Shown here: piece by piece, positions 1 through 64,000 of the stretch
How the letters are laid out: each line of letters begins with the position of its first letter
How positions within the stretch are numbered: the stretch's first letter is position 1
Program-made: the position numbers and the translations under genes
DNA from: Edaphobacter sp.
GTDB taxonomy: Bacteria; Acidobacteriota; Terriglobia; Terriglobales; Acidobacteriaceae
Length of the DNA stretch: 64,000 nucleotides
Direction of reading: 5' to 3'
Assembly: GCF_028283685.1 (NCBI RefSeq)
Contig: NZ_JAPWKF010000002.1
Coordinates: 1-64,000 of the forward strand
Notes under the pieces: model-generated
The model's database searches: none
The model's input: only the letters and a program-made list of their open reading frames with translations
What the model was told of the DNA's origin: nothing

Positions 1-71
1 ACCAACTGAGATCCCATAAAAGCTGATTTCTAATACTGCATGCGGTCACGCATGGGTGGCGTAGCGCGTGC

Positions 72-329
72 CTATGGCCTGAAGCGGATGGTGTAGAACC
101 CGCCGAAGATCGTCAGCAGTGCGCCCCACCACAGCGTGGCATGCAGATTCGGTAACACGACAGCCGGCGGATGCGAGAGCTGGTAGATGCCGACAGGGAT
201 CAGCACCAGGCCATACATCAGGCAGAGGATGCCGACGAAGAACCAGATGGCGACCGGCTTCTTCGCGCTGGTGGGCGCGGTCACCGACGCGCTTGCGTCG
301 TGGGGAACATGCTTGTGCGGACCGGACAT
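72..329 (-). CDS. Small two-helix membrane protein paired with the Na+/sugar symporter
   Basis: An 85-residue protein with two hydrophobic segments at about residues 28-50 and 63-80 and a polar, His-containing N-terminus. It begins 13 bases after the symporter stop codon, and an AAGGAGG ribosome site lies just before its ATG, so the two are almost certainly co-translated. Small membrane proteins following SSS-family symporters are known elsewhere (for example YjcH after ActP, YhdT after PanF), and by analogy this may be an accessory subunit; that role is inference. No catalytic motif is visible. It is the last gene of the araD-araB-symporter set within the window. Confidence 0.75.
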   Translation of the reverse strand: MSGPHKHVPHDASASVTAPTSAKKPVAIWFFVGILCLMYGLVLIPVGIYQLSHPPAVVLPNLHATLWWGALLTIFGGFYTIRFRP

Positions 330-342
330 CGGGCCTCCTTAT

Positions 343-2067
343 TTACCAGAAGATCACGTTGAGGATGACGAAGACGACGGCGACGACGCCGGCCCAGAAG
401 ATCGGCTTCTGCAGCAGCCCGACGGAGCCGTCATCGGGGATCACGGTTGCGCCGTAGACCAGGCCATCCAGCTCGGCGTCGGTTTTGGGCTTGGTCATCA
501 AGCTGACGATGACGGTGATGAGGATGCAGGCCAGCCAGCTCCATAGGGCGCGGTAGATGTTTTCGGCCATCGGCTTGGCATCGGGCGAGAGCGCGATGTA
601 GCGCAGAGCCGAGGGATCGCGCTGCACCCAGATCCACATGCTGATGGAGGAGACGGTGCCGACCAGCAGTCCCCAGAAGCCGCCTGCACCGGTAGCGCGC
701 TTCCAAAGCATGCCAAGGATGACGGTGCCGAAGAGCGGTGCGATGAAGAAGGAGAAGAGCGCCTGCACGTAGTCCATGATGGAGGCCGCGTTCATCACCA
801 GGTAGGCGGTGCCCACGCTTGCCAGCATGCCGACGACGGTCGAGGCTCGCCCCATGAAGACATAGTGCTTGTCCGGGGCGTTCTTCCTGATGAAGGCGCC
901 GTAGATGTCGTAGGTCCACACGGTGGAGAAGGCGCTGACGTTGCCCGCCATGCCGCTCATGAATCCGGCGACCAGCGCGGTGATGCCAAGGCCCAGCAGG
1001 CCGGGGCCGCAGTAGCGGACCAGCATCAGCGGCAGCACTTCGTTGTAGCTGTGCTGTCCAGTTGCGGCGGCAACGCTCTCCGGGACGAGGTGCATCAGTG
1101 AGCCGTCGGGGTTGCGCAGCACGGCGAGCGCGAGCAGGCCGGGAACGATGACGATAAACGGCACCGCCATCTTGAAGGCGGCGCCGATGACCGGAGCCAT
1201 CTTGGCGGCGCGCAGGTTGTTGGCCGAGAGCACGCGCTGCACGACGAGGAAGTCCGTTGTCCAGTAGCCGAAGGCTACGACAAAGCCGAGGCCGAAGACG
1301 ATGCCCGACCAGTGCACGCCCATCGGGTTCGAGGAGAAGCTGCCGAGCGTCGACCACATGTGGGTGTAGTCGTTGGTGCCGAGGTTGGCGGCGATCTGCG
1401 CCTTGAGGTTCGTCCAGCCGCCGGCTTCGATGAGGCCGACGATGGGGATCAGCGCGGCGCCCGCCCAGATCAGGACAAACTGCAGCACCTCGTTGATGAT
1501 GGCCGAGCGTAGGCCGCCGAGCATGACATACAGGCCCACGGTCACGGCGCCCACCCAGATGGAGAAGTTGATGTTCCAGCCGAGCACGACCTTCATCACC
1601 AGTGCCATCGAGTACATGTTGACGCCGCTCATCAGCACCGTCATCAGGCCGAAGCTAATCGCGCTGAGCGCGCGTGCGCCTTCGCCGAAGCGAAGCTGCA
1701 GGTAGCCGGGGACGGAGTGCGTCTTCGAGATGTAGTAGAAGGGCATCATCACGATGCCGAGGAAGAGCATCGCGGGGATGGCGCCGATCCAGTACCAGTG
1801 CGTGGCGAGGATGCCGTACTGATACGCGGCGCCGGCCCAGCCCATCAGCTCCAGCGAGCCGAGGTTGGCAGAGACGAAGCTGAGACCGGCGATCCAGGCC
1901 GTCATCTCGCGTCCGGCGAGGAAGAACTCTTCGCTGGTATTCGCCGAGTCCTTCACGTAGAAGCCGATGAAGAGGACGACGACGAAGTAGAGCAGAAGAA
2001 TCAGAATGTCGACACCCGAGAGCTGGGTGAGCTGGCGGCTGCTGGCAAGAAAGAACGCAAGGGTCAT
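343..2067 (-). CDS. SSS-family sodium:solute symporter, SGLT-like, probably for a sugar
   Basis: A 574-residue inner-membrane protein with the length and helix pattern of the solute:sodium symporter family (about 13-14 membrane helices). The stretch GLRSAIINEVLQF and the N-terminal EEFFLAGREM signature are typical of SGLT-like Na+/sugar cotransporters. It starts 35 bases downstream of the ribulokinase gene and is followed at 13 bases by a small membrane protein. With ribulokinase and ribulose-5-phosphate epimerase upstream, L-arabinose or a related pentose is the likely cargo, though specificity cannot be read from the sequence. The ATG at 2067 is the chosen start, just before the first hydrophobic helix. 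Confidence 0.88.
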   Translation of the reverse strand: MTLAFFLASSRQLTQLSGVDILILLLYFVVVLFIGFYVKDSANTSEEFFLAGREMTAWIAGLSFVSANLGSLELMGWAGAAYQYGILATHWYWIGAIPAMLFLGIVMMPFYYISKTHSVPGYLQLRFGEGARALSAISFGLMTVLMSGVNMYSMALVMKVVLGWNINFSIWVGAVTVGLYVMLGGLRSAIINEVLQFVLIWAGAALIPIVGLIEAGGWTNLKAQIAANLGTNDYTHMWSTLGSFSSNPMGVHWSGIVFGLGFVVAFGYWTTDFLVVQRVLSANNLRAAKMAPVIGAAFKMAVPFIVIVPGLLALAVLRNPDGSLMHLVPESVAAATGQHSYNEVLPLMLVRYCGPGLLGLGITALVAGFMSGMAGNVSAFSTVWTYDIYGAFIRKNAPDKHYVFMGRASTVVGMLASVGTAYLVMNAASIMDYVQALFSFFIAPLFGTVILGMLWKRATGAGGFWGLLVGTVSSISMWIWVQRDPSALRYIALSPDAKPMAENIYRALWSWLACILITVIVSLMTKPKTDAELDGLVYGATVIPDDGSVGLLQKPIFWAGVVAVVFVILNVIFW

Positions 2068-2102
2068 GAATTGGCTCGGAATTACATCGTGATCTTGAAG
2101 CG

Positions 2103-3683
2103 TTATTTGGAACTGCTATGGGCGATCGCTCTCAGCTCGGCCAGTACGTCGCCCAGGGGAACGGCCTTGGCGTCGACGGTGCCGAAGGCGAAGTATACCT
2201 TGCGATAAAGCTGATACAGGCGCTCGTAAATGCTGACGGCTTCAGGTTGCGGCAGATAGGTTTTGAACGGCAGGCAGAGCTTCTCCTGCGCGTCGGCGAT
2301 AGAAGGATAGATGCCTGCCGCGACCATGGCGACGATGCCGGAGCCGAGGCTGGTGGGGATGCCGTCGGGCACCAGCACCGGCTTATTCAGCACGTCGGCG
2401 TAGATCTGGTTCAGCACCGTGTTGTTTTGCGGGATGCCGCCGCCGTTGATGATGCGTTCGACGGGTACGCCGTGCTCGGCCATGCGTTCGAGGATGATGC
2501 GTGTATGAAAGGCCGTGCCCTCGATGGCGGCGTGCAGCTCGTCCTGCGCGGTGTGGATCAGGTTCCAGCCCAGCGTCATGCCGCCCAGCTCAGGATTGAC
2601 CAGCACGGTGCGGTCACCGTTGTCCCAGCTCAGGCGCAGCAGGCCGGTCTGTCCGGCATGGTATTGATCGAGTCCGGCGGCGAGGTCCTTCACCTTCATC
2701 CCGGCGCGACGTGCGATGGCTTCGAAGATATCTCCTACTGCAGAGAGGCCCGCCTCGATGCCGGTGAGCTTTGGATCGACGCTGCCGGGCACCACGCCGC
2801 AGACGCCGGGCACCAGCTCCGTCTTCTCGGCCATGGCGATGATGCAGGTGGAGGTGCCGACGACGTTGACGACATCGCCGGGCTTGCAGCCTGCGCCCAG
2901 CGCGTCCCAGTGCGCGTCGAAGGCGCCGACGGGAATGGGGATGCCAGCGGGAAGCCCCATCTTCTCGGCCCACTCCGCGGAGAGGCCGCCATAGATGTGG
3001 TCGGAGGTCAGATACTCTCCGCCGATCTTTGCGCGTACGCCTGCGAGAAGAGGATCAACCGCGACAAGGAATTCTTCGGAGGGCAGGCCGTCCCACTTCG
3101 GGTTCCACATCCACTTGTGTCCCATGGCGCAGACGGAGCGCTTGAGATCTTTGACGGAGGTGACGCTGGTCAGCGTGGCGGCGACCATGTCGCAGTGCTC
3201 GATGGCGGTGCCCAGTTGCGCGCGCAGCTCCTGCGGGCTGTTGCGCAGCCAGTGCAGCAGCTTGGCCCAGCCCCACTCGTGCGAATAGACGCCGCCGCAC
3301 CATTCGATGGCCTCGAGGTTCAGCTCGTGTGCCTTGCGGGTGATCTCGCGTGCTTCGCGGTGAGCACGATGGTCGCACCAGAGGTAGTATTCGCCGAGCG
3401 GCTTCAGGCTCTCATCGACCATCAGCACGCTTGAGCCGGTGGTGTCGAGCGCAAGGGCCTGCACCTTGCTGCCATCGACGCCGGTAGAGGCGAGCACATC
3501 TCGCGTGGCCTTTACCAGGGCGGCCATCTGGTCGTCGTGCGACTGCGTTGCGTAGTCGGGATTGTCGCGGCGGCGATGCAGCGGATACTCCGCCGCTGCC
3601 GTGCCGAGCCGTCCCCGCTCCGAGTCCACCAGGGTCACGCGTACGCTCAGCGTGCCGAAATCTGCGCCTGCTACGATTGCCAT
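2103..3683 (-). CDS. araB: Ribulokinase (FGGY carbohydrate kinase)
   Basis: A cytoplasmic FGGY kinase that phosphorylates L-ribulose to L-ribulose 5-phosphate. The N-terminus (AIVAGADFGTLSVRVTLVD) is the phosphate-1 ATPase motif with the FGTLS form typical of ribulokinases. Also visible are LALDTTGSSVLMVDE, the substrate-side GAFDAHWDALGAG and the C-terminal INGGGIPQNN adenosine motif. The frame is open 26 codons further upstream, but that extension would run through the end of araD; the ATG at 3683 directly precedes the conserved N-terminus and has a GAGG sequence about 9 bases upstream. This gives 526 residues, close to the usual length. It lies 13 bases after araD, in the same operon. Confidence 0.95.
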   Translation of the reverse strand: MAIVAGADFGTLSVRVTLVDSERGRLGTAAAEYPLHRRRDNPDYATQSHDDQMAALVKATRDVLASTGVDGSKVQALALDTTGSSVLMVDESLKPLGEYYLWCDHRAHREAREITRKAHELNLEAIEWCGGVYSHEWGWAKLLHWLRNSPQELRAQLGTAIEHCDMVAATLTSVTSVKDLKRSVCAMGHKWMWNPKWDGLPSEEFLVAVDPLLAGVRAKIGGEYLTSDHIYGGLSAEWAEKMGLPAGIPIPVGAFDAHWDALGAGCKPGDVVNVVGTSTCIIAMAEKTELVPGVCGVVPGSVDPKLTGIEAGLSAVGDIFEAIARRAGMKVKDLAAGLDQYHAGQTGLLRLSWDNGDRTVLVNPELGGMTLGWNLIHTAQDELHAAIEGTAFHTRIILERMAEHGVPVERIINGGGIPQNNTVLNQIYADVLNKPVLVPDGIPTSLGSGIVAMVAAGIYPSIADAQEKLCLPFKTYLPQPEAVSIYERLYQLYRKVYFAFGTVDAKAVPLGDVLAELRAIAHSSSK

Positions 3684-3696
3684 CTTTTGAGCCTCG

Positions 3697-4383
3697 CTAC
3701 TTCTGTCCGTAGGTTGCGCTGGCACCGTGCTTGCGGAAGTAGTGCCGGTCGAGCAGCGCATTGGAGACGCCGCTGTTGGGATTGAGCATCACGGTCATGA
3801 AGGCCATCTTTGCGACAGCCTCCAGCACGACGGCGTTATGCGCGGCGTCCATCGGTGTGCGACCCCAGGCAAATGGAGCGTGTCCCGCGACGAGGACGCC
3901 GGGGATGGCGAGGGGATCGATGCCTTCGAAGCGTTCGATGATGGCGACGCCTGTATTCAGCACGTAGTCGCCGTTGATCTCGTCGTCGGTCAACTCGCGC
4001 GTGCAGGGAACCGGGCCGTGAAAGTAATCGGCGTGCGTGGTGCCGAGCGCGGGGATATCGCGGCCCGACTGTGCCCAGGCGGTAGCGTTCTCCGAGTGCG
4101 TATGTACGACCGCGCCGATGCCGGGGAATGCCTTATAGAGAGCGAGATGCGTCTTCAGGTCGCTGGAGGGGCGAAGATCGCCTTCGACGATGCGGCCTTC
4201 AAGGTCGGTGACGACCATGTGTTCGGGGCGAAGCTGATCGTAGTCCACGCCGCTGGGCTTGATGACGGCCAGCCCCTGCTCGCGGTCGATGCCGCTGGCG
4301 TTGCCGAAGGTGTAGAGGACGAGTCCGCGATTGACAAGCTCGAGGTTCGCCTCAAGCGTACGGGCTTTCAATTCTTCCAACAT
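3697..4383 (-). CDS. araD: L-ribulose-5-phosphate 4-epimerase
   Basis: A 228-residue class II aldolase/epimerase-fold enzyme that converts L-ribulose 5-phosphate to D-xylulose 5-phosphate, feeding the pentose phosphate pathway. The length matches AraD (about 230 residues). Zinc-binding histidines are visible in VVHTHSENATAWAQSG and in ALGTTHADYFHG, and N-terminal NASGIDRE and the SSDLKTH phosphate-binding motif are present. It is the first gene of the minus-strand araD-araB-symporter-small protein set. No arabinose isomerase (araA) is visible; it may lie outside the window. Confidence 0.95.
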   Translation of the reverse strand: MLEELKARTLEANLELVNRGLVLYTFGNASGIDREQGLAVIKPSGVDYDQLRPEHMVVTDLEGRIVEGDLRPSSDLKTHLALYKAFPGIGAVVHTHSENATAWAQSGRDIPALGTTHADYFHGPVPCTRELTDDEINGDYVLNTGVAIIERFEGIDPLAIPGVLVAGHAPFAWGRTPMDAAHNAVVLEAVAKMAFMTVMLNPNSGVSNALLDRHYFRKHGASATYGQK

Positions 4384-4683
4384 CAGGCCGTTCTCTCCAT
4401 GCGGGCTGCAGCGTTCGGATGCAGTCCGTCTCTGTGTTTGCGGTCGTTGGTGTGCGAGAGCTTCTTCAGCTGGAGGACGCGGAAGAATGCCTACTCCGAA
4501 TAATGGTTAACGATCATAGCCGGTCTTAACAACGTTCCATAAGAGGGAATGTTTTGAATGCGATCCGCGCCGGTTTCCTGTGCAGTCTGCGGTGCCGTCT
4601 TACGAGGACGCTGGATGGGCTTCGGAGGGCGATCACCGTTTTGTATTTGCGGAAAACCGTGTGCGGGTGGTGAAATAAATCCA
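4384..4683. other. Intergenic region between divergent araD and the Cys/His-rich protein gene
   Basis: Three hundred bases holding the presumed promoters of the leftward ara genes and the rightward metal-associated genes. Around 4500-4535 the sequence becomes AT-rich with TTAAC-type half-sites that could be an operator, but no clear -35/-10 pair stands out. Weak open frames here have no recognisable product. Confidence 0.4.
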
Positions 4684-5055
4684 ATGCGCAGACTCCTGTC
4701 CATTCTGCTGTTGGCCATTCTTGGCCTTCCGGTCGCTACGCCGCTGCTGGCGTCGACCCGGCAGGAGGAGTCGAGTCTGCCTGCATGCTGCCGGCGTGGC
4801 GGAGCCCATCACTGCATGGGAATGACGCATACGTTGTCCAGCAACTCGCCGCAGTGGGCTGCACCGATGGAACACTGCCCGTACAGCCCGGCTTCAGTCA
4901 CGGTTGTGCACGGCGATGCCTTTGCCATGCCCGTCTCCGAGGCGGCGTATGCGGGGATCGTCAGCCATCCCGCAGTTCATGTGCAGACCGAGTCGCTGCG
5001 TCGCATCTCCCGCGATCGCTCCCGCCAGAAGCGCGGCCCTCCTACCCTCTCCTAG
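4684..5055 (+). CDS. Secreted Cys/His/Met-rich small protein, candidate metal binder
   Basis: A 123-residue protein with a signal peptide (about residues 1-24) followed by a compact metal-ligand cluster, CCRRGGAHHCMGM (residues 35-47), then further His, Met and Cys (H49, M62, H64, C65, H76). The C-terminus is basic (RSRQKRGPP). The frame is open further upstream, but the ATG at 4684 starts exactly at the signal peptide. It precedes a TonB receptor and a PepSY membrane protein on the same strand. The ligand set resembles sites for copper or another soft metal; function is inferred, and I do not assign a family. Confidence 0.7.
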   Translation: MRRLLSILLLAILGLPVATPLLASTRQEESSLPACCRRGGAHHCMGMTHTLSSNSPQWAAPMEHCPYSPASVTVVHGDAFAMPVSEAAYAGIVSHPAVHVQTESLRRISRDRSRQKRGPPTLS

Positions 5056-5206
5056 TCGAACTCTTTCCTGCTGTCTGTTTTATCGGCCTTCGTGTCGATG
5101 CGTGTCTCTTTCTCTCGTTTGGGAAGGATGAGCACCGCAGACGCAGGAATTCCTGATCGCAATCGCTGATTGCAGGTTCGTCTTTGCACAACTTGAGAGG
5201 AAAAAG

Positions 5207-7714
5207 ATGTCCACGGTATGGAGGATGGGCGGCGCGTTCGCGTTGGTCGCCGCAAGTCTGACGGTAGGAGCGCAGAGCGCGGGAGAGGGCGTGCTGTCTG
5301 GACAGGTCACTGACCTGGGGAGCGCCGCGATCGTTGGTGCGCAGATCGAAGCGCACGCTGTTCACGGAGGCGCAGTGCTGCATTCGGTCAGCGATCAGCA
5401 AGGGCGATTCTCGTTTTCCGGTGTGGCTGCGGGAGCGTATCACCTGCGCGCCGCGCACGACGGTTTCCAGGAGAAGCAGCAGGAGATCGACGTCATCGCA
5501 GGCCAGGGGGCCGTGGTGAAGCTGGCGCTTCCCGTCTCCACGCTTACGCAGAATGTGACGGTCGAGGCGCAGCCCGCGCTGATGACCGAGACGCCTGCAA
5601 GCCAGACGCAGGCGCAGGTCAGCCGCGAAGACTTCAAGAACTCTCCCGCGACGACCATCGCTGACGTGCTCAGCCTGGTCCCCGGCGTCACCTTTGTGCA
5701 GGGCAATGGACCGCGCGATGTGGCGGTCTCGGTGCGCGGAGCCAGCAATCGTCAGATCTACGGCGTGCGTAATGTTCAACTGTTTGAAGATGGGTTCCCC
5801 GTCACCCAGCCCGACGGCCTGGGACGCACGGACCTCACCGATCCGCACGCCTACAGCAGCATCGACGTGGTGGAGGGGCCATCGTCGGCTCTGTACGGAA
5901 ACTATGCGACCGGCGGCGCAATCAACTTTCACACGCGTAGCGGCTCGGAGATTCAGGGGCTCGAGGTGGGCGCTGACTTCGGCAGCTTCGGCTACTACAA
6001 CGACTATGCGACGTATGGCGCAGGCAACGATCGCTACCAGTTCTCCGGCTTCGTCAGCAACGTTCGAGCCGACCAGGCGACGGTCAACAATCAATACAAC
6101 ACCGTCACGGTCAACCTGCTGGCCACCTTCGCTGCGACGCCGCGCGATCGCATGACCTTCAAGTTCATCAACAATGATCTCGACACCAATCTTTCGATTC
6201 GTCTCTCGCGCAATCAGTACCAGCTGAACCCTTACCAGCAGGGCTGCCAGGTCTACAACGCTGGCTTTGCCTCCAACGGTTGCTCCAGCATCAGCGTGTA
6301 CGCCAACGGTTTCAACGGGACGACGCAGTCGCTGGGCGCAGCGCAGGCAGGGCTCAACCGGCACGACCGCCGCACCATCGTGGGTGCGCGCTACGAGCAT
6401 GACCTGACGCACAACACCACATGGCAGACGCAGTTCGTCTGGGACAACCGCGATGCCAATCAGCCTACGTCGGCCTCGGCTTATCGTGGAACGCTGCCGT
6501 CCTTCAACGTCGTCAGCAACCTGCTGCGCCGCGGCCTCTTCGCGGGGAAGCAGTCGACGACTTATGTCGCGGGCTCGTTCAACTACGAGAACATCAACTC
6601 GCAGAGCGCGAACCTGATGCCCGGCGGGAAGGCGGCTCTCGGCGGTACGACACAGATCGTCGTCGGAACCCACAGCAACAGCGGCTTCCGCGTGCGTGAG
6701 GAGCTTGCGCTGGCCGAGCGCTGGGTGCTGGTTGCAGGACTCGGCGGTGAGTACACGGCGCTGAATGCGCTGGCGCAGAACTACACCTATCCCGTCGGCG
6801 GAACGCCGGCGATCTCGCCGGTGAACGCCGACCGAACCTTCTTCAATCTCGCGCCCGAGGTCGGCGTGCAGTTCCATCCGGATCGCGCACTGCGGCTGCA
6901 TGCGCGTCTTGGCACGGGTTACGGAACGCCGCAGGCGACGCAGTTGTTTACCAATGCGCAAGGCCAGTTTGGCAATAACATCACGCTGAAGACGCAGCGC
7001 AACATCGGCGTCGATGGCGGAGCGGACTGGATGTTCGGATCATCGCTGCAGCTCTCCGCTGCGGTCTTCTACGAGTGGTTTCATAACGAGCAGGTCACGC
7101 AGTCGCCGGGAGTCAATCTGCAGAGCTATACCTTCAACGCTCCCGCCTCCGCGCATCGCGGTGTGCAGGCCAGCGTGGACTGGCACCCTCTGCCGCAGAC
7201 GTTCTCCGGACTGCGGTTGCGCGCGTCGTACCTGTACGACAACCAGATCTACACCGACTACACTGAGCAGCTCACGACGGGCAGCGCAACCAACAGCTTC
7301 TCGCGGAGTGGGAATCGAATCCCCGGCGTGCAGCCGCATTATCTGAATGCGCGTGTGGTGTACGACCAGCCTTCGGGGCTGATGCGTGGCTTCGGCGCAT
7401 ACGTGGAGACGAACTGGCGCGCCAACTATGTGCTCGACAACGCGAATCTTCTCTCTGCACCGGGCTACACGCTCTGGAACCTGAGCACGCACTACGATCC
7501 ACCTGCGGGTCACGGCGCGCTCTCGCGGCTGCGTTTCTTCTTCGATCTGCAGAACCTCACCAACAAAACCTACATCGCCTCGGCGGGCAACCTCACCAAT
7601 TCGCTGAACGCGCAGGGACAGCAGAACGGCGCAGCGGTGTTGATGAATGCGTCGGGTTCGATCTATGCCGGAACGCCGCGTGCTTCCTACGGTGGCGTGA
7701 GGGTGCGCTTTTGA
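5207..7714 (+). CDS. TonB-dependent receptor, probably for a metal or metal complex
   Basis: An 835-residue outer-membrane receptor. It has a signal peptide (about 1-22), a carboxypeptidase-like regulatory domain (about 28-110), a plug with DVLSLVPGVTFVQG, VSVRGASNRQIYG and SIDVVEGPSSALYGNYATGGAINF, and a long barrel ending in the aromatic-terminated strand YGGVRVRF. It is much shorter than the Oar-like receptors elsewhere in this window and closer to classical siderophore/copper receptors. A GAGAGG ribosome site precedes the ATG. It lies 151 bases after the Cys/His-rich protein and 61 bases before the PepSY protein, suggesting a metal-uptake operon. Confidence 0.9.
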   Translation: MSTVWRMGGAFALVAASLTVGAQSAGEGVLSGQVTDLGSAAIVGAQIEAHAVHGGAVLHSVSDQQGRFSFSGVAAGAYHLRAAHDGFQEKQQEIDVIAGQGAVVKLALPVSTLTQNVTVEAQPALMTETPASQTQAQVSREDFKNSPATTIADVLSLVPGVTFVQGNGPRDVAVSVRGASNRQIYGVRNVQLFEDGFPVTQPDGLGRTDLTDPHAYSSIDVVEGPSSALYGNYATGGAINFHTRSGSEIQGLEVGADFGSFGYYNDYATYGAGNDRYQFSGFVSNVRADQATVNNQYNTVTVNLLATFAATPRDRMTFKFINNDLDTNLSIRLSRNQYQLNPYQQGCQVYNAGFASNGCSSISVYANGFNGTTQSLGAAQAGLNRHDRRTIVGARYEHDLTHNTTWQTQFVWDNRDANQPTSASAYRGTLPSFNVVSNLLRRGLFAGKQSTTYVAGSFNYENINSQSANLMPGGKAALGGTTQIVVGTHSNSGFRVREELALAERWVLVAGLGGEYTALNALAQNYTYPVGGTPAISPVNADRTFFNLAPEVGVQFHPDRALRLHARLGTGYGTPQATQLFTNAQGQFGNNITLKTQRNIGVDGGADWMFGSSLQLSAAVFYEWFHNEQVTQSPGVNLQSYTFNAPASAHRGVQASVDWHPLPQTFSGLRLRASYLYDNQIYTDYTEQLTTGSATNSFSRSGNRIPGVQPHYLNARVVYDQPSGLMRGFGAYVETNWRANYVLDNANLLSAPGYTLWNLSTHYDPPAGHGALSRLRFFFDLQNLTNKTYIASAGNLTNSLNAQGQQNGAAVLMNASGSIYAGTPRASYGGVRVRF

Positions 7715-7775
7715 CGACAGAAGACAAAGCAGTGGCAGGTGATCCCGGGAACATCCCCTTCTCAAGGAGAGCACG

Positions 7776-9173
7776 ATGGGTACCATGACAACCGATCTGG
7801 CAGTGGAGGAGCAGTCGAAACGGATCTATCGCGCTGTCTGGCGGTGGCACTTCTATGCCGGGGTGTTCTGCATTCCGCTGGTGATCTGGCTCTCCTGCAC
7901 CGGCTCCATCTATCTCTTCAAGCCGCAGATCGAGCGCTGGCTCGACCGGCCGTACGACCATCTTGCGCTGCATGGGCAACGGGCGACGCCGGAGCAGATC
8001 GCCAATGCCGCGATGAACGCCGTGCCGGACTCCAGCCTGCACTACTACGAGGTGCCTGCGAATAGGGACGGCGCGGTACGCGTCATCGTCGGCGTCGGGC
8101 AGACGGAGTATCGCGTCTACGTTCACCCGGAGACGCTGCGCATTCTGAAGGTCATCGACGAGGATAAGCGTCCCATGCGGCTGATCTTCCATCTGCATGG
8201 CGAGCTGCTGGCGGGCGACTGGGGCTCGCGCATCGTGGAGCTGGCGGCATCGTGGGCGATCGTGCTGTTGGTCAGCGGTCTCTATCTCTGGTGGCCGCGG
8301 CAGACGGAGAAGCTTGCAGGCGTGTTGTGGGTGCGGCTGGGAAGAGGGAAGCGCATCTTCTGGCGCGACCTGCATGCGGTGACGGGAGTCTGGGTCTCTG
8401 CGTTTGCGCTCTTTCTTCTGCTGACGGGACTGCCGTGGGCGAGTGGATGGGGCACGTACTTCAAAGCGATCCGCAAGATGACCGGCACGAACGTGGTGAA
8501 GCAGGACTGGACTACGGGCCGCTCCTCGGAGCTGGCTCAGCGCGCGGCGATGAATCGCCCCGCGGCCTCAGACGATGGCGGAGGCCACGCCGACCACATG
8601 GGGCACGTGATGCCGCGTATGACCTGGCAGGGAGCGTATGCGCCGCTTGATCGTCTCGTTCCGGCGGCGGATGCGCTGCACCTTGCAGCGCCCGTGCTGA
8701 TCATGCCAGCGATGCGCATTGATGGGGCATGGACGGTGAAGTCCGATGCGCAGAATCGTACGCTGCGCACGACGGTGATGATGGATCCGCGCACGGCGAC
8801 CATCATCAGCCGCGAAGACTTCGGCCAGCGCCACATCCTCGATCGCATCGTCGGCTTCGGTGTGGCCGTGCACGAGGGACAGTTCTTCGGACTCGCGAAT
8901 CAGTTGCTGGGGCTGGCGACGGCGATGGGGCTGGTGCTGCTCTCTGTCAGTGCGCTGGTGCTGTGGTGGAGGCGCAGGCATGTCGGCGTGTTGGGCGCGC
9001 CGGTGCCGATGGAGCGGCCACGCTGGCCGGTTGCTGTAGTCGCGGTGGTTGTGGCGCTGGCGCTGTACCTGCCCGCGATGGCGGCGTCGCTGTTGCTGGT
9101 GATGGTGCTGGAGCGATTCGTCTTCTCGCGCATCGTGCCGGTCAGCCGTTGGCTGGGACTTGATTCCGCATAA
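7776..9173 (+). CDS. PepSY-associated transmembrane protein with a His/Met-rich loop
   Basis: A 465-residue inner-membrane protein of the PepSY_TM type, with helices near the N-terminus (about 28-50), around 155-175 and 200-225, and two or three at the C-terminus (about 370-455). The motif WRDLHAVTGVWVSAFALFLLLTGLPW is typical of the family. A periplasmic-type loop near residues 270-285 carries GGGHADHMGHVMPRM, a striking His/Met cluster. Relatives next to TonB receptors reduce or release imported metal complexes; the His/Met loop favours copper or iron here, which is inference. The ATG has an AAGGAGA site 5 bases upstream. Confidence 0.88.
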   Translation: MGTMTTDLAVEEQSKRIYRAVWRWHFYAGVFCIPLVIWLSCTGSIYLFKPQIERWLDRPYDHLALHGQRATPEQIANAAMNAVPDSSLHYYEVPANRDGAVRVIVGVGQTEYRVYVHPETLRILKVIDEDKRPMRLIFHLHGELLAGDWGSRIVELAASWAIVLLVSGLYLWWPRQTEKLAGVLWVRLGRGKRIFWRDLHAVTGVWVSAFALFLLLTGLPWASGWGTYFKAIRKMTGTNVVKQDWTTGRSSELAQRAAMNRPAASDDGGGHADHMGHVMPRMTWQGAYAPLDRLVPAADALHLAAPVLIMPAMRIDGAWTVKSDAQNRTLRTTVMMDPRTATIISREDFGQRHILDRIVGFGVAVHEGQFFGLANQLLGLATAMGLVLLSVSALVLWWRRRHVGVLGAPVPMERPRWPVAVVAVVVALALYLPAMAASLLLVMVLERFVFSRIVPVSRWLGLDSA

Positions 9174-9210
9174 AAATGGCCATGCCCAGAAGTGACATCT
9201 GGGCATGGCC
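9172..9210 (-). terminator. Rho-independent terminator between convergent genes
   Basis: A perfect 13-bp inverted repeat (9178-9190 and 9198-9210) with a 7-base loop. On the minus strand the stem is followed by a run of five U, so it best terminates the leftward receptor gene; it may also stop the rightward PepSY transcript. Confidence 0.85.
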
Positions 9211-9229
9211 TGGAGGAGACGTTTCTCTT

Positions 9230-12200
9230 TTAGAAGGTGAGTTTCAGAGCCGCCTGCACGTTGCGCGGCAGGTTGGCCTGCGCGGTGATGGCGCCGAAGG
9301 TGGAAGAGCCGAACTGGGTATTCGGCAGACCGAACTGCACCTTGTTGAGGACGTTGAAGGCCTCCAGCCGGAACTGCATGGCCAGGGTTTCGTGGATGGG
9401 GAAGTCCTTGATGACGGAGAGGTCGTCCTGAAATCCTGTCGGCCCGCGCAGACGGCCGGAGGAGCGCGGAACGTCGCCCAGTTCGAAGGCCTGCGAGAGA
9501 CGGAAGGCCGCGGGGTTGAGGTAAGCCTGCATCTGGCCTGTCCCGCCGAGACGCTTGCGAACGTCGCCCGAGGTTAGAGGAGTAGCTCCCTGCACAAACG
9601 TGGGGCGAGAGCCGGAGAAGGCTTGTCCGCCCGTCTGTGTGATGCCCAGCGGGAAGCCGGACTGGATCGAGATGATGGTATTCAGCTTCCAGCTGCCGAT
9701 CAGTTGATTCACGAAGCCGTTGACTCCACCACCGAATCTCTGCCCGCGACCGAAGGGAAGCGAGTAGTTGGCGTTGGCGACGAAGCGCTGCGGCACATCA
9801 GACGTCAGCACTGACCACTCGTGATCGCGGATGTGATAGCTGTTCTGAATATCGGGCGTTCCATTGGCGTTCAGGAAGCCGGTAAGCAGCGGCGACGTGT
9901 TGCCCATCAGCTTGGAGAAGGTGTAGCTGAGCGTGGCCGACAGGTTCTTCGATCGCTGAATCGTGATGAAGGCCTGTGCGCCATGAAACATCGATGCTCC
10001 GATGCCGTCCTGGTTAACCGTCAGCGAGGAGTTGTTCATCGCCGTATTGGAGACGTACTGCGGAAATGCTGCCAACAGCTGCGCACGCTGCACTGTGGTC
10101 GCCGCGAGTGGGCCGGTCGTGACCTTTCCATAGAAAGGGTTCGGTACGGCAGCCTGCAGGTAGGCGATCTGCGCGGCACTGCCTGGCGCTCCCCAGTACT
10201 GATCGCGCAGGTCGTTGGGGCGGAAGTTGATGGGAAGGTGAACGCCGTGGCTGCCGACGTAGTTCAAGTGCAGCACGATGCCGTTGGCGATCTGCCGTTC
10301 CACGCTGACGTTCCACTGCTGGGAGTACGACATCGGCGTGTCATATTGCACGCCCGCTACGCTGGTTCCTGTTCCGACCGTCACGCCGGCGGCTGACCCC
10401 GCGGGTAGCAGAACACCGTTGGGGAAGGGGTTGGTCATCGTCGTCGTAGGTACGTTGGTGGAGGCGAAGATGGTCTGTGTCGTTTGCGACGAGCCCAGTG
10501 TGCTCGACAGGTAGAAGCGCTGCGAGGTTGGTAAGTAAAGAATGCCGTATGCCCCGCGCAGCACAGTCTTGTCGTCGGCCTGGAAGGCGAGGCCGAAGCG
10601 CGGAGCGAACTTGTTGTACGAGGTCTTCCAGGTGCGTGTCGGGAAGTCGGAGCCGAGGTAGCGCGCGCCACCGGTGAAGGGAAGCGTCGAGGATGAGAGT
10701 GGGTTCGCTACATTCAGGTCAATATCGGCCCACTGATTATGCCGCTCCTTCATCCCGGTCTCGATCTCATAGCGCAGACCGAGATTCAGCGTCAGTCTAG
10801 GGTTGATCTTCCAGTCGTCCTGGAAGTACATGGCGTTGTACCACTGGTCATAGGCAGGCTTTACCTGGCGGGTGAGGCTGGCCGAGGTGAAGGTGCCCAA
10901 CATGTAGGCGGCGAAGGCATCGAACTGCGACTGCCCTGAAGGGACGGCCCCGCTGACGGTCGGGCCGTTGGTCAGCGTCGTGTCGAAGGTGAGGGTGCCG
11001 GGACCGTTGCTTGCGCTCTGCTGGTGCTCAAGAATCAGCCGCCCGTCATAGCCAAAGGTCAGGGTCTGCTTGCCGCGCTGCCACACGGCAGTTGAGGCGA
11101 GCGAGTGGGTGTAGTGCTCCCAGCGATTGGTGTTTGCTGCATACGACATGTTGGCGTAGCCGTTGATGGAGACAAAGGGCAGGCCAGTAAGCTGCTGCTG
11201 GTTGTCGAGGTTTCCGCTGTAGCCGTAGTCCGACGCTGTGTAGCCGGTATAGTTCTGCGGAATCTGGAAGTTCTTCTGGTAGGAGAAGCCGTAAGCCGTC
11301 TGCACCAGAAAGTTCGGCGAGAGGGTCCAGCTGTCGCCCACGGCGAAGAGATAGCCATGAAGCTCCTGGTTGATGCCGCTCGGCCCGGTGGGCTGGTTGA
11401 AGATGTCGTTCTCGTGGTGGGTGTTTACGTCTCGTGTGCCGCGCGCGAAGACGCGCTGTGCAGCGGAGAAGTTATGGTCGACGCGGAAGTTGAACTGGTC
11501 TTCCTTGTCGATGTAGGTATTGGCATAGCTGTAGTTGTTCGCTGTGCCGCTGGCGTTGGGCAGCGGATAGAACTGCAGCAGCTTCAGCGCGGTGGAGTTC
11601 GGATTGGCGATTGCACGTCCGGCGGCATAGCAGGTGCCCGCGACGCAGGCCGGCGCCAGCAGCTGACGGGTGGAGCCTACTGTGGAATAGGGATCGTAGA
11701 TGGGGTTGAGAGCCTCGGTGAAGACACCCTGCCGCATCAGCGTGGTGGGAACCGTCGCCGTGGTGAAGGCATTGGAGGTATTGCGGGTGGCCTCCCAGCC
11801 GAAGGTGAAGAAGGTCTTGTTCCTGCCGTCGTAGATCTTCGGCAGCCAGACCGGGCCGTTCACAAAGACACCGTACTGGTTGTAGCGATGCGGCAGGCGG
11901 AAGTCGTCGCGCCCGGGGATGGGGTAGATGCCGGTGCGCTTGGTGAAATAATTCGCAGCGTCCAGCTTGTCGTTGCGGAAATATTCGTACGCCGTGCCGT
12001 GAAAGTTGTTGGCTCCCGACTTGGTGACGATGTTCAGAATACCGCCCGAGGAGCGACCGAACTGCGACGATGGTACCGAGGTGATGACCTTGAACTGATC
12101 GACGACCTCGACCGAGGGCGTCAGGGCAGGCTGGCCCTGGCAGCAGACCGTGATCGGTACGCCGTCAAGCAGCACTTCGTTCGATCCGCTGGCTCCGCCG

Positions 12201-12787
12201 TTGGACTCGAAGTTGTTGGTTGCCGCTGCGACGACGGCTCCGCGCACTGTCGCCACGCCCGCGCCGAACGATCCTCCGGGGTTGATGCCGGGGGAGAGAG
12301 CGGCCAGCCCATATGGGTTACGGCCGTTCAGGGGAAGATCGCTCACCTGCCGGGCGCCGACGGTGTAGCTGATGGTCGCGTCGTTGACCTCGAGGTCGGC
12401 CATGCCGGCGGATTGCACATCGATCGTCTCGGTGCTGCTGCCGACCTCAAGCGAAAGGTCCACGCTGACGTTCTGGTTGACCGTCAGCGTGATCTCGGTG
12501 GTGGCGGTCTTGAAGCCGGCCTGTGTGACCTGCACGCGATAGGGGCCGGTCTGCAGGGACGGGAAGTTGTAAATGCCGTCCTGGTTGGTGACGCTCTTCT
12601 GCACGAGGCCGGTATCGGACTTGGTCAGCGTGACCTGGCCTCCCGGGATAATGGCGCCCGTATTGTCGGTAATGCGTCCGGTAATGGTGCTGTTCGCAAC
12701 CTGGGCCTGGGCAAAGTGGCCTAGCAGCAAAAGCGAAATCACAATAGCAAACCGCCGGGAGAGAGTTTGCATTTTCTGGAGGTACAT
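9230..12787 (-). CDS. Oar-like TonB-dependent receptor with carboxypeptidase regulatory domain
   Basis: A 1185-residue outer-membrane protein of the large acidobacterial Oar-like type. A signal peptide (about 1-29) precedes a carboxypeptidase-like domain (STITGRITDNTGAIIPGG onwards, about 33-115). A plug region follows, with the motif QVSDLPLNGRNPYGLAALSPG and RSSGGILNIVTKSG. The barrel contains the typical NLGLRYEIETG and FAPRFGLAFQ elements and ends in ALKLTF. Such receptors are believed to import oligosaccharides or other large substrates; the substrate is not evident. It is the last gene of a minus-strand group with an FAD oxidoreductase and a membrane-bound regulator. A 27-bp palindrome lies upstream. 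Confidence 0.92.
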   Translation of the reverse strand: MYLQKMQTLSRRFAIVISLLLLGHFAQAQVANSTITGRITDNTGAIIPGGQVTLTKSDTGLVQKSVTNQDGIYNFPSLQTGPYRVQVTQAGFKTATTEITLTVNQNVSVDLSLEVGSSTETIDVQSAGMADLEVNDATISYTVGARQVSDLPLNGRNPYGLAALSPGINPGGSFGAGVATVRGAVVAAATNNFESNGGASGSNEVLLDGVPITVCCQGQPALTPSVEVVDQFKVITSVPSSQFGRSSGGILNIVTKSGANNFHGTAYEYFRNDKLDAANYFTKRTGIYPIPGRDDFRLPHRYNQYGVFVNGPVWLPKIYDGRNKTFFTFGWEATRNTSNAFTTATVPTTLMRQGVFTEALNPIYDPYSTVGSTRQLLAPACVAGTCYAAGRAIANPNSTALKLLQFYPLPNASGTANNYSYANTYIDKEDQFNFRVDHNFSAAQRVFARGTRDVNTHHENDIFNQPTGPSGINQELHGYLFAVGDSWTLSPNFLVQTAYGFSYQKNFQIPQNYTGYTASDYGYSGNLDNQQQLTGLPFVSINGYANMSYAANTNRWEHYTHSLASTAVWQRGKQTLTFGYDGRLILEHQQSASNGPGTLTFDTTLTNGPTVSGAVPSGQSQFDAFAAYMLGTFTSASLTRQVKPAYDQWYNAMYFQDDWKINPRLTLNLGLRYEIETGMKERHNQWADIDLNVANPLSSSTLPFTGGARYLGSDFPTRTWKTSYNKFAPRFGLAFQADDKTVLRGAYGILYLPTSQRFYLSSTLGSSQTTQTIFASTNVPTTTMTNPFPNGVLLPAGSAAGVTVGTGTSVAGVQYDTPMSYSQQWNVSVERQIANGIVLHLNYVGSHGVHLPINFRPNDLRDQYWGAPGSAAQIAYLQAAVPNPFYGKVTTGPLAATTVQRAQLLAAFPQYVSNTAMNNSSLTVNQDGIGASMFHGAQAFITIQRSKNLSATLSYTFSKLMGNTSPLLTGFLNANGTPDIQNSYHIRDHEWSVLTSDVPQRFVANANYSLPFGRGQRFGGGVNGFVNQLIGSWKLNTIISIQSGFPLGITQTGGQAFSGSRPTFVQGATPLTSGDVRKRLGGTGQMQAYLNPAAFRLSQAFELGDVPRSSGRLRGPTGFQDDLSVIKDFPIHETLAMQFRLEAFNVLNKVQFGLPNTQFGSSTFGAITAQANLPRNVQAALKLTF

Positions 12788-12910
12788 CGATGGGCCTCTT
12801 CCTGAGTTGAAAACTGCCTCCGAACGGAGCCTCGCTTTTTCACAACGCGAGACTTGCCGTTCGGATTTCGGCGGTAACTATCGTTTCGCCATCGATACCT
12901 CGTCCAGTTC

Positions 12911-12937
12911 CATGCTGTTACGTTACGTAACAGCATG
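12911..12937. promoter_or_regulatory. Perfect 13-bp inverted repeat, candidate operator
   Basis: CATGCTGTTACGT, one central base, then its exact reverse complement. It lies 124-150 bases upstream of the receptor start and downstream of the FAD oxidoreductase stop. There is no strong T-run on the minus strand, so an operator is more likely than a terminator. It contains GTTACGTTACG, the same 11-mer found in front of the sugar transporter operon near 49570. Confidence 0.6.
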
Positions 12938-12983
12938 TTTGTTTTCATGTAGATACGGGAGTTTCCGCGACGAAAACGTTCTG

Positions 12984-14588
12984 TTACTGCGCTGCCTGAT
13001 CGAGGTGCAGGATGGCGCCGTGCTCGTTCAGGTTCTTCTGCAGCTCGGCCACGCTGATCTTCTGGACAGGTATTTTCGCGTGAACCGCCATTGCCGCAGC
13101 CACTCCCGCAGCCTGCCCGACGATCATGTACTGAGGCTCCATTCGCACCGAGGAATAGGCCACATGCGAGGCCGAAAGGCAGACCGGCACCAGCAGATTC
13201 TCCGCCTCCTGTGGCTTGGGGAGGATTGATCGGAAGGAGATCTCGTACGGGTTCACCGGCACCTGCACATCGCCCTCGTTTCGCACGGAGCCGTCGGGCA
13301 TGGCGACGCGCTGAATATTGTGCGAGTCGCTGTTGTAGGAGCCCATGCCGACCGAGTCCGGCTTCGTGCGATCGGTCTGCAGGTCGGCCTGATGCATCAC
13401 GTACTCGCCCACCATGCGCCGTCCCTCGCGGATGTAGAGCTGGTTGGGCCAGTGGTCGGTGTCGGCGAACTCGTCTTTGGCGCGTCCCCAACTATTTGTT
13501 TCAGCGCGCAATGACTCCGGCACGCTCGGGTCGGAGGACAGAAACCACAGAAAAGACTGGGTATAGAGCATGTGCGCGTCCCAGATGCGTTTGCGCTCGG
13601 CGTAGCTGGCGTCGGGATAGCTCCAGCTTTTTCCGATGTAGTCGGTCGAAAACGGGCCATTGTTATTAAAGTCGGCCTCGTGGTTGGGAATCGCGACCGG
13701 ATTCATCACGTCGCCCAGCTTCGGCGCGCGGTTCATGTGCTCGGGGAACTCCTTCAGGTAGCGTGCCAGCAGGGCAAATCGCGCGGCGTTGTATCCGGCG
13801 GGCCTGGTCCAGGGAAGCCGGTTCGCCGGATCGTTGGTCAGGATCAGGCGAAGGTTATACGACTGCACCTTCTTGTCGCCCTCGCCGTTGTCTCCCATGG
13901 GGCCGGGATCGACCTCCGGCATCAGCTTGTGATGGTCGTCGTAGGGCGAGATCTTCCAGCGGAACTGATGCTGCGGCGTGTCCACGCGGACGCCAGCCAG
14001 GCTCTCGTCATAGACCTTGGTCGATTCGCGGCCGACGGTATAGGTGATCTTTGCCTGCGCCATCAGATCGCCCTCGTAGGAGCAGTCGGCGTAGACCTTC
14101 GCCTCCCAGCTCTTGCCGTCTTCGGTGGCAAGGCCTGTGACGTGCGTACCCGTCTTCGTGACGCCGCCCTTCTCCTTCAGGCGCTCGTGAAAGCGGACCT
14201 CGACGCCGGTCTTCTTCAGCCACTCGGTAAAGATGGCCTCGCCGACGTGGGGCTCGGAGAGCCAGTCGAACCGTTCATCGAGGGTCTCCGACTGCGGGCC
14301 GTAATGGGCTGCCGCCTGGCGATAGAAGTCGCGGGCATAACCGCCGATGACGTGAAAGTTGGCGGTATCGGTGGCAGACAGCCCGCCAGTCACCATGCCG
14401 CCGAGGTGCGTCCCCGGCTCCAGCAGGATCACGTGCAGACCCTCCCGCGCCGCGGCGTAGGAGGTCATCACACCGGAGGCCGTTCCTCCGTAGACGATCA
14501 GGTCGGCTTGCTGCGCGGGAGGTACCGCCGCAAAGGCCGAAGTGGTAACAGAAAATAGAGCAGGCAAAAGAATGCGTAAAGATCTCAT
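12984..14588 (-). CDS. Secreted FAD-dependent oxidoreductase (FAD_oxidored family)
   Basis: A protein of about 534 residues with a signal peptide (about 1-20) and an N-terminal Rossmann motif DLIVYGGTASGVMTSYAAAREG, followed by ILLEPGTHLGGMVTGG, typical of the FAD-binding oxidoreductase family PF12831. A second nucleotide-related segment near the C-terminus (MIVGQAAGVAAAMA) closes the FAD domain. The substrate is unknown. An alternative ATG six codons upstream (14606) is possible; neither has a clear ribosome site, and 14588 gives the cleaner signal peptide. It follows the membrane regulator by 63 bases and precedes the Oar-like receptor, so it probably acts on what that receptor brings in. 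Confidence 0.85.
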   Translation of the reverse strand: MRSLRILLPALFSVTTSAFAAVPPAQQADLIVYGGTASGVMTSYAAAREGLHVILLEPGTHLGGMVTGGLSATDTANFHVIGGYARDFYRQAAAHYGPQSETLDERFDWLSEPHVGEAIFTEWLKKTGVEVRFHERLKEKGGVTKTGTHVTGLATEDGKSWEAKVYADCSYEGDLMAQAKITYTVGRESTKVYDESLAGVRVDTPQHQFRWKISPYDDHHKLMPEVDPGPMGDNGEGDKKVQSYNLRLILTNDPANRLPWTRPAGYNAARFALLARYLKEFPEHMNRAPKLGDVMNPVAIPNHEADFNNNGPFSTDYIGKSWSYPDASYAERKRIWDAHMLYTQSFLWFLSSDPSVPESLRAETNSWGRAKDEFADTDHWPNQLYIREGRRMVGEYVMHQADLQTDRTKPDSVGMGSYNSDSHNIQRVAMPDGSVRNEGDVQVPVNPYEISFRSILPKPQEAENLLVPVCLSASHVAYSSVRMEPQYMIVGQAAGVAAAMAVHAKIPVQKISVAELQKNLNEHGAILHLDQAAQ

Positions 14589-14638
14589 GGCCGATGATGG
14601 TGCCATGCCGTAACCATGATTGGCACGTTTCCTGCGGT

Positions 14639-14657
14639 ATGTTACGCGCTGTTACAT
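14639..14657. promoter_or_regulatory. Imperfect inverted repeat with GTTAC half-sites
   Basis: ATGTTAC, a 5-base spacer, then GTTACAT: a 7-bp inverted repeat with one mismatch. It overlaps the stop codon of the regulator gene and lies 50-70 bases before the FAD oxidoreductase start. The half-site resembles those in the 12911-12937 palindrome, so both may bind one regulator; this is inference. Confidence 0.4.
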
Positions 14658-15968
14658 CGAATTTGCAGGGGCTTGCGCGCGATAGGCGTGCATGGCGACC
14701 GGCCATGATCGCAGCGGTTTATTGCTCTCCACCTCGGTCTGGACGACCATCTCGAAGAAGGGTGGCGAGCCGTGCCGTCGCCACATCTCGTCGATCGAGT
14801 TCGACCCGGCCGACGAAGAGAGTAGAGTCACCATCGCCCCCGTACGTGCCGACTCCAACAGCAGTAGCTTCAGCCCGGGAGCCCGCCCCGGCAGCAGCGC
14901 GATGATCGATGGTTCAATGCTGCGTTGCGCTCCCACACTCACCCGGTCGTAGCGAGCCTGTTCCGACGGCGCCGGACTGGCGTTGGCCACCCAGCGTTCG
15001 TTCATCGACAGGGTGAAGTTCAGCGTCTGGAGGTAAGCATGGAATGGCTGCATCGTCTGATGCGTGCCCAGCATAATGACATTGGCCTCTTCGAGCACCA
15101 TCATCGAGGAGTCGCGGCTCACGTCGAAGGAGACGCGCTGTTTGGCTCCCACCGAGTCGAGATAGCGTGCCATGTCGATCGCCGCCAGCGTATCCCAGGT
15201 GACGGTATAGGGCATCTCCACGCCCGGCGTCCCCAGGTTCTTGATCAGATCGCGAAATTGAGGGTCATCGTCGATGTGGCTATAGTCGTTGACCTTCGTC
15301 GAGCGAAGGCGGAAGGTGGGTGCTCCGGAGAAATGAAAGAACACAGGTGTCGGCAGGATGATCTTGATGGGCTCCTCGCCCTGCAGAAAACGCGCCCAGA
15401 AGGTGGTCGGCTTCGGCTGCTCGACGGCATAGCTCTTCTGCAGCGTGTGATATTTCCAACCCAGCAGGCCAACGGTGACCGCAAGCGCAAGGCATAATCC
15501 TGCGAGTACCGGAAGCAGGTATGGCCGCAGCCCGTCCGTCCACGATGTTTCGACAGGGAGCGCAATCTCTTCGGGCTCCTCGACCGTGGGCAACGGGTCG
15601 AGCGCCATCAGTTGATGGGTGCCGGTCGGGATGACCAGCATCTCCGTCTCACCCGGCTCGCTCTGGTAATAGTCCTTCAGCTTCCGGCGCAGGCGCGAGA
15701 TGTGTACACGTACGGAGGCATCCACCGTGGAGTCGAAGCTGCTGTTTCGTCCCAGCGCCTCGGTCGCGATGGCGTATTCGCTGACCGTCTCACGGCGCTG
15801 CTCCCACAGGTACGCGAGCAGCTTGCGCTGCGTCTCTGCACGGGCAAACTGCGGGCTCTGCAGAATGTGCTGGACATGCGCCTCCAGGCCGTCGCCTGCC
15901 TCAGAGGGTCGTGCCGGACGTTGCATCTCCGAAGGTGGCGGTGTGGCGATGTCTGCCATGCACGGCAT
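14652..15968 (-). CDS. Membrane-anchored winged-helix transcriptional regulator (CadC/ToxR-like layout)
   Basis: A protein of about 438 residues. A cytoplasmic winged-helix domain (about residues 27-120) includes SVRVHISRLRRKLKDYY, the recognition-helix region of OmpR/CadC-type domains. A single membrane helix lies at about 149-171 (LLPVLAGLCLALAVTVGLLGW) and a non-cytoplasmic sensor-like domain of about 260 residues follows. This layout suits direct coupling of an outside signal to transcription. The longer open frame upstream would overlap the SGNH gene, so the start is placed at 15968 (or 15959), five bases after the SGNH stop. Likely targets are the neighbouring oxidoreductase and receptor genes. 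Confidence 0.8.
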   Translation of the reverse strand: MPCMADIATPPPSEMQRPARPSEAGDGLEAHVQHILQSPQFARAETQRKLLAYLWEQRRETVSEYAIATEALGRNSSFDSTVDASVRVHISRLRRKLKDYYQSEPGETEMLVIPTGTHQLMALDPLPTVEEPEEIALPVETSWTDGLRPYLLPVLAGLCLALAVTVGLLGWKYHTLQKSYAVEQPKPTTFWARFLQGEEPIKIILPTPVFFHFSGAPTFRLRSTKVNDYSHIDDDPQFRDLIKNLGTPGVEMPYTVTWDTLAAIDMARYLDSVGAKQRVSFDVSRDSSMMVLEEANVIMLGTHQTMQPFHAYLQTLNFTLSMNERWVANASPAPSEQARYDRVSVGAQRSIEPSIIALLPGRAPGLKLLLLESARTGAMVTLLSSSAGSNSIDEMWRRHGSPPFFEMVVQTEVESNKPLRSWPVAMHAYRAQAPANSM

Positions 15969-15973
15969 TCTAT

Positions 15974-16711
15974 CTACTGTGCTGTACGACTGTCTCGGCC
16001 CGCTGTCCGCTCCTGATGGAAGAGCCGCTGCAGCTGCGCGGGATAGGTCTGTTTGCCTTCGGCTGCAACTCCCGGTGCCCTGACTCCGATACCGTACGTC
16101 AGGCTGTCGCCCATGCAAAGGACCGTATCGGTATCCCTCATCCGGGAGGGCAGCGCAGAGCGAACGGTCTCTGCGAGCAAAGCATAGCCCTTCGCCGTGA
16201 GATGAACGCCATCGGTGCTTAACTCGTCCGTCGGGCCTCCGGCGCGAATCAACGCTGCGTGGAAGTCAGCGACCGCCATTTTGTCTGTGTGCGCAATGTG
16301 CTCAAGCGCGTCATCGAGCCGCCTGATTCGTTCCTCCGGAGAGACATCTCCGTAGACGCTGGCGTTGTGCCGCTGCAGCAGCCGCTTCGTGTCGGGCTCG
16401 TGAACGAGCACGATCACAACCGTCGCGCCCGCATCCCGCGAGCGCTTCACCATCGAAGAGACATGCTCTGCCGTCTGCTTGACGGGGAGAAACTTCTTAT
16501 CGTTGACCGCATCGTTCATGCCGACAAAGATCACGACAGCCTGCGGATGATATTGCGTGAGGGCCTTGTCCAAACGCAGATCGACCTCGGCGCTGCTCTC
16601 GCCCGGCACGCCATCATTCACGACGCGGACGGCGGCTTGTGAGGCACAGCAGAGAGCGGGAATGGCGCAGAGCGCAACAAGAGAGAGCGCGATGAACCGT
16701 CTTTTACGCAC
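15974..16711 (-). CDS. Secreted SGNH hydrolase with circularly permuted motif order
   Basis: A 245-residue protein with a signal peptide (about 1-26). All four SGNH/GDSL blocks are present but in an unusual order: block II (NDGVPGESS, 32-40), block III (GMND, 64-67), block V (TDGVHLTAKGY, 166-176) and only then block I (CMGDSLTYGIG, 199-209), near the C-terminus. In the usual family (for example TesA) block I is N-terminal and is followed by a YPAQL-type helix and then block II. Here the C-terminus ends shortly after TYPAQLQRLFHQ and the mature N-terminus begins just before block II. Catalytic Ser203, Asp167 and His170 are all there, so an esterase or lipase is plausible. It is the first gene of the regulator-oxidoreductase group. 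Confidence 0.85.
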   Translation of the reverse strand: MRKRRFIALSLVALCAIPALCCASQAAVRVVNDGVPGESSAEVDLRLDKALTQYHPQAVVIFVGMNDAVNDKKFLPVKQTAEHVSSMVKRSRDAGATVVIVLVHEPDTKRLLQRHNASVYGDVSPEERIRRLDDALEHIAHTDKMAVADFHAALIRAGGPTDELSTDGVHLTAKGYALLAETVRSALPSRMRDTDTVLCMGDSLTYGIGVRAPGVAAEGKQTYPAQLQRLFHQERTAGRDSRTAQ

Positions 16712-16746
16712 GCAACGACTCTAGCATCGTCGCGCAGTTCTTAATG

Positions 16747-18162
16747 TTATTGAACCGTCTGTGTCGTCAAGGCCCGCGCGGCATTGCGGGAGTCGCGGAT
16801 CAGGTCGGGCAGACCGACGCCGCGATAGCCGTTGCCCAACAACACAAGATTGCCGATTGTGTCGATCCTGCGCTCCAGCTCGGCCATGCGCTCCAGATGA
16901 CCGACGGCATACTGCGGCAGCGAGAGCGGAAGTCTGCGCACAACGGTGACGCGCGGCTCCGGCAGTGGCCCGAGGATGCGTGCCAGCTCCAGGCGGGCGA
17001 CAGCGGCGATCTCGTCGTTGCCGCAGCGCATCAGCCGTTCGGCTGCGTGTCCGCCAAAGAAGGCGCGCAGCAGGCATCCGCCTTTCGGAATGCGTCCGGC
17101 GTATTTCTGATGCATAAAGGTACACGCCATCAGCAGCGTGTTCTCCGCTGATCCGGGAGGGACGAGGAAACCGAAGCCAGGTGGCAGTGTGATCTGCTTG
17201 CCATCTTCAAAGCCGAAGCCGACCACGACGGCTGAACTGGCCTCCTCGGGCATGAGCGGCTTGATCTCCGCATCAAGCGGAGTCAGAAGCTCACTGGCTA
17301 CATGCACCGGAGTTGCCAGCAGTACGGTATCGAAGTGTTCCGTCTCTGTTGGTCCGTGGCTCACGGAGAAGCTGATCTGCCAACCGCTTTTGTCGCGCTC
17401 GAGTGCGGTCACCTTTGTGCCGAGCCGCACCCACGTCGGAGGAATCGCCGCAACCATACGATCGATCAGCGTGCCGAGACCGCTGCGCAACGAGGTGAAG
17501 ATCGAACTCTTCTTTCCACTTCCAACTTTGGCGCGCAGTGCCTCGATGAGGCTGCCGTGTTCGCGCTCCATTGCGACGAAAGGGGCCATTACCGCGCGTA
17601 CGCTCAACTTTGAGACATCGCCGCCCAGCACGCCGCTCAGCAGAGGTGCGCCGATCTTCACCAGCACCTCGTTGCCGAAGTGCCGTTCGACAAATGCGGC
17701 AACGCTTTCGTCATGATCCGGCGCCGCAGCTTTCAACTCTTCGGCGCGGTTCACTTCGTCGTGAAAGGCCGCGCGGGCCGTGTCGCTGAAGAGAGTGGTG
17801 GCATCCAGTGCTGCCAGGTCTGTCGGCACCATCATGCGCATGCCGTCGGGCACGGGTTTCAGCACGCCGTCGACCAGCACATATGTTCTGCGGCCCTCAT
17901 CGCTGGAAGGGAGGAGTTCATCCTCAAGCCCCAGCTCTACCGCCAGCTCACGCGCCCATGGCTTCTCGGTCACCCATCCGTCTGGCCCGCCTTCGATCAC
18001 GAAGCCGCCTTCACGGATCGTCTCAACAATGCCACCCAGCCGCGACGATGCCTCAAAGAGCGTGACCTTGATCTCGCCGCCATGATGACGACGCGAGCTT
18101 GCCAGCTCATACGCCGCTGCGACGCCCGCAGTTCCGCCGCCAATGATGGCGATTCGCTTCAC
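16747..18162 (-). CDS. hemG: Protoporphyrinogen oxidase (HemY-type, oxygen-dependent)
   Basis: A 471-residue FAD enzyme that oxidises protoporphyrinogen IX (or coproporphyrinogen III in some lineages) to the porphyrin. The N-terminal IAIIGGGTAGVAAAYEL is the FAD Rossmann motif, followed by FEASSRLGGIVETI and the VIEGGPDGWVTEKP signature of the PPOX family; the C-terminal GNGYRGVGLPDLI closes the FAD site. Length matches HemY-type enzymes (about 470). The start codon is GTG and overlaps the ferrochelatase stop as GTGA, a sign of translational coupling. It is the third gene of hemE-hemH-hemG. The gene symbol hemY is also used. Confidence 0.93.
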   Translation of the reverse strand: MKRIAIIGGGTAGVAAAYELASSRRHHGGEIKVTLFEASSRLGGIVETIREGGFVIEGGPDGWVTEKPWARELAVELGLEDELLPSSDEGRRTYVLVDGVLKPVPDGMRMMVPTDLAALDATTLFSDTARAAFHDEVNRAEELKAAAPDHDESVAAFVERHFGNEVLVKIGAPLLSGVLGGDVSKLSVRAVMAPFVAMEREHGSLIEALRAKVGSGKKSSIFTSLRSGLGTLIDRMVAAIPPTWVRLGTKVTALERDKSGWQISFSVSHGPTETEHFDTVLLATPVHVASELLTPLDAEIKPLMPEEASSAVVVGFGFEDGKQITLPPGFGFLVPPGSAENTLLMACTFMHQKYAGRIPKGGCLLRAFFGGHAAERLMRCGNDEIAAVARLELARILGPLPEPRVTVVRRLPLSLPQYAVGHLERMAELERRIDTIGNLVLLGNGYRGVGLPDLIRDSRNAARALTTQTVQ

Positions 18163-19166
18163 GCGGACCTCGTTACAGATTCCTCAACGCTCACCTCGGC
18201 CTCGCGGACGATCTGTGCCAGCGCCTGCGTCAGCACCGGCGAATCGTTCAGGCTCTCGGCGCGCCATAGCTTCATGCCCATTCCGGAGGCCATCTCGCGG
18301 AAGGCGATATCGATGTCGTACAGAATCTCGACGTGATCGCAGAGAAAACCGATCGGCTGCATCACGACGCCTTCGTGGCCCTCTTCGTGCAGCGCCTTCA
18401 ATGTGTCTTCCACGGTCGGCCCAATCCATGGACCGCCGCTGACGCCCTGGCTCTGAAACGCGAAGTACCAGTCAGAATCCTTGAAGCCGACCGCCGCCAG
18501 CCGCTCTGCGACCAGCTCCGCAGTGCGCTTTGCCTCGACGGGATACGGGTCCGGCGAGTCCTGCATCGGGGTTCCCGGGCGCGCTCCAGCAATAGAGGCC
18601 TCGCCGGTCATGATGGTGCGGCAGGGGACGCTGTGAGCGGTGAACAGCACCGGCACGCGGTGGCCGGTCTCTGCGCACGCCGTGGCCCATACCGGCCACA
18701 GCTTCTCGGCGAACGCCTGCGCCAGCAGCGGATTCTCCGCCCATCCCGCAACAAACTCGACTGTCATCTCCGTCGCGGCGCTCATCAGCGCACGGCGATA
18801 GAGACCAACACTGGTGCGAGAGTTCTGTGGCGCAAGGCAGATGGCGCGAATGTGGGTCACGCCGTCCTCGCGCATCTTCGCGACGACATCGGCTATATAA
18901 GGATGCCAGTTGCGCATCGCCGCGTAGACCGGCGCACCGTCCAGCTCCTCTGCGAGCAGACGGCGCTGCTCCAGCGTCCACCTGGTGAGGTGCGGCGGCT
19001 CCGTTCCCGGAGTCTCCTTCAAACCGATCAGCGCATAACGATGCTTTAGTTCGTCGACGACGGCATCGGGCAGGGCACGTCCGCCGGTCACCTTGCTTAG
19101 ATACTCGGCCATCTCACCCAGAACATCCGGGGTCCCGTGGGCCAGCAGCAGGACGGCTTTGCTCAT
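18159..19166 (-). CDS. hemH: Ferrochelatase
   Basis: A protein of about 335 residues that inserts Fe2+ into protoporphyrin IX (or coproporphyrin III). The start MSKAVLLLAHGTPD is the usual ferrochelatase N-terminus; the catalytic His lies in VLFTAHSVPCRTI, and the QPIGFLCDHVEILYDID block near the C-terminus holds the acidic metal-path residues. The ATG at 19166 overlaps the hemE stop as ATGA; an 8-codon longer frame upstream is less likely. It sits between hemE and hemG with overlaps on both sides, so the three late haem genes are translated together. Confidence 0.95.
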   Translation of the reverse strand: MSKAVLLLAHGTPDVLGEMAEYLSKVTGGRALPDAVVDELKHRYALIGLKETPGTEPPHLTRWTLEQRRLLAEELDGAPVYAAMRNWHPYIADVVAKMREDGVTHIRAICLAPQNSRTSVGLYRRALMSAATEMTVEFVAGWAENPLLAQAFAEKLWPVWATACAETGHRVPVLFTAHSVPCRTIMTGEASIAGARPGTPMQDSPDPYPVEAKRTAELVAERLAAVGFKDSDWYFAFQSQGVSGGPWIGPTVEDTLKALHEEGHEGVVMQPIGFLCDHVEILYDIDIAFREMASGMGMKLWRAESLNDSPVLTQALAQIVREAEVSVEESVTRSA

Positions 19167-20299
19167 CGTGCGCCAAACTCCTTCACCCATTCGACTGTCT
19201 TAATTACGTTGTCGACCGGCGTGCCCGGCACGATGCCGTGGCCCAGGTTGAAGATGTGGCCCGGCCGTCCGGCGGCCGCATCCATCACCTCGCGCACGCG
19301 CTCCCGCAGAACATCCTCCGGGGCAAACAGCGCGATCGGGTCAAGATTGCCCTGCACGGCGCAGCCCTCGCCGACGGCCTTCCAGCCTTCAGCCAAAGGA
19401 ATCCGCCAGTCGAGGCCGATCACGTCGGCTCCCGTCTCGCGCATCGTCGGCAGCAGTGAGGCAGTATCGACGCCGAAGTAGATGACCGGTACGCCGAGCG
19501 CGCGCACCCGTTGCACCAGCTCCGTCGTCGGCTTCAGGCAGTAGGCGCGATAGTCGGTGACGCTCAGCGCGCCTGCCCAGCTGTCGAAGATCTGGATGAC
19601 GTCGGCTCCGGCCTCGACCTGTTGCGCGGCGTAGGCCACCAGCACCTCGACCAGCTTCTCCATCAGCAGCGGCCATGAGACGCTGTCGCCGTACATCATG
19701 CGCTTGGTCTCTATATAGTTGCGCGACGAGCTGCCCTCGATCATGTAGCTGGCCAGGGTAAACGGCGCTCCGCAGAAGCCGATGATGCCCAGCTGATCGC
19801 CGTCGGCCCGCGGACCGGCAAAGTGCTTCGCTACCTTGCTGATGGCCTCGGCGACGTAGCCAAGTTCGGCGACGCGGTTGGTCTGCAAGGCGCGAACCTG
19901 CTCGGCGGTACGTACCGGCGCGTGGACGACCGGGCCTTCGCCGGCAAGAAATTCGAAGTCGACGCCCATTGGCGTGAAGGGAAGCAGAAGGTCGGCGAAG
20001 ATGATGGCCGCGTCCACGCCCAGCCGCTCGGCGGCCGTAATGGTCACCTCGGAGGCGATCTCGGGTGTCCGGCAGATCTCCAGCAGGGAGTGATGCTTGC
20101 GCACAGCCATGTATTCGGGCATGTAACGACCCGCCTGGCGCAGCAGCCAAACCGGCGTCCTGTCCACCGGCTGACGCAGGCAGGCGCGGACAAAACGGCT
20201 GCTGCCTGCCGGGTTTTTCTGTTTGCTCGTGGCCTGTTCCGGCGCTGTCGGGGCGTTGCTCAAAAGGCTCTCCATGACTCGTTCTTTTGAGCCTAGCAT
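19163..20299 (-). CDS. hemE: Uroporphyrinogen decarboxylase
   Basis: A 378-residue cytoplasmic enzyme removing four carboxyl groups from uroporphyrinogen III to give coproporphyrinogen III. The hallmark PVWLLRQAGRYMPEY is near the N-terminus and GFCGAPFTLASYMIEG in the middle; the catalytic Asp is in IIFADLLLPFTPMG. The first 30 or so residues are a non-conserved extension (Gln/Ala/Ser-rich); an ATG at 20275 is an alternative start. It is the first gene of hemE-hemH-hemG, and its stop overlaps the hemH start. Confidence 0.95.
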   Translation of the reverse strand: MLGSKERVMESLLSNAPTAPEQATSKQKNPAGSSRFVRACLRQPVDRTPVWLLRQAGRYMPEYMAVRKHHSLLEICRTPEIASEVTITAAERLGVDAAIIFADLLLPFTPMGVDFEFLAGEGPVVHAPVRTAEQVRALQTNRVAELGYVAEAISKVAKHFAGPRADGDQLGIIGFCGAPFTLASYMIEGSSSRNYIETKRMMYGDSVSWPLLMEKLVEVLVAYAAQQVEAGADVIQIFDSWAGALSVTDYRAYCLKPTTELVQRVRALGVPVIYFGVDTASLLPTMRETGADVIGLDWRIPLAEGWKAVGEGCAVQGNLDPIALFAPEDVLRERVREVMDAAAGRPGHIFNLGHGIVPGTPVDNVIKTVEWVKEFGAR

Positions 20300-20523
20300 C
20301 TTGGCGGGGCGCCTTCCATTATGTCCGTTTATCGGCTTTGAATCGCCACTTCGCGCAGATAATCACCACAACGCGCCATGGGTGATGCTCTCCCCCGTCA
20401 TGGCTGTACGCGACGCAGGCAGTGGCACGCCACCACGCATGCAGGCGTTTCCTGCATGCCGCTGGCGCGAATGTTCGAGACCGCGCTTTTGCGCCGAGTC
20501 GAAACGTCAGAATATCTTTATTT

Positions 20524-20769
20524 TCAGTCTTCCAGGCGGAAGGAGAATTCTTCGATGACGGGGTTGGTCAGAACCTCGCGGGCGATGCGTTCCACCTCGG
20601 TCTTCGCGGCTGCGGCATCAAGGCCATCTTCCAGCGTAAGAACGAAGTACTTCCCCTGTCGCACATCGGCGACACCCTGGTATTGCATACGCTTCAGTGC
20701 ATCGGCAACCGTCTGCCCCTGGGCATCCAGCACCGTCCGTTTCAACGTGACATAGACATAGGCCTTCAT
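20524..20769 (-). CDS. purS: Phosphoribosylformylglycinamidine synthase subunit PurS
   Basis: An 81-residue protein of the PurS family, the small bridging subunit that forms the FGAM synthase complex with PurQ and PurL in purine synthesis. The opening KAYVYVTLKRTVLDAQGQTVADAL and the centre VRQGKYFVL are typical. PurQ and PurL are not adjacent, so purS stands alone here, which is not rare in this phylum. The 224 bases between it and hemE hold a 9-bp hairpin (20437-20459) of unknown role and the presumed hemE promoter. Confidence 0.93.
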   Translation of the reverse strand: MKAYVYVTLKRTVLDAQGQTVADALKRMQYQGVADVRQGKYFVLTLEDGLDAAAAKTEVERIAREVLTNPVIEEFSFRLED

Positions 20770-20902
20770 CTTGCTTGATTATAGACATGGTGGTGCCTAT
20801 TCGCTCCGCAACCGACGCAAGTGCCAGAGTTTCCTTTCTGTGTGCAGGCGGCCATGGCTTCCCCATCGATTCCATCTTTCGAAACGAGACGATTCCTAGC
20901 GT

Positions 20903-21439
20903 ATGCCGAACTATCTTGAGCTTCCTGTTGGGCCCGGTTCGCCCGAAGTGATCAATGCCATCATCGAGATTCCGCTTGAGGGAATCAATAAGTACGAATA
21001 CGACAAGGAGCTTCACGTCTTTCGTCTCGACCGCAACCTGTACTCGCCCGTGCATTACCCCGGCGACTACGGGTTCATCCCGTCGACCCTTGGGGATGAT
21101 GGCGATCCGCTCGACGTGCTGGTGCTGGTCGATACCCCCAGCTTCCCCAGCTGCGTGATGGAGGTTCGTCCCATCGGCCTGCTCGAGATGAACGACCAGG
21201 GCCTCGGTGACGAGAAGGTTCTTGCCGTCGGCAAGGGCAATCCCCGTTACAAGGATGTCTGGAACTTCTCGGAGATTTATCCGCACATTCTCAAAGAAAT
21301 TACTCACTTCTTCTCGATCTATAAGGATCTCGAGGGCAAGCGCGTTGAGGTGAAGGGTTGGCGCGATGCCTCCTACGCCCGCGCCAAGGTCGTCGAAGCG
21401 CAGCAGCGCTTCATCGACAACGCTGCCGCGAAGAAGTAG
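20903..21439 (+). CDS. ppa: Inorganic pyrophosphatase (class I)
   Basis: A 178-residue cytoplasmic enzyme hydrolysing pyrophosphate to phosphate. The metal-binding signature DGDPLDVLVLVDTP contains the conserved aspartates, and NKYEYDKELHVFRLDR and YPGDYGFIPSTLGDDGDP are typical of class I enzymes. The length is normal for a bacterial hexameric enzyme. It is divergent from purS, with 133 bases between, and is followed by its own terminator. Confidence 0.96.
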   Translation: MPNYLELPVGPGSPEVINAIIEIPLEGINKYEYDKELHVFRLDRNLYSPVHYPGDYGFIPSTLGDDGDPLDVLVLVDTPSFPSCVMEVRPIGLLEMNDQGLGDEKVLAVGKGNPRYKDVWNFSEIYPHILKEITHFFSIYKDLEGKRVEVKGWRDASYARAKVVEAQQRFIDNAAAKK

Positions 21440-21447
21440 ACACATCG

Positions 21448-21488
21448 CCGCCGCCGGGCCGGGTTCCACGAGGTCTGGCGGCGGTTTT
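21448..21488 (+). terminator. Rho-independent terminator of ppa
   Basis: An 8-bp GC stem (21448-21455 with 21477-21484) followed by TTTT, nine bases after the ppa stop codon. Confidence 0.75.
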
Positions 21489-21574
21489 GCTTTAAACGTC
21501 TGCGCAGAGCCGGCTTTTGGTATGTCGGAATTTACGAGACCGATACAATCGCTCACGAATTACGCCGCGCACGG

Positions 21575-21580
21575 TATAAT
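21575..21580 (+). promoter_or_regulatory. -10 element of the tRNA-Ser promoter
   Basis: A perfect TATAAT ends 30 bases before the tRNA gene. The matching -35 position (around 21552-21557) is weak, so the call rests on the -10 hexamer and its spacing. Confidence 0.55.
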
Positions 21581-21610
21581 CACCCAATACCCATTCCTCA
21601 ACCGGGATGC

Positions 21611-21703
21611 GGAGAGTTGGCCGAGTGGCTGAAGGCGGCGGTTTGCTAAACCGTTATAGGGTCAAAAGCTCTATCGGGGGTTCGAATCCCCCACTCTCCG
21701 CCA
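21611..21703 (+). tRNA. tRNA-Ser (anticodon GCU)
   Basis: A class II tRNA with a seven-bp acceptor stem (GGAGAGT with ACTCTCC), discriminator G and encoded CCA. The D-arm region is TGGCCGAGTGGCTGAAGGC, the anticodon loop TTGCTAA gives GCU, which reads AGC/AGU serine codons. A long variable arm lies between the anticodon and T arms, and the T loop contains GGTTCGAATCC. No rearrangement or duplicated 3' end suggesting an integrated element is visible. Confidence 0.97.
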
Positions 21704-21748
21704 TAAAAAGTTGAAGAGTGACTTTAAAGATTCATCAAGACAGAAACC

Positions 21749-21768
21749 ACCCGCCAAAAGCGGGTTTT
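21749..21768 (+). terminator. Terminator after tRNA-Ser
   Basis: Stem ACCCGC/GCGGGT with loop CAAAA and a TTT tail, about 45 bases after the tRNA. Confidence 0.7.
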
Positions 21769-21869
21769 CTTGTCTTCCACCCATCCTCGTCAACATCCAT
21801 TTGTTCGACATCTCATGGGTTCTGAGTTCGGATTTCCTCGCTTCTTGCCGCTAAGATGGGCAAGGCACT

Positions 21870-24149
21870 ATGAGTAAAAACAGATCCCTCTCCCCCGAAC
21901 TCCTGTTGCACATCGCACAAACGCTGAATCTTCCCCTCCGTTCGATGGCTGTCGTGATCGAGCTGCTCGACGATGGCGGCACTGTGCCCTTCATCGCCCG
22001 CTACCGCAAGGAGGCGACTGGCAACCTGGACGAGGTCCAGATTCGCGACATTGAAGAGAAGCTCGCCTACTTCCGCGAACTGACCGATCGTCGCGAGACG
22101 ATCCTGGCTTCGATCGCCGAGCAGGGCAAGCTCACAGATGAGCTGAAGGCGAAGATCGATGCCACCTTCGACAAGAGTGAGCTTGAGGATCTGTATCTTC
22201 CGTACCGTCCCAAGCGCCGTACCAAGGCGACTATCGCACGCGAGCGCGGCCTCGAGCCGCTGGCGCAGTATCTCTGGGCGCAGGAGACAGGGCCGACGTC
22301 ACTGGCTGAGATGGCTGCGGCGCTGGTCAATGCCGAGCTTGAGGTCAACACCGCCGACGAGGCCCTCGAAGGCGCGCGGCACATCATCGCCGAGTGGATC
22401 AGCGAAGAGGCTGACCTGCGCAAGGCGCTGCGCCAGCTCATGTTCGATGAAGGCGTCGTCATCAGCCGCAAGGCGTTCGATGCCGTCGATGAGCAGGAAA
22501 AGTTCAAGATGTACTACGAGTTCCGCGAGCCGGTGAAGGCCATTCCTTCGCATCGCATGCTCGCCATCCGCCGAGGCGAGGGCGAGAACGTGCTGTACTT
22601 CCTCATCGAGCTGGAGGCGCCGCGCGCGATCGCACTGATGCAGTCGCGGATTCTGCGTCGCCAGGGCGAATGGACGCGTCAGCTGGAGCTGGCGATCGAC
22701 GATGCCTGGCAGCGCCTGGTCAACTCCTCCATCCAGGGTGAGATTCGACTGGAACTGAAGAAGCGCTCCGACACGGAGGCCATCAATGTCTTCCGCGACA
22801 ACCTCTACAACCTGCTGCTGGCGGCTCCCGCCGGTCCCATCTCCGTGCTTGGGGTCGACCCCGGCCTGCGCACCGGTTGCAAGCTCGCCGTCGTAGACGA
22901 GACGGGCAAGATGCTGGCGCACGACGTCATCAATCCCCACACCTCCAAGCATGCTGTCGGCGAGGCGGTGGAGAAGCTGGATCACCTGATCCGCCAGCAC
23001 AACATCCGCGCCATCGCCATCGGCAACGGAACGGCCTCGCGCGAGACCGATACCTTCGTGCGCGAGGTGTTGCGCGATAAGAAGATCGCCGATGTCTTCA
23101 CCGTTACGGTCAGTGAGTCCGGCGCCAGCATCTACTCTGCCTCCGACATCGCGCGGCAGGAGTTCCCCGATCTCGACCTTACGGTGCGCGGTGCGATCTC
23201 CATCGCGCGCAGGTTGCAGGATCCGCTCTCCGAGCTGGTCAAGGTCGACCCCAAGTCGATCGGTGTAGGCCAGTATCAGCACGACGTCGATCAGCGCCAG
23301 TTGCAGCAGTCGCTTGAGAGTGTCATCGAGAGCTGCGTCAACCGGGTCGGCGTCGACCTCAATACGTCGTCGTGGACGCTGCTGCGCTACGTCGCCGGCA
23401 TCACCGAGCGCACAGCACTCAATGTCGTGAGCTACCGCAATGAGAACGGCCGCTTTCGTTCGCGCGAGCAGCTTTTGCAGGTTGCTGGCATTGGCCCCAA
23501 GACGTTCGAGCAGGCAGCAGGCTTCCTGCGCATCCGCGATGGGGAGAACCCCCTTGACGGCACCGCGGTGCATCCTGAGTCCTATGCCGTGGTGGAGCAG
23601 ATCGCCAAGTCGGCAGACGTGCCCGTCTCCGAGATCATTCGCAATCCACAGCTGCTAAGTCGCGTCGATAAGAACCAGCTCAGCGCAGGAACGTATACGC
23701 TGAACGACATTCTCGAGGAGTTGCGCAAGCCGGGCCGCGATCCACGCGATACCTTCATTGTGCCCAGCTTCGATGAGAAGGTGCGCGAGATCTCTGATGT
23801 GCAGGACGGCATGGTGCTCGAAGGTGTCGTCACCAATGTGACCAAGTTTGGAGCCTTCGTCGATATCGGCGTGCACCAGGACGGTCTCGTCCACATCAGT
23901 GAGCTCTCCAACAAGTTCATTAAGGAGCCGTCTGAGGCGGTGAAGACGGGACAGATCGTGAAGGTGAAGGTACTCACCGTCGATGCGAAGAACAAGCGCA
24001 TTGGCCTCTCCATGAAGGCGCTCATGGCTCCTGCAGGAGGTGGTGGGGGCAGGCCCAATCCGCGCCAGCCTCGTCCGCAGGTGCAGGCAGCGCCGGCGAC
24101 GATGGATGAGAAGCTTGCAGCGCTCTCCAGCAAGTGGAAGGTTCGCTAG
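21870..24149 (+). CDS. tex: Tex-family RNA-binding transcription accessory protein
   Basis: A 759-residue cytoplasmic protein of the Tex/Spt6-like family. It has the N-terminal helical domain with ATVPFIARYRKEATGNLDE-like sequence (VPFIARYRKEATGNLDEVQ, about residues 35-55). A YqgF/RNase H-like core (ISVLGVDPGLRTGCKLAVVDETGK, about 325) follows, then helix-hairpin-helix segments (LLQVAGIGPKTFEQAAGFLRI). A C-terminal S1 RNA-binding domain (about 647-715, GMVLEGVVTNVTKFGAFVDIG) is present, with a Pro/Gly-rich tail. Length is typical. It is monocistronic with its own strong terminator. Confidence 0.95.
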   Translation: MSKNRSLSPELLLHIAQTLNLPLRSMAVVIELLDDGGTVPFIARYRKEATGNLDEVQIRDIEEKLAYFRELTDRRETILASIAEQGKLTDELKAKIDATFDKSELEDLYLPYRPKRRTKATIARERGLEPLAQYLWAQETGPTSLAEMAAALVNAELEVNTADEALEGARHIIAEWISEEADLRKALRQLMFDEGVVISRKAFDAVDEQEKFKMYYEFREPVKAIPSHRMLAIRRGEGENVLYFLIELEAPRAIALMQSRILRRQGEWTRQLELAIDDAWQRLVNSSIQGEIRLELKKRSDTEAINVFRDNLYNLLLAAPAGPISVLGVDPGLRTGCKLAVVDETGKMLAHDVINPHTSKHAVGEAVEKLDHLIRQHNIRAIAIGNGTASRETDTFVREVLRDKKIADVFTVTVSESGASIYSASDIARQEFPDLDLTVRGAISIARRLQDPLSELVKVDPKSIGVGQYQHDVDQRQLQQSLESVIESCVNRVGVDLNTSSWTLLRYVAGITERTALNVVSYRNENGRFRSREQLLQVAGIGPKTFEQAAGFLRIRDGENPLDGTAVHPESYAVVEQIAKSADVPVSEIIRNPQLLSRVDKNQLSAGTYTLNDILEELRKPGRDPRDTFIVPSFDEKVREISDVQDGMVLEGVVTNVTKFGAFVDIGVHQDGLVHISELSNKFIKEPSEAVKTGQIVKVKVLTVDAKNKRIGLSMKALMAPAGGGGGRPNPRQPRPQVQAAPATMDEKLAALSSKWKVR

Positions 24150-24178
24150 AGAGATCCAAGTCTGTAACGATTTAAATA

Positions 24179-24216
24179 AAAACGGCGGCAGGAGCTGATG
24201 CTCCCGCCGCCGTTTT
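24179..24216. terminator. Strong bidirectional terminator after tex
   Basis: A 17-bp stem with one mismatch (24179-24195 with 24200-24216) and a 4-base loop; A-run on the left and T-run on the right, so it can stop tex and anything read leftward. Confidence 0.85.
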
Positions 24217-24226
24217 GTTTTGCGGG

Positions 24227-24412
24227 TTAGAACGACAGCCTTGCCGTGAGGGAGATTGCACGGGGGCCAGCGTTGTCCTTGGTTTGCATGCTGGTGATCT
24301 GGCCGAAGTTCGAGGTGGCGATATCCAGCGAAGCCGGAACATCGAAGTCGCTGTCACCTGACAAGAAGAAGTTGACCGCCTCCACGCTGCACGACACCGT
24401 CTCCCTCGATCC
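24227..24412 (-). pseudogene. Decayed C-terminal tail of an Oar-like TonB-dependent receptor
   Basis: Reading leftward, 62 codons end in a stop at 24227-24229 and encode the usual end of a large receptor: VEAVNFF, then LDIATSNFGQITSMQTK, then NAGPRAISLTARLSF. A stop at 24413-24415 closes the frame on the upstream side, and no start or plug domain exists nearby. This is most simply the remnant of a deleted receptor gene whose last barrel strands survive next to the tex terminator. The rest of 24150-24482 shows only the terminator. Confidence 0.75.
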
Positions 24413-24482
24413 TTACCTCAGGAGCGTCCATCCTGCTTCTCCATAACGTGATGCCCGTGCAAACCCACCAGTCTGCTCAGGC

Positions 24483-25484
24483 TCATACCGTCTCGGCCAC
24501 CTGTGGCAGCGGTGTCTCCGCAACATGAAACGGTGCTTCGAACTTTGTAGGTGCGGGCGGTGTGATCCAGCGAAACGTGGCGGGATCGAATGACTTGATG
24601 CAATCCATCGTCGAATGAATGAAGGCCGCTACGCGCCTCGTCGTTCCGTTCGTTCCCGCGACAGCGAGAACGATATTTGCCGGTGGAACATCATCCACGA
24701 TGGGCAGGCATACAACGTAGTTTCCGTCATAGCTGTGATCCAGCGCGGGGCGCACGTTCAGGATGGCGTATCCATAGCCCGATGCCACCAGGCCGCGTAC
24801 CAGCTCAAAGTTACGAACCTTCTGACCGATCTTCGGCTGGCGGCCCAGCCCCTTGAACAGCGAGAGCAGGTATTCATCGTGATGTGGCCGATCAAATAGA
24901 ACCAGTGGGTCATCGACCAGGTCTTTCAAGCATACGCAGGGCTGCTGAGCCAGCCGGTGAACCTTCGGCAGCAAGACATATGGCTTGAGTTGCAGGAGGG
25001 GAACTTTCTGAAAAGAGGAGTCGAGGTTGAGGTCGTACATCAGAGAGATTTCTATGATTCCGGATCGCAGGCGGCGCGTCAGACTCTCTGTGGTTCCGTC
25101 GAAGATGGTGGTCTCTACACCGGGGTATTGCCGTTCAAATAGCTCCAGGATACGAGGCAGAAAGAAGGGGCCGACGGTCGAAAAACATCCGATATCCAGT
25201 CTTCCTGTTACGGCTTCGCTCAGCTCCTTCGCTCGGCGTTTCAGGTTACTGGCCTTGGTCAGCACCTCGCGCGCCTCGGCAACAAAATCCTGTCCGGCGG
25301 CAGTCAGCGTCACCCCCTTGGCGTGGTGACGCACAAAACATTGAATGCCGAAGACCTCTTCGAGATGAGAGATCGCCGCCGAAACTCCTGGCTGAGATAC
25401 ATACATCGAACGTGCTGCAGCGGATACGCTTCCGTGATCTGCAACTGCAATCAAGTACCTCAATTGCTGAAGGGTATAGTCCAT
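24483..25484 (-). CDS. LysR-family transcriptional regulator, probably of the eut genes
   Basis: A 333-residue regulator with an N-terminal winged HTH (about 1-60; LIAVADHGSVSAAARSMYVSQPGVSAAISHLE) and a periplasmic-binding-protein-like effector domain (about 90-300). The last 40 residues are a Pro-rich tail beyond the normal LysR length. It lies 171 bases downstream of eutC on the same strand. Because LysR proteins usually control adjacent catabolic genes, ethanolamine use is the likely target, but the usual divergent arrangement is absent. Confidence 0.88.
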   Translation of the reverse strand: MDYTLQQLRYLIAVADHGSVSAAARSMYVSQPGVSAAISHLEEVFGIQCFVRHHAKGVTLTAAGQDFVAEAREVLTKASNLKRRAKELSEAVTGRLDIGCFSTVGPFFLPRILELFERQYPGVETTIFDGTTESLTRRLRSGIIEISLMYDLNLDSSFQKVPLLQLKPYVLLPKVHRLAQQPCVCLKDLVDDPLVLFDRPHHDEYLLSLFKGLGRQPKIGQKVRNFELVRGLVASGYGYAILNVRPALDHSYDGNYVVCLPIVDDVPPANIVLAVAGTNGTTRRVAAFIHSTMDCIKSFDPATFRWITPPAPTKFEAPFHVAETPLPQVAETV

Positions 25485-25655
25485 ATGGCTAAATCCGTTC
25501 GCTTTGAAGATTATTTACTTGTGATGATGAAATGAATTTTTCGCTAGGAAGAGCAAGGTTATCGTAGCCGATCGATGCCTGGCATGCAATCAAAGACTGC
25601 AGCCGTAGGGGCTAGGCGCGGCAAGTATCTTCTGTTGCAACGTAGTTACAAAATC

Positions 25656-26420
25656 CTATGCACCCTGTAGTCCCAGCGCATTGTCGCTGTTGTCTTTAAG
25701 AGAGATGCCTGTGGCGCCTACGATTCTCGCCTGCCCCAGCAGATGCAGCAGCCGGAAGGCTGCCTGTTCGTAGCTCAGCCCTACCGGACGAATGTTGGAC
25801 ACGCAGTTCCGCTCCGAGTCCATCCTGCCGATCCTTGGCCGATAGGTCAGATATGCCCCCAGGCTGTCCGGCGACTTCAACCCCGGACGTTCGCCGATCA
25901 GCATCAGCACTGCTTCGGCCCCGCGAAGCTCGCCGATAGCATCGCCCAGCGCCACCCGCGCCTGCGTTGCCATCACGACCGGATCGAGCGTCCACCGCTG
26001 CAGGCCGTTGCGCAACATCTCCAGCAGTGGCAGCGCATGCGATGCGGGTGCCAGCGCCGACAGGCCATCCGCCACCACTACCGTCAGCACACCCTCGCGC
26101 TGCGTGTTGTCCGCACGCAGCGACGAGGCGCACTCCGGATCGAGCATCCGCCCAAGATCCGGCCTCCGCAGGTATTCTGAGCGGTCCTGCGCCCGGCTCC
26201 ACGCGCGCAACGTATCGAAGCCCGCCTCAGCCAGCCGCTCACGCAGAGCCGATGTATCCAGAGGCATATGGATCGCGTCCCTGGCAAGGGCGTGATCGCT
26301 GTTGAACTCCAGCACCGACGCGGTAGGCATGCTCCCCCCCGCGCGGCCCAGCGCGATCCGCGCCGAGGTCCACTGCGTCAACGTATGCCAGGGCTCGCGT
26401 CGGACGGGGCTATCGCTCAA
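25656..26420 (-). CDS. eutC: Ethanolamine ammonia-lyase small subunit
   Basis: The small subunit of the adenosylcobalamin-dependent enzyme that splits ethanolamine to acetaldehyde and ammonia. PWHTLTQWTSARIALGRAGGSMPT, FNSDHALARDAIHMPLD and LIGERPGLKSPDSLGAYLTY are typical of EutC. The frame is open to 26522, but that part overlaps the end of eutB. A TTG at 26420 overlaps the eutB TGA as TTGA and gives 254 residues, close to the family length, so I take it as the start. Translational coupling fits the fixed stoichiometry of the two subunits. Confidence 0.9.
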   Translation of the reverse strand: MSDSPVRREPWHTLTQWTSARIALGRAGGSMPTASVLEFNSDHALARDAIHMPLDTSALRERLAEAGFDTLRAWSRAQDRSEYLRRPDLGRMLDPECASSLRADNTQREGVLTVVVADGLSALAPASHALPLLEMLRNGLQRWTLDPVVMATQARVALGDAIGELRGAEAVLMLIGERPGLKSPDSLGAYLTYRPRIGRMDSERNCVSNIRPVGLSYEQAAFRLLHLLGQARIVGATGISLKDNSDNALGLQGA

Positions 26421-27811
26421 AAGCTGCTCCCCAGGCTGTCCGCAGGCAGCAGCCGCTCCAGCGAAGCACGTGAGAGCGTAAACCTGCCGCTGCCGTCGAC
26501 AATCTGCATCGTTCGCAGCCACTGTTCGAACTCCGGCGCTCGCTTGAGCCCCAGCACGCTGCGCACATACAGTGCATCGTGGAAGGAGGTGCTCTGGTAG
26601 TTCAGCATGATGTCATCAGCGCCTGGCACGCCGATGATGAAGTTCACGCCTGCCACACCCAGCAGCGTCAGCAGCGTGTCCATGTCGTCCTGATCGGCCT
26701 CGGCGTGGTTGGTGTAGCAGACGTCGCATCCCATCGGCAGCCCCAGCAGCTTGCCGCAGAAGTGATCTTCCAGTCCGGCGCGGATAATCTGCTTGCTGTC
26801 GAACAGATACTCCGGCCCGATGAATCCGACGACGGTGTTCACCAGCAGCGGGCGGTGCGCTCGCGCTACCGCATATGCCCGCGCCTCGCAGGTCTGTTGA
26901 TCGACGCCGAAGTTGGCTTCCGCCGAGAGTGCGCTCCCCTGGCCGGTCTCGAAGTACATGCAGTCCGAGCCGATCGTTCCGCGCTGCAGCGAGTGGGCAG
27001 CCTCCTCGGCCTCTTGCAGCAGGCCCAGCGTAATGCCGAAGCTGGTATTCGCCTTCTCGCTGCCCGCGATCGACTGGAAGACCAGGTCCACCGGAGCGCC
27101 CAGGCGCATCGCCTCCATCGTGTTGGTGATGTGCGTCAGTACGCAGCTTTGCACGGGAGCGTCGAATCGCGTGCGGAAGTCATCGAGCAGACGCAGCAGA
27201 GCGATCGCCGAACTGACGCTGTCGCTCGCCGGGTTGATTCCGATTACGGCATCGCCGCAGCCATACAGGATGCCATCGACCACCGATGCCAGAATACCCT
27301 TGGGATCATCCGTCGGATGGTTCGGCTGTAATCGTACCGCCATCGTCCCCGGCAGGCCGATCGTCGAGCGGAACCGTGTGACCACGCGCATGCGGCTCGT
27401 CGCAAGAATCAGGTCCTGGTTGCGCATCAGCTTCGAGACCGCGGCAGCCATCTCCGGTGTGATTCCGCGGCTTACTGCGGCAATCGTCTCCGACGTCTGC
27501 ATATCGTCCAGTAGCCACTCACGCAGCTGCCCCACCGTCAGGTGCGCAATCGACGCAAAGGCGGAGACGTCGTGCGTGTCCAGGATCAGCCGCGTGACAT
27601 CGTCGTTTTCATACGGAATGATGGCCTCGTTGAGAAAATGCTTCAACGGCAGATCTGCCAGCGCAAACCGTGCAGCTGCGCGTTCGATCTCGCTATCTGC
27701 TGCCACGCCCGCGAGCTGGTCGCCCGAGCGGCTCGGAGTCGCTTTCGCGAGCAGCGTCTTCAGGTCATCGAACCGATACGTGATGCCGTTGATCGTGTGT
27801 GTAAACGCCAT
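26417..27811 (-). CDS. eutB: Ethanolamine ammonia-lyase large subunit
   Basis: The 464-residue catalytic subunit with the ethanolamine and B12 sites (TIM-barrel fold). Matching stretches include GCGDAVIGINPASDSVSSAIALLRLLDDF, MYFETGQGSALSAEANFGVDQQTCEARAYAVAR and GCDVCYTNHAEADQDDMDTLLTLLGVAGVNFIIGVPGADDIMLNYQSTSFHD. Length equals the usual 450-465. It starts 9 bases after the permease stop. No reactivase eutA, aldehyde dehydrogenase or shell genes lie nearby, so this is the short permease-EutBC type used for nitrogen or carbon from ethanolamine. Confidence 0.96.
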   Translation of the reverse strand: MAFTHTINGITYRFDDLKTLLAKATPSRSGDQLAGVAADSEIERAAARFALADLPLKHFLNEAIIPYENDDVTRLILDTHDVSAFASIAHLTVGQLREWLLDDMQTSETIAAVSRGITPEMAAAVSKLMRNQDLILATSRMRVVTRFRSTIGLPGTMAVRLQPNHPTDDPKGILASVVDGILYGCGDAVIGINPASDSVSSAIALLRLLDDFRTRFDAPVQSCVLTHITNTMEAMRLGAPVDLVFQSIAGSEKANTSFGITLGLLQEAEEAAHSLQRGTIGSDCMYFETGQGSALSAEANFGVDQQTCEARAYAVARAHRPLLVNTVVGFIGPEYLFDSKQIIRAGLEDHFCGKLLGLPMGCDVCYTNHAEADQDDMDTLLTLLGVAGVNFIIGVPGADDIMLNYQSTSFHDALYVRSVLGLKRAPEFEQWLRTMQIVDGSGRFTLSRASLERLLPADSLGSSF

Positions 27812-27820
27812 GCCGTGTTT

Positions 27821-29167
27821 TCAGGCGGCCGACGTTCGACGCACGAGCCGCAATAAGAGATAACCACCGCCGACCAGACCGAAGAAGACCAGCGAGATGG
27901 TTCGGTTGTAGTAGATGATGCTTGCCAGGCAGATGGCAACTCCCAATAGCGTCCACAGAGGAGCAAAGGGATACATTCGTGCGCGAAACGGCCTCACCAT
28001 GTCGGGTTCCGTGCGCCGCAGGCGAAACAGCGCCAGCATGCTGACCGCATACATTACCAGCGCGCCCAGCACCGACATCGTCACAATATTCGCCGTAAGC
28101 GGCTGGCCGCCGATTGTAATCAGCGAGTCGCTGTAGATCGCTGCGATGCCTACCACGCCACCGGCCAGAATAGCGATCCATGGCGTGTTCAGCTTTGGAT
28201 GAATCCTGCTGAAGACATGCGGCAGATAGCCCGCCCTTGCCAGCGCGAAGATCTGTCGCGAGTAGCCGAAGATGATACCGTGCAGCGATGCGATCAGGCC
28301 GAACAGGCCCAGCCACACGAGCATGTGCAGCCATCCGCTCGCCGGACCGACGATCATCTTCATCGCCTGCGGCAGAGGATCGTTAATGTTCGCCAGCAGA
28401 CGCCAGTCACCTACGCCTCCGGCAAACAACATCACCCCGATGGCCAGCGCCAGCAGCGTGCAGATCCCTCCGATATAAGCGATCGGAATGGAGTGCGTGG
28501 GGCGCTCCGCCTCCTCCGCAGCCATGGCTACGCCTTCGATGGCGAGAAAGAACCAGATCGCAAATGGTACCGCGGCGAACATGCCATGTAGCGATCCCAT
28601 GGAAAAGCTGTTATGTCCTGCCCATCCGCCCGCTGCGAAGTGGCTCAGATGAAAGCCCGGCGCAACGACGGCCATGAAGACCAACAGCTCAATGATGGCG
28701 AGGATGGTGATGAACAGTTCGAAGTCGGCGGCGATCTTTACGCCGACGATGTTGATCGTCATAAACAGGAGATACGCCAGCACCGCCGCATGCTTCGGCG
28801 ACAACGAAGGGAACTGGACATTAAGATACGCACCAATCGCAAGCGCGATCGCTGGAGGCGCGAAGACGAACTCGATCAGCGTCGCTGCTCCGGCCAGATA
28901 GCCGCCGAACTCGCCGAAGGCGCGCTCCGCATAGGCGAAGGGGCCTCCTGCACTGGGGATCGCAGTCGTCAGCTCCGTGAAGCTGAAGATGAACGCCGTA
29001 TACATGGTGGCGATAAAGATGGTGGTGGTCAGGAAGCCGAGCGTGCCTGCGCTGGCCCAGCCATAACTCCAGCCAAAGTACTCTCCCGAGATCACGAGGC
29101 CGACTGCGATGCCCCATAACTGCCAGGTGTTCAGTGTCGCTTTCAGGTGCGAGCTGCTGTCGTCCAA
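27821..29167 (-). CDS. eat: Ethanolamine permease (APC superfamily)
   Basis: A 448-residue inner-membrane protein with about 12 helices of the amino acid-polyamine-organocation superfamily. ISGEYFGWSYGWASAGTLGF and AIPSAGGPFAYAERAFGEFGGYLAG match the ethanolamine permease branch. It leads the operon and is followed at 9 bases by eutB. The start codon is TTG at 29167, supported by an AAGGGAGA ribosome site 4-5 bases upstream; no ATG fits as well. Ethanolamine as substrate follows from both the family and the two lyase genes behind it. Confidence 0.9.
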   Translation of the reverse strand: MDDSSSHLKATLNTWQLWGIAVGLVISGEYFGWSYGWASAGTLGFLTTTIFIATMYTAFIFSFTELTTAIPSAGGPFAYAERAFGEFGGYLAGAATLIEFVFAPPAIALAIGAYLNVQFPSLSPKHAAVLAYLLFMTINIVGVKIAADFELFITILAIIELLVFMAVVAPGFHLSHFAAGGWAGHNSFSMGSLHGMFAAVPFAIWFFLAIEGVAMAAEEAERPTHSIPIAYIGGICTLLALAIGVMLFAGGVGDWRLLANINDPLPQAMKMIVGPASGWLHMLVWLGLFGLIASLHGIIFGYSRQIFALARAGYLPHVFSRIHPKLNTPWIAILAGGVVGIAAIYSDSLITIGGQPLTANIVTMSVLGALVMYAVSMLALFRLRRTEPDMVRPFRARMYPFAPLWTLLGVAICLASIIYYNRTISLVFFGLVGGGYLLLRLVRRTSAA

Positions 29168-29630
29168 GATGTCTCCCTTGGATCATTATGCGCATGCACT
29201 CCAGAATGAGTTATCGAAAATCGGCAACAGCGCATACGCATTCCGCCACTGAGAATGTCACACGCTTCTTTCGCCAGGATTGATCGGAGTTATTCAGGGG
29301 GCGCATTTCATCAAATGCCTGTCTTCATAGGCGCTCGAAATTCCGCCACAAAGATTGTGGCATCAGGTCTTTAGCGAAAGCCGAGACTCCGTGTGATTCA
29401 AGCCGGCCTTTGCTCGTGCGCTTTTGGCGTGGTTCCAGCGGGAGCAAATAAGGGAGCCATATTCTTTTCTTCAGACAAACGAATGGCTTTGTGAGTATCC
29501 GCCCATCGCGGTAGAGGTCGGAGAGGAGCCCCACCGAATTCCTCTCCGACCGTTCTTCTAGCGTATGTAGCCCCGTATGGTTTTACCGCGTGACGATAAT
29601 TGATCCCACTCTTTATTTGCTGATGAATCG
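29168..29630. other. Intergenic region upstream of the ethanolamine genes
   Basis: About 460 bases with no convincing gene. It contains the presumed promoter of the permease operon and a perfect 12-bp stem (29516-29527 with 29540-29551) with a weak T-rich tail on the plus strand. A 6-bp hairpin also lies near 29355. GCCACTG occurs near 29248 on the plus strand, but the rest of a cobalamin riboswitch is missing. Confidence 0.4.
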
Positions 29631-30785
29631 TTAGAGCGAGGTCCAGGCAGAGTTGTTTTTTGCCGAGCGCAGGACGGCATCGACGAAGCGCATGCCGGTC
29701 AGACCGTCTTCGACGCCAGGAACGAGGCATGCAACTGCGGGCGGTTGCTGCTGCAGGATGCGTGCTGTGATCTGGTCGGCGATATCGGTGTAGAGCTGCG
29801 CGAAGGCCTCGAAGTAGCCTTCGGGATGGCCGGAGGGAAGGCGGGTAGCATGCGTTGAGGCAGCAGAGATGCCGGGGCCGCCGCGGGTGATGATGCGCGG
29901 CTGCTCCTTGAGCGGAGTGAAGACGATGTGATTGGGATCTTCCTGCCGCCAGGTGAGTCCACCCTTTTCGCCATAGATGCGAAGCGAGAGATCGTTCTCT
30001 TCGCCGACGGCGATCTGTGAGGCCCAGAGCCCGGCCTTGGCGCCGTTGCTAAGGCGCAGCATCACCTGAATGTTGTCATCGACGCGGCGGCCGGGGACGA
30101 AGGTGGTGACGTCGGCGGCCAGCTGCTCGCAGGTGAGACCGGTGGTGAAGCAGGCGAGGTGGAAGGCGTGGGTGCCGATGTCGCCGAGGCATCCGCCGGG
30201 GCCGCTGCGTGCGGGGTCGGTGCGCCAGTCGGCCTGCTTGGCGCCGGTCTGTTCGAGTGGGGTGGCCAGCCAGTCCTGTGCGTACTCGGACTGGATCATG
30301 CGGATGGCGCCGAGCTCGCCGCCAAGCACCATCTCTCGTATCTGCCGGATCATGGGATAGCCGGTGTAGGTGTGGGTAAGGCCGAAGATGAGGCCGGTCT
30401 TCTGAACGAGCGTGACGAGTTCTTCAGCCTCGGCAACGTTGATCGTCATGGGCTTGTCGCAGATGACGTGGATGCCTGCCTCGAGAAAGGCCTTGGCGAT
30501 GGGATAGTGCAGGTGGTTGGGGGTGACGATGGCGACGACGTCGATGCCGTCTTCGCGCGCGGCTTCGGCCTGCGCCATCGCCGCGTAGGTGGTGTAGGAG
30601 CGGGCGACGAAGAGATCGCGGGCGGCCTCAGCCGATTTCGTTGCATCGGAGGAGAGGGAGGCGGCGACGAGTTCGTAACGATCGTCGAGGCGGGCGGCTA
30701 CGCGATGGACCGCGCCAATGAAGGCTCCGGGGCCTCCGCCGACCATGCCGAGGCGCAGGCGCCGATTGAGCTTTGTCTCTGCCAT
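29631..30785 (-). CDS. Gfo/Idh/MocA-family oxidoreductase
   Basis: A 384-residue NAD(P)-dependent oxidoreductase. The Rossmann motif LGMVGGGPGAFIGAVHR is N-terminal and DVVAIVTPNHLHYPIAKAFLEAGIHVICDKPMTINVAEAEELV carries the CDKP (usually EKP) motif with the catalytic lysine. GGCLGDIGTHAFHLA contains the Asp and His typical of the active site. Substrates in this family are sugars or inositols; the exact one is unknown. It is followed at 14 bases by a sugar isomerase/epimerase of the IolE-like type, a common pairing in catabolism of modified sugars or cyclitols. Confidence 0.9.
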   Translation of the reverse strand: MAETKLNRRLRLGMVGGGPGAFIGAVHRVAARLDDRYELVAASLSSDATKSAEAARDLFVARSYTTYAAMAQAEAAREDGIDVVAIVTPNHLHYPIAKAFLEAGIHVICDKPMTINVAEAEELVTLVQKTGLIFGLTHTYTGYPMIRQIREMVLGGELGAIRMIQSEYAQDWLATPLEQTGAKQADWRTDPARSGPGGCLGDIGTHAFHLACFTTGLTCEQLAADVTTFVPGRRVDDNIQVMLRLSNGAKAGLWASQIAVGEENDLSLRIYGEKGGLTWRQEDPNHIVFTPLKEQPRIITRGGPGISAASTHATRLPSGHPEGYFEAFAQLYTDIADQITARILQQQPPAVACLVPGVEDGLTGMRFVDAVLRSAKNNSAWTSL

Positions 30786-30799
30786 GTGCTGTCTGTCTC

Positions 30800-31858
30800 C
30801 TAACGCTTCAAACCGAGCAATTGTTGGATGGCGGCTTCATCGGTGGCTGCACCGGCGAAGTCGTCGAAGGCGCGGTCAGCCACCTGGATGATGTGTTTGG
30901 CTATGAAGGGCGCTCCCTCGCGGGCTCCCTGTTCCGAGCTCTTGATGCAGCACTCCCACTCCATGACCGCCCAGCCATCGTAGCCATACTGTGAGAGCTT
31001 GGAGAAGATGGCGCCGAAGTTGACCTGTCCATCGCCCAGCGAACGGAAGCGTCCGGCGCGGTTAACCCATGACTGGAAGCCACCGTAAACGCCCTGGCGG
31101 CCGGTGGGATTAAACTCGGCGTCCTTGACGTGAAACATCTTGATGCGCTCGTGGTAAAGGTCGATGTACTCAAGGTAGTCGAGCTGCTGCAGGATGAAGT
31201 GGCTGGGGTCGTAGAGGAGGTTGCAGCGCGGATGGCCATCGAGCAGATCGAGGAACATCTCGAAGGATGCGCCGTCGTGGATGTCTTCGCCGGGGTGGAT
31301 CTCGAAGCAGAGATCGACGCCGTTCTCATCATAGACATTGAGGATGGGCTTCCAGCGGGTGGCCAGCTCTTTGAAGGCTGTCTCAACGAGGCCGTTCGGG
31401 CGCTGCGGCCAGGGGTAGACATACGGCCATGCCAGTGCGCCCGAGAAGGTGGCGTGGACCTTGAGGCCGAGATTCTGCGATGCCTTCGCGGCGAAGTGCA
31501 GCTGTTCCGTTGCCCAGGCCTGGCGCGCTGCAGAGTTGCCATGCACGGAGGCCGGCGCGAAGCTGTCGAAGAGGGAATCGTAGGCAGGATGAACGGCTAC
31601 GAGCTGGCCCTGCAGGTGGGTGGAGAGCTCGGTGAGCTCGACGCCATGTTTTGCCAGCGTGGCTTTGAGGTCGTCGCAATAGGCGGAGCTTTCGGCGGCT
31701 TGCTTCAGGTCGATGAGGCGGGCGTCCCAGGTGGGGATCTGCACGCCTTTGAATCCGAGGGATGCGGCCCAGGCCGCAATCGTGTCCAGGCTGTTGAAGG
31801 GCGCCTGGTCTCCGGCGAACTGCGCCAGGAAGATTCCCGGGCCTTTGATCGTCTTCAT
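30800..31858 (-). CDS. Sugar phosphate isomerase/epimerase (xylose isomerase-like TIM barrel)
   Basis: A 352-residue protein of the AP_endonuc_2/xylose isomerase-like TIM barrel family. Metal-binding type residues occur in DLCFEIHPGEDIHDG, NLLYDPSHFILQQLDY, IKMFHVKDAEFNPTG and VMEWECCIKSS. It probably isomerises or epimerises a sugar or cyclitol intermediate. It is translated just upstream of the Gfo/Idh/MocA oxidoreductase, so the two likely share a pathway. The start at 31858 follows directly from the first conserved residues. Confidence 0.87.
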   Translation of the reverse strand: MKTIKGPGIFLAQFAGDQAPFNSLDTIAAWAASLGFKGVQIPTWDARLIDLKQAAESSAYCDDLKATLAKHGVELTELSTHLQGQLVAVHPAYDSLFDSFAPASVHGNSAARQAWATEQLHFAAKASQNLGLKVHATFSGALAWPYVYPWPQRPNGLVETAFKELATRWKPILNVYDENGVDLCFEIHPGEDIHDGASFEMFLDLLDGHPRCNLLYDPSHFILQQLDYLEYIDLYHERIKMFHVKDAEFNPTGRQGVYGGFQSWVNRAGRFRSLGDGQVNFGAIFSKLSQYGYDGWAVMEWECCIKSSEQGAREGAPFIAKHIIQVADRAFDDFAGAATDEAAIQQLLGLKR

Positions 31859-31959
31859 TGCGTTGATGTCCTTTTCCTTCAGCGTTACGTGCTGCTATGA
31901 GCTTGTGTGGCAGTGCGTTCGTGCCACGGTGAAAGGGTACAACACCCTGCCCGTTGACT

Positions 31960-33543
31960 TCATCGGGCAGCGCGTGCTGTAGCGGGATGCGCTGTGGCGG
32001 TCTCCGGCAGGCGCCATGAAAAGACTACGCCGCCGCTGGTCATCAGGACGTACTGCTTCCCGTCGATCTCGTAGGTCTCCGGACCGCCGTTGATGGACGA
32101 GCCGGAGTATGCGTGCCAGAGGGTCTTGCCGCTCTTGCTGTCGAGTGCGAGGAAGGTGCCGGAGGAGTTTCCGGTGAAGAGGAGACCGGATGCGGTGGTG
32201 AGCACGCCGGACCCGGCAGCGCCTTCGCCAAGCTCGTGGCTCCAGCGGATCTTACCGGTCTGGTAGTCGATGGCTTCGAGCACGCCCTTGGACCATAGGC
32301 CGTAGTCGGCACCGGCCCAGCCATAAGTACCGTCGGCGGGTTTGGCAAAGTAAAGGCTGTAGCTGGGCGCCGCGCTGACGATAAAGAGGCCGGTCGCCGG
32401 ATCGAAGCTGGGGGAGCGGTAGTTGGTCATGCCGCCTTCGTCCGGCGCGATGAGACGGCCGTCGGGCGCGGGCTCCTTGGCGGGATTCGGTATGGGGCGG
32501 CCATCCTTATCGATGCCGGAGGTCCAGTTGACGGGACCGTAGTTGGTGGTCAACAGGCTCTTACCGTTGGTGCGGTCGAGGACGAAGAAGTAGCCGTTGC
32601 GTGAGGCCTGCATCAGCATCTTGTAGGGCTTGCCGTGGAAGTTGCCGTCGACGAGCACGGGAATCTCGACGGCGTCCCAGTCATGGGTGTCATGCGGCGA
32701 GGGCTGAAAAGCCCAGACGAGTTTGCCGGTCTCGGGATTGAGCGCGACGATGCTGCAGGTGTAGAGATTGTCGCCGGGACGCACCTTGCCGTTCAGCACC
32801 GGCGTGGGGTTGCCCGTGCCCCAGTAGACGAGGTTCAGCTGGGGATCGTAGGTGCCGGTGATCCAGGCGTTGCCGCCGGTCGTCTTGTGTGGCGTACCTA
32901 CGGGCGATGTCGCATCCCACTGCCACTGCGTGACGCCGGTATCGGCATCAATGGAACGGACGAAGCCCTGCAGGTTGTCGAAGTCACCGGAGGCGCCGAC
33001 CATGACGTGATTGCCGACGATCAGCGGCGACATGGACGCCCACTGGCCCTTGGAGGCGTCGGCCACCTGGACCTCCCACTTGACGTTGCCATTACGCGCG
33101 TCGAGGCATTCGAGATGCGCGTCGGGGGTGAGGTAGTAGAGGTTTTCTTTGTATAGCGCGACCCCGCGGCTGCCGATGTGCAGTGCCTTCTTGGGGGCCT
33201 CGGTGTGTTGCCATACCTGGCGGCCGGTGCGGGCATCGACGGCCCAGATGTGGTCGGGAACGGAGAAGTAGAGGATGCCGTTGGCGAGTACCGGGGCGGA
33301 TTTGATCAGCGCGGGCTGATTGGTCTGAAAGGCCCACGCGAGGGTCAGGTTGCGGACGTTCTGCGGCGTGATCTGGGTGAGAGAGCTATGGCGCTTGCCG
33401 GAGTAGTCGCCATGATAGAGAGGCCAACTGTCGGTTCGCGGATGAAGCAGCATATCGCTGCTGACCTCCTGCGACCAAAGCGCAGAGCAGGAGAGCGTCG
33501 CGGCGATGGCGGCTCCGAGGATGGCACGTCGAAACAAGTACAT
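31960..33543 (-). CDS. Secreted PQQ-dependent dehydrogenase (quinoprotein)
   Basis: A 527-residue protein with a signal peptide (about 1-24) and an eight-bladed beta-propeller of the quinoprotein dehydrogenase family. W-motifs recur (WAVDARTGRQVWQ, CLDARNGNVKWEV, LNPETGKLVWAF, DYQTGKIRW, LDSKSGKTLW). HDTHDWDAVEIPVL holds the aspartate expected to act as base. The vicinal Cys-Cys pair of methanol dehydrogenase-type enzymes is absent. An alcohol or sugar is the likely substrate. It lies 36 bases before a dihaem cytochrome c gene in reading order, so the cytochrome is encoded first and is the likely electron acceptor. Confidence 0.9.
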   Translation of the reverse strand: MYLFRRAILGAAIAATLSCSALWSQEVSSDMLLHPRTDSWPLYHGDYSGKRHSSLTQITPQNVRNLTLAWAFQTNQPALIKSAPVLANGILYFSVPDHIWAVDARTGRQVWQHTEAPKKALHIGSRGVALYKENLYYLTPDAHLECLDARNGNVKWEVQVADASKGQWASMSPLIVGNHVMVGASGDFDNLQGFVRSIDADTGVTQWQWDATSPVGTPHKTTGGNAWITGTYDPQLNLVYWGTGNPTPVLNGKVRPGDNLYTCSIVALNPETGKLVWAFQPSPHDTHDWDAVEIPVLVDGNFHGKPYKMLMQASRNGYFFVLDRTNGKSLLTTNYGPVNWTSGIDKDGRPIPNPAKEPAPDGRLIAPDEGGMTNYRSPSFDPATGLFIVSAAPSYSLYFAKPADGTYGWAGADYGLWSKGVLEAIDYQTGKIRWSHELGEGAAGSGVLTTASGLLFTGNSSGTFLALDSKSGKTLWHAYSGSSINGGPETYEIDGKQYVLMTSGGVVFSWRLPETATAHPATARAAR

Positions 33544-33579
33544 AACGATTAGGCCTTTCCGGGCGATGAGCGGCGCTGA

Positions 33580-34431
33580 TTAGCGAAGCGTCTGGATGTA
33601 TGCCATCAGGTTGTGGATGTCGTCGTCGGTGTATTTGTCGAAGAGTTCGACGTGAGCCTCGGCCGGGGCATCCACTTTGTATGTCACCTTATCCTTGCTC
33701 CAGGAGCGATAGCGGCCGTCGTCGTCGATGAGAGCGATGGTGAACTCATCCTGGAAGGCGAGCTTGCCGGTGACGGCGGAGCCATTGTGCACGGTCACGC
33801 TTACTCTGGCCTTGGTGTCGCGGGGAGCGAGCATCTGCTGCTCGAGCTTGAGGCCCTCGTAGCGTGAGGCGACACCGGCCAGGTCGCCGGTCGGGGAGTG
33901 GCATTTCGAGCAGGTGCCTGCGCCGTTGAAATACTTTTTGCCGGCCTCGACGTTGCCTGTCTGCAGGTCGGAGACATCGACACCCTTGCGGTCGCCGGTC
34001 TGCGACATCGCCTTGTCCTGTTGGGAATGAATGAAGGCGATAAGGTGTACGACCTCCGCATCGGCGAGGGCGAACTTCGGCATGCCCTTCTCCATTCTGC
34101 CGGTGCGAATTACGGCGCCGATGTCGTTGCCGTTCTTATCGCCTGTGACCAGCTTGGAGCGAGTGAGGTCGGGGCCGCTCTCGCCGCCCCCGGCATCTCG
34201 GCCGTGGCAGAAAGCGCAGTGCTGCTGGAAGAGGGAGCCGCCGTCTTCGATCTCGGCTGCCGTATAGACCTTATGCGCGGGGAGAGGGCCCTGAGCGCCA
34301 AAGACGGGCTTGGCTGCAGCCGAAGCACCTTGTCCATAGGCCGTCGGCATGGTGAATACGCTGCACAAAAGGGCGAGACACGCAGTCTGGGCGTGTCGCT
34401 GGAGATGAACCCAGCCACAAGTAGTTGGCAT
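33580..34431 (-). CDS. Periplasmic dihaem cytochrome c with an inserted beta domain
   Basis: A 283-residue cytochrome with a signal peptide (about 1-34) and two haem sites, CAFCH (72-76) and CSKCH (174-178). KGMPKF (about 115-120) supplies the axial Met of haem 1. After haem 2 there is an insertion of about 60 residues, VSVTVHNGSAVTGKLAFQDE and onwards (about 210-255), before the closing helix DDDIHNLMAYIQTL. The ATG at 34431 is chosen because it begins the signal peptide; a longer open frame extends upstream. Encoded just before the PQQ dehydrogenase, it probably passes electrons from it to the respiratory chain. Confidence 0.9.
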   Translation of the reverse strand: MPTTCGWVHLQRHAQTACLALLCSVFTMPTAYGQGASAAAKPVFGAQGPLPAHKVYTAAEIEDGGSLFQQHCAFCHGRDAGGGESGPDLTRSKLVTGDKNGNDIGAVIRTGRMEKGMPKFALADAEVVHLIAFIHSQQDKAMSQTGDRKGVDVSDLQTGNVEAGKKYFNGAGTCSKCHSPTGDLAGVASRYEGLKLEQQMLAPRDTKARVSVTVHNGSAVTGKLAFQDEFTIALIDDDGRYRSWSKDKVTYKVDAPAEAHVELFDKYTDDDIHNLMAYIQTLR

Positions 34432-34539
34432 GAAGGAAGGCCCCTTTATTTCTGCCCTCAAAAATATTACAGCGGAGCCTCGATTGGCAAGGACGGTTGT
34501 CCTGCGCCCTTGCAAGGATGTGCGCAAGGCTTTGGTGGA

Positions 34540-35385
34540 CTATTTCTTGCGTTTGCGAACCGGGGCGGGTTCTTCGGCCGGTTCCGGTTCGGTCAAGGCT
34601 CCCATGGCCTCGGAGATTTGGCGGCTGGCGCGCTGCAGGGACTCGATCACCTCGGTTGGGCTGATGTTATCTTCGATCCGCTTGACGTAGGGAACCGTGA
34701 TACCAGCGATGGCATTGCCCTGCGCATTGAGGACGGGGAAGCTGATATTGATGATGCCGTTGATCTCATAGCTGGCGCGACGCTCGTAGCCGCGAGCGCG
34801 GATCTTCTCGAGATGATCGTCGAGGTCGGCAGGCTTCTTCTTCTGGGTTTCGAGGGACCACTCGTGGATGGCGCGAGCGCAGGCGTCCTCGTCCTGGTGC
34901 GCGAGGATGACGTGTCCTGTGGCGGCGTGCATCAGGTCGACCTTGGAGCCGACTTTGACGTAGAAGCCGGTCGATTCCGGCGAGTCCACCTGGGCGAGGA
35001 TGACGACGTGGCTACCGTCAAGTACGCCGAGATGGCAGGACTGTCGCGTCTCCTGCGCCAGGGCGTGCATGATGGGAAGTGCCTCGGTCACCATGCGCTT
35101 GGTGGGGGGATGCTCCTGGCCGAGGCGGAAGAGGCGCAGGGTCAGGTGATAGCGCTCGCGGTTGGCCGATTGCGCGAGATAGCCTCGATGCTCGAGGCAG
35201 AGCAGCATGCGGAAGATCTCCGACATGGTGCGGTTCAGGCGCCGCGCCACCTCGCTGACGGTCATCCCCTCGGGCGTGCTGGCGAAGAGCTCCAGAATGT
35301 CCAGACCCTTTTCCAGGGCGGGTGTGGGATAGTACCGCTTCTCCTGCGGCTTCGTTATTGAGGGGCGAGAGGATGCCGGACGCAT
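34540..35385 (-). CDS. IclR-family transcriptional regulator
   Basis: A protein of about 281 residues with an N-terminal winged HTH (YPTPALEKGLDILELFASTPEGMTVSEVARRLNRTMSEIFRMLLCL) and a C-terminal IclR effector domain. The effector part includes CHLGVLDGSHVVILAQVDSP and GYERRASYEINGIINISFPVLN. The tail is a basic/acidic Pro-rich segment (EPAPVRKRKK). The ATG at 35385 is preferred; a TTG three codons earlier is possible. It precedes the cytochrome c and PQQ dehydrogenase genes by about 108 bases in reading order and may control them or the Gfo/Idh pair. Confidence 0.9.
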   Translation of the reverse strand: MRPASSRPSITKPQEKRYYPTPALEKGLDILELFASTPEGMTVSEVARRLNRTMSEIFRMLLCLEHRGYLAQSANRERYHLTLRLFRLGQEHPPTKRMVTEALPIMHALAQETRQSCHLGVLDGSHVVILAQVDSPESTGFYVKVGSKVDLMHAATGHVILAHQDEDACARAIHEWSLETQKKKPADLDDHLEKIRARGYERRASYEINGIINISFPVLNAQGNAIAGITVPYVKRIEDNISPTEVIESLQRASRQISEAMGALTEPEPAEEPAPVRKRKK

Positions 35386-35433
35386 TTCACACAAGGTAAC
35401 AAAAGCATTACGAGGTGTCGACGGTTCAAAGGC

Positions 35434-36489
35434 CTAGCGCGGTAGGCGCGCGGCATAGTGTCTGGTGGTTTGCGTGCGCGTATTGAGGATATCGAAGCTG
35501 CCATCTCCATGGCCGGTGAGCTCCAGAGAGTGGCCGGTGTCGGGACCGTCGAGGTTGGCGATGTAGTCATCGGCGGTGTTCCACTCGGTTCCCCCTTCCG
35601 GGGAAATGTGCAGCTGCCAGAGCGTTTCGAGGCCTGGGGCCGAGGCGATAGTCTTCAGCGCCGGCGCGGAGCCGCCCTTCTTCGCTCCGTTGTCCATCAG
35701 TGCAACCCGTGCCCCTATCGCTTTGACATACGCTGGGCTCGAGCTCATGAACATGCCGTGGTGCGAGACAATGAGCACGTCGACCGAGCCGATTTTATTA
35801 ATCGGGCACATCAACTGCATCTCCTTGTCCCAGGTGAGATCGCCGAGATCGATCAGCGTCAGCTTGCCGAAGACGATCTCGATGCCGACGGAACGGCTGT
35901 TTTCGGTCGTATCGGGCGGCCGTACCTCGGACTCCTTGCAGTAGGGGTTCTCCTGGCCGCCGCGGGCCAGCGGCTTGTCGATCAACTCTCCGTCCGAGCT
36001 GATGACTGTGGCCTTCATGCCGACGATGGGCAGCACATCTCCGGGCTTTGCCGTGATGCGGGTCAGCTTTTGGGCGGCGATGGACTTTTCGTAAGCCGTA
36101 TAGGCGCGCTGGGTTCCGGCGTCTTCCTCGCGGTTGGGGCCGTGGTCGATGAAGGCGCCGACAGGGATCTTTGCCAGCAACTGGGGAACGCCGCCGGTGT
36201 GATCGACGTGGTAGTGCGTCAGCAGCACGTAGTCGATCTTTGCAATGCCGGCTGCCTTTGCGGCGTCGACGATGCGGTCGGCGTCGCGAGAGTCGTTACC
36301 CGGCCAGCCGGTGTCGACCAGCAGGGATTTGCCTGCGGGGGTTACAAACAATGTTGCCTGGCCGCCCTCGACGTCGACGAGGTAGACCTTGAGATCTCCA
36401 CCACCGCCCTTATGGCTTTGAGCCAGGGTAAATGAAGGAATCAGAGATGCGATCAAGGCTGCACGGCATAGCCGATTCTTCCACGTCAT
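35434..36489 (-). CDS. Secreted metallo-beta-lactamase-fold hydrolase (ComEC-like)
   Basis: A protein of 351 residues with a signal peptide (about 1-24). The metal motif THYHVDHTGG (H92, H94, D96, H97) and the early LLVDTGWPGNDSRDADRI identify a metallo-beta-lactamase fold of the ComEC/Rec2-like hydrolase type; VLIVSHHGMFMSSSPAYVKAI is the second conserved His motif. The substrate is unknown; relatives hydrolyse phosphodiesters or esters outside the cell. The ATG at 36489 matches the signal peptide; the open frame extends 27 codons further upstream without a convincing signal. It is divergent from the GH5-like gene. Confidence 0.85.
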   Translation of the reverse strand: MTWKNRLCRAALIASLIPSFTLAQSHKGGGGDLKVYLVDVEGGQATLFVTPAGKSLLVDTGWPGNDSRDADRIVDAAKAAGIAKIDYVLLTHYHVDHTGGVPQLLAKIPVGAFIDHGPNREEDAGTQRAYTAYEKSIAAQKLTRITAKPGDVLPIVGMKATVISSDGELIDKPLARGGQENPYCKESEVRPPDTTENSRSVGIEIVFGKLTLIDLGDLTWDKEMQLMCPINKIGSVDVLIVSHHGMFMSSSPAYVKAIGARVALMDNGAKKGGSAPALKTIASAPGLETLWQLHISPEGGTEWNTADDYIANLDGPDTGHSLELTGHGDGSFDILNTRTQTTRHYAARLPR

Positions 36490-36674
36490 CGTGACAAGTG
36501 CTCCCCGTGAAGTTTCGTCAGCAATCGAGTTTGATGCAAATAGCGAGCGCCGATTCAATAGTCCGATCATCCTTCAAACCAAGGCGGTTCGTATAGTACA
36601 TTTGAACCATTTTGCACTTCCGGCCAACGTTGTCTTTTTCAAACGTGTATTGAGCGAAGTATCATGGCTGCCAC

Positions 36675-37799
36675 ATGAGATCCCGCATATTCTGCCTTCT
36701 GATGGCATGCCTGATTGCGCTGCCTGCTGTTGCCCAGGAACGCTGGACGCCTGAAAAAGCCAACGACTGGTACGCGAAACAGCCCTGGCTGGTGGGTGCC
36801 AACTATGTTCCCTCGGACGCGATCAACCAGTTCGAAATGTTTCAGGCTGCGACCTTCAACCCGGCGATCAACGATCGTGAGCTGGGGTTGGCGGAATCGA
36901 TCGGTATGAACACGATGCGCGTCTTCTTGCAGGACCAGCTCTGGCAGCAGGACCCCAAGGGATTTGTGCAGCGGCTCGATGCCTTTCTTAATATTGCTGC
37001 GAAGCACCATATTCGCCCGATGCTGGTGCTGTTTGACTCCTGCTGGGAGGCCGATCCGCATCCCGGTCCGCAGCATCCGCCGATCCCCGGCGTGCATAAT
37101 TCGGGCTGGGTGCAGAGTCCAGGCGCGCATGAGCTCTCCGATCCGTCGTATGAGCCTAAGCTGAAGGAGTATGTGGTCGGTGTCGTCTCGGCGTTCGGCA
37201 AGGATGACCGCGTGCTGGCGTGGGACATCTGGAACGAGCCGGACAACATGAACGATAACCGCTTCGGCGAGGCGAAGAGCAAGCGTGAGCTCGTCGCGGC
37301 GATGTTGCCGAAGGCCTTCGCGTGGGCACGCTCTGCAAATCCGACGCAGCCGCTGACCAGTGGTGTGTGGCACGACAGCTGGTCCGATCCCGCGAAGATG
37401 AATGCTGTGACGAAGATTCAGCTGGCAGAAAGCGATATCATCACCTTCCATAACTATGAGTGGCCGGAGCAGTTCGAGGCGCGCGTGCGCGAGTTGATGC
37501 CGCTGCATCGCCCCATCATCTGTACGGAATACATGGCGCGCGGTGCGGGAAGCACCTTCGATACCATTCTGCCGCTGGCCAAACAGCTCCACGTCGGTGC
37601 GATCAACTGGGGACTGGTCGCAGGCAAGACGCAGACCTATCTGCCATGGGACTCGTGGCAGCACCCTTACGTGTTGTCACAACCAACGGTGTGGTTCCAC
37701 GAGGTCTTCCGCAAAGACGATACGCCGTATCGCCAGCGCGAAGTCGAGCTGATGCGGCAGCTGACCGGACGCGGTACGACCAATCCAGGAGCGATGTAA
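36675..37799 (+). CDS. Secreted GH5-like glycoside hydrolase
   Basis: A 374-residue secreted enzyme (signal peptide about 1-21) with a (beta/alpha)8 fold of clan GH-A. WDIWNEPDN places the acid/base at E188, and IICTEYMARG the nucleophile at E285, both at the usual strand ends. FHNY and WGLV (about 258-261 and 306-310) are further active-site strand features. The substrate is probably a plant or microbial beta-glycan (mannan, cellulose or xylan); it cannot be narrowed from sequence alone. It is monocistronic with a strong terminator after it and lies divergent from a secreted metallo-hydrolase. Confidence 0.88.
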   Translation: MRSRIFCLLMACLIALPAVAQERWTPEKANDWYAKQPWLVGANYVPSDAINQFEMFQAATFNPAINDRELGLAESIGMNTMRVFLQDQLWQQDPKGFVQRLDAFLNIAAKHHIRPMLVLFDSCWEADPHPGPQHPPIPGVHNSGWVQSPGAHELSDPSYEPKLKEYVVGVVSAFGKDDRVLAWDIWNEPDNMNDNRFGEAKSKRELVAAMLPKAFAWARSANPTQPLTSGVWHDSWSDPAKMNAVTKIQLAESDIITFHNYEWPEQFEARVRELMPLHRPIICTEYMARGAGSTFDTILPLAKQLHVGAINWGLVAGKTQTYLPWDSWQHPYVLSQPTVWFHEVFRKDDTPYRQREVELMRQLTGRGTTNPGAM

Positions 37800-37829
37800 A
37801 GCTTTCCATCTCCAGATGATTCTGTGACG

Positions 37830-37872
37830 AACGGCCCTGCAACTGTGACCAGTTGCAGGGCCGTTCCTTTTT
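37830..37872 (+). terminator. Terminator after the GH5-like gene
   Basis: A perfect 16-bp stem (37830-37845 with 37850-37865) with loop TGAC and a T-run. Confidence 0.88.
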
Positions 37873-38064
37873 AGCGTCCTGCATCGGCCGAAAACCGGAA
37901 CCCGAGCGATAACGGAAGCGTATTCCTCTCAGTCCATTCGATATCGGGCTTGATTGCGTTGGTATGAGTGACGTCGAAGTATGTCCACAGAGAGGGAAAG
38001 CAATGGGAGGTGAATTCCTCTGACGTTTTCGCGCTGGAAGAACGAGACGCACCAACCGCTGTGG

Positions 38065-39156
38065 ATGCATCCTCTGCTCTTTATTGGTGGAGCGACGTTG
38101 CTCGGTCTTTTGTTCGCATTACAGGAGTGGGTGAGCTCGAGCTTCTGGAACTATCACGTGAAGTTGAGCCTGCTACTGCAGGCGTGGGGCGCACAGTACT
38201 TCATCTGGGGCGTCCTGTGTTGGGTTCTGTGGTGGACAATGCGTTCGCAGATCTACACCGCGAGCCTGAAGAAGATCCTGCTCTATTTCTTCCCGTTGAG
38301 CATCCTGGTGAGTGTCGTGGAAGAGGCCATCTGGGTGTTGCTCTTCCCGCGACTTCCGATGGGTAAGCCTCCAATGCCGTTTTGGCAGCGGTTGTCGTTC
38401 CATCTTGACGCCGAGTTAATGGACAGCCTGGTTATTTTCTGGTCCGCGTTCTTTCTCTTTCGCGGCGTTGGCTATTATCTGCGGTTTCGCGAGAAGGAAC
38501 GCATGACGCAGCAACTCCAGTCGCAGCTTGTGCATGCGCAGATGAGGGCGTTGCGCATGCAGCTTAATCCACACTTTCTGTTCAACACGATGAACAGCAT
38601 ATCGAGCCTGATGCGCACGGATGTCGGAGCTGCGGATCTGATGCTGGAACAACTCAGCCGCCTGCTGCGTATAACGTTGCATCGCGGCGATGCGCAGTTC
38701 ATCCCATTAAGCGATGAGATGGAGTTCATCGAGATGTATCTTGCCATGCAGGACCGCAGATTTCAGGGAAGGGTCAGTCAGCAGGTGACTGTCGATCCGG
38801 GGCTGCACGATGCCCTGGTACCGTCCATGATTCTGCAGCCGATTGTGGAGAATGCCTACGCGCACGGGTTGACGCGTCTTCGTGCGCATGGACTCCTTTT
38901 TATAGAAGCCGACTCGCATGGGCCTGTACTGCGGCTTGCCGTAACCAATAACGGAGTGGGGCTGCTGCCGCCGGAGGAGAGCAACGGCGGTGGAGTGGGC
39001 TTGTCGAATGTGCGTGAGCGTTTGCTGATGCACTACGGCGGCGACCATACCTTCTCTATATCCCAGATCGATGACGACCGGGTTCGAGTCGTCATGACGC
39101 TGCCGCTGCGCTTTGCGGACAGCCCCCATGAGCAAACTACAGGGTACGGTGCATGA
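38065..39156 (+). CDS. LytS-type sensor histidine kinase
   Basis: A protein of at least 363 residues with four or more membrane helices (about 4-22, 40-58, 70-90 and 118-135) and no recognised sensor domain. A His_kinase (LytS) domain follows with QLNPHFLFNTMNSI, the phospho-acceptor His region. The ATPase region has VENAYAHGL and GVGLSNVRERLLMHYGG. It overlaps the response regulator gene as ATGA. The frame continues upstream to a stop at 38011; a CTG at 38020 with GGGAGG about 9 bases upstream would add 15 residues (TFSRWKNETHQPLW) and may be the true start, since the ATG at 38065 has no ribosome site. Confidence 0.9.
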   Translation: MHPLLFIGGATLLGLLFALQEWVSSSFWNYHVKLSLLLQAWGAQYFIWGVLCWVLWWTMRSQIYTASLKKILLYFFPLSILVSVVEEAIWVLLFPRLPMGKPPMPFWQRLSFHLDAELMDSLVIFWSAFFLFRGVGYYLRFREKERMTQQLQSQLVHAQMRALRMQLNPHFLFNTMNSISSLMRTDVGAADLMLEQLSRLLRITLHRGDAQFIPLSDEMEFIEMYLAMQDRRFQGRVSQQVTVDPGLHDALVPSMILQPIVENAYAHGLTRLRAHGLLFIEADSHGPVLRLAVTNNGVGLLPPEESNGGGVGLSNVRERLLMHYGGDHTFSISQIDDDRVRVVMTLPLRFADSPHEQTTGYGA

Positions 39157-39911
39157 GTATGAAGATTCAGGCAGTTCTGGCGGATGATGAGGTGCTGGCG
39201 CGGCAGAAGCTGCGTCAGTTGTTGCGTGAGATCTCCGAGATTGAGATTGTTGGAGAAGGTTCGAGTGCGGCGGAGACGATCGACCTTGTTCGCACGGTTA
39301 AACCGGACCTTCTCTTTCTCGACGTCCGTATGCCGGATATGGACGGCTTTGAGGTAGTCAAAGAGCTCTCCAATGGAGGCGGTTACATGCCGTGCGTCAT
39401 CTTCACGACCGCTTACGACCGCTATGCTTTGCGCGCCTTCGAGATCCACGCTGTGGATTACTTGTTGAAGCCGTTTACGCTCGAGCGTTTTCGTTCGGCG
39501 ACGCAGCGCGCGGTGGAGCACATCAAAGCGGCACGGCAGAATCCTTCGGCTTCGGTGACGGCAGGACCGAACGGCACACCGTACACACAGCGCATCGTCT
39601 TCAAGTCAAAGGGGCGTATTCTCTTCCTGCCTGTTTCGGAGATCTGCTGGATCGGCGCGGAAGAGAACTATGTGCGCATCTGTACGCAGTCGGAGACGCA
39701 TCTGCTGCGCGAGACGATGACGCATCTCGAAGAGAAGCTCGATCCGAATACCTTCCTGCGTGTACACCGCTCGTCGATCGTCAACCTGCAGTACGTCAAG
39801 GAAGTGCGGCCGGAAGTGGATGGTGAGTATGGCGTCCATATGACCAACGGGCAGAGGATTGCAATGAGCCGCGGCTATCGCGCACGCATAAAAAACTGGC
39901 TCGAGCGATAG
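39153..39911 (+). CDS. LytTR-family response regulator
   Basis: A 252-residue response regulator with a receiver domain (about 5-120; acidic pocket ADDE near 10-12, phospho-acceptor Asp in LLFLDVRMPDMDG, and HAVDYLLKP with the conserved Lys). A C-terminal LytTR DNA-binding domain follows (about 145-250; ICWIGAEENYVRI and FLRVHRSSIVNLQYV). It is co-translated with the sensor kinase. The adjacent gene on the other strand is a phospholipase C, but no evidence fixes the target genes. Confidence 0.94.
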   Translation: MSMKIQAVLADDEVLARQKLRQLLREISEIEIVGEGSSAAETIDLVRTVKPDLLFLDVRMPDMDGFEVVKELSNGGGYMPCVIFTTAYDRYALRAFEIHAVDYLLKPFTLERFRSATQRAVEHIKAARQNPSASVTAGPNGTPYTQRIVFKSKGRILFLPVSEICWIGAEENYVRICTQSETHLLRETMTHLEEKLDPNTFLRVHRSSIVNLQYVKEVRPEVDGEYGVHMTNGQRIAMSRGYRARIKNWLER

Positions 39912-39921
39912 CTCGAGCCAG
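39891..39921 (-). terminator. Terminator of the phospholipase C gene, overlapping the regulator's 3' end
   Basis: A perfect 11-bp stem (39896-39906 with 39911-39921) with loop GATA. On the minus strand it is followed by a run of U, so it terminates the leftward gene; it lies within the last codons and stop of the LytTR regulator gene. Confidence 0.8.
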
Positions 39922-39944
39922 CTGGTGTTGCATGGGATGGGCCG

Positions 39945-41105
39945 CTATTTCTTTGCGGAGGTTTCCGTCTTCGGTTCAAGGAGGCTGTCCACGCAGGTGG
40001 CTGGCTTGTTGATGGGATTGCAGCGTGCGATAAGCCCATCGGGCAGCGTGACGGAGTAGCCGGTCCACGTCGACGGCTCGGAGCCAGGATAGTCGGTGCT
40101 GATCAACTGCGCTCCGCTGGAGAGGGCAAGATCGCGCCTGCTGGTGTCGTTGGTGCGGGCCTGATCGGTGCTCTCATCAGTGCGGGTGCGGACGAGGTAT
40201 CCCTTCTTCACCAATGCGTCGATGGTCTCCTTGCTGCCGTCGTTCTGTTCGATGAAGGCGGTCACCGGCTGGCCGGGATCGGAGTTGGTGAAGAGCACTC
40301 GACCCTTCAGCGAAGGATGGCCTTCGGCGTAGATCGGGGTGACCTTGTGCTGGTCCATCAGAAAGATCACCTTGCCGCGGGCTTTGGCGAGTGTGGGCCA
40401 GCCGTTGGCGAGGACAGCGGCTTCGAGGCTTGAGGCTTTGCCACGCACATCGTCGGGTGTGATGATCTCGCCTGGTTTGAACACGGAGCGGATCTCGGCA
40501 TCGAGAGCGTCGAAGACTGCGGGCGTGAAGGGCTCCGTCTTGACGGCATCCGGAATCTCCTTCATGTCGCCTTCCTTGGTCTCGACGAGGATGAAGATGG
40601 GCAGATGCTTCGGGTGCTGCTGCGACCAGGTACGCACCTGCGTGAGGCAGATGACGAAGGTGTGGCAGGAGCTGCGCTGGTCAAAGTCCTGCATGTGCAT
40701 CACCTTGAAGCCTGGCTTGTCCATCTCGTGATTCGGATCGAAGTCGGGATCGGCGGGAAGACCTGCGGCGACGGTGGCTTTATCGATCCTGGGATGAGCG
40801 AAGCGGCCGCCCTTGGCATCGGAGAAGACGTCGATCTCAATCTGGCGAACACCCCCGGTAAGCTGTTCGGCCAGCGGAGCGTGGCTGTAGTCCAGGCTAC
40901 GAAGCGCGCGGGGATTCTTCATCTCGAGGAACTTGCGCTCACTGGGTGCAAAGCCTGTGTGATAGCTGTTGTGCGAGCCGATGACCTGGATTTGGTTGAT
41001 GCGAACCGCACGGTCCTGTGCTGCCTGCGAACCTTGTGCCATGGCGAAGCCTGTCGCCGTCATGAACGCTGCTGTTGCGGTCAGCTGGATTGCCTTGTGA
41101 AGCAT
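39945..41105 (-). CDS. Secreted phosphatidylinositol-specific phospholipase C-type phosphodiesterase (Ca2+-dependent family)
   Basis: A 386-residue protein with a signal peptide (about 1-23). QVIGSHNSYHTG (His45) and IDVFSDAKGG are the first catalytic and metal regions of the PI-PLC_C1 family, and MHMQDFDQRSSCHTF the second. LVETKEGDMKEI and KVIFLMDQHK are later TIM-barrel strands. The family cleaves phosphatidylinositol-type lipids or related phosphodiesters. The adjacent genes on the same strand are an Oar-like receptor and myo-inositol oxygenase, which supports an inositol lipid substrate; this is inference. Confidence 0.83.
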   Translation of the reverse strand: MLHKAIQLTATAAFMTATGFAMAQGSQAAQDRAVRINQIQVIGSHNSYHTGFAPSERKFLEMKNPRALRSLDYSHAPLAEQLTGGVRQIEIDVFSDAKGGRFAHPRIDKATVAAGLPADPDFDPNHEMDKPGFKVMHMQDFDQRSSCHTFVICLTQVRTWSQQHPKHLPIFILVETKEGDMKEIPDAVKTEPFTPAVFDALDAEIRSVFKPGEIITPDDVRGKASSLEAAVLANGWPTLAKARGKVIFLMDQHKVTPIYAEGHPSLKGRVLFTNSDPGQPVTAFIEQNDGSKETIDALVKKGYLVRTRTDESTDQARTNDTSRRDLALSSGAQLISTDYPGSEPSTWTGYSVTLPDGLIARCNPINKPATCVDSLLEPKTETSAKK

Positions 41106-41144
41106 AGTGTCTCCTCTTGCTACAAAGTGTATCGATCAAAAGAG

Positions 41145-41173
41145 AAGGGCGCCGCAACTGTCGCGACGCCCTT
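41145..41173 (-). terminator. Terminator of the 1147-residue receptor gene
   Basis: An 11-bp stem with one mismatch (41145-41155 with 41163-41173) and a 7-base loop; on the minus strand a T-rich stretch follows. Confidence 0.75.
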
Positions 41174-41195
41174 GTTGGTTCAGGATTGCATTCGC

Positions 41196-44100
41196 TTAGA
41201 AGATGATCTTCGCCGCAAGCTGCAGTTGGCGTGCCGGGAAGGCAGTAGTGATCTGACCAAAGCTGGAACCGCCAAATGTGCTGTTCGGCGCGTTGTAGTT
41301 GGTCTTGTTGAGCACGTTGAAGGCCTCGGCGCGGAAGTCGAACTTCGACGACTCGTTCCAGAGAGCGAATGCCTTGTGAAGGCCGAAGTCGGCCTGATAG
41401 AAGGCATTCGCGCGTGCCAGGTTGCGGGTTGCACTGCCGAACGGATAGGACGTCGGCAGCGCGAATGCGGCGTTGTTGAAGACACCGCTGACCGTCGTTG
41501 CCGTCTTGGTGCGCGTCGTGCCATAGATCGGCACACCGGCAACGCGGTTGGGGCGATAAGTTACCAGGTCGGTGCCGTAGATGCCAGAGGCGCTCGACAA
41601 CGAGTAGTTGATGTTGATGGGAGCGCCGCTGGTCATGCTGTTGATCAGCGTCATCTGCCAGTCGCCCAGTGCAGCCTCGACGAGGCGTCCAGCGCTGTTG
41701 CCCCAGCGACGGCCATGACCGTAAGGAAGGTCATACACGACAGAGAGGGTATCGGCCAGCGGCTGGTCATAGCCCGAAGGACCATAGCTTGCGCTGGGGT
41801 TGTTGAAGTCGACGCGCGAGTTATCGCCGTTGGCTGTCTCAAGATGACCGCCCGAGAGATCGAAGGCGCGGCTGTAAGTGAACGAGTTGAGCAGGTAGAG
41901 GCCGACCGAAGTCCGCTTCTCCACCTTCAGCTGCATGGAGTTGTAGTTGGTCGATCCGCCACCGTAGGCGATTTCGATGTCGCCGAAGCCCTGGACAGGA
42001 CGACGCGAGGCGAGCGAACCGCAGGTCGTGGTCGAAGTGGCAACGCAGGGAGCGCCCTGGTTGTAGTCAGCCAGGATCTGGAAGTGCGTTCCCTTGTTGC
42101 CGACATAGCTTGCGTCAACCAGCCAGCCATGGCCGAGTTGCTGTTGGATGCCAATGAAGTAGCTCTGCAGATAGCCGGTCTTGAAGTTCTTCGGAATGTA
42201 GCGCGACGTCACATTGGCGGGGTTGAAGTTAGAAGGAGCGGTCAGGATGTTGCTATAGCCCTGCTGCGTCTGACGGAAGCAGGTCGACTGCAACTGCGTA
42301 TCGTTGGTGCAAAGCGACGAGGCCGTCGGAGCTACCTGCGTGATGCTGGCGTTGACGACGTTCGGACCGTTGTAGGTCAGGTTGTTTTCGCCACCGGCAC
42401 GGTTCCACTGGGTGTAGCCGATGCCGTACCCGCCGCGGAGCACGGTGTTTTGCGCCGCCTGGTAGGCAAAGCCGAAGCGCGGAGCGAAGTTGTTCATCGG
42501 CGTGTTGACCAGGGCACGGTTATAGGTGCTTCCGTCCTTTGCCGCGATCAGGGTCTTGGTGACCGGGTCAAAGTTGGAGAGCTTGTTGTCGCGCTCCCAC
42601 TGCGGTGTCACGATCTCGTAGCGCAGGCCAGCATTGATCGTCAGCTTCGGCGATACTTTGAAGTCGTCCTGCACATACATAAAGTTGTAACGCTGGCGAA
42701 GGTTTACCACGGCGTAGGTCGTCAGAGAGTATGACGAACGGTTGCCGAAGTAGAAGTCGGCCAGGTTGCGGGCCTGCTGCAGCTGTGAGGTATACGCAGC
42801 CTGCTGCGTCGTGCTCAGGTTGGCGATGGCGGCAGGAAGGCCGTTGTTGGAGTACTGGCCGGCGTAGTTATCAGCACCGTAGCTCGGGTTGAAGTCGTTG
42901 ACCTGGGTATTGACAGCCTGGTACTCGTAGCCGAACTTAAGGCTGTGCTTGCCCTTCAGCCAGGTGAAGTTCACCTTGGGGTTGAAGATGGTGGGGTTCT
43001 GGAACTGAGGGTTGGAGGACAGCGCGCCAAACTGGCTGAAACCGGTGACGCTCTGTGCGTTCAGCGGACGAACGACGTTGGGGTCGGTCGGAAGGCCATC
43101 GGTGATGCCGCTGGCAACCAGCAGCGAAGGTTGACCGGCGCCTACGGGGGTCTTACCGCCCTTGTTTTCGCTCCAGCCGAAGCGGGCATCGAGCAGCTTG
43201 TTTGCGGAGATCGCCCAGGTGACGCCTCCTGCGATGGCCTTGTTGGTGATGCTGGTGTTGCCGTTGCTGTTACCGCCTGCGGGGCCGGGGATGCTGGGCG
43301 GATCGAAGATGTATCCGGCGTGTTGGCTGTAGCGGCCGAAGACGCTCAGGTTCTGACTGAAGTTGTGGTCGACGCGCGCATCGCCCTTGTCGTCGTTGAT
43401 GATGCCGCGGGGCGTGATGGTGTAGTTGTTCGACAGACCCGAAGCTGTGGGCGTAGGAAGCGCGGTGATGACGTTGCGGGCTAAGAGCGTCCACTGTGCA
43501 TTGGGGATGCTGCCGGTAAACGTGCGACCGGTGATGGGATCCTGCAACGGAATCGCGTTCGCCGGGTTCGAGGCGTCATCGTTCAGGTAGAAGAGGCCAT
43601 TGCGCTGGTTGTTGGTGGGGATCACCGAGGACGCAGAGGGGTTGTTGAAGATCTGGCGGACGCCCTCATAGTCGGCGAAGAAGAAGGTGTGATCCTTCCA
43701 GATAGGACCACCGAAGGTGCCGCCGAACTGGTTGCGGATGAACTTAGGCTTGGTTGCGCCCGTCGCGAGGAACGGTCCGATCGCGTTGAACATCGTGTTG
43801 CGGTCGTAATCCCAGGCACGACCGTGGAACTTGTTGGTGCCGCGGCGCACGGTGGCGTTGATGACGGCGCCGACGTTACGGCCATACTCGGCCGAGTAGT
43901 TGTTGGTCTCTACGCGGAACTCGCTGATCGCGTCCGGCGAAGGAGGAATATTTTCGTTCGCAAAGCCCTGGTTCGAAGTGCCGTAGTTGTTGTTGTCGAG
44001 ACCGTCGAGCAGGAAGTTGTTGAACGCCGAACGGATGCCGTTGACGTTGAAGGAGCCCTCGCGGCTTGAGGTGGTCTGGGTCTCGAGTGCGCTCTTACGT

Positions 44101-44639
44101 ACGCCGGGAGCCAGCAGAGTGAGATCAGCGTACGAACGTCCGTTGAGAGGAAGGTTCTCAACCTCGCGGGTGCCGATGACGGTGGAGTGAGAGCTGGTCT
44201 CTGTCTCAAGCATCTGAGCCGCGGAGGTCACAGTAACCTCTTCGGAGACCGAACCGGTCTTCAGCGTTACGTCCACGCGCTGACGGGCATTGGTTTGTGC
44301 CGCGAACGTCTCGGTGCGAGTCCGATCAAAGCCGGTCGCTTCCGTGGAGATCTGATAGTTGCCGATCTGCACGCTCGGAAACTCGTATTTGCCTTCGTTG
44401 TCGGTCTGCTTGGTTTGAGCGATTCCGGTGGCCACGTTGGTCAGGGTTACGGTGGCATTCGGAACAGCTGCGCCGGAGTTGTCGTGCACATATCCCAGCA
44501 CCGATGCGGTATCGAACTGCGCTTGTGCATTACGACCACTCATCAGCAGGGAGAAAACCAATATCAACAGAGTGATCCAAGACCTGGGGGATAGTTCATG
44601 CTTCTTCATGGAAGCAGGAAAAGCGTTATCTGCGTTCAT
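41196..44639 (-). CDS. Oar-like TonB-dependent receptor (1147 aa)
   Basis: An 1147-residue outer-membrane protein. It has a signal peptide (about 1-40), a carboxypeptidase-like domain (ASVLGYVHDNSGAAVPNATVTLTNV, about 44-130) and a plug with VENLPLNGRSYADLTLLAPGV and EYGRNVGAVINATVRRG. A barrel with DFKVSPKLTINAGLRYEIVTPQ and FAPRFGFAYQ follows, and the last strand ends in LAAKIIF. It lies between phospholipase C and inositol oxygenase on the same strand, so it may import inositol-containing lipids or glycans; this is inference. A candidate operator and promoter precede it. Confidence 0.92.
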   Translation of the reverse strand: MNADNAFPASMKKHELSPRSWITLLILVFSLLMSGRNAQAQFDTASVLGYVHDNSGAAVPNATVTLTNVATGIAQTKQTDNEGKYEFPSVQIGNYQISTEATGFDRTRTETFAAQTNARQRVDVTLKTGSVSEEVTVTSAAQMLETETSSHSTVIGTREVENLPLNGRSYADLTLLAPGVRKSALETQTTSSREGSFNVNGIRSAFNNFLLDGLDNNNYGTSNQGFANENIPPSPDAISEFRVETNNYSAEYGRNVGAVINATVRRGTNKFHGRAWDYDRNTMFNAIGPFLATGATKPKFIRNQFGGTFGGPIWKDHTFFFADYEGVRQIFNNPSASSVIPTNNQRNGLFYLNDDASNPANAIPLQDPITGRTFTGSIPNAQWTLLARNVITALPTPTASGLSNNYTITPRGIINDDKGDARVDHNFSQNLSVFGRYSQHAGYIFDPPSIPGPAGGNSNGNTSITNKAIAGGVTWAISANKLLDARFGWSENKGGKTPVGAGQPSLLVASGITDGLPTDPNVVRPLNAQSVTGFSQFGALSSNPQFQNPTIFNPKVNFTWLKGKHSLKFGYEYQAVNTQVNDFNPSYGADNYAGQYSNNGLPAAIANLSTTQQAAYTSQLQQARNLADFYFGNRSSYSLTTYAVVNLRQRYNFMYVQDDFKVSPKLTINAGLRYEIVTPQWERDNKLSNFDPVTKTLIAAKDGSTYNRALVNTPMNNFAPRFGFAYQAAQNTVLRGGYGIGYTQWNRAGGENNLTYNGPNVVNASITQVAPTASSLCTNDTQLQSTCFRQTQQGYSNILTAPSNFNPANVTSRYIPKNFKTGYLQSYFIGIQQQLGHGWLVDASYVGNKGTHFQILADYNQGAPCVATSTTTCGSLASRRPVQGFGDIEIAYGGGSTNYNSMQLKVEKRTSVGLYLLNSFTYSRAFDLSGGHLETANGDNSRVDFNNPSASYGPSGYDQPLADTLSVVYDLPYGHGRRWGNSAGRLVEAALGDWQMTLINSMTSGAPININYSLSSASGIYGTDLVTYRPNRVAGVPIYGTTRTKTATTVSGVFNNAAFALPTSYPFGSATRNLARANAFYQADFGLHKAFALWNESSKFDFRAEAFNVLNKTNYNAPNSTFGGSSFGQITTAFPARQLQLAAKIIF

Positions 44640-44750
44640 ACTTAGCCTCTCGATTTAATACATCGTCCGCTTGTGTCTAAAGTTCATCAGTCAGAAGACG
44701 GTCGTTGTTTCTTCGTGGAAGTCGGTAACCTATCTTTCAAACCGGCGAAA

Positions 44751-44808
44751 ACACTACTTACCGTTGCGTTGCACTGTCAACAGAAAAGCAGTTACGGTAC
44801 CGATAACG
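44751..44808 (-). promoter_or_regulatory. Candidate promoter and operator of the 1147-residue receptor gene
   Basis: On the minus strand a perfect -35 TTGACA (44780-44775) is followed after 18 bases by TAGTGT (44756-44751). Directly upstream, 44791-44808 reads GTTACGGTACCGATAACG, a nearly palindromic site with a GTTA/TAAC pair around CGGTACCG and a one-base bulge, resembling LacI/GntR-type operators. Confidence 0.45.
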
Positions 44809-45035
44809 TAAAACTCAGCTCGCGATGGAACAACATGTTCAAACAAATGGACTTAAGTAAGCTAATACGTCAGGTTAGCGTCAACGTGGTTTGGCTTGGG
44901 AGATGCCTCTCCTACGTTGAATCCTGACGAATAACCGTAAGTCCGTAAGGCTATCTTGCTGAGTCAAGATCAACGGCAGGTAAATAAGGCTGACTCTTTT
45001 GAGTCGAAAAATGTGGAATTCCAGCAGAAATAGCG
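44809..45035. other. Intergenic region, no feature seen
   Basis: Sequence between the receptor promoter region and the inositol oxygenase terminator. It is relatively AT-rich and holds no convincing gene; it may carry upstream regulatory sites of the receptor. Confidence 0.4.
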
Positions 45036-45069
45036 AAAAGGCCCCGGAGAGCTTTCTCCGGGGCCTTTT
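45036..45069. terminator. Terminator after inositol oxygenase
   Basis: A perfect 15-bp stem (45036-45050 with 45055-45069) with loop GCTT, AAAA at the left and TTTT at the right, effective in both directions. Confidence 0.87.
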
Positions 45070-45092
45070 GATTTGTTATCGAGCGTTAGCGG

Positions 45093-45953
45093 TTACCAGG
45101 CGAGTTTTTCGGGAAGGAACTCTGCGAAGAGGTCGTCGTAGTAAGGCTTCAGCTCTTTCATGTCCGGCTTGGTGTGTCCCTTGGAGTAGAGATCGTAGGG
45201 ATTGAACTTGTTCACCCAGTGCAACATCTCTTTATCCTTCTCGTTCATGAGGTGCTCATACGCGCCGTGGCGGTGCCAGGGATAGAAGGAGTGATAGCGC
45301 AACATGGCCAGCGACTCCTGCGGAAGATACGGCTTCATGACCTCGTAGATATAGCCGTCATGTCCGAACGACATGTGTACGTTGTCGAGGCCGCAGTTTG
45401 GCTCGTAGATGCCGTATTTGGTGCTGTAGATCGGGTGATTCAGATCCGGGTTCGCCTTGAAGTACTCGGGGAAGACGATGTCCTTCGAATAGGCGCAGCC
45501 CACGGGGAAGGTGTCTCCGACGACGCCCCACTGCGGTTCGCCGTAGAGGCACAGAACCTTGCCGAGGTCGTGGACGAAGCCGGTGAGGACGAACCAGCGG
45601 GGATGGCCGTCCGCGCGGATTGCTTCCGAGGTCTGAAGGAGATGCTCGATCTGGGTGAGGTCGGTGTCCGGGTCGCTGTCGTCTACCAGCGTGTTGAGAA
45701 ACTCGGCAGCCTCCCAGATGGTCTTCATGCCTTTGTTCAGGCTGAAGTACTCCTTCTCCTTCTGCATGACGTAGTCATAAGTCTGGAACTGGTGATTCAG
45801 ACGGTAGAACTCGGCAACGCTGGGGGTAGCCTTCTCGTCGTACTGGCGAAACTCCTCTTCGCTCTTGCCCTCTTTGTAGCGGCCTTCAAGAAAGTCATCC
45901 CATTCATCCATGTCCTTCAAAGGAGCATCTACAGGAATTGTCGTCGTTGCCAT
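45093..45953 (-). CDS. Myo-inositol oxygenase
   Basis: A 286-residue di-iron enzyme that cleaves myo-inositol with oxygen to D-glucuronate. It has nearly the length of the mammalian enzyme. The HD-domain iron ligands are visible as H104 (EHLLQTSE), H128 and D129 (VHDLGK), H198 (SFGHDGY), H221 (RYHSFYPWH) and D254 (NPYDLYSK). The ATG at 45953 has a GGAGG site about 7 bases upstream; the open frame extends 43 codons further without support. Its neighbours on the same strand are an Oar-like receptor and phospholipase C, together suggesting use of inositol from lipids. Confidence 0.93.
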
Positions 45954-46125
45954 TGTCTTCCCTCCATACGGAACATCCCGTAAGTTACCGCTAACTATAG
46001 GTAGCATTCGCGACGGCTGGCAAGGGGAAAAGCAATGAAAATTGTTAATTTTTTCAAGGATGCCGAGACATGTTGGAGGCATACCTGCTAGAGACGCCCC
46101 TGTTTCTGTAAGCTGCTGATTTTAT

Positions 46126-47025
46126 TCAGCGAGCTGCTGCCGCTGTCTGTCGAGCGAGCTCCTCCTGAAACTTCGCTTCACTGCGGATGACGAACTGGCG
46201 GTAGCCCTCGGGATCGACAAATGCGGTCAGGTCGCCCTTCTTGAGGCGGGCGTACTTTGCCTCCAGGTTGTAGTACTGGCCGTGGGCACCGAGAAAGATG
46301 TCGCAGTGCAGCGATTTGAGGACATCGAAGGTGTATTCGAAGTTGTGGACGATGTCCGGGTACTTCGGATTATTGACTAGCTTGTAGCCGGTGTTGACGT
46401 AGGGGCTGCCGACGATGACGACATCGAAGGCGTGGTTTCCCAGCTTCACCTGCATGGTCCAGGTGGTGCAGCCCTTAGTGTGGCCGGGGGTCTTATGGGC
46501 GACGAGCGTCATTTCGCCGAGTTTGATGACATCTCCGTCATGCAGCACGCGGTCAACCTTGGCTGGTTTGTACCAGGAGGATTTGTCCTTGCCGTAGTAG
46601 AAGTCGCTGCGGCCGCCGTCTTCGATGACGGGTACGTCGTCGTCCATCACCAGGTACTTCGCGCCGGTTTGCTGAATGATGGTGGCGCTGCCGGCGGCGT
46701 GATCGTAGTGAGCGTGGCTGATGAGCAGGATCTTTGTGTCGCTGTACTTGAAGCCTAGCTGCTCGATGTTTTTGCGGATCATCGGGACCGTGCTATCAAG
46801 GTCCGAGTTGATGAGGATGTTGCCCTGAGGCGTCACGATCAGGAAGCTGGCGAGCTCCTTGGTGCCGACGTAGTAGAGGTTGCCGATGATCCTGTGCGGC
46901 GGAAACGGCTCGGACCATCCCGGTGGCTGCGCATGGGCGCGGGTTATTCCCGTGGAGAAAGAGACGAGCAGAAGAAACAGGAGAGCAAACGGCGTGGCGT
47001 GGCGGGTCATGCAAAAGGATGGCAT
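46126..47025 (-). CDS. Subclass B3-type metallo-beta-lactamase
   Basis: A 299-residue secreted protein (signal peptide about 1-32) with the zinc ligands of the B3 type: HAHYDH (H104, H106, D108, H109), GHT (H182) and GAHG (H248). HTKGCTTW after the third ligand is common in subclass B3 enzymes. B3 lactamases hydrolyse penicillins, cephalosporins and carbapenems; activity cannot be claimed from sequence. A second ATG at 47010 is an alternative start. It lies 33 bases after the LacI gene and is probably read with it. Confidence 0.85.
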   Translation of the reverse strand: MPSFCMTRHATPFALLFLLLVSFSTGITRAHAQPPGWSEPFPPHRIIGNLYYVGTKELASFLIVTPQGNILINSDLDSTVPMIRKNIEQLGFKYSDTKILLISHAHYDHAAGSATIIQQTGAKYLVMDDDVPVIEDGGRSDFYYGKDKSSWYKPAKVDRVLHDGDVIKLGEMTLVAHKTPGHTKGCTTWTMQVKLGNHAFDVVIVGSPYVNTGYKLVNNPKYPDIVHNFEYTFDVLKSLHCDIFLGAHGQYYNLEAKYARLKKGDLTAFVDPEGYRQFVIRSEAKFQEELARQTAAAAR

Positions 47026-47058
47026 TGTTCGAGCGAATTTTGTGCTGTGAACCAGCGA

Positions 47059-48081
47059 CTATGTTGCCTGGACCGCGGGCCGGGTGGATGCGCGAACTAC
47101 CAGCGTAGGCGGTACAAGAATATTCTTCGGGGGCTGCTCGGGGCTGTTGACCAGGTCGAGCGCAAGCTCTCCGGCTCGTCGGCCTAGTTCGGAGGTTCCG
47201 TGGTCGATGGAGCTGAGCGGCACCTTAAGGTAGTCGTTGTAGGGCATGTTGCCGCAACCGACGATGGCGATGTCTTCGGGAACGCGCAGACCGGCGGCGA
47301 GGACGGCTTCGATGGCGCCGATGGCGGTGAGATCGTTGTAGCAAAAGATGGCGTCAGGTGGCTCAGGCAGCGCGAGGAAGTGCTTGATGGCCTCTGCCGC
47401 AACCTTGTCGCCGGTCTCTTCGAGGCGGCTGCCGGTGAAGACGTAACTGTCGGGGGTGGGGAGGCGGGCGTCGATCATCGCGTTGCGGTAGCCGCGCAGG
47501 CGATCGAAGGCAGGGCTGGTGCCCTGTCCGGCGATGTGCGCGATGCGTTTACGGCCGGTCTCGATGAGGTGGTTGGTGGCCATCTCGCCGACCAGGACGT
47601 CATTGGACCCGACGAAGTGTGCCGCGAGGTGCGGGAAGTTGCGGTCGAAGAGGAGGTACGGGGTGCGGTCGTCGCCGATCTCGTAGAAGTTGCGCAGGCT
47701 GGACTGGCAGGAGGCGATGAGAAGCACATCGATGCCGCGATGCAGCAGCGTGCGAATCTCCTGGCGCTCGATCTCGGGATCTTCTTCGGAGGAGGTGATG
47801 ATGAGTGCGCGGCTGCTCTCGCGCAGGACGGCGCTGAGCGACTTGGCGAATTCGGCGAAGAAGGGGTGGACGAGGTCGGGGACGACGAGGCCCATGGTGT
47901 AGGTCTTACCGCTGGCGAGTCCGCGGGCAAGCATGTTGGGCTGATAGTTCAGCTCCTTCATACGCTTGAGGACGCGGCGGCGCGTCTCGTCGCCGATGTC
48001 CTTGTTGCCGCGGAGAACTTTGGAGACGGTGACGACCGAGACGCCGAGATCGCGAGCGATGTCCTTGAGCCTAACTGCCAT
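47059..48081 (-). CDS. LacI-family transcriptional regulator
   Basis: A 340-residue regulator with an N-terminal LacI HTH (LKDIARDLGVSVVTVSKVLRGNKDIGDETRRRVLKRMKELNYQPN) and a periplasmic-binding-protein-like sugar-sensing domain. It lies 45 bases after the sugar transporter gene on the same strand and so is probably part of that operon. A GGTTACGTTACGGG sequence downstream of the operon's promoter (49569-49582) is the likely operator, giving autoregulation and control of the divergent alpha-mannosidase gene. Confidence 0.92.
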   Translation of the reverse strand: MAVRLKDIARDLGVSVVTVSKVLRGNKDIGDETRRRVLKRMKELNYQPNMLARGLASGKTYTMGLVVPDLVHPFFAEFAKSLSAVLRESSRALIITSSEEDPEIERQEIRTLLHRGIDVLLIASCQSSLRNFYEIGDDRTPYLLFDRNFPHLAAHFVGSNDVLVGEMATNHLIETGRKRIAHIAGQGTSPAFDRLRGYRNAMIDARLPTPDSYVFTGSRLEETGDKVAAEAIKHFLALPEPPDAIFCYNDLTAIGAIEAVLAAGLRVPEDIAIVGCGNMPYNDYLKVPLSSIDHGTSELGRRAGELALDLVNSPEQPPKNILVPPTLVVRASTRPAVQAT

Positions 48082-48126
48082 TGCACCACCATCCTACAGT
48101 GTTGATCCGGAGTCGCGAACCCGGCG

Positions 48127-49416
48127 TTAGCTGAAACGTGTGCGATGCCAGAGGGTCCATCCGCCGATAACAAGACTGACGAAGAGCACCACTCCCAGGA
48201 CGCCGACCCACATCATGTTCATGGCGATAGGTGGGACAACGGCGCTGAGGCCCAGCCAGAGGAAGACCGCGGTAGCGGTAGCCACGATGAGGTAATCCCA
48301 CCACCGGCGGCGCTCGCTTCGGTCTCCGAACTCGTCGCCGGCCTGGGCGGCGAGGGTGCGGACGTAGTCGAGGCCGTAGCGGTCGCACTCGCGGAGAACG
48401 ACCTCGTTGTGGGAGGTGTGCTCGCGGGCAGAGGCGACGGCGGTTCCAATGGCAAGGGCGCCGAGGATCATGATGACGGAGCCAGCCAGCACCAGGAGGC
48501 GGTGTTTTGCATCAGCGCCGGTGAGTTCGCCGAAGACCAGCGCGCCCCAGGCGAGTCCCCAGAGCTGGTTGGTGTTGGAAAGAGGGATGCCGCGGCCGAT
48601 GCCCAGGTACTTGGCGGCAAACTGCTGGAAGAGATCGCCGATGACCCAGACGAAGCCTCCGAGGAAGAGCCAGAAGACGAGTCCGCGATGGTGGAAGAGG
48701 TTGAACGAAGGCGAGTGCATCCCGCCATCGAGCGCGAGCGTCAGGGCGAGGACGGTGCCGAGCTCGCCGATGGTGAATGCGGTGACGAAGGAGAGCGGAT
48801 TCATGCCGCTGATGTAGGCCTTGCGATAGGGAACGTACATGGTTCCCCACATGAAGCTGGCGCCGATGGCGGCGAGGATGCCGCGCCCGGCGTGCGCTGC
48901 TGCCGCTGTGTCGCCGTGGAGGGTGCTGAAGCCAAGCATGACCGCGGCGATGACGATCGCTACGGCGCCGAGGACGACCTTGCTGATATTGCCCGCGCTG
49001 GCCCCGGAGAGTTCTTTAAAGAGGACGCGTCCCCAGAAGAGGCCGATGAGCGAGTTGGCGTTCCAAAGAGGAAAGGCGACGGCGAGTCCGACGTCGCGGA
49101 TGGCGAAGACGGTGAGCGTATTGGCGACGGCCCAGAGCGCCCCGGCCAGCAGCGCCCAAACGATCAGGTGCTTCCTTTCCATCAGGTCGCGGAAGACGTA
49201 GCCGGTGCCCTTGAGGAGCGTGGGAAAGGTCCAGCGTGCAGTAAAGACGCCGGCGACCATGCATAGCGAGACGGCAAAGGGGGAAAATCCGACGGTGACC
49301 AGCTTCGTGGGGGCTTCGGCTGCCCCTAGCCATACGCCTGCCGTGAGACCGCAGATGACCCCAAGGCCATGCAGCGACAGAGCATTTTTCTTTGAACTTT
49401 GAGCGACGCCTGCCAT
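48127..49416 (-). CDS. GRP/RhaT-like sugar transporter with a C-terminal two-helix extension
   Basis: A 429-residue inner-membrane protein of the DMT superfamily. It has 10 helices in the main part, with duplicated motifs PLWNANSLIGLFWGRVLFKEL and PLSNTNQLWGLAWGALVFGEL typical of GRP and RhaT sugar porters. A polar linker (about 335-375) and two further helices (about 378-398 and 402-420) extend it beyond the usual 290-345 residues. An AAGGAG site sits over the stop codon of the preceding small gene, indicating coupling. With a LacI regulator and a GH38 mannosidase nearby, mannose or an oligosaccharide product is a likely substrate. Confidence 0.83.
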   Translation of the reverse strand: MAGVAQSSKKNALSLHGLGVICGLTAGVWLGAAEAPTKLVTVGFSPFAVSLCMVAGVFTARWTFPTLLKGTGYVFRDLMERKHLIVWALLAGALWAVANTLTVFAIRDVGLAVAFPLWNANSLIGLFWGRVLFKELSGASAGNISKVVLGAVAIVIAAVMLGFSTLHGDTAAAAHAGRGILAAIGASFMWGTMYVPYRKAYISGMNPLSFVTAFTIGELGTVLALTLALDGGMHSPSFNLFHHRGLVFWLFLGGFVWVIGDLFQQFAAKYLGIGRGIPLSNTNQLWGLAWGALVFGELTGADAKHRLLVLAGSVIMILGALAIGTAVASAREHTSHNEVVLRECDRYGLDYVRTLAAQAGDEFGDRSERRRWWDYLIVATATAVFLWLGLSAVVPPIAMNMMWVGVLGVVLFVSLVIGGWTLWHRTRFS

Positions 49417-49425
49417 CGGTTCTCC

Positions 49426-49530
49426 TTAGTGCAGTACGACCAGCAGGACGATACCTGCCAGCAGCACGAAAAACGGAACCAGGAAGTGGCTGTCCGTAAC
49501 GATGGCTTTTGTCATCTGGGCGAATTTCAT
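49426..49530 (-). CDS. 34-residue single-helix membrane peptide
   Basis: A small gene, not longer than 35 codons, which reads MKFAQMTKAIVTD and then a hydrophobic helix (about residues 16-33, SHFLVPFFVLLAGIVLLVVL). It has an AAGGA ribosome site 8 bases upstream of the ATG and ends 9 bases before the transporter ATG; the transporter ribosome site overlaps its stop codon. It also lies right behind a promoter with a -35 TTGACA. A transporter accessory or leader peptide is possible; no family is recognised. Confidence 0.65.
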   Translation of the reverse strand: MKFAQMTKAIVTDSHFLVPFFVLLAGIVLLVVLH

Positions 49531-49568
49531 CGAGCGTCCTTGAACTGGGAGAAATGCTGAAAGTAAGC

Positions 49569-49616
49569 GGTTACGTTACGGGAATAAACCCTATATGCCG
49601 GTAGAAACGCTGTCAA
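49569..49616 (-). promoter_or_regulatory. Promoter with downstream LacI-type operator, transporter operon
   Basis: On the minus strand TTGACA (49616-49611) is followed after 15 bases by TATAGG (-10 candidate; TAGGGT at 17 bases is another). Just downstream of the -10, at 49582-49569, lies CCCGTAACGTAACC, the reverse complement of GGTTACGTTACGGG, where a bound repressor would cover the start of transcription. The remaining bases to 49849 hold the presumed promoter of the divergent alpha-mannosidase gene but no clear hexamers. Confidence 0.5.
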
Positions 49617-49849
49617 CGGTTCGGCATTAGGGGCGATCGCTTGCCGCACCGGGGGACGGGGGCAGGCGTATCGCAGAGGGCGTACCCGCATGGTCCTATG
49701 GTCGCATATCGTCGCGTGTCATGCGTCATCGCATCGGTCTTCTGCCCCATGTCGGTTGACTGCAATTGGGCTAAACTCCTCGTGGTTCTTTTGCCCACCT
49801 AAACCTGTCCATCTGCCGGGGAACCGGCTGCAGCCAGAAGGAGTCAGCC

Positions 49850-52800
49850 TTGATCCCGCTTCCTCGTGTTTTGAAGACTACGTTTTCCGCGTTTTGCGCG
49901 CCGCTGCTTGCCGCGACGCTTTGCACCACCTCTGCCATTGCACAGATCAATCATGCTCTGAATGCAGAGGGCATCACGAAGACGCTGCCGCCAGCCTCGC
50001 AGAAGACGCTGGATCGGCTGGGCTCGTTCAGTGAGCTTCCGGCCGCGGAGTGGCGTTATCACGCGGGTGATATGGCGCATGGAGAGGACCCCGCGCTCAA
50101 CGACTCCTCGTGGGAGGTCGTGAAGCCGCACAGCAAGGCACCCAACGAGGCGGTATGGTATCGCCGCCTGATCGAGGTACCGAAGGCGCTGAATGGCTAC
50201 GATCTGACGGGGGCGCGCATCTGGTTCCAGTTCCGCGCGGGCGCGAACGGGCCGATGCCGGAGATCGTCTACTTCAATGGCCGCCGTGTGGCCCTCGGAG
50301 AGGATCTCGAGCCGATCGTCTTGTTCGATAACGCCAAGCCCGGTGACAAGATCCTGGTTGCGGTGAAGCTGTTGCAGACGGTTGATACGAAGTCGTTCAA
50401 CGGCGTGACGGCAAACGTGGACTTTGCGCAGGGACGGCCGAACCCTTCGGACCTGCGCCTGGAGTTCCTGTCGAGTGCTGTGCTGGTGCCTTCGCTCTCG
50501 AAGAACGTTGCGGCGGATATGGCGACGGTGAACCAGTCGATAGCGATGGTGGACCTGTCGGCGCTGGACAACGGCAACCAGATAAAGTTTGACTCGTCGC
50601 TGGATGCTGCGCGGCAGAAGCTGGATGTACTGCGTCCCATGCTGCAGCAGACGACGTTCCACCTGACGGGCAACTCGCACATCGATGCGGCATGGCTGTG
50701 GCCGGTGACGGAGACGGTCGACGCGGTGAAGCGGACGTTTTCAACCGCGCTGCAGCTGATGAATGAGTATCCGGACTACACCTATACCCAGTCGGCCGCG
50801 GCTTACAACGACTGGATGGCAACAAAGTATCCGGCGATCAATGATCAGATCAAGAAGCGCATCAAGGAAGGCCGCTGGGAGATTGTAGGCGGCATGTGGG
50901 TGGAGCCTGATCTGAATATGCCGGACGGCGAGTCGCAGGTGCGTTCGCTGCTGATCGGCAAGCGCTGGTACCAGAAGGAGTACGGCGTCGATGTGCGCAT
51001 CGGCTGGAACCCGGACTCGTTCGGCTACAACTGGCAGCTGCCACAGATCTACAAGCGCTCGGGCGTGGACTACTTCGTCACGCAAAAGATGGCGTGGAAC
51101 GATACGAACGAGATTCCCTTCAAGCTGTTCTGGTGGAAGTCGCCGGATGGATCGCAGGTGCTGACCTACTTCCCTCACGACTATGCGAACCGAAACCTGA
51201 ACCCGGTTCGTCTCTCGTCGGATATGGAAGTGGCGCGAAAGTATGCGCCGGGTATGGACGAGATGATGGATCTGTATGGCGTGGGCGACCACGGTGGCGG
51301 ACCGACGCGTGCGATGTTGGATGAGGGAGTGCACTGGGCCAACTCGGGGATGATCGTTCCCAACTATAAGTTCGGTACGGCGCAGAGCTACTTCGACAAC
51401 GTGGAGAAGCGGCTGAGCTCGAACTCGCCGGAGTGGAACTACCTGTCGATCGCCAGGGGCTACAAGGCTCCAGCCGCCGAGGCCGGCAAGATTGCGATTC
51501 CGACGTGGGACTCGGAGCTGTATCTCGAGTATCACCGCGGCGTCTTTACCACGCAGGCCCAGCACAAGCGCAACATGCGCGAGAGCGAAGAGCAGACGAT
51601 CAACGCGGAGAAGTATGCTTCGCTGGCGTGGCTTTCGGGCTACAAGTATCCCAACGATCAGTTCACGGATGCATGGAAGAAGATCGCCTTCAATGGCTTC
51701 CACGATCTCGCAGCAGGCTCGGGTATTGCCGTGATCTATAAGGAAGCGCAGGCGGAGTTCGACCAGGTTCGCCTGGAGACGGGCGAGATCTCGCAGGATT
51801 CGCTACACCTGCTGGCCTCCGGCATTAATACGAAGGCTGCGGGCGAGACGCCGGTGCTGGTCTTCAACCCGCTGGCATGGTCGCAGACGGGCGTGACGAC
51901 AGTCTCGGTGCAGCTTCCTGCGGCAGCGAGCAGCATCTCGCTACTGGATGATCACGACAAGGTGCTGCCGTCGAAGGTGCTTTCGAGCGATGCGAAGAAC
52001 GGCAGCTATAAGCTGCTGGTGCAGGTACCGAATGTGCCTTCTATGGGGTACACGGTGCTGCATGCGGTTGCAGGGCAGAAGACATTCCCGACCGATCTGA
52101 AGGCCAACGGAACATCGATGGAGAACGAGTTCCTGCGCGTCGAGGTCGATCCGAAGACGGGCTGCATCACCAGCCTCTACGACAAAAAAGCGAAGTTCGA
52201 GTCGCTGGCCAAGGGGGCATGCGGCAACCAGCTGCAGACCTTCAAGGATCTTCCGAAGGACTACGATGCGTGGAACATCGATCCGGGCACGTATGACCAC
52301 ATGACGCCGATTGAGCAGGTGGATTCGGTGCAGCTGGTGGAGAAGGGGCCAATGCGCTCCGTCATCCGTGTCTCGCGGACCTGGCAGTCATCGAAGTTCG
52401 TGCAGGACATTCAGCTATATGCGGGAAGCGATACGGTCGATGTGATCAATGACATCGACTGGCACGAGACCCATGTACTGCTGAAGGCGGCGTTCCCCCT
52501 GGCGGCTTCAGGGCCGATGGCGACGTACGAGATTCCGTATGGCTCGATTGAGCGCCCGACGACGCGTAATAACAGCTGGGAGAAGGCGCAGTTTGAGGTG
52601 CCTGCTCTGCGCTGGGCCGACCTGGGCGATGAGCATCATGGCTTCTCGCTGCTGAACGAGGCGAAGTATGGCTACGATGCAGAAGGCAACACGCTGCGTC
52701 TGACGCTGCTGCGTTCGCCGACGTGGCCCGATCCTGACGCCGACAGGGGGCATCAGCATTTCAGCTACGCTTTGTATCCACACGCCGGAACCTGGAAGCA

Positions 52801-53167
52801 GGCGAAGACGGAGCGGAGAGGCTACGAGTACAACTACGAGCTGAAGGCGCAGCAGGTAACTCCTCATGCCGGCGCGCTTCCGCTGGTGCACTCGTATGCT
52901 TCGGTAGAGCCGGAGAACGTCGTTCTGACCGCGATGAAGAAGGCAGAGGACGACAACGGCCTGATCTTTCGTGTGGTGGAGTGGGCAGGCAAGCAGGGCG
53001 ACGTGACCTTTACGGTGCCGCCGGGCGCGACCGCGGCGACGGAGACCAACCTGATGGAGAAGTCGACGGGATCTCCGCTGAAGCTGAGCGGCGATAAGGT
53101 CACGGCGCACATCGGACCGTACGAGATTCTCTCGGTACGTGTGGACTATCCGGCCTCGTCAAAGTAA
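49850..53167 (+). CDS. Secreted GH38 alpha-mannosidase
   Basis: An 1105-residue protein with a signal peptide (about 1-31) and a beta-sandwich-like region (about 60-260). The GH38 catalytic domain follows: TGNSHIDAAWLWP with metal ligands H277 and D279, GRWEIVGGMWVEPDLNMPDGES, and IGWNPDSFGYNWQLPQI with the nucleophile D389. YGVGDHGGGPTR is a further GH38 motif. The long C-terminal beta domains are typical. The start codon is TTG at 49850, with AAGGAG six bases upstream. It is divergent from the LacI-regulated sugar transporter, which fits release of mannose and its uptake. Confidence 0.93.
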   Translation: MIPLPRVLKTTFSAFCAPLLAATLCTTSAIAQINHALNAEGITKTLPPASQKTLDRLGSFSELPAAEWRYHAGDMAHGEDPALNDSSWEVVKPHSKAPNEAVWYRRLIEVPKALNGYDLTGARIWFQFRAGANGPMPEIVYFNGRRVALGEDLEPIVLFDNAKPGDKILVAVKLLQTVDTKSFNGVTANVDFAQGRPNPSDLRLEFLSSAVLVPSLSKNVAADMATVNQSIAMVDLSALDNGNQIKFDSSLDAARQKLDVLRPMLQQTTFHLTGNSHIDAAWLWPVTETVDAVKRTFSTALQLMNEYPDYTYTQSAAAYNDWMATKYPAINDQIKKRIKEGRWEIVGGMWVEPDLNMPDGESQVRSLLIGKRWYQKEYGVDVRIGWNPDSFGYNWQLPQIYKRSGVDYFVTQKMAWNDTNEIPFKLFWWKSPDGSQVLTYFPHDYANRNLNPVRLSSDMEVARKYAPGMDEMMDLYGVGDHGGGPTRAMLDEGVHWANSGMIVPNYKFGTAQSYFDNVEKRLSSNSPEWNYLSIARGYKAPAAEAGKIAIPTWDSELYLEYHRGVFTTQAQHKRNMRESEEQTINAEKYASLAWLSGYKYPNDQFTDAWKKIAFNGFHDLAAGSGIAVIYKEAQAEFDQVRLETGEISQDSLHLLASGINTKAAGETPVLVFNPLAWSQTGVTTVSVQLPAAASSISLLDDHDKVLPSKVLSSDAKNGSYKLLVQVPNVPSMGYTVLHAVAGQKTFPTDLKANGTSMENEFLRVEVDPKTGCITSLYDKKAKFESLAKGACGNQLQTFKDLPKDYDAWNIDPGTYDHMTPIEQVDSVQLVEKGPMRSVIRVSRTWQSSKFVQDIQLYAGSDTVDVINDIDWHETHVLLKAAFPLAASGPMATYEIPYGSIERPTTRNNSWEKAQFEVPALRWADLGDEHHGFSLLNEAKYGYDAEGNTLRLTLLRSPTWPDPDADRGHQHFSYALYPHAGTWKQAKTERRGYEYNYELKAQQVTPHAGALPLVHSYASVEPENVVLTAMKKAEDDNGLIFRVVEWAGKQGDVTFTVPPGATAATETNLMEKSTGSPLKLSGDKVTAHIGPYEILSVRVDYPASSK

Positions 53168-53183
53168 GACAAGCCGCATTTGC

Positions 53184-53222
53184 CGAACGGAGCTGCCCGC
53201 AAAGGTAGCTCCGTTCGCTTTT
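53184..53222 (+). terminator. Terminator of the alpha-mannosidase gene
   Basis: A perfect 11-bp stem (53184-53194 with 53207-53217) with a 12-base loop and a TTTT tail. Confidence 0.8.
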
Positions 53223-53272
53223 GCAATAGCCATCGGCTCGGATAAGCTAAACCAGCACCACCGGAGTACGCG

Positions 53273-53608
53273 ATGAACTTTGTCAAAACGCAGGACCCAG
53301 AGACCTTTACGCCTGAGCCGGGCATGCGCCGCCAGGTGCTGGCCAATACGGATCAGCTGATGTTGGTTCGCCATTATTTTGAAGCAGACTGGGTTGGTGC
53401 GAAGCACAGCCATCCACATCACCAGCTGGTGTACGTCGTCAAAGGCGCGATCCGCGTCGATGTTGGCGGCAAGGTCTTCGATGCGCATGCGGGAGACAGC
53501 TTCATCGTCGATGGCGGCGTCGAGCACCAGGCCTGGGCGCTGGAGCCGGCAGAGGTGCTGGATGTCTTTACGCCGACGCGCGAAGACTATCGCGCGCTGG
53601 TGAAGTAG
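53273..53608 (+). CDS. Small cupin-domain protein
   Basis: A 111-residue single-domain cupin. HSHPHHQLVYVVKGAIRVDVGGKVFDAHAGDSFIVDGGVEH covers both cupin motifs with the usual His ligands and Glu-to-Gln variation, so a metal site is likely. Function is unknown: sugar-binding, isomerase or regulatory roles are all seen in the family. It is followed four bases later by the CBM9-like protein gene, so the two are co-translated. Confidence 0.85.
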   Translation: MNFVKTQDPETFTPEPGMRRQVLANTDQLMLVRHYFEADWVGAKHSHPHHQLVYVVKGAIRVDVGGKVFDAHAGDSFIVDGGVEHQAWALEPAEVLDVFTPTREDYRALVK

Positions 53609-53615
53609 AGAGTTG

Positions 53616-54269
53616 ATGGCAGATGTGGGTGGATCGTTGAAAGAGATGTCAGCGGTGTATGCGCCGGAGGATGTGCCTCTGTGCACGGACGCGGAGTCAT
53701 CCTTTTGGAAGCAGACGCTGCCTGTTTTCTTTTGCACGGACAACTACGGCCGCGCCATTGAAGGGGACGCGACGCAGGTCTTCGCGCGGTGGACACACGG
53801 CAGTCTTTATCTACTATCTGCCTGTCCATATAGGGAGCTGTGGCTGAAGCCTGATCCGCAGACGGCCTGTGCGACGCCGCAGTTATGGGAGTGGGATGTC
53901 GCGGAACTCTTTATCGGTTGCGATGCGGAGAGTGCTCGACACTACAAGGAGTTCGAGATCTCACCGCAAGCTGAATGGCTTGATCTGGATGTAGATCTCG
54001 AAGCGCCGGGACGGACGCGTGATGCGCAGTGGGCCTCGGGTTTTGAGGTGAAGTCGACTGTCGATCAGGAACGCAGTATCTGGTACGGATCTATGCGGAT
54101 TCCTTTTGAGGCGCTCGGGGTATCGTGCCCAAAGGTGGGCGATCGCTGGCGCATCAATCTGCTTCGCAGCCAGGGGCCGGAGCATCAGCTGCTGGCGTGG
54201 CAGCCGTCGATGTCAGAGACGTTCCATGTTCCGGAGCGATTCGGAGAGCTCGTGCTGAAGTCTTTATAG
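53616..54269 (+). CDS. CBM9-like carbohydrate-binding protein, no signal peptide
   Basis: A 217-residue protein resembling the family 9 carbohydrate-binding (DOMON-like) fold. VFARWTHGSLYLLSACPY, LWEWDVAELFIGCDAES, YKEFEISPQAEWLDLDVD and MRIPFEAL are typical strands. It lacks a signal peptide, so it probably works in the cytoplasm or on a cell-internal ligand. The ATG at 53616 directly follows the cupin stop by seven bases; a TTG one codon earlier is also open. Its stop codon overlaps that of the converging permease by six bases. Confidence 0.78.
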   Translation: MADVGGSLKEMSAVYAPEDVPLCTDAESSFWKQTLPVFFCTDNYGRAIEGDATQVFARWTHGSLYLLSACPYRELWLKPDPQTACATPQLWEWDVAELFIGCDAESARHYKEFEISPQAEWLDLDVDLEAPGRTRDAQWASGFEVKSTVDQERSIWYGSMRIPFEALGVSCPKVGDRWRINLLRSQGPEHQLLAWQPSMSETFHVPERFGELVLKSL

Positions 54270-55718
54270 AGCGTTGGGCTTTGTGCCTGTGGAGAGGTGT
54301 TGCACGGCGAAGACGATTGCTCCGAGCAGCAGAATGATTCCTGCAGTTCGCATCTCCGTGAGAAAGTGTGGACGCGAGACGAGGATGAAGACGAAACCTC
54401 CAAGCGCCAGCAACACAGGCAGGGGGTAGAGTGGCATGCGGAAGCCGCGCTGTTTACGTTCGCGCCTGTGCTTGGGCAGCAGCACGGCAATGCCCTGCAG
54501 CAGGAACTGGAAGAGGATGCGAATGACCACAAGCGTGGTGATGACCTCCTGCAGGCGAAAGACGCAGCAGGCCAGGGTGACGGCACCGAGCGCAAGCAGC
54601 GCATGATGCGGGATGCGGTGGCGCGGGTGAATGGCGCCGAACCATGCCGGGAAGTTCCCGTCGCGTGCGGCAGCGAAGGGGATTCTGGAATAGCCGAGCA
54701 GAAGAGCAAAGACTGAGGCCAGTGCCGCAAGCGAAATGAGGATCACGATAACCGCGGCTGCCTGGTGACCGTAGAGCTTCTCCATGAAGACTGCCATGGT
54801 GAACATGCGGGCGTGGCTGTCGGCATTGTCTGATGTCATCTCGCGCCAGGGCAGGACGCCGAGCACGCTGATGTTCATCAGCAGGTAAAGCGTTCCGACG
54901 ATGGCAATGGCTCCGAGTACGGCGCGCGGAATGGTTCGTTGCGGATCGCGGACTTCGCCGCCGAGAAAGCAGACGTTGTAGTAGCCCCAGTAATCATAGG
55001 CAGAGATGAGCATGCCCGCCCCAAGGCCGATGAAGAAGCCTCCGTTGAGGTGGAACGCTCCTGCCGGGAAGTCGAAGGCCAACTTCGGATTGAAGTGCGT
55101 CAGGCCTGCGACGATGACGAAGAGAAGTGTGGCGCCGACGATGAGTCCGAGCCAGCGAGCGATCTTGTCGATGACGATGATGCTGCGATAGAGGACGATG
55201 AGCGCGACGACGCAGGCACTCATGGCGATCAGCGTCTGTTGGCTGAACACGATGGGTACGCCGAGAAAGTGTGTCGCGAAGAAGGGATGGCTGGCGTTGG
55301 GGAAGAAGAAAGAGAGGTACTGTGAGAAGCCGATACAGCCGGAGGCGATGGAGAGCGGCGCGCTGAAGAGCAACTGCCAGGCGTAGAGAAAGGAGAGTCC
55401 ACGCCCGGCGCCTCGTTCGCCGTAGAGATGCTTGAGGAAGGCGTATGAGCCGCCGGCTTCAGGATAGGCGGTGCCGAGTTCGCTCCAGACGAGACCGTCA
55501 CAGAGGGAGAGCAACGCTCCGACGAGCCACCCCAGCATGGCCTGCGGGCCACCCATAGCGGTGACGATGAGGGGAAGCGTCACGAAAGGGCCTACGCCGA
55601 CCATGTCGATGACGTTGAGGCCGAGCGCTGAGGCTGTGGAGAGCCCACGCTCAAGCTCGGGCTTGCTGGGGGGAACCGGACGTTTCGGCTCGGTCAAAGG
55701 AAAGCGGCTAGTGTCCAT
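54264..55718 (-). CDS. APC-family amino acid permease
   Basis: A 484-residue inner-membrane transporter with about 12 helices. GLNVIDMVGVGPFVTLPLI, YPEAGGSYAFLKHLYGERGAGRGLSFLYAWQLL and GLGAGMLISAYDYWGYYNVCFLGGEVRDPQRTIPRAVLGAI are characteristic of the amino acid-polyamine-organocation superfamily. It overlaps the lyase gene by 11 bases and is the last gene of a receptor-lyase-permease operon. The substrate is likely an amino acid or an amino acid conjugate handled by the lyase. Confidence 0.9.
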   Translation of the reverse strand: MDTSRFPLTEPKRPVPPSKPELERGLSTASALGLNVIDMVGVGPFVTLPLIVTAMGGPQAMLGWLVGALLSLCDGLVWSELGTAYPEAGGSYAFLKHLYGERGAGRGLSFLYAWQLLFSAPLSIASGCIGFSQYLSFFFPNASHPFFATHFLGVPIVFSQQTLIAMSACVVALIVLYRSIIVIDKIARWLGLIVGATLLFVIVAGLTHFNPKLAFDFPAGAFHLNGGFFIGLGAGMLISAYDYWGYYNVCFLGGEVRDPQRTIPRAVLGAIAIVGTLYLLMNISVLGVLPWREMTSDNADSHARMFTMAVFMEKLYGHQAAAVIVILISLAALASVFALLLGYSRIPFAAARDGNFPAWFGAIHPRHRIPHHALLALGAVTLACCVFRLQEVITTLVVIRILFQFLLQGIAVLLPKHRRERKQRGFRMPLYPLPVLLALGGFVFILVSRPHFLTEMRTAGIILLLGAIVFAVQHLSTGTKPNAL

Positions 55719-57213
55719 GAACCTGCCGCGAAAGGGAGCTTTGCTCCTGCTCGATGCAAGTCTTGGCAGCGGCGAGTCGTCGCAGACGCTCAGTCGACCA
55801 TGCCTGGTCGCTGTTCAGTTGTTCTCGTGCGCGCAGCAGCTCAGGCTCCAATGCCGCTTGCGCGGGGCCACCGGGGATCGAGCGTACAGCAACGAAATTA
55901 TCTGCACGTAGCGCGCTGCGAATCTCGCTGCGACTGATGTTTGTGGCGTTGCCAATGAAGGTCAGCTCGCGCAGCACGATCTCGGTCATCGTCTCGGGAT
56001 CGTAGCCGGTGGGCATCGCACGCACGGCACGGCTGACGATGCCGTGTGCAGCGTGAAAGCTGAGGCCGGTGCGCCGCACAATGGTATCGGCCAGCTCGGT
56101 AACGGGAAGAAAGTTTGCGTCGGCTGCTGCTGCCATACGTTCCAGATTAAACTGTGCCTCGCTGAGCGCGCCCGCGAGCAATTTCAGACTGCGCTCTGCG
56201 TTGTCGAATGCCGTGTATACGAGGGGCTGCAGATCGTCTTCGGCATCATTCATGTCGGCGAAAGGTGTATTGTGCAGGCTGCCGGTGACGCTGTTGGACT
56301 CAAAGAGTGCACGGCTGGCGAGGACGCGCACATGCTCCAGCGGAACAGGGTTTCGCTTCTGCGGCATGATGCTGGAGATCTGCACATAGGCATCGCTGAG
56401 GCGAAGGTAGCCAAACTCGGCAGTGCTCCACAGCATGAGATCCTGCGTGAAGCGGCCGAGGCTGACCATCGCAGTCGCGAGCACGCCGCAGCTCTCAACC
56501 AGGTAGTCGACAGCGGCGATCGCTCCGTAGGAATTCACCTGTAGGCCATCGAAGCCAAGGAGACTTTCGGTGAAGTATCGGTCGATAGCGAAGCCGGTGG
56601 TCGTGATGGCGCAGGCTCCGAGCGGACTGCGATTGACGCGTGTAAACGCCTGGCGCGTGCGCTCGGCGTCACGTTCAAGGATTTCGATGTAGGCCATCAG
56701 GTAGTGGCCAAGCGTGGTGGGCTGCGCAGGCTGATTATGCGTGTAGGCAGGCATCAATGCTGCACGATGTTCCCACGCGATATGGAGCAGAACCTGGCGT
56801 AGTTGGAGCTGTGCCTGGTATAGCTCCAGCAGCCGGAGGCGCAGAACCATGCGGTACATGGTCAGGTCGATATCGTTGCGACTGCGCGCGGTGTGCATCT
56901 TGCCGGCGACCTCTTCGCCGCATGCTGTGGCCAGCTTCTTTTCGATGTAGAAGAAGAGGTCTTCGAAGCTGCCGTCGTAGCGCACGGTACGAATGGCTTC
57001 ACGATCGAGTGCGTCGAGCGCTGCGAGGCACTGTGCGGCTTCACCTGCAGGCATGATGCCCTGACGCGCCAGCATCAGCGTGTGCGCGTATTCAATCTCG
57101 AGCAGAGGCTCAAGGAAGTATCGCTTGGCGTCGGCGAAGACCGGGGCGAGCACGGTGTCACGATAGATCGGCGCAGGGAACGCCGATCTATCTTTGTGGT
57201 TGGGGTCCGTCAT
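55708..57213 (-). CDS. Argininosuccinate-lyase-like enzyme, probably catabolic
   Basis: A 501-residue member of the fumarase/aspartase superfamily, which cleaves C-N bonds by anti-elimination releasing fumarate. KMHTARSRNDIDLTMYRM and the flexible catalytic loop SSIMPQKRNPVPLEHVR (about 280-297) identify the argininosuccinate lyase branch. RSRND and the signature loop are intact. It sits between an Oar-like receptor (20 bases upstream) and a permease (11-base overlap), with no arginine biosynthesis gene nearby, so it may act on an imported aspartate conjugate instead of argininosuccinate. Calling it ArgH without reservation would be unsafe. Confidence 0.82.
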   Translation of the reverse strand: MTDPNHKDRSAFPAPIYRDTVLAPVFADAKRYFLEPLLEIEYAHTLMLARQGIMPAGEAAQCLAALDALDREAIRTVRYDGSFEDLFFYIEKKLATACGEEVAGKMHTARSRNDIDLTMYRMVLRLRLLELYQAQLQLRQVLLHIAWEHRAALMPAYTHNQPAQPTTLGHYLMAYIEILERDAERTRQAFTRVNRSPLGACAITTTGFAIDRYFTESLLGFDGLQVNSYGAIAAVDYLVESCGVLATAMVSLGRFTQDLMLWSTAEFGYLRLSDAYVQISSIMPQKRNPVPLEHVRVLASRALFESNSVTGSLHNTPFADMNDAEDDLQPLVYTAFDNAERSLKLLAGALSEAQFNLERMAAAADANFLPVTELADTIVRRTGLSFHAAHGIVSRAVRAMPTGYDPETMTEIVLRELTFIGNATNISRSEIRSALRADNFVAVRSIPGGPAQAALEPELLRAREQLNSDQAWSTERLRRLAAAKTCIEQEQSSLSRQVHGH

Positions 57214-57233
57214 ACGTTCCTTCAGCTCTTAGT

Positions 57234-60167
57234 CTAGAACTCGACCTTGAGGCCGAACTGAAGAATTCTTGCCTCGAGTACCGAACTGGTAGGGGCCAGG
57301 GTGGGTGAGGTCAGAATTGTTCCGATCGGCGCTACCGCGGCGTTGGTGGAGACCGTAGCGGTGGTGTTGATCGAGGTCACGTTGGAGCGGTTAAGCAGGT
57401 TGTTGGCTTCGATCAGGAGCTGCGGCTGGAAGCGCTCGAAGTATTTGCCGAAGGTGCGCGTATAGCGGGCATCGTACTGGAAGATGTTCGGTGCCCGCAG
57501 GGTGTTGCGGCCGACGAAGAGAGGTCGGCTCGTGGCTGTGCTGTCTCCGTTGAGAGCCTGGCTGACGACCATGCTCTGCTGGTCGCCCGTGGAGAAGTTG
57601 GTCAACACTGCCAGGTTGTTACCGTTGGCGAAGCCATTGGCAAGGTGGTTGGCAAGGTGAAAGGTCGGCGCATAGACGATGCTGCCGGTAAAGGAGTTGG
57701 GGCGATTGATGCTGCTGTTGCCGCGGTCGCGCTTGGGATAGGTAGGATCGCTGATCGGCGTGGAGAACTCGTACGTGTTGGCCTCCGGCGTGTCGTTGAT
57801 GGCGTGCGACCAGGTGTAGTTGCCGCTGAAGGTGAGGCCACCGGTCATGCGGTGCTCATAGGAGACCACCATCGCGTTATACGAAGAGTTGGAGCCAACG
57901 TCGATCAGGCGGATGTTGTTGTACTGCGGATACAGTCGCGTTGCCGCGCTGACGCTGGTCGAGAAGACGGGGCGTCCATCGGCAAGATACGACGTGGGAT
58001 TGATGAGGTTCATGTTGCGGATGAACTGCATGTTGCGGCCGCTGGTCATGACGTAGCCCAGAGTGAGCGAGTCGCCTCGTGTTAGCTGCTGCTGCACCTG
58101 CAGGTTTGCGTTCCAGACGTACTCGTTCTTGAAGTTGGGCGTCAGGGCATAGATGCTTTGTGTGCCAAGGCAGCTTGCAGGGACCTGCTGCGGCGAGTCA
58201 GGGAATGCCGGAGAGCAGCTGGTGTTTCCCGCAACGGAGGCGATGAAAGAGCCGGTCCCGGCAGCGCCGTTATTGTAGAGCGGAGAATACCAGATGTTGG
58301 TGGGCGTCGCCTCGTAGTAAATGCCTGCGTTCACGCGGATGACGGTTGTGTCGGTGGGAGAGTAGGCGATGCCGAGGCGAGGCGCGAAGTTCGCATGCGG
58401 GGTGCGGAAGCTCTGTGTATAGATAAAGGGCTCACCTGCGGGAGGCGTCGGCGCGCGGTACTGGTCGTAGCGGATGCCGTAGGAGACCAGAAGCTTCTTG
58501 CGAACCTGCCAGGTATCCTGCGCAAAGAGATCGAAGAAGACAGAGTGATACGCCGCGCCGGGAGTTCCGATGCTGGCATTGACCGTGCTGTAGTTGTACG
58601 GCGTGGCGCCGCTCTTGGCGCTCTGCCACTGCGCGATGGAGGCAAAGGTGTACTGGGTGTAGATATCGGCCAGCTGCGTATCCAGGTTCTTCTGGAAGCC
58701 GAAGCCGACCTTGAAGGTATGGTCGTGCTTGATGAACGTGACGTTGTCGCTGAAGGACGGGATCTTCTCCTGGAACTTGTCTCCCGCGCCGTTGGTGCCG
58801 CCGAAGTTGGCCACACCGGTGATGGTGATCATCGGCCCTGCTCCGGTCTGCGGCCCTGCGACGTGATGCTGGTTGCGGTACGGCCAGGAGCCGCGGAACT
58901 CGTTCATCAGGTTTGCCGTGAATGTCGTGATCAGCTGCGCGCCGATGATGTGGGCGCGATCCTGAAAGTCGGAGGCGGAATCAAGGGCGTAGAGGCCGCC
59001 AACGTTGGTGTTGAAGGGGTAGTTGTTCCGGAAATAGTTGTAGCGGATGAAGGCGCTGTTTTTGCTGTTGATCACCCAGTCGCCGCGCGCGTCGACCCAT
59101 TGCGCACGTTGCACACTGGGGGCAGGATTGAAGATGGAAGGGCTGATGCCATAGCCGATGAGCTGCGCCTGATTGGCAGGTGTGATAGTGACGGCTGACG
59201 GATTGGCGCGCTTCAACTTTTCGTACGCAGCGAAGAAAAAGAGCTTGTCCCGCTTGATGGGGCCGCCGATGCGGCCGACGTAGTCGTCGACGTGGAGGTC
59301 AGGCTTGCGCGTGTAACCGGTTGTCCCAACGACGCAGTTCTGAAGGATGGGGCACGCGCTGGCGACCTTGGGGCGCCAGATGTACTGGACCAGGCCGTGA
59401 TAGGCGTTGCTGCCGCGGGGCGTGATGACGTTGAAGGTGATGCCTGCCGTATTGCCGAACTCGGCCGGTGCGCTGTTGGAGATGGTCTGCACTTCGTCAA
59501 CGTAGGAGTCGGAGATGGCAAACAGGCGGAGGCCGTAGCGATCGGTCTCCGTGTCGACCATGCCGTCGAGCTGGTAGTTGATGCGGTCAACCAATCCGTT
59601 GGTGTTTACCGTGCGCGGGATTCCGTTCTCGGGGTTCGGATGGCCGCTGACTCCGGGCTGGAAAAGAACGAAGTTGTACGGGTTGCGCGAGGTCAGCGGA
59701 AGGTTCTGCGTCTCGACGGAGGAGATCGTGCGGCTGAGGGTAAACTTCGCCGGTTCGAGGATAGGCATCTCGGCGGAGACCTCGATCTGCGTTGCAACCG
59801 ATCCGGTTTTAAGTTGTTCGCCTACAACGATGTCGCTGCCCGCGGTCAACTGGATGCCGCTCTGGGTGAGAGGAGCAAACCCGGGTGCCAGCGCGGTGAT
59901 GGCGTAGCTGCCAATGGGAAGATTGGCGAGGACGTAGTTGCCATCATTTGCAGAAGTGACCTGTCGCGTGTAGCCGGTGTCGATGTTCTTGGCGGTCACG
60001 TCGGCATTGGGAATGGGTGCTCCCGAAACATCTGTAACCTGTCCACGAATGGTGCCGTTGATCGACTGTGACTGTCCCAGGGCGACGGGTGCGGTTGTCA
60101 CAAACACTGAAGCCGTCACAAGAGCGGCACCGAGAAGGGAAGTTCTTAGACTGCCAAGAGTCAACAC
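57234..60167 (-). CDS. Oar-like TonB-dependent receptor (977 aa), head of the lyase-permease operon
   Basis: A 977-residue outer-membrane protein with a signal peptide (about 1-31) and a carboxypeptidase-like domain (SINGTIRGQVTDVSGAPIPNADVTA, about 35-120). A plug with VETQNLPLTSRNPYNFVLFQPGV and FGNTAGITFNVITPRG follows, and the barrel ends in LQFGLKVEF. It starts with GTG at 60167, preceded by AGGAGG. The lyase gene follows at 20 bases and the permease overlaps that, so all three are one transcriptional and probably functional unit. Confidence 0.92.
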   Translation of the reverse strand: MLTLGSLRTSLLGAALVTASVFVTTAPVALGQSQSINGTIRGQVTDVSGAPIPNADVTAKNIDTGYTRQVTSANDGNYVLANLPIGSYAITALAPGFAPLTQSGIQLTAGSDIVVGEQLKTGSVATQIEVSAEMPILEPAKFTLSRTISSVETQNLPLTSRNPYNFVLFQPGVSGHPNPENGIPRTVNTNGLVDRINYQLDGMVDTETDRYGLRLFAISDSYVDEVQTISNSAPAEFGNTAGITFNVITPRGSNAYHGLVQYIWRPKVASACPILQNCVVGTTGYTRKPDLHVDDYVGRIGGPIKRDKLFFFAAYEKLKRANPSAVTITPANQAQLIGYGISPSIFNPAPSVQRAQWVDARGDWVINSKNSAFIRYNYFRNNYPFNTNVGGLYALDSASDFQDRAHIIGAQLITTFTANLMNEFRGSWPYRNQHHVAGPQTGAGPMITITGVANFGGTNGAGDKFQEKIPSFSDNVTFIKHDHTFKVGFGFQKNLDTQLADIYTQYTFASIAQWQSAKSGATPYNYSTVNASIGTPGAAYHSVFFDLFAQDTWQVRKKLLVSYGIRYDQYRAPTPPAGEPFIYTQSFRTPHANFAPRLGIAYSPTDTTVIRVNAGIYYEATPTNIWYSPLYNNGAAGTGSFIASVAGNTSCSPAFPDSPQQVPASCLGTQSIYALTPNFKNEYVWNANLQVQQQLTRGDSLTLGYVMTSGRNMQFIRNMNLINPTSYLADGRPVFSTSVSAATRLYPQYNNIRLIDVGSNSSYNAMVVSYEHRMTGGLTFSGNYTWSHAINDTPEANTYEFSTPISDPTYPKRDRGNSSINRPNSFTGSIVYAPTFHLANHLANGFANGNNLAVLTNFSTGDQQSMVVSQALNGDSTATSRPLFVGRNTLRAPNIFQYDARYTRTFGKYFERFQPQLLIEANNLLNRSNVTSINTTATVSTNAAVAPIGTILTSPTLAPTSSVLEARILQFGLKVEF

Positions 60168-60229
60168 AGTAAGCCTCCTAAGACTGAAAAGCGAACAGAT
60201 CGAAGTTGCGAAGACGATGTTCGACGGAC

Positions 60230-60250
60230 TTAGTAAAATCTATTTAGTAA
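60230..60250. promoter_or_regulatory. Repeated TTAGTAA motif upstream of the receptor operon
   Basis: TTAGTAA occurs twice (60230-60236 and 60244-60250), 14 bases apart, 63-83 bases before the GTG start. An AT-rich site between a ROK regulator gene and the operon suggests an operator; this is inference. Confidence 0.35.
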
Positions 60251-60313
60251 GTGATGAGGTGAGCTGAGATTAGATAGAACGCTGCAGCTTGTCAATCAAT
60301 TTTCTTGGATTTG

Positions 60314-61555
60314 TTACGAAAGCAGGTGTGCTTCTGTGGCAGAGAGGCTAATGGAGAGGGCTCCGTGAAGCTGGGCCTGGGTGCCGAGGGAACTGGCGCG
60401 AACCTGCGGCTTTGCAAACTCGTTGTCGCTGAGCAGCTTTTCGGTGACTCGACAAAGCTCGGGGTGTGAGCCGACGCCACCGCCAAGGATCACCACTGCC
60501 GGGTCCAGGCCAAGCGAGAGCTCGACGATACAGTCGGAGAGGATCTGCGCGGTATAGCGAATGAGCTGTATGGCCAGGCGATCACCGTCGACCGCGAGGT
60601 CGAAGATTTCGGTCGCGCGTAGATGCTCCAGCGCAACCGTATTTGCCCGGCGCTCTCGGTGCAGCAGGCGCGTCCATTCGGTCTCGATGCCGAGGCCTCC
60701 GATGGAACTCTCCAACTGCCCTGGGGACTGCACTTCGAGCCGCTGGCGCGACATACCACGAATGCCAGCGTAGCCAATCTCACCGGCACTCCAGTTTGCC
60801 CCGTGATGCAGGCGGCCATTGATGTAGACACCTGCGCCGACTCCCGTGCCGAGGGCGATAAAGACAAAGTCGTCGACTCCTGTTGCGGATCCGCGCCAAT
60901 GTTCTCCGACGGCGGCGAGGTTGGTGTCGTTCTCGATCTGCGCCGCGATGCCAAGTTCACGCTCCAGCATGGATCGGAGCGGTACATTCTTCCAGTCGGT
61001 GAGGTTGGGAGCGGAGAGCACAACGCCGGTAGCGGTGTTGGTAATGCCGGGGGCTCCGGCGGTGATGTGCAGCACCTTGCGGATGGAGGCAGAGGCTTCA
61101 TGACACATCACTTTGAGGCCTTCGTGGATCAGGCCGCAGACGGCCTTGGGGGAGCGCTGCTTTTCTGTGAATTGCGTCGCCCACTGGGTGACGATGCGTC
61201 CATTGAGGTCGGCCAGCAACATGCGCAATCTGGTGCCGCCGATATCGGCCGCAGCCACGTAGCCGTGGGTCGCATTAAAGCGAAGCATCTCCGGCGGACG
61301 GCCACCGCTGGATTCGCCCTCACCGAGATTCTCCACCAGCCCAAGGGATTCGAGATGACTGACAGCACTGGTGACCGTCGGTGCGCTCAGGCCGGAGAGC
61401 CGCACCAGGTCAGCCTTCGAGCAGGGATTGTGCTCCTTCAGCAGCCGCAGCAGACCGCGCGCATTCGCCTGGCGAAGATGGGATGGGCGGGACGGCGCGA
61501 TGGTCATCTCAGGTTGGGGCGTGGAGGGAAGTCGCATTGGTTCTCGGTTGGACAC
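60314..61555 (-). CDS. ROK-family transcriptional regulator without the zinc site
   Basis: A 413-residue NagC/Mlc/XylR-type protein. The N-terminal winged HTH is SKADLVRLSGLSAPTVTSAVSHLESLGLVE (about 46-75) and the ROK domain starts at AAADIGGTRLRMLLADLNG (about 101-119). The ENDTNLAAVGE loop keeps the catalytic Asp (D210). The HGANWSAGEIGY segment has Tyr at 262 where the zinc-binding His is normal, and the Cys-rich CxCGxxGCLE motif is replaced by EVQSPGQLE. The start is GTG at 61555; ATG at 61537 is an alternative. It lies just upstream of the receptor operon. Confidence 0.85.
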   Translation of the reverse strand: MSNREPMRLPSTPQPEMTIAPSRPSHLRQANARGLLRLLKEHNPCSKADLVRLSGLSAPTVTSAVSHLESLGLVENLGEGESSGGRPPEMLRFNATHGYVAAADIGGTRLRMLLADLNGRIVTQWATQFTEKQRSPKAVCGLIHEGLKVMCHEASASIRKVLHITAGAPGITNTATGVVLSAPNLTDWKNVPLRSMLERELGIAAQIENDTNLAAVGEHWRGSATGVDDFVFIALGTGVGAGVYINGRLHHGANWSAGEIGYAGIRGMSRQRLEVQSPGQLESSIGGLGIETEWTRLLHRERRANTVALEHLRATEIFDLAVDGDRLAIQLIRYTAQILSDCIVELSLGLDPAVVILGGGVGSHPELCRVTEKLLSDNEFAKPQVRASSLGTQAQLHGALSISLSATEAHLLS

Positions 61556-61727
61556 ATCATACTTTATATTTCTTAATAATCTTTACAAAGTTAAAAGTAT
61601 CGTGATATCCAATACGCCATACGGCAGCGAACTTCATAATGGTTAATGTCAACCTCGCTGCGGTGGCAGCCTACAAGAAATGCAATACCAGCAATGAATG
61701 ACTTCCTTAAGGAGCAACATTCGTTCC

Positions 61728-64000
61728 ATGAGAACTGACGTCTGCCGCGGGACCATCGCTTCACTGCTTGCTCTCTCTCTGTCGATGAACGGTGCAATCG
61801 CTACGGCCCAGCAGGGCGTGCCGGTGGCATCGTATCGTTCGGCGTATGCGCGTCCGCTTCAGATTGACCGGGGCTCGGCGGCGCTTTCGCAAACTCTAGC
61901 GAAGCTGCACACCCGCGCGTCGCTCGCGATGGTGACGGCGCATCCCGATGATGAAGACGGCGGCATGTTGACCTACGAGAGCCGTTCGCAGGGCGTCGAT
62001 GTCACGCTGCTGACGCTGAATCGTGGTGAGGGTGGCCAGAACGTGATCACGGGAGACTACTGGGATCAGTTGGGCACACTGCGCACGCAGGAGTTGCTGG
62101 CGGCGGGTAACTACTATGGCGTGCACCAGTACTGGACGCGGGTTGCGGACTTCGGCTTCTCGAAGACGATTGAGGAGGCCCTGAAGACCTGGGGAGAGGA
62201 GCGCGTCCTCTACGACGCTGTGCGGGCGATCCGTATTCAGCGTCCGCTGGTGGTGACGTCGGTCTTTGCTGGCAATGTCTCCGACGGTCACGGCCATCAT
62301 CAGGTGGCGGGCTACACTGCGCAGAAGGTGTACGTGATGGCGGGAGACCCGAAGGTCTTTCCCGACCAGATCAAAGAAGGCCTGCTGCCGTGGACACCAC
62401 TGAAGGTCTACGCGCGTGTGCCATTTGCGCGTGTCACCGAGAAGGGGGTCTACGACTATGCGACGGGACACTGGGAGCCGGTGCGCTTCCGCAACTATGT
62501 TGACGGAACCTGGATCGAGGGCGTGCCGAAGGCGACGGTTGAAATTCCCAGCGGCGACTACAGCCCGATGCTGGGTAACTCGTACGTGCAGATCTCGCGC
62601 GAGGGGTTGAACGAGCAGAAGACGCAGAATGGCGGCGTTGCGGTTCCTCTCCCGCGCAGCATTTCGAGCCCGTATCACCTGTATGCGTCACGGGTTGGCT
62701 CGGCGGCTCAGGAGAAATCCTTCTTCGATGGCATCGATGTGTCGCTGGCGGGAATCGCAGGCTATGCCCCGAAGGCAGAGCAGGCGGCGTGGGCTGCCAA
62801 GCTGAATGAGCTGAATGCCACGGTGGAGTCGGCGATTGAGGGCTTCAAGGCGGAGAAGCCGGAGGGGGTTGCACCGACGCTTGCCAAGGGGATGGCCCAG
62901 ACCAACGCCCTGTTGAACGAGATTGCCAAGAGTAAGCTGCCTGCCGAAGCGAAGTACAACATGACGCATGAGCTTGTGGTGAAGCGGCAGCAGTTCGACC
63001 TGGCGCTCGAGCAGTCGCTTGGCCTGGCGTTGCTGGCGAACACCAACGAAGGAGCGGGAAGCGGCGGTCACATGGGGCCGATGGGCGATATGTCCACGCA
63101 GATGCCGACCTCGCAGACCGTGGTTCCCGGAGACAAGGTTGCGGTTGCGGTGCATATTGCCAACCAGGGAACGGAGACGGTGACGCTGAGCGATGTCTCC
63201 GTGGTCTCCGAAGCAGGACCGGGATTCGTCTCCACTCCCAGAGCTGCGTCTGCTGCAGGGCCGCTTGGGCCAGGTGTGACGCGGGATCCTTTATTCGACA
63301 TCACGGTTCCCCGTACGGCTGAGCTGACCAAGCCTTACTTCAGCAGGCCGTCACTGGAACAGTCGTACTACGACATCAACGATCCGCGCTTCCTGAATCT
63401 GCCGTCGCGGCCTTATCCATTGGTGGCGAAGGCGACGGTGATGTATCACGATGTGACGATCGAGCTCTCTGGCGTGGTGCAGACAGTGCATCGCATCAAT
63501 GGTGAAGGGCCGGTGCTGGAGCCGCTATTGGTGGCGCCTGCGATCTCGCTTTCGGTCTCGCCGTATGCGGGCGTGGTGGCACTTTCGAGCGCGGAGCTGG
63601 AGCTGCACGTCGATCTGCATAGCTCCGTGAAGGGACCCGCGAAGGGCTCAGTGCATCTCGATCTGCCGAAGGGGTGGAAGTCCAAGCCAGAGGTCGCCGA
63701 GTTTGCAACGATGCGGGAAGGTGAGGATCAGAACCTGACCTTCACCGTGCAGCCGGAGCACGTGGAGACGAAGCCATATGTCATCACGGCGGTAGCAGAA
63801 TACAACGGCGAGAAGTTTACGCAGGGCTTCCAGACCGTCGGTTATCCCGGGCTGAGGCCGTATCCTCACTATCGCGCGGCGACGTATAAGACGACGGGCG
63901 TGGATGTGAAGACAGCACCGAATCTGAATATCGGCTACGTGATGGGCACGGGTGACGATGTCGCGACGTCGCTTGCGGATATCGGGATTCACCCGACGAT
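61728..64000 (+). CDS. Secreted PIG-L (LmbE-like) deacetylase, cut by the window end
   Basis: At least 757 residues and still open at the window end. A signal peptide (about 1-28) is followed by a PIG-L N-deacetylase domain: VTAHPDDEDGGML (His72, Asp74, Asp75, metal and catalytic residues) and SDGHGHHQVAGY (second His motif near residues 185-195). Long beta-rich regions follow, with NPxF-like repeats absent. Relatives remove acetyl groups from N-acetylglucosamine-type substrates. An AAGGAG site lies 13 bases before the ATG, a rather wide spacing. It is divergent from the ROK regulator. Confidence 0.87.
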   Translation, partial: MRTDVCRGTIASLLALSLSMNGAIATAQQGVPVASYRSAYARPLQIDRGSAALSQTLAKLHTRASLAMVTAHPDDEDGGMLTYESRSQGVDVTLLTLNRGEGGQNVITGDYWDQLGTLRTQELLAAGNYYGVHQYWTRVADFGFSKTIEEALKTWGEERVLYDAVRAIRIQRPLVVTSVFAGNVSDGHGHHQVAGYTAQKVYVMAGDPKVFPDQIKEGLLPWTPLKVYARVPFARVTEKGVYDYATGHWEPVRFRNYVDGTWIEGVPKATVEIPSGDYSPMLGNSYVQISREGLNEQKTQNGGVAVPLPRSISSPYHLYASRVGSAAQEKSFFDGIDVSLAGIAGYAPKAEQAAWAAKLNELNATVESAIEGFKAEKPEGVAPTLAKGMAQTNALLNEIAKSKLPAEAKYNMTHELVVKRQQFDLALEQSLGLALLANTNEGAGSGGHMGPMGDMSTQMPTSQTVVPGDKVAVAVHIANQGTETVTLSDVSVVSEAGPGFVSTPRAASAAGPLGPGVTRDPLFDITVPRTAELTKPYFSRPSLEQSYYDINDPRFLNLPSRPYPLVAKATVMYHDVTIELSGVVQTVHRINGEGPVLEPLLVAPAISLSVSPYAGVVALSSAELELHVDLHSSVKGPAKGSVHLDLPKGWKSKPEVAEFATMREGEDQNLTFTVQPEHVETKPYVITAVAEYNGEKFTQGFQTVGYPGLRPYPHYRAATYKTTGVDVKTAPNLNIGYVMGTGDDVATSLADIGIHPT

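Follow-up and report, generated by a model that had tools for sequence, protein, structure and literature searches.

A probable natural circular permutant of TesA/Lipase_GDSL_2-type SGNH hydrolases, with the nucleophile block at the C-terminus, in Acidobacteriaceae

In the SGNH superfamily the conserved blocks follow one another in the order I-II-III-V. A gene of Edaphobacter sp., located in a stretch of 64,000 nucleotides (positions 1 to 64,000 of contig NZ_JAPWKF010000002.1, in the following called the window), encodes the same blocks in the order II-III-V-I (G-N-H-S), and the locus thus raises the question whether a C-terminal block I represents a true circular permutation of the fold. The coordinates given for this gene in a preliminary description were right, and the strand, which had not been stated there, is minus (Table 1). 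All four blocks lie in a single reading frame, and the chain ends at residue 245. Only 35 bases separate the end of the preceding gene (PPOX, 16747-18162) from the start codon, which leaves no space for a normal block I ahead of block II. The secretion signal that had been assigned to the new N-terminus was also seen here, as a signal-like stretch read by eye. With a probability of about 0.86, the gene codes for an SGNH hydrolase of the TesA/Lipase_GDSL_2 type that has been circularly permuted in nature, has an ordinary active site and acts as an exported ester hydrolase.

Table 1. Positions in the window of the permuted gene, its sequence blocks and its linked neighbours (residues refer to the permuted protein)
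Feature	Coordinates	Strand	Remarks
Circularly permuted SGNH hydrolase gene (proposed)	15974..16711	-	245 aa; GTG start; stop 15974-15976
Signal-like peptide, residues 1-26	16634..16711	-	Read by eye from the sequence; the block II strand follows a few residues later
Block II VNDGVPGE, residues 31-38	16598..16621	-	Gly34 and Gly37 in 17/17; aligns with block II of EstA and TesA
Block III GMND, residues 64-67	16511..16522	-	G, N and D in 17/17
Block V DGVH (Asp167, His170), residues 167-170	16202..16213	-	17/17
Linker from block V helix to block I strand, residues 186-195	16127..16156	-	Variable; joins the normal C- and N-termini
Block I GDSLT (putative nucleophile Ser203), residues 201-205	16097..16111	-	G, D and S in 17/17; near the C-terminus
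YPAQL, residues 223-227	16031..16045	-	YPxxL in 17/17; helix in both models; this helix normally leads into block II
Linked regulator, 435 aa	14652..15959	-	Winged-helix domain PF00486 and one hydrophobic segment by eye; recurrent neighbour
Linked FAD-dependent oxidoreductase, 540 aa	12984..14606	-	PF12831; signal-like N-terminus; recurrent neighbour

Full-length matches were present in 6 of 60 genomes of the same genus (the window's genome included) and, at a threshold of E 1e-30 or better, in 17 of 398 genomes of the family Acidobacteriaceae, belonging to 2 of 79 genera and including Terriglobus roseus DSM 18391; at this threshold the permuted gene was absent from the other 381. A search for homologues with a shared order had been proposed, and the order was indeed shared: in an alignment of the 17 proteins (start codons set by our own rule) each had an N-terminus that looked hydrophobic by eye, the blocks in the order II-III-V-I, and GDSLT(Y/F)GxGVR and YPxxL at the C-terminus. 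The preliminary reading of the single gene, with a start at block II and an end just after YPAQL, holds for all 17 genes, and so does the claim that all catalytic residues are kept, ten key residues (G34, G37, G64, N66, D67, D167, H170, G201, D202 and S203) being unchanged throughout. Mean column identity was highest in the block I core (0.88), compared with 0.49 in the linker, 0.46 in the signal region and 0.53 in the loop after block I. Among 1211 open reading frames of at least 150 residues, taken from loci picked by SGNH and regulator searches, the motif order III-V-I occurred in 17, all of which were the permuted genes.

Profile comparisons were performed with the protein as written and after its two halves had been exchanged in silico. 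As written, the protein matched PF13472 (Lipase_GDSL_2, its best Pfam match) in two stretches, the better of which covered profile positions 29-178 with 88.1 bits (Pfam curated cut-off 32.9); without the signal peptide 85.4 bits were obtained, and with the halves exchanged a single stretch covered positions 1-178 of 178 with 91.6 bits. PF00657 behaved likewise, with 54.6 bits as written, 52.5 without the signal and 63.9 after the exchange (one stretch, 1-207 of 208), so that with either profile of the parent family the exchange yielded a single, full-length match. The C-terminal 60 residues alone matched the beginning of both profiles (PF13472 positions 1-31, E 0.0028, 18.6 bits; PF00657 positions 1-32, E 0.03), and the corresponding segments of three of the 16 other carriers matched PF13472 from position 1 with E 0.0096, 0.015 and 0.098. 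As sequence matches these are weak and lie under the whole-protein cut-off of 32.9 bits, as expected with 30 positions. The protein has the block I Ser, block II Gly, block III Asn and block V DxxH of the PF13472 superfamily and exceeds the Pfam cut-off, but not the superfamily's block order; because of the order II-III-V-I we file it as a permuted variant and not as an ordinary member. DUF459 matched barely above its cut-off (28.4 versus 27.2 bits), and the NCBIfam models AxeA1 and TesA matched far under theirs.

AlphaFold models computed with two sequences were of medium confidence, both for the whole chain (mean pLDDT 68.2, pTM 0.70) and for residues 27-236 (mean pLDDT 72.5, pTM 0.78). Five main strands were predicted in both models: the first at block II, the second ahead of block III, then a further two and finally one at block I, after which comes the YPAQL helix. 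Foldseek searches returned EstA, TesA and 3p94 as best matches of the whole-chain model (13 with E <=0.001, SGNH-type) and 1yzf, 3mil and 4ppy as those of the residue 27-236 model (11 with E <=0.001, SGNH-type). In these alignments, which follow chain order and so do not locate the block I strand within the sheet, TM scores were about 0.4-0.55 when normalised to the model and about 0.5-0.6 when normalised to the target. The best structural matches of both models are ordinary SGNH esterases.

Comparisons with solved structures gave a mixed picture for the permutation. A single-sequence search of the PDB did not change when the halves were exchanged (1yzf, 42.5 and 42.1 bits). With a profile of ten exchanged sequences 49 distinct solved chains were matched, 25 of them from profile position 1-4 (for example 3mil, 2-188; Axe2 4oap, 2-193; E. 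coli TesA 1ivn, 2-114) and 24 from a position after block I, including the two best, 3p94 and 1yzf; the 1yzf match went from 77.6 bits without to 72.4 bits with the exchange, the row sets of the two profiles being different. The best stretches of a seven-row unexchanged profile all ended at or before position 192, apart from a short one, 186-206, that fell on the N-terminus of 5hoe. When a profile of the V-I junction was used, 4tx1 and 5hoe were each matched twice, at the N-terminus by the block I half and at the C-terminus by the block V half, the block V pieces not being significant alone (i-E 1500 and 130), and among the 27 matches listed no solved chain covered the junction in one piece.

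The circular permutation itself, as proposed in the preliminary description, is a well-supported reading of sequences and models, since the same order is found in 17 genomes, the exchange of halves gives a full-length match, the C-terminal segment falls at the start of the profile and the structural matches are of SGNH type. The protein has the four canonical blocks and the predicted fold in common with canonical TesA/Lipase_GDSL_2 hydrolases (E. coli TesA, EstA 3hp4, 1yzf, 3p94, Axe2); it differs from them in its order, in a chain that ends in the alpha1-beta2 loop and in a linker of about 10 residues that joins the normal termini. The break in the chain would lie in the loop that connects helix alpha1 with strand beta2. 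Once exported and freed of its signal, the protein would begin with beta2 (block II), continue with blocks III and V and, by way of the short linker that takes the place of the usual termini, end in beta1, the nucleophile elbow and alpha1. In the folded protein an ordinary active site would be expected, with a Ser203-His170-Asp167 triad and, by analogy, an oxyanion hole formed by the Ser203 NH, Gly37 and Asn66; these assignments are taken from TesA, to which we presume the residues correspond.

Four other explanations were weighed. From one genome alone it could not have been excluded that an assembly join, a frameshift or a chance motif had produced the C-terminal block I as an artefact, and a frame error or join at this place had been named beforehand as a danger to the permutation. 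It was looked for via the relatives and is ruled out by the 17 genomes, which share order and junction; moreover, the T. roseus DSM 18391 copy, with the same order, sits in a complete record (NC_018014.1), and for the block I part dN was lower than dS in each of the 5 pairs, out of 8, that allowed both to be estimated (e.g. 0.023/1.07, 0.035/0.448 and 0.121/0.493), leaving an artefact with a negligible probability. The same measure bears on a fold that is catalytically dead or re-purposed beside the FAD oxidoreductase, an explanation which could draw on the decay of the gene in two relatives (G644 and G057). Triad and oxyanion residues are nevertheless kept in 17/17, and dN was lower than dS in blocks II-V as well (all 6 of 8 pairs estimable), so that loss of catalysis appears very unlikely; esterase activity is probable, judging from the conserved residues and selection.

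Two further explanations accept a working SGNH fold. Block I at the C-terminus might complete the domain of a second copy in an obligate domain-swapped dimer, since terminal segments are readily swapped between domains, the linker has only about 10 residues and the loop after block I was modelled with pLDDT <50. Against this, in SGNH folds the usual N- and C-terminus are near each other, so about 10 residues should suffice to join them, and the single-chain models place a strand at block I and then the helix, which makes the swapped dimer unlikely. Alternatively, the protein might be a member of the permuted group already known, namely AlgJ, AlgX, PatB1 and WssI, which are likewise natural permutations of the SGNH fold in exported or membrane-anchored proteins. 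As described in a review (PMC9487903) and two primary papers (PMC4148444, PMC10302187), these have the order H-S-G-N (V-I-II-III) and altered motifs, with GTSYS or KDS in block I, a Tyr or an Asp in block III, and DxH or DHHW in block V. The present protein, in contrast, has the order G-N-H-S, canonical GDSLT, GxND and DGVH (DxxH) in 17/17 and a single compact domain; its best Pfam match is Lipase_GDSL_2, and an AlgX-type family was absent among the 6 Pfam families listed for it. Because of order and motifs we reject membership, which keeps only a very small residual probability.

The view that a permuted order is unusual for the family stood in part. A G-N-H-S order with canonical motifs was not found described in the open-access literature, and the accessible parts of PMC9487903, PMC4148444, PMC10302187, PMC3779223, PMC12419801, PMC5697884, PMC5408684, PMC2848206 and PMC13276840 do not mention it; permuted SGNH proteins as such, with another breakpoint, are already known. 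What may be new is the G-N-H-S order combined with canonical motifs. If the permutation is true, it would be a second, independent one of the SGNH fold, meaning that nature opened two different loops. It provides a natural test of how the fold tolerates a change of chain start, because the nucleophile, normally in the part of the chain that is made first, here lies in the part made last. None of the labels Lipase_GDSL_2, Lipase_GDSL and DUF459 (Pfam) or AxeA1 and TesA (NCBIfam) reveals the C-terminal block I, and such permutants can be missed because the Pfam labels denote a plain GDSL lipase.

The gene had been placed at the head of an operon with a membrane regulator. The regulator does follow, starting 14 bases past the stop codon, but the PPOX gene precedes the permuted gene on the same strand at the distance given above. 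Regulator genes were present in all 17 carriers, and in 11 of these the SGNH, regulator and FAD oxidoreductase genes were adjacent (with the pair divergent in two, G001 and T. roseus), counts which are not independent, the carrier genomes being related. In G712 the permuted gene and the regulator were adjacent and the contig then ended, in G021 the regulator/oxidoreductase pair lay about 4 kb away on the opposite strand, and in G396, G312, G270 and G650 the regulator was found elsewhere in the genome. Conversely, the regulator was detected at E 1e-50 or better in 13 of 250 family genomes, 10 of which carry the full-length permuted gene; of the other three, G644 retains a decayed fragment next to the regulator, and G669 and G527 have none in the fetched stretch. 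By motif, no normal-order SGNH reading frame was found near the regulator in 9 loci (L125-L133). These neighbours point to an unstudied module of esterase, FAD oxidoreductase and membrane regulator in soil acidobacteria, possibly under shared regulation. Within it, small acyl (probably acetyl) esters would be hydrolysed outside the cytoplasm, alongside the FAD oxidoreductase and under the membrane-anchored regulator; from export, family and company one might guess at an acetylated plant or bacterial polysaccharide as substrate.

Several other observations were made at these loci. The pair of regulator and FAD oxidoreductase recurs in the family (window 12984-15959, L090-L105, L125-L131), also without a nearby SGNH gene (G669, G527). 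Directly upstream of the permuted gene and on the same strand lie the hemE, ferrochelatase and protoporphyrinogen oxidase genes (window 16747-20299), and at 18 other loci, some of them cut by contig ends, hemE, hemH and PPOX gave no match. The decayed piece in G644, a genome of another genus in the family, is C-terminal (L125, 7395-7556), with the catalytic Ser replaced and the frames broken, still beside the regulator. In G057 (L106, within 5594-7076) a 79-codon N-terminal piece of the permuted gene is followed by a piece from the N-terminal part of the FAD oxidoreductase, with no regulator match within the fetched stretch.

Further permuted genes were searched for in wider sets. In the window's genome (G000) PF13472 gave 13 matches, 11 of which began at profile position 1-3; besides the permuted gene, whose match begins at 28, the other late-starting match (C8, from 29) has GDSLT ahead of the other blocks, i.e. 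the normal order, and was rejected. In a phylum list of 99 genomes, 8 of the matches listed began after position 10, of which 3 belonged to the permuted family and the remaining 5 had a normal-order block I of GSS or GAS type when read. When 396 phylum genomes were searched at E 1e-8 with no more than 7 candidates scored in each, the C-terminal block I was reached in 8 genomes, all of the same two genera, and by nothing outside them among the candidates scored. The same 8 were recovered at E 4.2e-36 or better with a junction profile of 81 positions (at most 14 candidates per genome); the other matches listed had E 2.6e-5 or weaker and none spanned the whole junction, the widest being 6-67, with an internal stop, and 21-80. 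Of 5 plasmid records matched, none covered 80% of the query at a single site, nor did either of 2 phage records. Two plasmid matches extended to residues 208-210; in each, the annotated GDSL gene begins well before the match and ends before the match end, and by these annotation coordinates both genes look normal in order. A scan of species genomes with strict short peptide patterns returned only T. roseus, and such patterns are a weak basis for absence elsewhere.

For the origin of the gene a quick, unrooted tree was calculated from the 17 permuted proteins and 18 of 56 collected canonical proteins, chosen for spread. All permuted proteins fell on one side of a branch with an SH-aLRT of 95; several forks were open and some branches long. 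The two genera were interleaved, G001 grouping with T. roseus, and G040 and G012 being placed with genes from the other genus, a pattern that suggests transfer between lineages or old copies over simple descent. Duplication followed by trimming is the usual route to circular permutation, and a single origin is probable here, in which a normal gene would have been duplicated and the outer ends lost, with a possible later passage between the two genera; a duplicated or intermediate form of the gene was not found. It is on the whole fairly probable that the 17 genes represent an undescribed, conserved class of SGNH permutation, defined by the G-N-H-S order, canonical motifs and opening between alpha1 and beta2, with a single origin in Acidobacteriaceae and forming one module with the regulator and an exported FAD oxidoreductase. 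Both this estimate and the confidence in the permutant were slightly lowered because the tree mixes genera and some structure searches gained nothing from the exchange of halves. In G025 (L045, 1210-2775) two normal-order SGNH genes lie in tandem, a layout that could give rise to a permutant.
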